Below are positions 1 through 20,205 of a DNA stretch of 20,205 nucleotides, piece by piece. The DNA comes from a virus. Under the pieces are notes generated by a model. That model did not search any database. It worked only from the letters and a program-made list of their open reading frames with translations, and was not told where the DNA came from. The position numbers were made by a program, and so were the translations under genes. How positions within the stretch are numbered: position 1 is the stretch's first letter; every line of letters starts with the position of its first letter. The DNA lies in IMG/VR virus record IMGVR_UViG_3300032116_001642, positions 1-20,205 of that record, one strand, 5' to 3'.

Positions 1-17
1 TCCGTGGTGATGGTCAT
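1..17 (-). CDS. 5' end of next early-operon gene (truncated by window edge)
   Basis: An ATG at 17-15 overlaps the TGA of the upstream gene in an ATGA junction and opens a reading frame (M-T-I-T-T) that runs off the window. The same junction type is used throughout this operon, which supports a real start. Too little is visible to assign a function. Given the RecT-like and Gp157 genes upstream, a recombination partner such as an exonuclease is possible, but that is inference. Confidence 0.45.
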
Positions 18-238
18 CTCAGCGCCCCCACTGCAAGGGCTACACAAAGCACCCATACACACCAAAGCGCTTTGCAGGTTATCTTCATGGCCCGCTCCAG
101 CCGCAGGATGGCCGTGCGCTGCGCTGAGCCGTCAGCCTCCAGCCATTCCACGCGCGCTTCGAGCCGTGGCTTTGGCCTGTCGCCTTCGATGGCGGCGCGC
201 AACATCTCCGCGCGCGCTAGTTGTTCGTCTTTGGTCAT
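14..238 (-). CDS. Small protein with C-terminal membrane helix, unknown function
   Basis: This 74-aa protein starts M-T-K-D-E-Q. The first half (residues 3-53) is charged and probably helical. It ends in one hydrophobic stretch (about 54-73, WCVWVLCVALAVGAL), consistent with a tail-anchored membrane protein with its charged part in the cytoplasm. The ATG at 238 was chosen because it overlaps the stop of the upstream 41-aa gene (ATGA) and has GGAG about 10 nt upstream. A longer frame to 301 lacks this. It is the last complete gene of the visible leftward operon. I do not recognise a family. Coiled-coil plus anchor is the basic layout of some lysis or exclusion accessory proteins, but nothing specific supports that here. 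Confidence 0.7.
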   Translation of the reverse strand: MTKDEQLARAEMLRAAIEGDRPKPRLEARVEWLEADGSAQRTAILRLERAMKITCKALWCVWVLCVALAVGALR

Positions 239-360
239 CCCGCAACACTCCACGCCACCAGCGCGATTGCCGCCGCGCCTATTGCACACATGATGCGCCA
301 TTCCCGCGCGCTAACGCGGGAAGGCTCTGGCCCTGGGCCGGGGAATATGCCGCCGGTCAT
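235..360 (-). CDS. 41-aa single-helix membrane mini-protein
   Basis: A short gene read directly from the minus strand. ATG at 360-358 overlaps the ParB-like gene's TGA (ATGA), and its own TGA (237-235) overlaps the ATG of the next gene. The product begins MTGGIFPGPGPEPSRVSARE, then has one hydrophobic segment (about residues 24-40, MCAIGAAAIALVAWSVA). A GGAG motif lies about 9 nt before the ATG. It pairs with the neighbouring tail-anchored protein, so the two may act together at the membrane (inference). The family is unknown. Perfect coupling at both ends, a ribosome site and a clean helix make it more credible than a chance frame. Confidence 0.65.
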   Translation of the reverse strand: MTGGIFPGPGPEPSRVSAREWRIMCAIGAAAIALVAWSVAG

Positions 361-1151
361 GGTGATTTACTCCATGAAGGGCGCCATACCGCGCGCATTT
401 CGCCAAGATGCTTTTCAATGTCCCTAATTAGGATTTTCCCAATGTTTTGACGTTCAGGATTAAACGCAACCCAAGCGCGCGCTGCGCGGTCGTTTTGGCT
501 TCTGCGATCTCCACTTTGTTGTGGATCATCTACGATTTGACGGTAGAAGGCTTTGACAGAAGGCGACATATCGTCAAAATCTGACAAAACAAATGCGCGC
601 CATTGGTCAAGGATATAGGTTTTATAGCCGCCCCGATGCCATTCCATCAAAAGCAAGGCTACTGCGGCTTTAATAGGGGCCGATGTTCTGCCTTTTGCGG
701 CATGACCGCAAGCGGCAACAACCTCTAGGATTGCGTTTCCACATTCCGACAGCACCTCTTCCGCGTAATGCGGTTCAACGCTGCCCGAGCCGTGTAATCG
801 GCAAATATAGGCGCATGGGTCAACTATTCGACGATCAGTGTTTAAGGCGTCGGAAAGCAATCGTGGCTTACCGCGATCCATCACTAAATAAGCGTCTTCT
901 GACACGTCAAGCGCCACAACCATCTGCGCCGCAATCCCGGCTTCAACAATGGCGGAAAGGCGATGCTGTCCATCTAAAAGCCTGCCGCTTGGAGAAATTG
1001 CCACACCTTGATGCGTCAATTTCCAATTTCCACGACGCAAATCATCGGCATATTGAACAACTGCCCGTCTGCGAATGGCGCGGTTAGCCGTATTTTGTTT
1101 AAGAAATTCCGCCGCAAGATCGGGCGTGATTTCCATGATTGATATTTTCAT
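357..1151 (-). CDS. ParB/Srx-fold DGQHR-type protein
   Basis: This 264-aa protein has the ParB-type signature LLDGQHRLSA at residues 58-67, preceded by NWKLTHQGVAIS, an arrangement found in phage and mobile-element ParB-like (DGQHR) proteins. The C-terminal 200 residues (YADDLRR, MDRGKPRLLSDAL) are helical and carry no obvious second catalytic domain. ParB-fold proteins can bind CTP and DNA or act as nucleases. Which applies here cannot be told from sequence. It sits 15 nt after the SSB-tail mini-gene in the leftward operon, with GAGG about 12 nt before its ATG. The DNA is visibly richer in A+T (about 47% GC in 541-600) than its neighbours, suggesting separate acquisition. Confident in the fold, unsure of the role. 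Confidence 0.75.
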   Translation of the reverse strand: MKISIMEITPDLAAEFLKQNTANRAIRRRAVVQYADDLRRGNWKLTHQGVAISPSGRLLDGQHRLSAIVEAGIAAQMVVALDVSEDAYLVMDRGKPRLLSDALNTDRRIVDPCAYICRLHGSGSVEPHYAEEVLSECGNAILEVVAACGHAAKGRTSAPIKAAVALLLMEWHRGGYKTYILDQWRAFVLSDFDDMSPSVKAFYRQIVDDPQQSGDRRSQNDRAARAWVAFNPERQNIGKILIRDIEKHLGEMRAVWRPSWSKSP

Positions 1152-1166
1152 TTTGGTTGCTCTACC

Positions 1167-1418
1167 TCAGAAAGGGATTTCATCATCGAGATCGGCGGGC
1201 GCTTGGCGCGGCGCGGCTGGTGCGCTGGCGCCGTCCTTCGGTTTGACTGACAGACTAAAGAACCGCCCGGAACCGTCTTTGCGTTCCTTCACCCAACCTG
1301 AAAGCCAATACTCGCGCCCCTCCACATTGATGGAGCCGGAAAAATCCGGATGATTGTCTTGCGTCTTCCGGTCATTGCGCCCGAGGATGCCTTTATTCGT
1401 GTTGTCGTAGCCGCTCAT
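1167..1418 (-). CDS. Mini-protein with SSB-like acidic C-terminal tail
   Basis: 83 aa. Residues 24-60 alternate like short beta strands (SGSINVEGREYWLSGWVKE, FFSLSVKPK). A short Ala/Pro linker and the terminal DLDDEIPF (76-83) follow. Such acidic tips ending IPF are the hallmark of bacterial SSB, where they recruit RecG, RecO, PriA, Exo I and similar partners. The core is much shorter than a canonical SSB OB fold (about 110 aa), so this is either a minimal OB-like strand protein or a decoy of the SSB tail (inference). It overlaps the RecT-like stop by 4 nt, consistent with a role in strand annealing or replication restart. The tail is clearly seen; the fold is a guess. Confidence 0.75.
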   Translation of the reverse strand: MSGYDNTNKGILGRNDRKTQDNHPDFSGSINVEGREYWLSGWVKERKDGSGRFFSLSVKPKDGASAPAAPRQAPADLDDEIPF

Positions 1419-2209
1419 TCTGCCATTTCCTTTTCAGTGGTTTCTTCCAAGCGCGCCGTGATGGCCGCGCGAATATCTGCAACGGTGTCGGGGTAACGCG
1501 CTTCAACGGTGGCGAATGTGCCGAGGTTCGCATCAGCCCAGGCGCGCAACGCGGCGGGGTCATGCGCCAGCAGGCCAATCGCCTTCATCGCGGCACGGTG
1601 CCAAAGCTCGACGTTGGCGATCGCGTGTTCCTTGGTATGCGGGTCAATCAGCGGCAGGGGCTCGCTTGCGGGCCGTGCGGCGGGCGCTGACGCGGGTGCA
1701 ACGGCGGAGGCAAGGTTTTCCACGTGCCGCGGTTCGGCGGGCATGTCGTCAATTTCTTCCGGCGTGTAAGTGCCGACAATGCAGGCAGGGAACACGGTGC
1801 GGATGCCTTCGGAAATGCACCGGGCGCGAAGCATGGCGCGCGGGTAAGCCCTCCAAACATCTTTGCCGGAAAGGTTCGCGGCCTTGGCTTGTTCAATAGT
1901 CCAAGTGATTTCAACGCTACCACCTGCCGGGTGCGAAAACACACCAGACACGGCGCCTTCATCGTAGCGAGACCATTTGACGGAACCGCCGGCCTGCTGA
2001 AACCGCGCCAGCATGGCGTCTGACTTCATAGACGGGCGCCCGCTAATGACATGGTAATCGCGCAACGCAACAGCGGGGTGCAACCCTTCGCCCTGGCATA
2101 GCAGCATAATAGCCAATGCCTCGTCTTGCGTCTTAAAGCCGAACATGCGCGAATTGGCGGCGACCGCTGCCATTTTCGACATTTCGGCAAAAGGGACTAG
2201 ATCAGTCAT
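1415..2209 (-). CDS. RecT-like single-strand annealing recombinase (probable)
   Basis: 264 aa. The N-terminal region (ALAIMLLCQGEGLHPAVALRDYHVISGRPSMKSDAMLARF, residues 31-70) followed by AGGSVKW, a strand-rich segment and the block KDVWRAYPRAMLRARCISEGIRTVFP (116-141) matches the layout of phage RecT-type annealing proteins. These coat single-stranded DNA and pair complementary strands in phage recombination. The C-terminal third is Ala/Pro-rich and variable. It follows Gp157 by 3 nt and overlaps the SSB-tail gene, the usual recombination-cluster context. No exonuclease partner is visible; it may lie beyond the window's left edge. A related annealing family cannot be excluded without a profile search. 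Confidence 0.68.
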   Translation of the reverse strand: MTDLVPFAEMSKMAAVAANSRMFGFKTQDEALAIMLLCQGEGLHPAVALRDYHVISGRPSMKSDAMLARFQQAGGSVKWSRYDEGAVSGVFSHPAGGSVEITWTIEQAKAANLSGKDVWRAYPRAMLRARCISEGIRTVFPACIVGTYTPEEIDDMPAEPRHVENLASAVAPASAPAARPASEPLPLIDPHTKEHAIANVELWHRAAMKAIGLLAHDPAALRAWADANLGTFATVEARYPDTVADIRAAITARLEETTEKEMAE

Positions 2210-2212
2210 CGT

Positions 2213-2761
2213 TCATTGTTCCTTTGCTGTAATCACAAGAGACGGTGGAGATTGCGTGAGCGCCGCGCCGGGGATTTCCTCACCACGGTTTAGGCGCGCT
2301 TTAATGAGCGACTTGTCCGGCTCGCGCTTCATGCGCCAGCAGTCATCGGGTAGCGCCGCGTCATCGCTGATTTCCACGGCGCGGGCGCCATTTGCTCGCA
2401 ACGTCGCGCGGTGGTGCTTACCTTCTGCCATAGCCGCGCCGGGGTCGCCGCATTCGGCCAAGGCAACGCGCAAAGCCTCGCGGGCTTTGGCGGCGCCGTG
2501 TGTCAATTCCGCCTGGACGCGCGTCCAGTATGTCACGGCGCGCTTGGCTTCAGCCTCGGCGGCTTCAAGCGCAATAATCGCGTCCAATGCACCGGCAAGA
2601 CTGCCGTCAAAGCTATTGGCCTGCGCTGCTTTGCTAATGGCGCACTTTGCTTCGATCAGCGCCAGGCGCATCGGGTGCGCGTCATAGTCTGACATGGTTG
2701 CGGGAGCTTGGACGGCGCGCATATCCTCGCGCAGCTGCGCCGCAATGTTCTCGGCTGTCAT
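2213..2761 (-). CDS. Siphovirus Gp157-family protein
   Basis: 182 aa. A long helical N-terminal part (about residues 30-115, rich in Ala, Glu and Lys, coiled-coil-like) is followed by the family's characteristic end: ISDDAALPDDCWRMKREP, then DKSLIKARLNRGEEIPGAAL, then a final short strand. Gp157 proteins are common in siphovirus early regions beside annealing recombinases and SSB. Their biochemical role is poorly defined, and a link to recombination or host-defence resistance has been suggested. ATG at 2761 overlaps the upstream gene's TGA. It lies directly before the RecT-like gene, which fits the usual neighbourhood. Confidence 0.83.
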   Translation of the reverse strand: MTAENIAAQLREDMRAVQAPATMSDYDAHPMRLALIEAKCAISKAAQANSFDGSLAGALDAIIALEAAEAEAKRAVTYWTRVQAELTHGAAKAREALRVALAECGDPGAAMAEGKHHRATLRANGARAVEISDDAALPDDCWRMKREPDKSLIKARLNRGEEIPGAALTQSPPSLVITAKEQ

Positions 2762-3003
2762 TGTGCGTCTCCAAACAGGGAAAGCTGGTTTGGTTGCGGA
2801 ATGAACACATCGGCGCCGGCAGCTTTCAGCAGCGCGGCAAGCGCGGCGGCTTCGCGGCGCTGGTCGGCGGCATCATCGAGGCACCGCGCGGCGCGTTCCG
2901 GGTCAATGTGTTCGCAGCGCGCGGCGGAAGCCTCCAGGCGGCGGGCTTCGATAAGGCGCGTGGCGTGCAGGCCTGCCACGGTGGCAATATCGGCGCGGTC
3001 CAT
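2758..3003 (-). CDS. Small helical protein with C-terminal beta-clamp-binding motif
   Basis: 81 aa starting M-D-R-A-D-I. The ATG at 3003 overlaps the previous gene's TGA by one base (TGATG), so the longer frame to 3045 is unlikely. Residues 5-63 are almost entirely helical (RLIEARRLEASAARCEHID, AADQRREAAALAALLKAAG). The last 11 residues, PNQLSLFGDAQ, contain QLSLF (73-77), which matches the consensus QL(S/D)LF peptide that docks into the bacterial sliding clamp DnaN. Placement at a flexible C-terminus is how such motifs normally work. The protein may recruit the clamp to phage recombination, or compete with host clamp ligands (inference). No family is recognised. Confidence 0.78.
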   Translation of the reverse strand: MDRADIATVAGLHATRLIEARRLEASAARCEHIDPERAARCLDDAADQRREAAALAALLKAAGADVFIPQPNQLSLFGDAQ

Positions 3004-3170
3004 CACACGAGCCCCAGGATCACAAGCCAAACGGTGACAACCCACGCGGCGCCATGCAGCACGGCTTCAAAAGCCGCGCTCACATTGGCGGCGCCGAAGA
3101 AAATGGACAGCACCAGCACGGTGCAAAGCGGGCCGAGAACGACCCACCAGACGGTGCGCTCGGGGGTCAT
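3003..3170 (-). CDS. 55-aa two-helix membrane protein
   Basis: Read directly from the minus strand. ATG at 3170-3168 overlaps the upstream TGA (ATGA), GAGGGGGT lies a few bases before it, and its TGA shares a base with the next ATG. The product begins MTPERTVWWVVLGPLCTVLV. It has a first hydrophobic segment at about residues 7-26, a short polar stretch (NVSAAFEAV), and a second segment at about 40-55 ending VTVWLVILGLV. Two helices and almost no soluble part suggest a membrane hairpin. No family is recognised. Its early position is compatible with superinfection exclusion or membrane signalling, but that is only inference. Confidence 0.68.
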   Translation of the reverse strand: MTPERTVWWVVLGPLCTVLVLSIFFGAANVSAAFEAVLHGAAWVVTVWLVILGLV

Positions 3171-3592
3171 TGTGCCACCCCCTCGGCGCGCTCAATCAAG
3201 CGCAGCGAGTTATCCAGTAGGGCCAATTCATCAGCCAAGCCGCGATGCAGATAAGCGCTCTGCGTGGTGAGGCGCAGCTTCATCAAGCGTTGCGCCAATT
3301 CCAGGCATTTTTGCGCGGCTTGCACCCGGACGCCGGAAGCGCCGCTTTCAATGAATTTGAGAAACTCGGTCGCCAGCGCGGCAATGGGCTGCGCCAGATC
3401 GGCAGCTTCAGCATTGGCCGCGTCGGTGACGGCGATGTCTTCCCACTTGCAGGATGCAAAGCAGATTTCGTCGACCGCTGCGCTTACCCGCCCCTGCGCT
3501 ACCGCGACGTCATATTCAGCTTCATCGCGGTCATGGTGCGGATATTCTGGGCTGCGGTGGTCGTTTGTGACCAGGTTCTGCGGGTAGGGCAC
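3167..3592 (-). CDS. First gene of leftward operon, unknown phage protein
   Basis: About 141 aa if started at GTG 3592, which has a perfect GGAGG five bases upstream. An in-frame ATG at 3604 has no ribosome site, and its own codons form part of that GGAGG. The protein has an N-terminal acidic/histidine-rich patch (HRSPEYPHHDRDEAEY) and then helices (AVDEICF, AADLAQPIAALATEFLKFIE, KCLELAQRLMKLRL). No catalytic motif is seen and no family is recognised. As first gene after the predicted leftward promoter it would be the earliest leftward product, the position held by N or other regulatory and anti-host proteins in lambdoid phages. Function unknown. Confidence 0.7.
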   Translation of the reverse strand: MPYPQNLVTNDHRSPEYPHHDRDEAEYDVAVAQGRVSAAVDEICFASCKWEDIAVTDAANAEAADLAQPIAALATEFLKFIESGASGVRVQAAQKCLELAQRLMKLRLTTQSAYLHRGLADELALLDNSLRLIERAEGVAQ

Positions 3593-3597
3593 TGCGG

Positions 3598-3620
3598 CCT
3601 CCATCGGTTGGCGATGGAGG
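3598..3620 (-). promoter_or_regulatory. Hairpin covering the ribosome site of the first leftward gene
   Basis: Perfect 9-bp inverted repeat CCTCCATCG / CGATGGAGG with a 5-nt loop. In the leftward transcript the 3' arm (3606-3598) contains the GGAGG that precedes GTG 3592, so the hairpin would hide the ribosome site. If transcription starts near 3617, only the inner 6 bp can form. Confidence 0.5.
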
Positions 3621-3622
3621 GA

Positions 3623-3651
3623 CTATGAACGCTTATCGTTCATTCAGTCAA
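3623..3651 (-). promoter_or_regulatory. Leftward early promoter (pL-like)
   Basis: On the minus strand TTGACT (3651-3646) is followed after 16-17 nt by TTCATA or TCATAG (3629-3623). The -35 hexamer is the same as that of the rightward promoter, and the spacer contains the operator dyad, as expected for a repressor-controlled early promoter. The -10 is weak, so the exact start (about 3617) is uncertain. Confidence 0.55.
3625..3643. promoter_or_regulatory. Left operator dyad (OL-like)
   Basis: ATGAACG-CTTAT-CGTTCAT is a perfect 7-bp inverted repeat with a 5-bp spacer. The same core (TGAACG-N5-CGTTCA) recurs at 4074-4090, on the other side of the repressor gene. It overlaps the leftward promoter, so bound repressor would block it. 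Confidence 0.75.
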
Positions 3652-3658
3652 GAGGAAA

Positions 3659-3665
3659 ATGAACG
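3659..3665. promoter_or_regulatory. Operator half-site
   Basis: ATGAACG, identical to one arm of the left operator, 15 bp beyond it. No matching second arm is present at the standard spacing. It may be a weak secondary site. Confidence 0.35.
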
Positions 3666-3681
3666 GTAATGGTGCAATTTT

Positions 3682-4005
3682 TTATTTTGGCTTGATAATC
3701 CGCTCGGCAAATCCGGCTATAACTGCCAAACCTTCCTCGTCCATGTGCTGGATCGCTTTCAAAACCCTATCCATTTGCTGGGCACGCGGCGCGTCATCTG
3801 GATGCGCTGATAATTCCGCAACGGTTATGCCATAAGCCTTTGCAATAGCAGCAAAAGTCTCTTCGTCCACCCCAAGCTCCCCCAGCTCGTGCCTGCGAAT
3901 GGTAGTATGGGTGCTTCCGATTTCGTCCGCAAGCCATTGCTGAGTTTTATCGAATTTTTTGCGCCAAGCTAACAGGTGCGGGCGGGTAGGATGGGCTTTC
4001 TTCAT
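3682..4005 (-). CDS. CI-like HTH repressor (lysogeny regulator)
   Basis: 107 aa from ATG 4005. The frame extends to a TTG at 4023, but the ATG is preferred. Residues 11-62 form an XRE-type helix-turn-helix: LLAWRKKFDKTQQWLADEIG, STHTTIRRHELGELGVDEET, FAAIAKAYGITVAELSAHP. The remaining 40 residues (QQMDRVLKAIQHMDEEGLAVIAGFAERI) are a short helical region, probably for dimerisation. There is no LexA/S24 peptidase domain, so RecA-stimulated self-cleavage is not expected. It lies between two matching operator dyads and is transcribed leftward, as cI is in lambda. Half-sites in its own promoter and just upstream of its start suggest autoregulation. The repressor role rests on position plus HTH. 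Confidence 0.82.
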   Translation of the reverse strand: MKKAHPTRPHLLAWRKKFDKTQQWLADEIGSTHTTIRRHELGELGVDEETFAAIAKAYGITVAELSAHPDDAPRAQQMDRVLKAIQHMDEEGLAVIAGFAERIIKPK

Positions 4006-4006
4006 G

Positions 4007-4013
4007 CGTTCAT
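4007..4013. promoter_or_regulatory. Operator half-site at repressor start codon
   Basis: CGTTCAT lies immediately upstream of the repressor ATG (4005-4003). It is one operator arm without a partner at the standard spacing. Binding here could damp repressor expression. Confidence 0.35.
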
Positions 4014-4044
4014 TAATGCCCAAAAAAAAATCTAGGGGAACGAC

Positions 4045-4073
4045 ATTAACCGTTCAATTTTCCTTGACTTCAA
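4045..4073 (-). promoter_or_regulatory. Repressor promoter (pRM-like)
   Basis: Minus-strand TTGAAG (4073-4068), 17-nt spacer, GTTAAT (4050-4045). The spacer carries an operator half-site (plus-strand CGTTCA at 4051-4056). Predicted start near 4038, giving a leader of about 33 nt. The -35 abuts the right operator, as in lambda pRM. Confidence 0.45.
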
Positions 4074-4092
4074 TGAACGGTTATCGTTCAAT
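4064..4092 (+). promoter_or_regulatory. Rightward early promoter (pR-like)
   Basis: TTGACT (4064-4069), 17-nt spacer, TTCAAT (4087-4092). The operator dyad at 4074-4090 fills the spacer and part of the -10. The predicted start at about 4099-4100 coincides with the ATG of the Cro-like gene. Confidence 0.55.
4074..4090. promoter_or_regulatory. Right operator dyad (OR-like)
   Basis: TGAACG-GTTAT-CGTTCA, perfect 6-bp arms with a 5-bp spacer, the same as the left operator core. It lies inside the rightward promoter and next to the predicted repressor promoter. Confidence 0.75.
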
Positions 4093-4099
4093 GCGCCGC

Positions 4100-4321
4100 A
4101 TGAGCCTATCCAAGCATCTGCGGCGCCCTGGTGTGACCGCCGTTTCAATCGCCCAGCAGATGGGCGTTTCTCACACGTCCGTCTTGCGTTGGGCGGCTGG
4201 TTCGGTGCCGGTCAAGCGCTTGCCCGAACTCGCCCGCGTCACCGGCATTCCGGCGCGCGATCTCCGGCCTGACCTGGCGCACCTCCTCAAAGCGCAGCGC
4301 AAGGGCCGCCGCCATGATTAA
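4100..4321 (+). CDS. Cro/YdaS-like DNA-binding protein
   Basis: 73 aa starting MSLSKHLRRP. Helix-turn-helix at about residues 14-36 (VSIAQQMGVSHTSVLRWAAG), then VPVKRLPELARVTGIPARDLRPDL. The ending TGI-x-x-x-DLRPDL is typical of the YdaS family, short Cro-like proteins encoded opposite phage repressors. The open frame begins further upstream, with ATGs at 4073 and 4091 inside the promoter. ATG 4100 is preferred because the predicted transcript starts there and no Shine-Dalgarno sequence is seen, implying leaderless translation. It is the first gene of the rightward early operon and probably the antagonist of the 3682-4005 repressor at the shared operators. Confidence 0.82.
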   Translation: MSLSKHLRRPGVTAVSIAQQMGVSHTSVLRWAAGSVPVKRLPELARVTGIPARDLRPDLAHLLKAQRKGRRHD

Positions 4322-4412
4322 GCACCGCATCCGTCAAGCCATCGCCCGCCTGTTCTGGGCCATCGGGGATGGCATCTGCGCCATTGGCGACCGCATCCGG
4401 GGGCGCGACTAA
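4314..4412 (+). CDS. 32-aa basic amphipathic mini-protein
   Basis: ATG at 4314 lies within the end of the Cro-like gene (8-nt overlap) with AAGG about 9 nt upstream. The stop TAA shares a base with the ATG of the next gene. The product (MIKHRIRQAIARLFWAIGDG, then ICAIGDRIRGRD) is one basic amphipathic helix with repeated AIGD / RIR pattern. Coupling on both sides supports translation. No known family; it could be a membrane-surface or nucleic-acid-binding peptide. Confidence 0.5.
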   Translation: MIKHRIRQAIARLFWAIGDGICAIGDRIRGRD

Positions 4413-5140
4413 TGCCCAGCGGTTATTTCTGGAGCGCCGAACAGGACGCGCAACTGCGGCAGTATTGGGACGCGGGCCATTCCACGGCTGAGATTGGCCG
4501 CCGCATGGGCGTCACCAAGAATAGCATTATCGGCCGCGCGCATCGCCTGCTGCTGCCGCCGCGTGCTGCCATTTGTGGTTCAGCCTTGGCGCCGGTCTCG
4601 GACCGTCAGCGCGACATCATCCGCAATTTGTGGCGGGCCGAACCCATTACAGCAATTTGCCGACTTACCGGCCTGGACGCCCGCCGCGTCAAGAAACTCG
4701 CGGTGGAGATGGCCCTGCCGGAACGTGATGCGACCTTGGGCACAATGCTCAGGGCGCGGGCGGCGCGCTTCAACACTTCCCCGAAGCGTGCCGTCCAATC
4801 CTCCCGCTTACTTTTTTCAGCGGTTGAGCGCCTGGGTGCCTCCCCCCAGGTGGAGTTGCCCGGCGCGGTTGCGGAAACGCCGCCGCGCCGGGTCTTTTCG
4901 GGGGCGTGCTGCAAGTTTCCCATGTGGCACGACAGACAGGCCGCGACGCATGTCTATTGCGACGCGCCTGCCGTGGAAAACGTGAAGGGCGAGGCGTCGC
5001 CGTATTGCGCCGCCCATTACGCGCTTTGCCTCATTGAACCCAAGAAACACGCCGAACAACGCAAAGCCGCGCGCCTGGCGCTGCTGGCGGCGGGGCAACT
5101 CAAACCCATGCCGGGCATCGACACATGGAGGTGGGGATGA
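4412..5140 (+). CDS. GcrA-family transcription regulator, phage form
   Basis: 242 aa. The N-terminus (WSAEQDAQLRQYWDAGHSTA, EIGRRMGVTKNSIIGRAHRL, residues 7-46) matches the GcrA DNA-binding helix-turn-helix, including the NSIIGRAHRL recognition region. The C-terminus (C167-K-F-P-M-W through VYCDAP C183 and SPYCAAHYA C199/H202) matches the GcrA domain that contacts sigma70. In Caulobacter GcrA activates sigma70 promoters carrying CcrM-methylated GANTC. This copy is longer than the cellular protein (about 170 aa). It carries an extra HTH-like stretch (residues 62-104, VSDRQRDIIRNLWRAEPITA, LTGLDARRVKKLA) and a long linker. It may redirect host RNA polymerase to phage promoters (inference). The family is confident; the target promoters are unknown. 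Confidence 0.85.
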   Translation: MPSGYFWSAEQDAQLRQYWDAGHSTAEIGRRMGVTKNSIIGRAHRLLLPPRAAICGSALAPVSDRQRDIIRNLWRAEPITAICRLTGLDARRVKKLAVEMALPERDATLGTMLRARAARFNTSPKRAVQSSRLLFSAVERLGASPQVELPGAVAETPPRRVFSGACCKFPMWHDRQAATHVYCDAPAVENVKGEASPYCAAHYALCLIEPKKHAEQRKAARLALLAAGQLKPMPGIDTWRWG

Positions 5141-5343
5141 GCGCCGAGACGCCATTTATTCCAGGCTGGCCCTGGCTGGATTCACCCGGCGTGCCGCGTG
5201 TGGTCGTGGTGCAAATCGCGCGGGAAGTGCTGCCTGCGATTATTGCGCGCGAATACAATGGTCAGCACCGCGACAGCCCGGCCGACGCGGCGCGGATTGC
5301 GTTTGAATATGCCGAGGCGTTTGTGAAGAGGGCCCGCGCATGA
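5137..5343 (+). CDS. Small unknown phage protein
   Basis: 68 aa from ATG 5137, which overlaps the GcrA-like stop (ATGA) and has GGAGGT five bases upstream. The sequence starts MSAETPFIPGWPWLDSPGVP, then has a helix with IAREVLPAIIAREYNG and a C-terminal helix DAARIAFEYAEAFVKRA. No motif of known function and no transmembrane segment. Probably a small soluble early protein; its neighbours are coupled by 4-nt overlaps on both sides. Confidence 0.72.
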   Translation: MSAETPFIPGWPWLDSPGVPRVVVVQIAREVLPAIIAREYNGQHRDSPADAARIAFEYAEAFVKRARA

Positions 5344-5534
5344 AGCCCGCCTTCATCTTCCTGTTCCTCATCTGCGGCGCTGACGGTGGCCTGTGCGAGG
5401 AAGGCCTTGTCGCGCATCGCACATGCGCGCTGGCGGAGGCTTTCGTGCGCTACGGAATGAGGCCCGAGCAATCGCTGCACGTCACGGAATGCGTGGCGCA
5501 GGCGGAATGGATGCAGCGGAGGCGCGCGCAATGA
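5340..5534 (+). CDS. Small cysteine-containing exported protein
   Basis: 64 aa. The N-terminus MKPAFIFLFLICGADGG is a short signal-like segment (one Lys, then a hydrophobic core of about 9 residues). The following 45 residues contain three cysteines (C19, C29, C51) and charged helices. This suggests a small periplasmic or membrane-anchored protein. It overlaps both neighbours by 4 nt. No family is recognised. Exported early phage proteins are often exclusion or host-envelope factors, but this is inference. Confidence 0.65.
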   Translation: MKPAFIFLFLICGADGGLCEEGLVAHRTCALAEAFVRYGMRPEQSLHVTECVAQAEWMQRRRAQ

Positions 5535-5740
5535 CCCGCGCCGCGCCAGACAGGCAGCCGAGGCAACGCGCGCCGCGTTTGTATGGATACCGAATGGCTG
5601 AGCAAAAGCTTCGGGACCAGCCCAATGATACATGGGGCTATTTGGTCCCGGTTACCGTCCTTCGTGTTGAATTGGAGGTGCCAATGCGCGAACTAAACGT
5701 GCAGCAGCTTGATATGCTTGCCGGTAGGAGCGTCACATGA
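5531..5740 (+). CDS. 69-aa unknown phage protein
   Basis: The start is taken as the ATG at 5531, which overlaps the upstream TGA. The same frame is open further upstream but only as a shadow. The N-terminal 20 residues are basic (TRAAPDRQPRQRAPR). A strand-like region follows (GYLVPVTVLRVELEVPMREL) and ends NVQQLDMLAGRSVT. No catalytic motif is seen. Its coupling directly into the RuvC-like gene (ATGA) suggests a joint role or simply operon packing. Confidence 0.68.
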   Translation: MTRAAPDRQPRQRAPRLYGYRMAEQKLRDQPNDTWGYLVPVTVLRVELEVPMRELNVQQLDMLAGRSVT

Positions 5741-6201
5741 TCCTTGGCATAGACCCCGGCAACACTGGCGCCATTGCTTGGCTTTCCACCGAAGGCCACT
5801 TGATTGAAGTGCATGACTTGCCGGTGGTGAAAGGCAGCGGCCTTATCGAAGCTGTGCTGGTGGACATGATCCGCGCGCGTTCTGATGTGCATCACGCATG
5901 GATTGAGCGCTTGGCATCGAGCCCTCAAATGGGCGTCGTCAGCGCGTTCAATTTCGGCATGGGCTACGGCAAGATTAAAGGCGTCCTGGCCGCGTGCGGT
6001 ATTCCATTAACCGAAGTCACGCCAGCCAAATGGAAGGGCGCGCTGCGCCTTTCTTCCGATAAGTCTGCATCACGCGCCCGCGCGGCGCAGCTATGGCCGG
6101 GCCTCGCTGGAACTTTCGCGCGCGTCAAAGACGATGGCCGGGCAGAGGCGGCGCTGATTGGGCTGTATGGCGCAACGGGCGGGAAGGGGGCGGTGCGATG
6201 A
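5737..6201 (+). CDS. RuvC-like Holliday junction resolvase
   Basis: 154 aa, RNase H-fold nuclease. Visible catalytic acids: D6 in LGIDPGNTGA, E57 in AWIERL, and the C-terminal pair D133/E137 in KDDGRAEAALIG, which corresponds to the DxxD end of RuvC. Other family features are FNFGMGYGKIKGVLAACGIP (71-90) and VTPAKWKG (94-101). It would cleave four-way or branched DNA made by replication and annealing recombination, clearing DNA before packaging. Length is near the family's usual 150-170 aa. It starts and ends with 4-nt overlaps within the early operon. Confidence 0.88.
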   Translation: MILGIDPGNTGAIAWLSTEGHLIEVHDLPVVKGSGLIEAVLVDMIRARSDVHHAWIERLASSPQMGVVSAFNFGMGYGKIKGVLAACGIPLTEVTPAKWKGALRLSSDKSASRARAAQLWPGLAGTFARVKDDGRAEAALIGLYGATGGKGAVR

Positions 6202-7337
6202 AATACGGTTCCGTCTGTTCCGGCATTGAAGCAGCGACGGCGGCTTGGCATCCGCTTGGCTGGCAAGCGTCTTTCTTTTCCGAGATTGAACCTTTCCAGC
6301 GCGCCGTGCTGGCACACCACTACCCCAACATACCCCTCCATGGTGATTTCACCACCATCAAAGGTTCCGAATATGAGCCAATCGACCTTCTTGTGGGAGG
6401 AACCCCCTGCCAATCCTTCAGCATCGCGGGACTCAGAGGCGGCCTGGACGACGACCGTGGCAACCTGGCCCTTGAGTTTCTCCGCCTTGCTGACCGAACA
6501 CGGCCCAAGTGGCTGGTTTGGGAGAACGTCCCCGGCGTCTTGTCGTCGAACGGAGGACGGGACTTTGGTTCCATACTCGGGGGCATGGTCGAACTCGGGT
6601 ATGGCGTCGCCTACCGAGTCCTTGACGCTCAATACTTTGGAGTGGCCCAGCGTCGCCGCCGTGTGTTCGTTGTCGGATACCTTGGAGACTGGACCCGTGC
6701 CGCAGCGGTTTTATTTGAGCGCCACAGCTTGCAGGGGCATTCTGCGCCGCGCCGAGAAGCGCGGGAAAGTGTTGCCGGAACGCTTGGAGGAAGCTCTCAA
6801 AGCGGCGGCTTTCGCACAACCGACCTAGACAATAGCGGCGCCTTCATTCCTGTGCAGGCGAATACGCTTATGTCATTCGGGCATAGCCCGAACCCGCTTG
6901 ATGAAACGCTGGTTGCGCAGACCGTCGCGCCCTCACTCACAAGCAACCCATACGGCGATCACGAAAGCAGAGAAGGTACGCTGGTTGCCTTTGGTGGTAA
7001 TCGCACAAGCGGCCCCATTGATGTGACGCCCGCGCTGCTGGCGCAGCCGGGATCAGGCGTCAAATGCGACTTTGAAAGCGAGACGTTCATAAAGACCGGC
7101 CTTGCACACCAGCATGGCGGTAGCATCGGCCCTCATACCTTCGCCGTCCGCCGCTTAACCCCGCGCGAGTGCGAGCGCCTCCAAGGCTTTCCTGATGATT
7201 ACACGCTGGTTCCCAATCGCGGAAAGCCTGCCGCAGATGGCCCCCGCTACAAGGCGCTAGGGAACTCGATGGCCGTGCCGGTTATGCGGTGGATTGGCCA
7301 GCGCATTTCCGCATCGGAGCGCCGCCATGCAGCGTAG
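6198..7337 (+). CDS. C5-cytosine DNA methyltransferase (phage)
   Basis: 379 aa from ATG 6198, coupled to the resolvase stop (ATGA). An open frame upstream to 6093 is a shadow. All main motifs are present in order: I (SVCSGIEAATAAW, 4-16), IV with catalytic C71 (GGTPCQSFSIAG), VI (ENVPG, 109-113), VIII (QRRRRVFVVG, 151-160), a target-recognition region (about 170-320) and IX/X (RRLTPRECERLQGF, GNSMAVPVM). It transfers methyl from SAM to cytosine C5. No restriction endonuclease is adjacent, so this is an orphan enzyme. The usual phage role is protection from host restriction. The recognition sequence cannot be told. Its 3' end overlaps the opposite-strand HTH gene by 81 bp. Confidence 0.92.
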   Translation: MKYGSVCSGIEAATAAWHPLGWQASFFSEIEPFQRAVLAHHYPNIPLHGDFTTIKGSEYEPIDLLVGGTPCQSFSIAGLRGGLDDDRGNLALEFLRLADRTRPKWLVWENVPGVLSSNGGRDFGSILGGMVELGYGVAYRVLDAQYFGVAQRRRRVFVVGYLGDWTRAAAVLFERHSLQGHSAPRREARESVAGTLGGSSQSGGFRTTDLDNSGAFIPVQANTLMSFGHSPNPLDETLVAQTVAPSLTSNPYGDHESREGTLVAFGGNRTSGPIDVTPALLAQPGSGVKCDFESETFIKTGLAHQHGGSIGPHTFAVRRLTPRECERLQGFPDDYTLVPNRGKPAADGPRYKALGNSMAVPVMRWIGQRISASERRHAA

Positions 7338-7481
7338 CGCCACCCTTGCCGGGCCTGGAATGGCGCGCTCACCAAGCGCCCATTTCCGCACCGTGCGTTC
7401 ATCCACTTCAAGCGCCGTTGCCGCCGCGCGCTGCGACATGCCGAGCGCTGCAATCGCTTCCCGGAATTGCTCAGGCGACAC
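7257..7481 (-). CDS. Small HTH transcription regulator, antisense module
   Basis: About 74 aa from GTG 7481; TTG starts at 7490 and 7505 are also possible. An HTH fills the first 55 residues: SPEQFREAIAALGMSQRAAA, TALEVDERTVRKWALGERAI, PGPARVALRCMAAL. The pattern SQRAAATALEVDERTVRKWA is a clear XRE-like DNA-binding unit and resembles the other small HTH gene at 11513-11728. It lies on the strand opposite the early operon, 11 nt overlapped with the upstream partner gene, tail-to-tail with the C5 methyltransferase (81-bp overlap). It probably binds the palindrome in its own operon promoter (inference). A TA-type antitoxin is an alternative. Confidence 0.72.
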   Translation of the reverse strand: MSPEQFREAIAALGMSQRAAATALEVDERTVRKWALGERAIPGPARVALRCMAALRCGNALANPPHNRHGHRVP

Positions 7482-7686
7482 GGCGGACAATGCCTTGCGC
7501 GTCAACTGTCATGCCAGCCGCCGCCAGGGCAGGGCGCAACGTCTCAATCGTTTCGTCCATGCGGAACGTGTTGGACAGCGTGCCGTCAGCCTTGAACAGC
7601 GCCAGGCGCTCGGGCCGGTCGTCGCGGCGGCTGATGAAGCCGATTGCATCGGCGGGAAGGGCGGGGCGGGTGGCGGGCTTGAACAT
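7471..7686 (-). CDS. Unknown 71-aa protein, first gene of antisense HTH pair
   Basis: Sequence from ATG 7686 begins MFKPATRPALPADAIGFISR, continues RRDDRPERLALFKADGTLSN and ends AAAGMTVDAQGIVRRVA. It looks like a small alpha/beta protein (GFISRRDD, RLALFKADG, GIVRRVA) with no catalytic signature I recognise. ATG 7686 is preferred over ATG 7692 because the predicted transcription start falls on it, making the message leaderless. It is directly followed by the HTH gene, so the two are co-expressed. It could be a toxin, a co-regulator or an unrelated moron product. Confidence 0.65.
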   Translation of the reverse strand: MFKPATRPALPADAIGFISRRDDRPERLALFKADGTLSNTFRMDETIETLRPALAAAGMTVDAQGIVRRVA

Positions 7687-7692
7687 ACGCAT

Positions 7693-7721
7693 AATCTAGG
7701 CCCATGGGGCCTATATGTCAA
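7693..7721 (-). promoter_or_regulatory. Near-consensus promoter of the antisense HTH pair
   Basis: Minus strand: TTGACA (7721-7716), 17-nt spacer, TAGATT (7698-7693). The -35 is perfect and the -10 matches 4 of 6. The predicted start is on or next to A7686, the first base of the ATG. The spacer is filled by a palindrome. Confidence 0.65.
7697..7713. promoter_or_regulatory. Palindromic operator in the HTH-pair promoter
   Basis: TAGGCCC-ATG-GGGCCTA, a perfect 7-bp inverted repeat with a 3-bp spacer, lying between -35 and -10. It is unrelated in sequence to the TGAACG operators of the main repressor, so a different protein should bind it, most simply the adjacent HTH product. Confidence 0.6.
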
Positions 7722-7732
7722 GGGGTATTTTC

Positions 7733-7885
7733 ATGGCTGAAACACCCCGCGCCACAGCCGAAGAAATCGACGCCTGGGTCGCGCGCTGCCGTCACAACCT
7801 AGAAACCCGCGCGCCCGATCCTGTCGAGGATGAGGAACGCGCGGCGCATTTCGAGACACACAAAGCCAAAGGCGCGAAGAAATGA
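7733..7885 (+). CDS. 50-aa acidic mini-protein upstream of the replication gene
   Basis: ATG 7733 has AAGGGG about 9 nt upstream, and its TGA (7883-7885) overlaps the next ATG (ATGA). The product (MAETPRATAEEIDAWVARCR, then HNLETRAPDPVEDEERAAHFETHKAKGAKK) is helical and highly charged, with an acidic middle and a basic end. No family is recognised. Position directly before the prim-pol/helicase and translational coupling suggest a replication accessory. Confidence 0.68.
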   Translation: MAETPRATAEEIDAWVARCRHNLETRAPDPVEDEERAAHFETHKAKGAKK

Positions 7886-9891
7886 GCCTGACCCAAAGCG
7901 CCATTTGGCTTGCGGAAGAAATGCGCCTGCCGGTCTTTGCTTGCGGGCCGGATAAGCGCCCCGTGACGCAACACGGCTTCCATGACGCGACACGCGACCC
8001 GACAGAAATCCGCCTGCAATTCAGCACCCCAGGCGCGGCCATGATTGGCGTGCCGACCGGGCAAGGTGCCGGGTTCTTTGTTGTGGATCTCGACGTCAAG
8101 AATGGCGGGCAAGGCCTGGAATGGCTGGCGGCAAACCAGCACCGCTTGCCCCGCACCAGGACACACAGGACACGCTCGGGCGGGCAGCATCTTCTTTTTC
8201 AATGGCCGGAAGGCCGCACCATTCGCAACAGCGCTTCACGCGTGGCACCCGGCGTCGATGTCAGAGGCAACGGCGGGTATATTATCGCGCCCCCATCCCC
8301 AGACTACGAGATAGCCGACGCCGCCGCGCCTATGCCCGCCCCGGCATGGCTGCTGGACCTGATAGACCCGCCTGCCGCAACCGCACCAGCCCCAGCCCCG
8401 CGCCCGGCGCCCGCGCCCCGCACCAGCGGCGACGGCACGCGCTACGGCCTGACCGCCCTCGACAACGAATGCCAAGCCATCCTGAACGCGGCGGACGGCG
8501 GCAAGCATGACGCGCTCAACCGCGCCGCGTTCTCGATCGGCGGCCTAGTCGCGGCCGGTGAGCTGGCGGAAGGCCCAGCCTTCGCCGCGCTATCATCCGC
8601 GCTGGCAGGCATCCGGCACCGCTGCGAGGATTTCCGCGCGGCGGAGAAAACACTCGCCACCGCGTTCCGCGCCGGCATGGCCAAGCCCCGTGAAGCGCCC
8701 CGGCTGATGCGCCGCATTGTGGAAGAATACGAACCGCGCCCGGAGCCGCCGCCGCTGACAGAAGCGCCGGACCATTGGAGCGCCGAACCGGAGCCGGACA
8801 TCGGCCTGGAGCCGGAACGGGTGGCGGCGGTTGTTCAATCCACGGCCCTGCCGCTGATTTATTTCGAAGACGTCAAGCCCGCGCTGAAGGCCGAGGATTT
8901 CGTCGAGGGCCTCATCATCAAGGGCGCGATGTCGGTCGTCTACGGCCCGTCCAACTGCGGCAAGACGTTCTTCATGGCCGACCTGGCGCTTCATGTGGCC
9001 ATGGGCTTGGAATGGCGCGGGCGTGAGGTGGAGCGCCTAGGCGTGATCTACTGCGCCTTGGAAGGCGCGCACGGCATCGCCAACCGCGTGGCAGCCTTTG
9101 CCCTGGCGTGCGGCCTAGACGGACAGCGCATCCCCTTCGCCATTATCCCGGTATCGCTGAACCTATTGGACCCCAACGCCGACACCGGCCGGCTGATTGA
9201 CGCCGTCAAGGCCGCAGCCGAGCGCATGGAAATCCCGGTCGGCCTGGTGGTGATGGACACGCTTTCCCGAGCCATGGCCGGCGGCAATGAGAACAGCCCT
9301 GAAGACATGGGCGCGCTGGTGACCAATTCCGCCCGCATCCAGCAGGCGACCGGCGCGCATGTGGCGTGGATCCACCACAGCGGCAAAGACCAAGCCCAAG
9401 GGGCGCGCGGCCATAGCCTATTGCGCGCGGCCACCGATACCGAAATTGAAATCAGCCGCGCCGACAATGACAGCCCATCCGTCGCCAAGGTGACCAAGCA
9501 GCGCGAATTGGAAATCGATGGCGTGTTCGGCTTCACCCTGAAGCGGGTGGAACTAGGCCTGAACCATCGCGGCAAGCCGGTGACGTCATGCGTGGTCGAG
9601 CCGACCGAAGACCGCCCCGCCAAGCCGCGTATCAACCTCACCAACGGCGAGGCCATGGCGCTGCGCATCCTCCATGACGTGATGGCCACGCAGCCCGTCC
9701 AGGTGCCCTACCAAGCCTCGCAGGCGGGCGTGACGGTGGCAGCAAGTAAGCACGCATGGCGTGAGACGTTCTTCGCACGTTCAACCGCCGATAGCCATGA
9801 GGCGAAGAAAAAAGCCTTCAACCGGGCGGCCGATGGGCTGGCCCAAAAGGGGCAAATCGGGGTGCATCACGACACAGTTTGGGCGGTGTAA
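7882..9891 (+). CDS. Prim-pol / RecA-like helicase replication protein
   Basis: 669 aa, two domains. The N-terminal half (about 1-165) is a bifunctional primase-polymerase domain: catalytic acids in FFVVDLDVKNG (D69, D71), H103 in SGGQHLLF, and VDVRGNGGYIIAPPS (126-139). A Pro/Ala linker follows (162-180), then a helical section (190-280). The C-terminal domain (about 325-600) is a RecA-like ATPase of the RepA/AAA_25 type: Walker A GPSNCGKT (355-362), Walker B LVVMDTLS (D459), and VAWIHHSGKD (494-503). It would prime and unwind phage DNA, starting replication largely independently of host primase. The candidate origin lies just downstream in the next gene. It overlaps the preceding 50-aa gene by 4 nt. 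Confidence 0.9.
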   Translation: MSLTQSAIWLAEEMRLPVFACGPDKRPVTQHGFHDATRDPTEIRLQFSTPGAAMIGVPTGQGAGFFVVDLDVKNGGQGLEWLAANQHRLPRTRTHRTRSGGQHLLFQWPEGRTIRNSASRVAPGVDVRGNGGYIIAPPSPDYEIADAAAPMPAPAWLLDLIDPPAATAPAPAPRPAPAPRTSGDGTRYGLTALDNECQAILNAADGGKHDALNRAAFSIGGLVAAGELAEGPAFAALSSALAGIRHRCEDFRAAEKTLATAFRAGMAKPREAPRLMRRIVEEYEPRPEPPPLTEAPDHWSAEPEPDIGLEPERVAAVVQSTALPLIYFEDVKPALKAEDFVEGLIIKGAMSVVYGPSNCGKTFFMADLALHVAMGLEWRGREVERLGVIYCALEGAHGIANRVAAFALACGLDGQRIPFAIIPVSLNLLDPNADTGRLIDAVKAAAERMEIPVGLVVMDTLSRAMAGGNENSPEDMGALVTNSARIQQATGAHVAWIHHSGKDQAQGARGHSLLRAATDTEIEISRADNDSPSVAKVTKQRELEIDGVFGFTLKRVELGLNHRGKPVTSCVVEPTEDRPAKPRINLTNGEAMALRILHDVMATQPVQVPYQASQAGVTVAASKHAWRETFFARSTADSHEAKKKAFNRAADGLAQKGQIGVHHDTVWAV

Positions 9892-9895
9892 TTCG

Positions 9896-10279
9896 ATGCA
9901 AAAGAGCAACGAACTACCCCTTTTTGCCGCCGCATATGCCGGGACATTGCCGGGACAAATCGGGACAAATCGGGACATTTTAAGCGGCGGCGAGAGACAT
10001 GTCCCGGGACATTCTGGAACCCCCCCCCTAAAGGGGGGGGTCCATTGTCCCGATGTCACGGGGCGGGACATGTCCCGGTCAGACGATGTCCCGGCTAGAC
10101 TGATTACAAAACGGAACGAAAGCCGGAAGGCAATCTTCGACGCCTGGCTGGCCGAGTGCCGAGCCTATGACGCGGCCGGTCGGCAAGACGAAGTGCCGCC
10201 CCTGCCCGAGCGCTTCCTGACCAACGGGCCGAAGCTATGGCGCGATGGCCCGGCCCATGCCGGCAAGCGGTGGCGCTGA
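9896..10279 (+). CDS. Gene containing the candidate replication origin
   Basis: 127 aa from ATG 9896, four bases after the helicase stop; no strong ribosome site. Residues 15-67 are encoded by the GGGACA/TGTCCC repeat region and read as low-complexity (AGTLPGQIGTNRDI, VPGHSGTPPLKGGVHC, VTGRDMSRSDDVPA). The repeats fall in different frames, so the DNA rather than the protein is conserved. The C-terminal 55 residues (KRNESRKAIFDAWLAECRAY, PPLPERFLTNGPKLWRDGPA) look like a genuine folded unit. It may be an initiation accessory that spans its own origin, as lambda O does (analogy). The true start could lie downstream of the repeats. Confidence 0.6.
   Translation: MQKSNELPLFAAAYAGTLPGQIGTNRDILSGGERHVPGHSGTPPLKGGVHCPDVTGRDMSRSDDVPARLITKRNESRKAIFDAWLAECRAYDAAGRQDEVPPLPERFLTNGPKLWRDGPAHAGKRWR
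9941..10092. repeat. Iteron-like GGGACA/TGTCCC array, candidate replication origin
   Basis: Ten copies in 152 bp. Direct GGGACA at 9941, 9952, 9962 and 9972, spaced 11, 10 and 10 bp, so on one face of the helix. Then TGTCCC 10000 with GGGACA 10006 (14-bp palindrome ATGTCCCGGGACAT), TGTCCC 10046, GGGACA 10065 with TGTCCC 10071 (palindrome CGGGACATGTCCCG), and TGTCCC 10087. The position next to the primase/helicase gene suggests an initiator-binding origin. Confidence 0.65.
10020..10040. repeat. C9-TAAA-G8 inverted homopolymer
   Basis: Nine C, TAAA, eight G in the middle of the iteron array. It can form an 8-bp G:C hairpin or a G-rich structure. It has no T-tract and lies inside coding sequence, so a terminator is unlikely. 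It may be a structural part of the origin. Slippage in such tracts is common, so read errors should be excluded. Confidence 0.6.
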
Positions 10280-10473
10280 TGGACCTCACCCCTGCCCAAG
10301 TGGCGCGCGCCCATGCCGACGATGCGCTGGCCGAAGACTGCCTGCGCCGCGCCAGAGCGGCCCAGGAGGCGCTCCAGCACCCGAACCTAGACCAACCTAG
10401 CCGGGAATACCTCGAGGGCCTGAGCGCCCGCTACAAAGCCCTTGCAGGCCGGTTGCGTGGAACCCCTCAATGA
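10279..10473 (+). CDS. 64-aa helical protein, unknown
   Basis: ATG 10279 shares a base with the previous TGA (TGATG). The product begins MDLTPAQVARAHADDALAED and is a helical hairpin (residues 4-30 and 38-60: LDQPSREYLEGLSARYKALAGRLRG). There is no membrane segment or catalytic motif, and no recognised family. Coupling to both neighbours places it in the replication operon. Confidence 0.68.
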   Translation: MDLTPAQVARAHADDALAEDCLRRARAAQEALQHPNLDQPSREYLEGLSARYKALAGRLRGTPQ

Positions 10474-10967
10474 ATGGAGCCCTTGCCATGCCAAAGCCGA
10501 AACCCGCGCGCGCGCGGGGTCGCCCTGAAAGGGCTGTGACCGTGGATTTTGGGCCTGCCCAGCGCCTGGCCAATGGCACGGCATGGGTGGCCTACCGGGC
10601 GGACCCGGACAGCCCGGCGCGGCCGTCTGTGAAGGCAGCTAGCGCTAAGATTATCTACCACCAGTTGTGGCTGGCCGGACACCTGACAGACGAACACCAC
10701 GAGGCGGCGGACAGGTATCTGACCCGGCTAGAGGTGGCATCCGGGGCCCAGGTGGATACGCGCGGCAATGGCGCGGCAAGCTATGGCCCGACCATGGCGC
10801 AGGTGGCGGCCCTGGCCGATCTGCGGGTGGCAGACGCGGCCATTGGCTCGGCGCCGCTGGTGGCAGGGGTGCGGACGGTGATCGGCTGGAATATCTGGCC
10901 GCCGGATTTGGAGGTGGGGGACTTCCGGGCCGCGCTGGGGCGCTTGGCTGAAGCTTGGGGCATGTGA
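10470..10967 (+). CDS. Unknown 165-aa protein ending the replication operon
   Basis: ATG 10470 overlaps the upstream TGA (ATGA); a second in-frame ATG at 10488 has GGAG 8 nt upstream and may be the real start. The N-terminal 25 residues are basic (MPKPKPARARGRPERAV). Helices LTDEHHEAADRYLTRLEVAS and TMAQVAALADLRVADAAIGS and a tryptophan-rich end (VIGWNIWPPDLEV, LGRLAEAWGM) follow. The last third resembles, by eye only, C-terminal regions of some alphaproteobacterial phage regulators, but I do not assign a family. As the final early gene it is a candidate late regulator (positional inference). Confidence 0.62.
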   Translation: MNGALAMPKPKPARARGRPERAVTVDFGPAQRLANGTAWVAYRADPDSPARPSVKAASAKIIYHQLWLAGHLTDEHHEAADRYLTRLEVASGAQVDTRGNGAASYGPTMAQVAALADLRVADAAIGSAPLVAGVRTVIGWNIWPPDLEVGDFRAALGRLAEAWGM

Positions 10968-10997
10968 AAAAAAATCGCGCGGCCTGCATTTTTTCGC

Positions 10998-11026
10998 TTG
11001 CATGTTATCCGCGTTTTGCGTATAAA
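10998..11026 (+). promoter_or_regulatory. Sigma70-type promoter for the middle three-gene unit
   Basis: TTGCAT (10998-11003), 17-nt spacer, TATAAA (11021-11026), in the 105-bp gap before 11073. Both hexamers are close to consensus. Start near 11033 gives a leader of about 40 nt with GAGG before the ATG. An A8 tract (10967-10975 region) and T6 tract (10989-10994) flank GC-rich sequence just upstream and might form a weak end for the preceding operon. Confidence 0.62.
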
Positions 11027-11072
11027 GATTTCACCGAGGCAATCAAGCCCGGCAAATCGAGGGATTACCCAG

Positions 11073-11294
11073 ATGACCAAGTTTGAAGCCGGCAAGACCT
11101 ACATCGGCCGCTTTGCTACCGACGCCGATAGCCGCATCAGCTTGAGTGTGGCGGCCCGCACACCCAGCACCATCAAGACGGAAGCCGGTAAAACCCTACG
11201 CATCAAGGTTTGCCCTTACACTGGCGTCGAGCGTGTGTATCCGCTTGGCCGCTACAGCATGGCGCCGACAATTTCCGCCGACCGTTTGGCTTGA
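11073..11294 (+). CDS. 73-aa unknown protein
   Basis: ATG 11073 has GAGG about 10 nt upstream; the frame extends upstream but into the promoter. The product begins MTKFEAGKTYIGRFATDADS and looks like a small beta-rich fold: KTYIGRFATDADSRISLSVA, KTLRIKVCPYTGVERVYPLG. The opening FEAGKTY resembles small phage and mobile-element proteins of unknown function. First gene of a separate unit of three. Function unknown. Confidence 0.68.
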   Translation: MTKFEAGKTYIGRFATDADSRISLSVAARTPSTIKTEAGKTLRIKVCPYTGVERVYPLGRYSMAPTISADRLA

Positions 11295-11306
11295 GGAGAT
11301 AATCCG

Positions 11307-11516
11307 ATGAGCGCAATCAAAATTACTCGCAAGCATCTAAAGCTTGGTGCTGTGACCGTCGTTGACCCGGTGGTTCATTATCAAGGCCGCAAGATTGTGT
11401 GTGATGGCCATTTGCCGGGAAATCTCTCGCGCCTTGTGCCGCAACCGTGGGGCAATGCTTCCCCCGAAGAATGGCGCCCGTTTGTGACATTGGCCGTTGC
11501 GATGGGGGTGTTATGA
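11307..11516 (+). CDS. 69-aa unknown protein
   Basis: ATG 11307 has an excellent ribosome site (GAGGAGAT, about 7 nt upstream). The product begins MSAIKITRKHLKLGAVTVVD, with VVHYQGRKIVCDGHL in the middle and a Pro/Trp-containing end (VPQPWGNASPEEWRPFVTLA). Probably a small beta protein. Its TGA overlaps the ATG of the following HTH gene. No family recognised. Confidence 0.68.
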   Translation: MSAIKITRKHLKLGAVTVVDPVVHYQGRKIVCDGHLPGNLSRLVPQPWGNASPEEWRPFVTLAVAMGVL

Positions 11517-11728
11517 CCCCCACCCGTTTGCGCGAATGCCTAGACCTGCTGCACTGGTCGCAGCGTGGTTTAGCGCGCATCCTGGACCGAGACGAGGGCA
11601 CGGTGCGGCAATGGGCGCGCGGTGCCGTGGTGATCCCGGTTGATGTAGCGGCTTGGCTGCAAGCTCGCGCTACCCATGCCAGCAAGACGCCGCCGCCGGT
11701 GCGCAAGGAACACTTGACAAGCCCCTGA
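11513..11728 (+). CDS. Small HTH transcription regulator
   Basis: 71 aa from ATG 11513, coupled to the previous gene (ATGA). HTH at about residues 4-48: RLRECLDLLHWSQRGLARIL, DRDEGTVRQWARGAVVIPVD, then a short helix. It shares the pattern SQR-x-x-A-x-x-L-x-x-DE-x-TVR-x-WA-x-G with the antisense HTH protein (7257-7481), so the two are paralogous or of common origin. As the last gene before the terminator and the packaging module it may regulate the early-to-late switch (inference). Confidence 0.78.
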   Translation: MTPTRLRECLDLLHWSQRGLARILDRDEGTVRQWARGAVVIPVDVAAWLQARATHASKTPPPVRKEHLTSP

Positions 11729-11763
11729 TTTATTTGTAGGGGGTGAATATTCTGGATTTTTGC

Positions 11764-11794
11764 GCCCGGAGCCGAAAAGGCTGCCGGGCTTTTT
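11764..11794 (+). terminator. Intrinsic terminator before the packaging genes
   Basis: GCCCGG-AGCC, loop GAAAA, GGCT, one bulged G, CCGGGC, then TTTTT. The 10-bp GC-rich stem followed by five Ts is a typical rho-independent terminator. It ends the 11073-11728 unit. The ATG of the HNH gene begins two bases after the T-tract. Confidence 0.85.
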
Positions 11795-11795
11795 C

Positions 11796-12104
11796 ATGCC
11801 CGATCCGTATTACCAAACCCCAGCCTGGAAAGCCCTGCGGTCCGCTGCGCTACGGCGTGACGGGTTCCAATGTGTGATTGAGGGCTGCGATGCCCGCGCC
11901 GTGGTGGTGGACCATATCAAGCAACGCGATGCAGGCGGCGCCGATGCGCTGCCTAACCTGCGCAGCCTATGCCAGCGGCACCACAACATGCGCCCGCGCC
12001 TGTTTCAGGGCCGCGTGGCGGGTTGCGACGCCGATGGCTGGCCTATCCCGCCCCAGGCGCCCAAGCCCGGCCAGAAGCCTCGCTTCGGGCGCGCGAAGGG
12101 GTAG
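11796..12104 (+). CDS. HNH homing-type endonuclease of the packaging module
   Basis: 102 aa from ATG 11796; an upstream TTG frame runs through the terminator and is unlikely. Core: WKALRSAALRRDGFQC (11-26), C31, VVVDHIKQRDAGGADALPNL (D39/H40, N54), LCQRHHN (C59, H62, H63, N64), a complete HNH motif with the zinc-type cysteines. HNH proteins beside terminase genes assist DNA cleavage in packaging in HK97-type phages. The ATG lacks a clear ribosome site because the terminator stem lies directly in front, so expression needs read-through or an unseen start. Confidence 0.87.
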   Translation: MPDPYYQTPAWKALRSAALRRDGFQCVIEGCDARAVVVDHIKQRDAGGADALPNLRSLCQRHHNMRPRLFQGRVAGCDADGWPIPPQAPKPGQKPRFGRAKG

Positions 12105-12190
12105 GGGGGGGCAAAATCTCTGGGCTGGGGGCGGTCACCGAATATGGGGGCCTCCGCGCACAGCGCCGCGAAATGGAGACCGGGGGTCGA

Positions 12191-13507
12191 ATGACTGTTG
12201 AATGGCCGGCAGACAAGGTAGAGCGGCGCCCGATTGATGCGCTGATCCCTTACGCCAGGAACGCCCGCACGCATTCCGAGGAACAGGTGGCGCAGATTGC
12301 CGCCTCGATCCGCGAGTGGGGCTGGACCGTGCCGGTGCTGGTGGATGAGGCCGGCGGCATTATTGCTGGCCATGGGCGCGTTATGGCGGCGCGTAAGCTT
12401 GGCCTGGCAGAAGTGCCGGTGATGGTTGCGGCGGGCTGGTCTGAGGCGCAGCGCCGGGCTTATGTGCTGGCGGATAACAAGCTGGCGCTGAATTCCGGGT
12501 GGGATACCGCCATGCTGGCCGAGGAATTGAAGGGGCTGGCCGATCTAGGTTTCGATGCTGGGCTGACGGGCTTCTCGGCGGATGAATTAGCTGGGCTGCT
12601 TGCGGACTCAACGGAGGGCCTGACTGACCCGGACGATGTGCCGGAGGCGCCTGCCGATCCGGTTAGCGTCCTGGGCGATGTGTGGTTGCTGGGTCGGCAT
12701 CGGATTGTCTGCGGCGACTGTACTGATCCGCTTGTGGTGGACAAGGCGCTGGCCGGCGTAAAGCCGCACCTCATGGTGACCGATCCGCCGTATGGGGTGA
12801 AATACGACCCGAAGTGGCGCCTGGAGGCTGGCGTGGGCTCATCTGGGGCGGCCACCGGCAAAGTGCTGAACGACGACCGGGCCGATTGGCGCGAGGCGTG
12901 GGCGCTGTTTCCTGGGGCCGTGGCGTATGTGTGGCACGCGGGCACGTTTGCCGGCGCGGTTGCGGAAAGCCTGGCCGCTTGCAAATTCAAGGTCCGCGCG
13001 CAGATCGTGTGGGTGAAGACCCGCCACGTCCTTTCGCGCGGGCATTACCATCACCAGCACGAACCTTGCTTTTACGGCGTGCGCGAGGGGCAAGATGAAA
13101 GTTGGCATTTTGTTCCTCAGCATGAGGTGGCGGTCTATTCGGTGAAGGATGGCAAAACCGGCGAATGGAACGGCGGGCGGAAGCAGTCGACAGTCTGGTT
13201 CATTGAACACCTCAAATCCGGCACCGGCCACGGCACACAAAAGCCGGTCGAGTGCATGAAGCGCCCCATCGAAAACAACAGCAGCCCCGGCCAGGCGGTT
13301 TATGAGCCGTTTTCGGGTTCGGGCACGACCATTATTGCGGCAGAAATGACAGGTCGCTCATGTCACGCCATTGAGTTAAACCCAGCCTATGTGGATGTCG
13401 CCATCAAGCGGTGGCAGGACTTCACTGGCCAGCAGGCCACGCTAGAAAGCGATGGCCGCACCTATGCAGAACTTGAGGCTGAGCGCATCGGCAAGAAGGC
13501 AGCATGA
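12191..13507 (+). CDS. ParB-domain / beta-class N6-adenine DNA methyltransferase fusion
   Basis: 438 aa. The N-terminal ParB-type domain (about 10-105) includes IDALIPYARNARTHSEEQVA, GIIAGHGRVMAARKLGL and YVLADNKLALNSGW. The C-terminal methyltransferase has catalytic TDPPYG (197-202) before the SAM-binding FSGSGTT (374-380), the motif order of beta-class enzymes, the class that also contains CcrM. It methylates adenine N6 (or cytosine N4) in a target that cannot be inferred. No restriction partner is seen. ATG 12191 was chosen because the longer frame back to 11969 overlaps the HNH gene. It lies 87 bp after HNH and overlaps TerS by 4 nt, so it is expressed with the packaging genes. Confidence 0.9.
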   Translation: MTVEWPADKVERRPIDALIPYARNARTHSEEQVAQIAASIREWGWTVPVLVDEAGGIIAGHGRVMAARKLGLAEVPVMVAAGWSEAQRRAYVLADNKLALNSGWDTAMLAEELKGLADLGFDAGLTGFSADELAGLLADSTEGLTDPDDVPEAPADPVSVLGDVWLLGRHRIVCGDCTDPLVVDKALAGVKPHLMVTDPPYGVKYDPKWRLEAGVGSSGAATGKVLNDDRADWREAWALFPGAVAYVWHAGTFAGAVAESLAACKFKVRAQIVWVKTRHVLSRGHYHHQHEPCFYGVREGQDESWHFVPQHEVAVYSVKDGKTGEWNGGRKQSTVWFIEHLKSGTGHGTQKPVECMKRPIENNSSPGQAVYEPFSGSGTTIIAAEMTGRSCHAIELNPAYVDVAIKRWQDFTGQQATLESDGRTYAELEAERIGKKAA

Positions 13508-13992
13508 CTGCCGGCCGCAAGCCTAAGCCGACGCACCTCAAGCTAGTCACCGGCAACCCCGGCAAGCGGGCGCTTCCGAAGGCTGAAGCTAAGACGGCGC
13601 CCGCGCTACCTTCGCCGCCGCCGCACTTGGCGGACGAGGCCAAGGTGGAATGGGGCCGGGTGTCTGAGGAACTTTACAAAATCGGCTTGCTGTCCGGTGT
13701 GGATCGGGCCGCGCTTGCCGCCTATTGCCAGGCCTATGCGCGCTGGGTGCAGGCGGAGCGCGCGATAGCCGAAATGGCGAAGCGGGATCAGTTGACCGGC
13801 GGCTTGATGATTAAGACCACGAACGGAAATGCAATTCAGAACCCGCTTGTCGGCACGGCGAACAAGGCCGCGACTGACATGGTGCGCTTCGCCGCAGAAT
13901 TTGGGATGACGCCAAGTGCCAGGAGCCGGATTAACGCCACGCCGCCCGGCGAAGGCGCCGAAGACCCCGCCGCCCGGTTCTTTACCGGATGA
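13504..13992 (+). CDS. Terminase small subunit, P27 family
   Basis: 162 aa. The N-terminus has the family opening GRKPKPTHLKLVTGNPGKRA (4-23). The middle is helical (LADEAKVEWGRVSEELYKIG, AAYCQAYARWVQAERAIAEM). The end has the P27 hallmark QNPLVGTANKAATDMVRFAA and EFGMTPSARSRI. It binds the phage DNA packaging site and feeds DNA to the large subunit. It overlaps the methyltransferase stop (ATGA) and the large subunit frame by 77 nt. Confidence 0.93.
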   Translation: MTAGRKPKPTHLKLVTGNPGKRALPKAEAKTAPALPSPPPHLADEAKVEWGRVSEELYKIGLLSGVDRAALAAYCQAYARWVQAERAIAEMAKRDQLTGGLMIKTTNGNAIQNPLVGTANKAATDMVRFAAEFGMTPSARSRINATPPGEGAEDPAARFFTG

Positions 13993-15742
13993 AGCAACCG
14001 CCTGGGCAAAGGACGTCACCGCCCGCCGCATAGTAGCCGGGCCGCATGTGCGGAACGCCTGCAAGCGGCACTTGGCAGACCTAAAAGGCGCCAAGGCGCG
14101 CGGCCTGACTTGGGATGTGGACGCGGCAAACCGCGCCATTGCGTTTTTTGAGGTGGTGCTAAGGCTAAACGGTGGCCAGTTTGAGGGCCGCCCGTTCAAG
14201 CTTCACGCATCGCAGAAATTCATCGTTGGCAGCCTGTTCGGCTGGCGCCGGAAGGATGGCAGCCGCCGCTATCGGCGGGCCTATATCGAGATCGCCAAGG
14301 GCAACGGCAAGTCGCCTTTGATGGCAGGCGTCGGCATGTATTGCCTGACGGCGGACGGCGAAGATAGAGCAGAGGTTTACGCGGCGGCGTCAAAAAAGGA
14401 CCAGGCGATGGTCCTATTTCGGGACGCGGTTGCGATGTTTCAGCAGTCGCCCGCGCTATCGGGACGGCTGACGCCTTCCGGGGGCAACCCGGTTTGGAAT
14501 TTGGCGGACTTAAAGACGGGCAGCTTTTTTCGCCCGATTTCTTCCGATGACGGGCAGTCTGGCCCGCGCCCCTCATGCGCCCTGTGCGACGAGGTGCATG
14601 AGCATCGCAACGGCACGATGATAGAAATGCTGGAGCGCGGCTTTAAATGGCGCCGGCAACCGTTGCTCATTATGGCGACCAATTCCGGCTCTGACCGGCA
14701 AAGCGTATGCTGGCAAGAGCATCAGCACGCTGTGCGGGTGGCAGCCGGAACGCGGGAACCTGACGAAGCGTTTACCTTCGTCGGGGAAGTGATTGACGAT
14801 GAGTCCTTCAGTTTTGTTTGCGCTTTGGACCCCGGCGACGATCCGCTTGAAGACCCGGCCTGTTGGGTGAAGGCAAACCCGCTGCTAGGCGTTACGGTGC
14901 AGGAAGATTACCTGGCCGGCGTAGTGCGGCAGGCTAAGGCTATCCCTGGCAAGCTGAACAACATTCTGCGGCTGCATTTCTGCCATTGGACGGACAGCGA
15001 AACGGCGTGGATGTCTCGCCCCGCGCTTGAGGCGGTGCTGAGCGAGTTTGAGCCCGAGGTTGAGCATACCGGCGAACGGGTTTTCTGCGGGTTGGATTTG
15101 TCTGCCACGCAGGACTTGACCGCGCTGGCCTTTGTTGTGCCGACCGGCTTTGTGGACATGCCGGCCGAGGATGGCACCACGGCGCGCTTGCCGACCTTTG
15201 ATGCTTGGGTCGAGGCTTGGACGCCTGGCGATACGCTTGCCGAGCGCGCGCTACGGGACAACGTGCCCTATGACTTGTGGGTCAAGGACGGCTTTCTGAA
15301 TGCCGCGCCTGGCCGGATGGTGCGCTTTGATTTTGTTGCCGCGCGTTTGGCTGAATTGGTCGGCCTCTATGAAATCGCGGCGGTTGGATACGACAGCTAC
15401 GGCTTCAAAAAGCACTTCGAGCCGGAGCTTGATGCGCTTGGTGTGACGCTGCCCGTGGTGGAGCATCCGCAAGGCGGCAAAAAGAAGGGCGCTCAGGGCT
15501 TGTGGATGCCCGGCTCCAAGCTGGTGCTGGAGCAACTCATTCTGGAGAAGCGGATACGGTTGCGCCGTTCGCCCGTGCTGATTTCAGCCATGATGAGCGC
15601 CAGCACGGAAAATGACCCGTTCGGCAATTCATGGTTTTCCAAGCGGCGGGCCGTGAACCGCATTGACGCATTGATTGCGTTGGCAATGGCAGTAGGAGCC
15701 GCGACATCACAAGCTGATGGCGGCAAATCATTTTGGGAATAG
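13916..15742 (+). CDS. Terminase large subunit
   Basis: 608 aa from GTG 13916. This is the only plausible in-frame start before the conserved PDEATAWAKDVTARRIVAGP (24-43), so it overlaps TerS by 77 nt. ATPase motor: Walker A-type IAKGNGKSPL (126-135), Walker B CALCDEVHEH with D225/E226, coupling motif LLIMATNSGS. Nuclease domain: FCGLDLSATQDLTALAFVVP, AVGYDSYGFKK and the C-terminal RIDALIALAMA, supplying the acidic metal ligands. It translocates DNA into the prohead and cuts concatemers. Length and motifs fit the HK97-type TerL family. An SD (AGGAGG) for the portal overlaps its stop. Confidence 0.95.
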   Translation: MPGAGLTPRRPAKAPKTPPPGSLPDEATAWAKDVTARRIVAGPHVRNACKRHLADLKGAKARGLTWDVDAANRAIAFFEVVLRLNGGQFEGRPFKLHASQKFIVGSLFGWRRKDGSRRYRRAYIEIAKGNGKSPLMAGVGMYCLTADGEDRAEVYAAASKKDQAMVLFRDAVAMFQQSPALSGRLTPSGGNPVWNLADLKTGSFFRPISSDDGQSGPRPSCALCDEVHEHRNGTMIEMLERGFKWRRQPLLIMATNSGSDRQSVCWQEHQHAVRVAAGTREPDEAFTFVGEVIDDESFSFVCALDPGDDPLEDPACWVKANPLLGVTVQEDYLAGVVRQAKAIPGKLNNILRLHFCHWTDSETAWMSRPALEAVLSEFEPEVEHTGERVFCGLDLSATQDLTALAFVVPTGFVDMPAEDGTTARLPTFDAWVEAWTPGDTLAERALRDNVPYDLWVKDGFLNAAPGRMVRFDFVAARLAELVGLYEIAAVGYDSYGFKKHFEPELDALGVTLPVVEHPQGGKKKGAQGLWMPGSKLVLEQLILEKRIRLRRSPVLISAMMSASTENDPFGNSWFSKRRAVNRIDALIALAMAVGAATSQADGGKSFWE

Positions 15743-15750
15743 GAGGCGGG

Positions 15751-16947
15751 ATGCCCTTCTGGTCGCGCCTCTTTGGGCGAAAAACACTCGAACAGCTTCC
15801 ACCTTTCGCGCGCTGGCCTGAAAGCAAAGCCGGTGTGGACATCAACACCACAACCGCGCTTGGCGCCGCGACGATTATGGCTTGCACGCGCGCTATTGCG
15901 GAAGGCGTAGCGCAGACTGAAATCAAGTTTCACCGGCAGTCGGGCGGGAAAGAGCGCATTTTCGACCATCCGCTTTTGCCGATCCTGACGCGGCGCCCAA
16001 ACCCTTGGCAGACTAGCTTCGAGTTTCGGGAAACGCTGCTTTTTCATTTGGTTCTTTGCGGAAATGCTTTTGTCTTTGTCAATCGGGTGCGCGGTCAAGT
16101 GGTGGAATTGATACCGATTGAGCCTGGCAAGGTTTGGGTGCAGCGTAACCCTGACATGACAATGACTTACACCGTCACCTTTGAAGACGGGCGCGCGGCA
16201 AACTTGACCGCCGCAGATATTTGGCACTTGCGCGGGCCGTCCTGGAATAGCTGGATGGGCCTTGAGGCTATCAAGGTGGCGCGTGACGCCATCGGCCTGA
16301 GCATCGCGCTGGAAACCTCGCACGCGCGCTTGCACAAGAATGGACTGCAACCTTCCGGCATGTATACGATGGAAGGAACGATGAATGAAGAACAATACAA
16401 GCGGCTTCGCGCGTATTTGGCGCAGCATTATGCCGGACCAGACAATGCCGGGATGCCTTTGATTTTGGATCGCAGCGCAAAATGGGTTCAGCAAACCATG
16501 ACTGGCGTAGATTCGCAGCATCTTGAAACCCGCAAGCACCAGATCGAGGAAATCTGCCGTCACATGCGCGTCATTCCCTTGATGGTGCAGCACAGCGACA
16601 AGACGGCAACCTATGCCAGCGCCGAGCAGATGTTCATAGCGCATGTGGTTCACACTATCGCGCCATGGGCGACGCGCTTTGAACAATCTGCCGAGGCTAA
16701 CCTATTGGCGCCAGGTGAAGACGTGGACATTCGCTTCAACCTGAAAAGCCTAATGCGCGGCGCGGCAAAGGATCGTGCCGAATACTACGCGAAGGCGCTT
16801 GGTAGCGGCGGATCACCGGCCTGGATGACACAGAATGAAGTGCGAGAAGATGATGGACTTGACGCCATCGAAGGCGCGGACGCCTTGCCACAACCCGCAA
16901 ACATGACCACGCCCGCAAGTGTGGAGAGTAGCAATGCAGCGACTTGA
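15751..16947 (+). CDS. HK97-type portal protein
   Basis: 398 aa from ATG 15751, preceded by AGGAGGCGGG. Family features: MPFWSRLFGRK, ALGAATIMACTRAIAEGVAQ, HPLLPILTRRPNPWQTSFEF, LLFHLVLCGNAFVFVNRVRG, ELIPIEPGKVWVQRN, and the ERICRHMRV-type region EEICRHMRVIPLMVQH. It forms the dodecameric ring at the capsid vertex through which DNA passes. Standard length. Follows TerL by 8 nt and overlaps the protease start by 14 nt. Confidence 0.94.
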   Translation: MPFWSRLFGRKTLEQLPPFARWPESKAGVDINTTTALGAATIMACTRAIAEGVAQTEIKFHRQSGGKERIFDHPLLPILTRRPNPWQTSFEFRETLLFHLVLCGNAFVFVNRVRGQVVELIPIEPGKVWVQRNPDMTMTYTVTFEDGRAANLTAADIWHLRGPSWNSWMGLEAIKVARDAIGLSIALETSHARLHKNGLQPSGMYTMEGTMNEEQYKRLRAYLAQHYAGPDNAGMPLILDRSAKWVQQTMTGVDSQHLETRKHQIEEICRHMRVIPLMVQHSDKTATYASAEQMFIAHVVHTIAPWATRFEQSAEANLLAPGEDVDIRFNLKSLMRGAAKDRAEYYAKALGSGGSPAWMTQNEVREDDGLDAIEGADALPQPANMTTPASVESSNAAT

Positions 16948-17593
16948 ATTTGCTCTTGATGTTAAAAGTCTCGGCGAAGACGGCATTTTTGAAGGCTATG
17001 CCTCAGTCTTTGGAAACCGTGACGAAGGCGGCGACATTGTAGAGCGTGGCGCCTTTGCGCGCACGCTGCGCGAGCGTGGCGCAAAGGGTGTGAAGATGCT
17101 TGCCGACCATGATCCTACCAAGCGCATCGGCGTGTGGGAAGAGATGGCGGAGGATGATCGCGGCTTGCGCGTGCGCGGGCGGCTGCTGACTGAAAAGAAC
17201 ATCGGGCGCGAGGCGCATATTGACTTGAAGGCGGGCGCGCTTGACGGCCTGTCTATCGGATACCGGGTGAAGTCTGACGCGTATGATGGCCGGCGCCGGG
17301 CGCGGCTGCTGAAGGACTTGGACCTGTTGGAAGTTTCGCTGGTGTCGTTCCCGATGAACGAAGCGGCGCGCGTGACGGCGGTTAAATCGCTTTCAGTGGA
17401 TGAAATTCGAGAGATTGAGGACTCCCTTCGTGACGAAGGGCAGCTTTCGGCGGCACAGTCCAAGCGGGCTGTCGCGATCCTCAAGAAATGGCTTCAGCGT
17501 GACGCTGAAGTGCCGAACACGACGCCTCGTGACGAGGTGGTCGCGGCTGAACTGGCGGAAATGATCCGCCGGAACATCGCAACCTTCTCATAA
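16934..17593 (+). CDS. HK97-type prohead protease
   Basis: 219 aa from ATG 16934 (GGAGA about 8 nt upstream; an upstream GTG at 16919 is also in frame). Serine protease fold of family S78: FEGYASVFGNRDEGGDIV (19-36), catalytic H59 in LADHDPTKRIG, catalytic S107 in GALDGLSIGYRV, and LLEVSLVSFPMNEAARV. It digests the scaffold domain of the capsid protein during prohead maturation. The C-terminal 60 residues are helical and charged, as in relatives. Directly followed by the capsid gene (10-nt gap). Confidence 0.94.
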   Translation: MQRLEFALDVKSLGEDGIFEGYASVFGNRDEGGDIVERGAFARTLRERGAKGVKMLADHDPTKRIGVWEEMAEDDRGLRVRGRLLTEKNIGREAHIDLKAGALDGLSIGYRVKSDAYDGRRRARLLKDLDLLEVSLVSFPMNEAARVTAVKSLSVDEIREIEDSLRDEGQLSAAQSKRAVAILKKWLQRDAEVPNTTPRDEVVAAELAEMIRRNIATFS

Positions 17594-17603
17594 GGCAATC
17601 AAA

Positions 17604-18905
17604 ATGGATATGGAAATCAAGTCCCTGCTTGAAGAACAGGGCAAAGCCTTTGTCGCGTTTAAGGCAAGCGTGGATCAGCAGATCAACGAATTGCAGAAAG
17701 GCGCGGCGGACGCTGTGACCAGCGAAAAGATTGGTCGCATCAATGACGCGCTTGACAGGCTCGGCGATGAAATCAAAGCTGCCGCCAAGCGCTCTGATGA
17801 AATCGAAGCCAAGGCCAATCGCTTGGCTTTGAGCGGCGGCGCGGCTACGGAAGTCGAAACCAAGGCGGCTGTCGAGTTCGCTCGTCAGACTGGCCGGCAG
17901 GTCACTGTTGACGATATGCGCGGCTACAAGTCTGCTCTGTTCGGCATGAATGGCCCGCTTCGCAAGGCTCGCCCGGACGAAGCCGAAACCAAAGCGCTGT
18001 CCGTCGGGTCTGATCCTGACGGCGGCTATCTGGTGACGCCTGACACTACGGGCCGCATTGTGACCCGCATTTACGAAACCAGCCCAATGCGCCAAGTCTC
18101 GTCGGTCATGTCCATCGGCACCGACGCTGTGGAAGGCTTGAACGACCTTGGCGAAAATGGTTTTGCTTGGGTCGGCGAAACCAGCGCCCGGACTGAAAAC
18201 CTGACGGCGCAACTCGGCAAGTGGGCCATTCAGGTTCATGAAGCCGTGTCCGTTGTTTCTGCCACTCAGAAGGTGCTGGAAGACGGGCGCCTTGATCTGG
18301 AAGCCTGGCTGTCCGCCAAAAGCGCCGACCGCATTGCGCGCGGCGAAAATGCGGCTTTCGTGAACGGCGATGGTGTCAGCAAGCCTCGCGGCTTGGTGTC
18401 CTACCCGACCGCCGCGACGGTTGACGCTTCCCGCGCTTGGGGCACGTTTGAACACATCAACACAGGCGCTTCTGGCGCGTTCCGCACGCGCTCGGGCGAT
18501 ACCAACCCGGTCGATGACTTGGTAAACGTGGTTTATGCGCTGAAGTCCGGTTTCCGCAACAACGCGCAATGGATGACGTCGCGCGCCGTGTTGCGCGAGG
18601 CGCGCAAGCTGAAGGATGGCCAAGGCAATTTCATCTGGCAGCCTGCGGCGGTTGCGGGCCAGCCTTCCGCGCTTCTTGGCTTCAATGTGGTTGAAGCGGA
18701 AGACATGCCGGCGCTGGGGGCAAATAGCCTCTCCATGGCCTTCGGTGACTTCCGCGAGGCTTACCTGATCGTGGACCGGATTGGCCTCTCGGTGCTTCGT
18801 GATCCGTACACCGCATACCCGTATGTGTTCTTCAAGTTCCGCAAGCGGGTCGGCGGCGGCGCCATCAATTTCGAAGCGGTGAAATTCGTTCGCTTCGGCA
18901 CCTGA
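17604..18905 (+). CDS. HK97-type major capsid protein
   Basis: 433 aa. Residues 1 to about 130 are a coiled-coil-rich delta/scaffold domain (SLLEEQGKAFVAFKASVDQQ, RINDALDRLGDEIKAAAKRS), removed by the protease. Mature protein probably starts near K130-ALSVGSDPDGGYLVTPD (130-147), the usual cleavage region. The HK97 fold follows, with typical SAFVNGDG-like AAFVNGDGVSKPRGLV, WMTSRAVLREARKLKDGQGN, LLGFNVVEAEDMP and AYLIVDRIGLSVLRDPYTAY. It builds the icosahedral shell. It is followed by an intercistronic hairpin. Confidence 0.96.
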   Translation: MDMEIKSLLEEQGKAFVAFKASVDQQINELQKGAADAVTSEKIGRINDALDRLGDEIKAAAKRSDEIEAKANRLALSGGAATEVETKAAVEFARQTGRQVTVDDMRGYKSALFGMNGPLRKARPDEAETKALSVGSDPDGGYLVTPDTTGRIVTRIYETSPMRQVSSVMSIGTDAVEGLNDLGENGFAWVGETSARTENLTAQLGKWAIQVHEAVSVVSATQKVLEDGRLDLEAWLSAKSADRIARGENAAFVNGDGVSKPRGLVSYPTAATVDASRAWGTFEHINTGASGAFRTRSGDTNPVDDLVNVVYALKSGFRNNAQWMTSRAVLREARKLKDGQGNFIWQPAAVAGQPSALLGFNVVEAEDMPALGANSLSMAFGDFREAYLIVDRIGLSVLRDPYTAYPYVFFKFRKRVGGGAINFEAVKFVRFGT

Positions 18906-18912
18906 TCAATCT

Positions 18913-18938
18913 GAGGCGGGCATTGCGCCCGCCTCTTT
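18913..18938 (+). terminator. Intercistronic hairpin after the capsid gene
   Basis: GAGGCGGGC, loop ATTGC, GCCCGCCTC (perfect 9-bp stem), then only TTT. It is strong as a hairpin but weak as a terminator. It more likely attenuates or stabilises the 3' end of the abundant capsid message while allowing read-through. Confidence 0.6.
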
Positions 18939-18968
18939 CCCCACATTCGGAAGAAAAGGAAACCTTCC

Positions 18969-19400
18969 ATGTATCGCGATCTTCACGATAACCTTTCGAC
19001 TGCGCTGCTTGTCGCGCCGCAGACTGCGACTGCTGACATTACGCCGATAAGCGTTGACCTTCTCGGCTTTGGCGCCGCGATGGTGCTGCTTTACATCGGC
19101 ATCGGTGGCATCACCTTCACCACCACGAACAAGATTGAGTTTATTCTCGAACACAGCAACGACAATTCCACCTGGAATGCCGTCGCTCAAGCTGACGTGC
19201 TTGGTCCGACTGTGGCGGCTGGCGGGATTGTTCGCTCGCTGGTTGCTGCAAAGGCGGCTGCTGATATTCAGGAAATTAGCTACATCGGCGGGCGTCGTTA
19301 TATTCGCCTGACGCCTGATTTCAGTGGCACACATGGCACGGGCACGCCGCTGACCGCATTTGTGGTTCGCGGTATGCCGGAACAAATGCCGGCTGCCTAA
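18969..19400 (+). CDS. Unknown head-region protein
   Basis: 143 aa with a good AAGGA site about 10 nt before the ATG. Features: MYRDLHDNLSTALLVAPQTA, then VDLLGFGAAMVLLYIGIGGI (hydrophobic but likely beta), IEFILEHSNDNSTWNAVAQA, and a C-terminal ISYIGGRRYIRLTPDFSG. The strand-rich pattern and the location between capsid and lysis/tail genes match small structural proteins common in alphaproteobacterial phages. Possibly a head decoration or connector protein; not assigned. Confidence 0.75.
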   Translation: MYRDLHDNLSTALLVAPQTATADITPISVDLLGFGAAMVLLYIGIGGITFTTTNKIEFILEHSNDNSTWNAVAQADVLGPTVAAGGIVRSLVAAKAAADIQEISYIGGRRYIRLTPDFSGTHGTGTPLTAFVVRGMPEQMPAA

Positions 19401-19409
19401 TGACTTGAC

Positions 19410-19433
19410 GGGCCGCGTGGCAACGCGCGGCCC
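19410..19433 (+). terminator. Intercistronic hairpin after the head-region gene
   Basis: GGGCCGCG, loop TGGCAACG, CGCGGCCC (8-bp stem), followed by a pyrimidine-rich TTCCTTCTTTC. Similar in style to the hairpin after the capsid gene. Probably partial termination or mRNA 3'-end stabilisation. Confidence 0.5.
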
Positions 19434-19456
19434 TTCCTTCTTTCAAGGCGGCGCCA

Positions 19457-19759
19457 ATGTCTGAAGATTCTCTTGGCTTTATCGCAAAAATGGCAGCGGC
19501 GGCGGTCAGTTTTGGTGCTGGCTTCCGGGTGGCCTTTGCAGCGCACGCGGGCAAGCGTGGCTGGCACTTGGCATTAGAGGCTGTTGTGGGCGGCGCTCTT
19601 GGCATTATCGCCGCCGCTGGCGCTGTCTGGTTTGACCCCGGCTTGAAAGCAGATTCCTGGGCAATCTTTATCACAAGCGGCTGCGCTGGTTTGGCCGGCG
19701 CCATGGGGACGCGCGGGCTGGATTTATTGACTGAATGGCTTTCCCGGAAAGCTAAGTAA
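19457..19759 (+). CDS. Holin-like membrane protein (probable)
   Basis: 100 aa with three hydrophobic segments: about 8-29 (amphipathic, FIAKMAAAAVSFGAGFRVAF), 41-58 (EAVVGGALGIIAAAGAVW) and 67-84 (SWAIFITSGCAGLAGAMG). It ends GTRGLDLLTEWLSRKAK. The ending and helix pattern resemble LydA-type phage holins, which make membrane holes to release endolysin. Small size and a charged C-terminus fit. No endolysin is visible in the window. A structural membrane protein is the alternative. Confidence 0.6.
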   Translation: MSEDSLGFIAKMAAAAVSFGAGFRVAFAAHAGKRGWHLALEAVVGGALGIIAAAGAVWFDPGLKADSWAIFITSGCAGLAGAMGTRGLDLLTEWLSRKAK

Positions 19760-20205
19760 ATGGCTAACCAAACCGTCACCACAGCCGTCAATTATGATGA
19801 TGCCTCGATTTCCGGGCTGCTGAACGGCGAAACCATCACGATCAACTCCGGCGGATCGGTCACGATCAACAGCGACGTGCGCTGGGGTCAGAATGCCGCC
19901 GTTCTTGGGATCGTTGACGTAAACGAAGGGGAGCTTCGCATTAATGGCACCGAGACATGGTGGGTGCCGTTCTCGTCGGCCACCGGCACCGTGCCGGCGC
20001 TCGGCACGCAGGGCACCCTTGATGTCACGCGGGCAGGCACGGATGTCGGTGAGTTTCTTGGTATCTGGACGGCTCTCGGTACGGCTCCGCTGGCTGCTGG
20101 CGGCGCGATGCCCGCGACGGGCTGGATTAAGCTGCGCCGCCGCAGTGCCGCGCTGGCGACCGGCGATGTGCTGACCTTCACCGGCGGCGCGACCGCCACG
20201 CTGGC
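19760..20205 (+). CDS. Structural beta-rich protein, truncated at window edge
   Basis: ATG 19760 directly follows the holin-like TAA, with GGAAAG upstream; the frame is open to the window end (148 aa visible). The product (MANQTVTTAVNYDDASISGL, then ETITINSGGSVTINSDVRWG) is rich in Thr, Gly and beta-type alternation, typical of phage tail or baseplate-associated proteins. Another visible block is GIVDVNEGELRINGTETWWV. The C-terminus lies outside the window. Exact role is unassigned. Confidence 0.75.
   Translation, partial: MANQTVTTAVNYDDASISGLLNGETITINSGGSVTINSDVRWGQNAAVLGIVDVNEGELRINGTETWWVPFSSATGTVPALGTQGTLDVTRAGTDVGEFLGIWTALGTAPLAAGGAMPATGWIKLRRRSAALATGDVLTFTGGATATL

Follow-up and report, generated by a model that had tools for sequence, protein, structure and literature searches.

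What does a phage gain from a very small protein that ends in the sliding-clamp-binding consensus of bacteria? The question is raised by a 20,205-base virus record from IMG/VR (hereafter the window), in which an open reading frame (ORF) on the minus strand (2758–3003; ATG at 3003, stop codon ending at 2758) encodes an 81-aa protein that we refer to as family 1. An alternative upstream GTG would lengthen the product to 95 aa; homolog alignments begin at the ATG instead. The initial annotation had described a product ending in PNQLSLFGDAQ, which matches the consensus for clamp binding exactly, and this end is indeed present in the translation, with QLSLF occupying residues 73–77 (2773–2787, minus strand), four residues before the protein end, and GDAQ closing the protein. 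The bacterial clamp motif is given as QL(S/D)LF and as frequently C-terminal (in part of PMC9690074), and the available portion of PMC4549789 calls QLSLF the full consensus and reports that a transposase with QLSLF bound the clamps of three bacteria (Acidiphilium, Leptospirillum and E. coli). According to extracts of PMC12309361, the C-terminal QLSLF of PolC binds B. subtilis DnaN with a KD of 3.8 µM, and mutation at motif position 1, 4 or 5 lowers binding in E. coli.

The scan of the window covered 191 ORFs (minimum 40 aa), of which family 1 alone has QL[SD]LF, and shuffling of residues within these ORFs produced the motif anywhere in 43/2000 runs and among the 12 C-terminal residues of an ORF in 3/2000. 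Scans of viral contigs identified 21 contigs with full-length family 1 (window included), which encode 20 distinct proteins with identities to the window's protein from 96% down to 47%; one further contig (L061) has a copy that ends before the tail, and an additional viral-contig scan starting from a divergent member yielded no further contig. One of the homolog scans relied on patterns that lie next to the motif or inside it, and homologs found by that scan alone are not motif-blind; the searches with Gp157 and with the 55-aa neighbour (see below) were motif-blind. The block QLSLFGD is invariant in all 20 distinct full-length proteins, and Q, L and F, the retention of which the initial annotation had named as a check, are thus kept in every homolog (20/20), with a body that diverges to as little as 47% identity. 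Invariant columns number 29 of 81 in the alignment, the longest run being the seven-residue motif block and other runs spanning at most two; when the invariant columns were shuffled, a run of seven arose in 2.4% of trials and columns 73–77 were all invariant in 0.46%. The codons under this block vary among the 20 homologs (two for Q, three for L, four for S, three for L, one for F, two for G and two for D), that is, four of the five motif codons show synonymous change with zero amino-acid change, and the motif F is always TTT, with no synonymous variation. Synonymous variation in the codons for Q, L, S and L indicates that selection acts on the QLSLF peptide.

A second signal overlaps the end of the tail. 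GGAGA within codons 78–79 (2768–2772, minus strand) is likely to be the ribosome-binding site of the following gene: GGAGAY (GGGGAT once) is present in all 20 homologs, TTTGGAGAY spells the F-G-D codons and GGAGA lies about 7 bases ahead of the start codon of the next gene, which overlaps family 1. The G-D of the tail is thus also constrained at the DNA level. This ribosome-binding site accounts for the G-D part of tail conservation; the proposal that the tail is conserved solely through it was dropped, given that it covers G-D and not Q-L-S-L. A broader version, in which the tail is kept for the translation signal of the next gene together with an unrelated partner and the likeness to the clamp consensus is a coincidence, can draw on the position of GGAGA ahead of the next start codon and on a chance of finding the motif in the last 12 residues that is small, not zero (3/2000 shuffles). 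We regard this as very doubtful, given the silent codon changes beneath QLSL in family 1 and the occurrence of QLSLF or QLDLF in a second, unrelated family that is described below.

The body of the protein gives a further indication of how the motif may be displayed. The initial annotation had pictured a helical body with a flexible C-terminus and no named family, and both points hold: an AF2 model built on a 20-row alignment (mean pLDDT of 87.1) has two high-confidence helices (residues 3–30 and 35–61) followed by a low-pLDDT coil at 62–81 that carries QLSLF, so that the motif is predicted to lie in an accessible, unstructured segment, and clear matches were lacking in Pfam, PHROGs, NCBIfam and the PDB. 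Specifically, family 1 had no match in Pfam or NCBIfam, the best PHROGs E value over 20 members was 0.072 (not significant), the best value in a PDB profile search was 0.35, and the PHROGs and phages collection searches gave no significant match to any named protein. A BFVD fold search returned one real relative, A0A6J5NJF8, an uncharacterized 81-aa protein of an uncultured phage (58% identity), all other matches being generic helix pairs (E of 0.38 or worse). No match was obtained with tblastn of the 81-aa protein against the phages collection (E up to 1), of a family 1 homolog against plasmids (E up to 1) or of the 22-aa tail against the phages collection (E up to 10), and two scans of genome contigs with the family 1 and Gp157 alignments gave no relative.

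The genes around family 1 point to recombination. On the minus strand, the operon likely begins with a gene for a 145-aa protein (3167–3604; one homolog) and continues with a 55-aa hydrophobic, membrane-like protein (3003–3170), the stop of which overlaps the family 1 start. Behind family 1 follow a Siphovirus Gp157 family protein (2213–2761; PF05565, E of 2.6e-7, above cut-off), the start of which overlaps the family 1 stop (ATGA), a RecT-like single-strand annealing protein (1415–2209; phrog_561, E of 5.8e-21; Pfam RecT, E of 1.1e-4, just below cut-off), a small SSB-like protein ending in DLDDEIPF (1167–1418; phrog_7364, E of 5.1e-19) and, at the end of the operon, a phrog_5931 protein (357–1151; E of 9.5e-36). 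The one promoter-like match on this strand (3651–3622) is weak (9/12), with 0.6 expected by chance over both strands. A helix-turn-helix repressor-like gene lies at 3682–4023 (minus strand; PF01381, E of 1.2e-7), and the phages that carry family 1 look temperate.

Other features of the window and its relatives deserve mention in their own right. A homolog of the cell-cycle regulator GcrA (4412–5140, plus strand; PF07750, E of 3.9e-14) recurs in most of the related contigs; it suggests that the host is an alphaproteobacterium, the cell-cycle transcription of which the phage may control. Acidiphilium, mentioned above, belongs to the alphaproteobacteria. A 48-aa ORF ahead of a RuvC-like gene (5594–5740, plus strand) ends in QQLDMLAGRSVT, with a clamp-like QLDML near the C-terminus, and has no homolog among the related loci compared. 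Long pentapeptide-repeat genes of widely differing length adjoin the operon in several relatives (L029, 4946–6001; L032, 6231–7013; L035, 4866–5897; L053, 3177–4004).

The association with recombination genes recurs to a large extent in relatives. The motif-blind search with Gp157 found 17 contigs, all 17 of which, as well as the window, contain family 1, and the family 1 gene lies ahead of the Gp157 gene in 18/18 Gp157-bearing contigs. The search with the 55-aa neighbour found 23 contigs: 17 with Gp157, all of them with family 1, five without Gp157 (one with family 1) and one that ends inside family 1. The recombinase behind Gp157 changes among the 18 contigs (RecT-like type 1 in 3, RecT-like type 2 in 8 and a Sak4-like ATPase in 7), and the idea that family 1 is bound to one recombinase type was dropped, as the types scatter on the family 1 tree (10 label changes against a shuffled mean of 10.1, on a weakly resolved tree with 4/17 inner branches well supported and an unsettled bootstrap). 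All 18 recombinases have in common a single type of C-terminal domain, some 80 aa long (in the window's annealing protein at 1415–1657, minus strand). It is found on RecT-like, Sak4-like and phrog_11517-like cores (for example, in the window, in L019 at 6846–7826 and in L008 at 5575–6243), SSB genes ending in DDEIPF adjoin the recombinases that have it, and it may serve as an SSB-docking module in the manner of the lambda Bet C-terminal domain.

The association has exceptions. Contig L017, a 23.5-kb fragment, contains family 1 and none of the tested recombination genes, and L031 and L032 (one phage) have family 1 with a DUF3799 exonuclease and without Gp157, L032 also encoding a phrog_11517 protein; the Gp157 module is therefore not strictly required. 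Family 1 is absent from L008, L072 and L073, which have exonuclease modules, from L053, where recombination genes were looked for and not found, and from L006, which has a distant RecT. The layout being general in other Gp157 or RecT phages was likewise dropped: in the eight GenBank phage regions with a similar Gp157 or RecT gene that were examined, out of 6 Gp157 and 166 RecT records matched, small proteins with QL[SD]LF at a terminus were absent (0/8). Two of these eight regions, from Pantoea phage PA-1 and Escherichia phage HK639, encode RecT-like proteins (L074, 2814–3713; L076, 2793–3713) with QESLF and QEPLF 10–13 residues from the start, pentapeptides that fit the loose form QxxLF.

The case of L017 could be taken to mean that family 1 docks on the clamp not to deliver a recombinase, but to displace or borrow a host factor (for example, of mismatch repair, a translesion polymerase or an Hda-type initiation brake). 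Many host factors share the one clamp cleft (as described in part of PMC9690074); however, such a role leaves the constant pairing with Gp157 (18/18) unexplained, and we consider it quite unlikely.

An unexpected second clamp-motif protein bears on whether the peptide is a docking element at all. This 127-aa protein, family 2 (9896–10279, plus strand), is encoded directly after the replication gene for a fusion of PrimPol and RecA-like helicase (7882–9891, plus strand; PF09250, E of 3.3e-33; PF13481, E of 1.5e-34). It is unrelated to family 1 and has its LF motif near the start: the N-terminus is MQKSNELPLF in the window, with ELPLF (9911–9925, plus strand) being a degenerate form of the QLSLF found in most relatives, and MVIARNQLSLF in its relatives. 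A wider scan, in which one of two search patterns contains the motif and the other does not, gave 36 contigs, of which three with an incomplete N-terminus were excluded; the 33 complete copies have QLSLF (18), QLDLF (2), QPDLF (3), QPSLF (2), DMPLF (4), ELPLF (2) or DMDLF (2), that is, L and F at positions 4–5 in 33/33, Q at position 1 in 25/33 and D or E there in 8/33, with the strict form QL[SD]LF in 20/33. Some phages have family 2 behind PrimPol and others behind a D5-type primase-helicase, and the third motif residue (S or D) differs between these two settings: a D5-type gene precedes family 2 in G004, G006, G009 and G010 (assigned by Pfam for G006 and by near-identical sequence for the other three), in which the motif is QLDLF, as it also is in G005, where the preceding gene lies beyond the stretch listed. 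Neither Pfam nor PHROGs gave a match to family 2, and its AF2 model is mostly of low confidence (mean pLDDT of 55.9), with a single helix at 68–94.

The two families together take up every strict motif in a wider census. In 24 contigs (620,644 bases) chosen without using family 2, QL[SD]LF occurs 33 times in ORFs of at least 40 aa (28 QLSLF and 5 QLDLF), and all 33 fall in family 1 (20) or family 2 (13), counts that stem from related genes and are not independent. In a permutation control, no other ordering of QLSLF occurred more than 6 times and none of QLDLF more than 5, QLDLF alone not being above the control. Because two unrelated families of the same phages share the peptide at opposite termini and in both consensus spellings, docking on host DnaN is the simplest account of both and a likely one, and the family 1 tail probably binds DnaN. 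The phage of the window may rely on family 1 alone, its family 2 motif being ELPLF.

The clamp in question is probably that of the host, because no match to DnaN, PolA or DnaE domains (PF02767, PF00476 and PF07733) was found in 18 records, all of which are fragments. Docking on it might serve attack as well as use, with the family 1 tail filling the clamp cleft, displacing host Pol III and stopping chromosome replication. Proteins with the same target offer precedents (SocB and RipA are clamp-targeting toxins in portions of PMC9690074 and PMC12795458, and Twort gp168 and G1 gp240 are phage DnaN binders listed as host shut-off factors in part of PMC3594737), and the small size and lone exposed motif of family 1 would suit an inhibitor. 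Yet a clamp block would harm the phage too if, as the fragment records suggest, these phages encode neither a polymerase nor a clamp; moreover, family 1 travels with a recombination module and not alone, and the presence of family 2 in the replication operon points to use of the clamp, not to its blockade. We consider such a blocking role unlikely. The balance leans towards recruitment of phage machinery over host shut-off, since family 1 accompanies the recombination module, family 2 goes with the helicase-primase and the phages seem dependent on the host clamp.

We tentatively suggest, at a little under an even chance of being right, that family 1 is a clamp tether that rides on host DnaN, holds a phage partner and so delivers recombination to forks. 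The C-terminal QLSLF would slot into the cleft in which the host clamp binds peptides, the two-helix hairpin would grip a phage partner, most likely from the adjacent Gp157–recombinase–SSB module, and this tethering could lead to single-strand annealing at clamp-loaded forks while the phage replicates. Family 2, with its N-terminal QL[SD]LF and its place after the helicase-primase, may be the equivalent tether for the replication module. The partner of the hairpin, recruitment over blockade and the timing are all steps that we infer, and the occurrence of family 1 without Gp157 in L017 and L031/L032, the degenerate family 2 motif of the window (ELPLF), the D or E at motif position 1 in 8/33 family 2 copies, the overlap of the F-G-D codons with a likely ribosome-binding site and the 0/8 result in GenBank regions count against such tethering. 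In a more far-reaching form, which we think somewhat unlikely, the two families would be dedicated, unrelated couplers, one for any recombinase behind Gp157 and one for any helicase-primase; were this true, recombination and replication modules could be swapped between phages without contact with the host replisome having to evolve anew. Phage single-strand annealing proteins are thought to be active at replication forks, and their route there is not settled; a small dedicated clamp tether would make the question of fork access testable and could serve recombineering in alphaproteobacteria. In addition, a terminal QL[SD]LF kept under synonymous drift could be a cheap finder of clamp users in unannotated phage genes.

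Among known systems, a literature search (titles and abstract openings in one open library) found no phage recombination-module protein with QLSLF. The closest context is that of operons with Siphovirus Gp157 (PF05565) and RecT or Sak4, members of which adjoin family 1 directly; family 1 is an extra gene in these Gp157–recombinase operons, without a Pfam, PHROGs or NCBIfam match. Closest in presumed target among phage proteins are Twort gp168 and G1 gp240 of S. aureus phages, which are reported to target DnaN; by description, they shut off host replication, whereas family 1 goes with the recombination genes of another phage group. SocB of Caulobacter crescentus comes from an alphaproteobacterial setting, as family 1 probably does, and reportedly binds in the cleft of the clamp by means of a clamp-binding motif; again by description, it is a toxin–antitoxin partner. 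In architecture, family 1 resembles the PolC C-terminus and the IS transposases, which likewise carry a QL[S/D]LF pentapeptide at an unstructured terminus. Family 1, known here from sequence, differs from both in being phage-encoded and in consisting of a predicted two-helix hairpin only, with no enzyme domain; with the IS transposases, which use the host clamp, it has in common that it is a protein of a mobile element.

Follow-up and report, generated by a model that had tools for sequence, protein, structure and literature searches.

A candidate iteron origin in a phage family and its probable reading by the winged helix of the primase-helicase initiator

In the present study, a 20,205-nt virus record (the window) was analysed, and the array of ten CGGGACA repeats behind its primase-helicase gene is very probably the replication origin of this phage, bound by the C-terminal winged helix of the initiator itself, with the helicase opening the DNA and priming taking place at or near a hairpin, as judged from sequence comparison. 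The repeat unit varies in step with a few residues of the rep protein, which points to this protein as the reader of the repeats, and the likely iteron binder is the winged helix of the 7882-9891 product and not the product of 9896-10279. In addition, we lean towards the view that the variable half of the 6-bp iteron (xxxACA) is dictated by residues 642-645 of a single winged helix. This would be a natural and largely readable code, rewritten some twenty times, in which new units reach both the origin and clusters inside rep, and replicon compatibility would be at least partly readable from the protein.

The repeat array, its hairpin and the overlapping gene

The original prediction of an iteron origin inside a coding sequence was supported by the comparison across relatives, from which we infer the origin activity itself. 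All ten GGGACA/TGTCCC copies were found at the places where they had been reported, the direct block indeed shows the 11-10-10 spacing, and the array stands just after the prim-pol/helicase gene as described, its first iteron lying 50 bp past the stop codon (Table 1). The copies also fall in differing reading frames, with phases 0, 2, 0, 1, 2, 2, 0, 1, 1 and 2 counted from ATG 9896. The unit had been given as GGGACA; these copies are real, and the unit had to be extended to CGGGACA because a C stands before each of the ten. Iterons 5 and 6 are arranged back to back as TGTCCC-GGGACA (10000-10011), and iterons 8 and 9 form the palindrome GGGACA-TGTCCC (10065-10076).

Twelve copies of GGGACA/TGTCCC were counted in the whole window, ten of them in the array, which is the densest 6-mer cluster per 152-bp span in the window. 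In 60 Markov-1 randomised windows, the best 6-mer cluster per 152 bp had 6 copies (mean 4.5). The array is 63% GC and contains no AT-rich stretch; among 30-mers, the nearest AT-rich one is at 9887, and the lowest-GC 80-mer near the array (49% GC) lies upstream of it at 9845.

Table 1. Coordinates of the replication module in the window
Feature	Position	Strand	Remark
rep, initiator gene, 669 aa	7882..9891	+	Prim-Pol (residues 7-156), RecA-type helicase (338-505), C-terminal winged helix
C-terminal winged-helix domain, residues 588-669	9643..9888	+	AlphaFold2 model, pLDDT about 90
Codons K642-K643-K644-A645	9805..9816	+	start of recognition helix; residues covarying with the iteron
Small gene, 127 aa	9896..10279	+	spans the whole array; frame open in relatives; codon-position bias in 3' part
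Iteron 1 (CGGGACA core)	9941..9946	+	direct
Iteron 2	9952..9957	+	direct
Iteron 3	9962..9967	+	direct
Iteron 4	9972..9977	+	direct
Iteron 5	10000..10005	-	inverted; divergent pair with iteron 6
Iteron 6	10006..10011	+	directed at hairpin
GC hairpin, 30 nt, TGGAACCCCCCCCCTAAAGGGGGGGGTCCA	10015..10044		between the iteron blocks
Iteron 7	10046..10051	-	single inverted; directed at hairpin from the opposite side
Iteron 8	10065..10070	+	convergent palindrome with iteron 9
Iteron 9	10071..10076	-	convergent palindrome with iteron 8
Iteron 10	10087..10092	-	single inverted

The hairpin was absent from the earlier account of the array. It is made up of TGGA-A-CCCCCCCC-CTAAA-GGGGGGGG-TCCA, and a stem-loop 3' of rep is conserved in the family. 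Its arms vary jointly among relatives (TGGAA..TCCA versus TATCC..GGAT), and hairpins are also present in other lineages, where the centre is frequently of the CTWWAG type (CTTTAG, CTAAAG or CTATAG). Compared with its shuffles, the array region folds much more stably as single-stranded DNA (z=-6.9, a value to which the iterons themselves contribute).

Among 24 close relatives, window included, the small gene that overlaps the array has an open frame in 23, and the single exception (L036) carries one extra base in a G run of its counterpart. The synonymous share of single-base codon differences was 60% in the last part of this gene, 40% in the first part and 26% in the array part; the coding signal was gene-like in the 3' part, weak in the first part and absent in the array part. 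The last part is thus gene-like and the array part is not, so that the array lies within a real gene yet is selected as DNA, which agrees with the selection on DNA that had been proposed. A later start at ATG 10070, after the array, was rejected, being not conserved in three relatives (L020, L028 and L032), whereas the upstream start is.

Neither this protein nor the products of the two next ORFs matched a family in Pfam or PHROGs, and for this reason no function could be assigned to them by homology. The N-terminus reads MQKSNELPLF in the window (9896-9928) and MVIARNQLSLF in most relatives. Sliding clamps are usually bound through a QL[SD]LF motif, and we presume that the QLSLF at the N-terminus of these proteins resembles it. 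Because of this N-terminus, the product might recruit the host clamp to the origin, which is taken here only as a lead.

The initiator and the covariation of its recognition helix

The rep product was matched in Pfam by PF09250 (Prim-Pol, E=3e-33) and PF13481 (AAA_25, E=1.5e-34). Searching PDB sequences with the single protein gave no match, and with the family profile the sole match was RSF1010 RepA (E=1e-5); Foldseek comparison of the product with RepA (1nlf) gave a TMt of 0.69. The C-terminal domain is covered by no Pfam family. Its AlphaFold2 model contains helices at 588-603, 623-633 and 639-655 and strands at 620-622, 659-662 and 665-668, the recognition helix being residues 639-655. The best Foldseek matches of this domain in PDB were CRP-type winged helices (probability 0.98, with a weak E=0.04), and the ORC type was also matched weakly. 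Two small, similar helix-turn-helix proteins flank the replication module, at 7257-7505 (- strand) and 11447-11728 (+ strand).

CGGGACA is kept in relatives of the window, and other lineages use CGGACA, GAGACA, CAGACA, CGCACA, GTAACA, GCAACA, GTGACA, GAAACA, GTCACA or ATCACA. The rule that all units end in ACA had to be narrowed, as the L059, L150 and L154 lineages use TCGGAA, ACCGAA and ACCGCA types; these lineages were left out of the covariation test or read with care. The test set consisted of 50 non-redundant loci and 306 protein columns. We found that K643 and K644 rank first and second among the 306 columns in information on the unit, K644 being the top column for the third unit base and K643 for the first. 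The helix AKKKAF occurs with GGGACA, AKQKAF with CGGACA, TKEKAF with GAGACA, AKRQAF with CAGACA, KKRVTW with GTAACA and KKRATW with GCAACA. K644 stands with G at unit position 3 in all 33 of 33 rows, and Q643 was seen in 7 of the 8 CGGACA rows versus none of the 25 GGGACA rows.

Loci with the same residues 642-645 had the same unit in 137 of 138 pairs, even at 30% helicase identity, and loci with different residues had the same unit in 181 of 1,087 pairs, neither count being independent of kinship. On the helicase-domain tree, at least 24 unit changes were counted. Independent pairs on supported branches of this tree gave 3.5-4 in agreement and 0 in disagreement, with p about 0.125, which is not significant alone.

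The exchange can also be followed between close loci. L044 and L055, with 92% helicase identity, carry GTAACA with RVT versus GCAACA with GAT, and L064 and L059, with 84% identity, carry GGGACA with KKKA versus a TCGGAA-type unit with RNGW. Furthermore, in four loci (L339, L340, L341 and L342) the Prim-Pol core is related and the downstream gene is the same, but the helicase C-terminus has been replaced together with the array, which consists of TTCCGCACTG or TGCTCCACC units. Because the members of these sets differ in both, array and C-terminal end behave like a single module that can be exchanged.

Distribution in relatives and other readings of the array

Several hundred loci with a related gene were collected from viral contigs and genome contigs. 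After removal of duplicates, a locus was counted as carrying an array when a significant repeat array lay at most 350 bp from the end of the rep-type gene. The original prediction had named the absence of the repeats from phages sharing the replication gene as evidence against it; the array was present in 95 of 141 non-redundant relatives, and the prediction stands in this respect. Relatives without an array belong mainly to one marine clade, which has the same helicase and a different C-terminal sequence. One locus, L082, failed the automatic test; its gene reads through its array. In Caulobacter phage GB2A, no array was found within 350 bp.

The mixture of direct and inverted copies, which had been called unusual, proved to be the normal layout of this phage family: in relatives, three to four direct copies spaced by about 10 bp usually come first, followed by an inverted copy, copies facing the hairpin and inverted copies beyond. 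A DNA-level search of phage records gave almost no matches. Among named phages, Rhizobium phage 16-3 (L517) has 15 CGTGACA copies directly after its primase-helicase gene p101, and this array is likely the unrecognised origin of a well-studied phage; Roseobacter phage CRP-823 has 11 ACTACA copies in the same module. The rep-array module also occurs, amid different neighbours, in circular plasmids or phage-plasmids. Its presence in named phages and circular plasmids makes laboratory tests possible. The 38-kb Caenibius plasmid p1 (L514), which carries a terminase gene, has 13 GCGGAA copies and a hairpin after an AAA-ATPase gene, and is a probable phage-plasmid.

GC skew was also considered and rejected as a proof of the origin. 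The cumulative minimum of the window, at 9719, lies 222 bp before the array and fits, but only 1 of 25 relatives has its minimum at the array, with skew rising across the array in 21 of 25.

A second cluster was defined as at least three copies of the locus's own unit within 120 bp inside rep. Such clusters were found in 14 of 50 relatives, mostly in linker-coding stretches between domains; the window's own rep gene has none. They include L081 (in a linker-coding stretch, e.g. SGTTAGHSGTSAGH), L121, L044, L058, L035, L109, L143, L147, L064, L194, L249 and others. Clusters of any non-cognate unit were seen inside rep in three loci, and the rep genes held 113 cognate copies versus 35.5 for the average non-cognate unit. 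Two separate sites with the same lineage-specific unit fit one trans-acting binder. In the last 60 codons of rep in L083, three copies of its own unit GAAACA are mixed with three of GTAACA, the unit of its relative L249, from which we infer a specificity switch caught half-way.

These internal clusters are what one would expect of extra sites that titrate or couple the initiator, which may then bind the array as a control element, by autoregulation, copy-number handcuffing or incompatibility, while replication starts elsewhere. We consider this improbable. The array lies 3' of rep and not at the rep promoter, a place that it shares with the origins of pRN1 (PMC4234260) and of SaPI Rep (PMC7581432). 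The sole promoter-like match in 9600-10600 is on the opposite strand, and the conserved hairpin and two-block layout exceed the needs of an operator.

Arrays with inverted copies are also known in centromere-like and packaging sites, and another phage protein could read the array as a site for partition or packaging. This is very improbable, given that the unit changes in step with the initiator's winged helix and that the array stays beside rep in phages and plasmids with differing neighbours. Still less credit can be given to the view that the hairpin serves the rep operon as an RNA terminator or attenuator and that the repeats are incidental. The stem is GC-rich and follows shortly after the rep stop codon, but no T run was found after it, the terminator scan does not list it, and it lies inside an ORF that remains open; in pRN1, moreover, it was only the larger stem-loop that was required, the terminator-like stem close to the rep stop being dispensable (PMC4234260). 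Chance or low-complexity repetition, for which a GC-rich genome with G/C runs could be held responsible, can practically be set aside, since the ten copies in 152 bp exceed any 6-mer of the randomised windows and conservation across relatives refutes it.

Proposed mechanism and comparison with known systems

For the origin reading, we propose that the N-terminal end of the recognition helix (K642-A645) would contact the CGGGACA iterons when the winged helix binds, so that several subunits of the initiator would be placed at the direct block and to both sides of the hairpin. The 7882-9891 protein would act as a self-loading initiator, its RepA-like helicase would then open the DNA and expose the hairpin, and the Prim-Pol domain may start a primer at the hairpin or nearby.

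SaPI Rep and SCCmec Cch2 are described as self-loading initiator helicases with C-terminal domains that recognise iterons directly behind their own genes (PMC7581432). The present system is alike in having an initiator helicase with a C-terminal DNA-binding domain (here PF13481 and a winged-helix model) and short iterons directly downstream of the initiator gene. It differs in the helicase, which is of the RSF1010-RepA type (PF13481) and not DUF927 or D5/Primase_Cterm, and in its fused primase, the GC hairpin in the array and the position of the array within a coding gene. SaPI-type origins have an AT-rich melting region between iteron blocks, whereas the array here has none between its blocks. 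Because of its helicase type, the system would work like a SaPI-type replicon without being a member.

RSF1010 uses RepA, RepB' and RepC with oriV and ssi hairpins (PMC4234260). The RepA-type helicase (here a putative hexamer), the iterons and the hairpin as a possible priming site are alike; helicase, primase and iteron binder are one 669-aa polypeptide here and three proteins there. The parts of the system broadly resemble RSF1010 with its three proteins fused. In pRN1, the origin of ORF904 is a 100-nt stem-loop, needed for replication, 3' of the gene and without iterons, and the target of the winged helix was not identified; a pRN1-like proposal has already been made for some phages (PMC4234260). 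ORF904 is similar in combining Prim-Pol, helicase and C-terminal winged helix with a structured origin just 3' of its gene, but it has an SF3 helicase where the present protein is of the AAA_25/RecA type, and iterons are found only here.

The PrimQH and All3500 primase-helicases carry a C-terminal winged helix that, as their authors suggested, might recognise the origin (PMC5862659). They share primase, RepA-like ATPase and winged helix with the present protein; no iterons or target sequence were reported there, whereas here covariation gives a target and likely contact residues. In geminivirus Rep, the residues of the iteron-related domain match the iteron bases, and both move together by recombination (e.g. 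PMC2974675). Covariation of initiator residues with iteron bases is common to both systems, but that Rep is a rolling-circle protein of plant viruses with an unrelated fold, and here the reader would be the winged helix of a tailed-phage helicase. The lambda O iterons place an origin inside O, the initiator's own gene. Iterons within coding sequence are thus shared with lambda, while here the origin would lie in the gene after rep, and rep itself carries additional clusters in some of the relatives.

In a literature search, mainly of open papers, we found no description of iterons in this phage family, of the 642-645 match or of the rep-internal clusters. What is new is the natural initiator-iteron code; origin reading by such winged helices had already been suggested (PMC5862659), and the residue-base match was known in geminiviruses (PMC2974675). 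A plausible driver of the turnover is a phage nuclease that cuts a satellite at its iterons and may thereby favour altered ones (PMC8263062). Overall, our findings support what had been suggested before, namely that primase-helicases read the origin with their C-terminal winged helices (PMC5862659). They bear on the old question of how initiator and origin change specificity together without loss of replication, which becomes directly testable by binding assays because dozens of natural variants differ in one small domain and one short motif. In addition, the family provides a rule by which origins can be located, and compatibility predicted, in phages and phage-plasmids that lack annotation.
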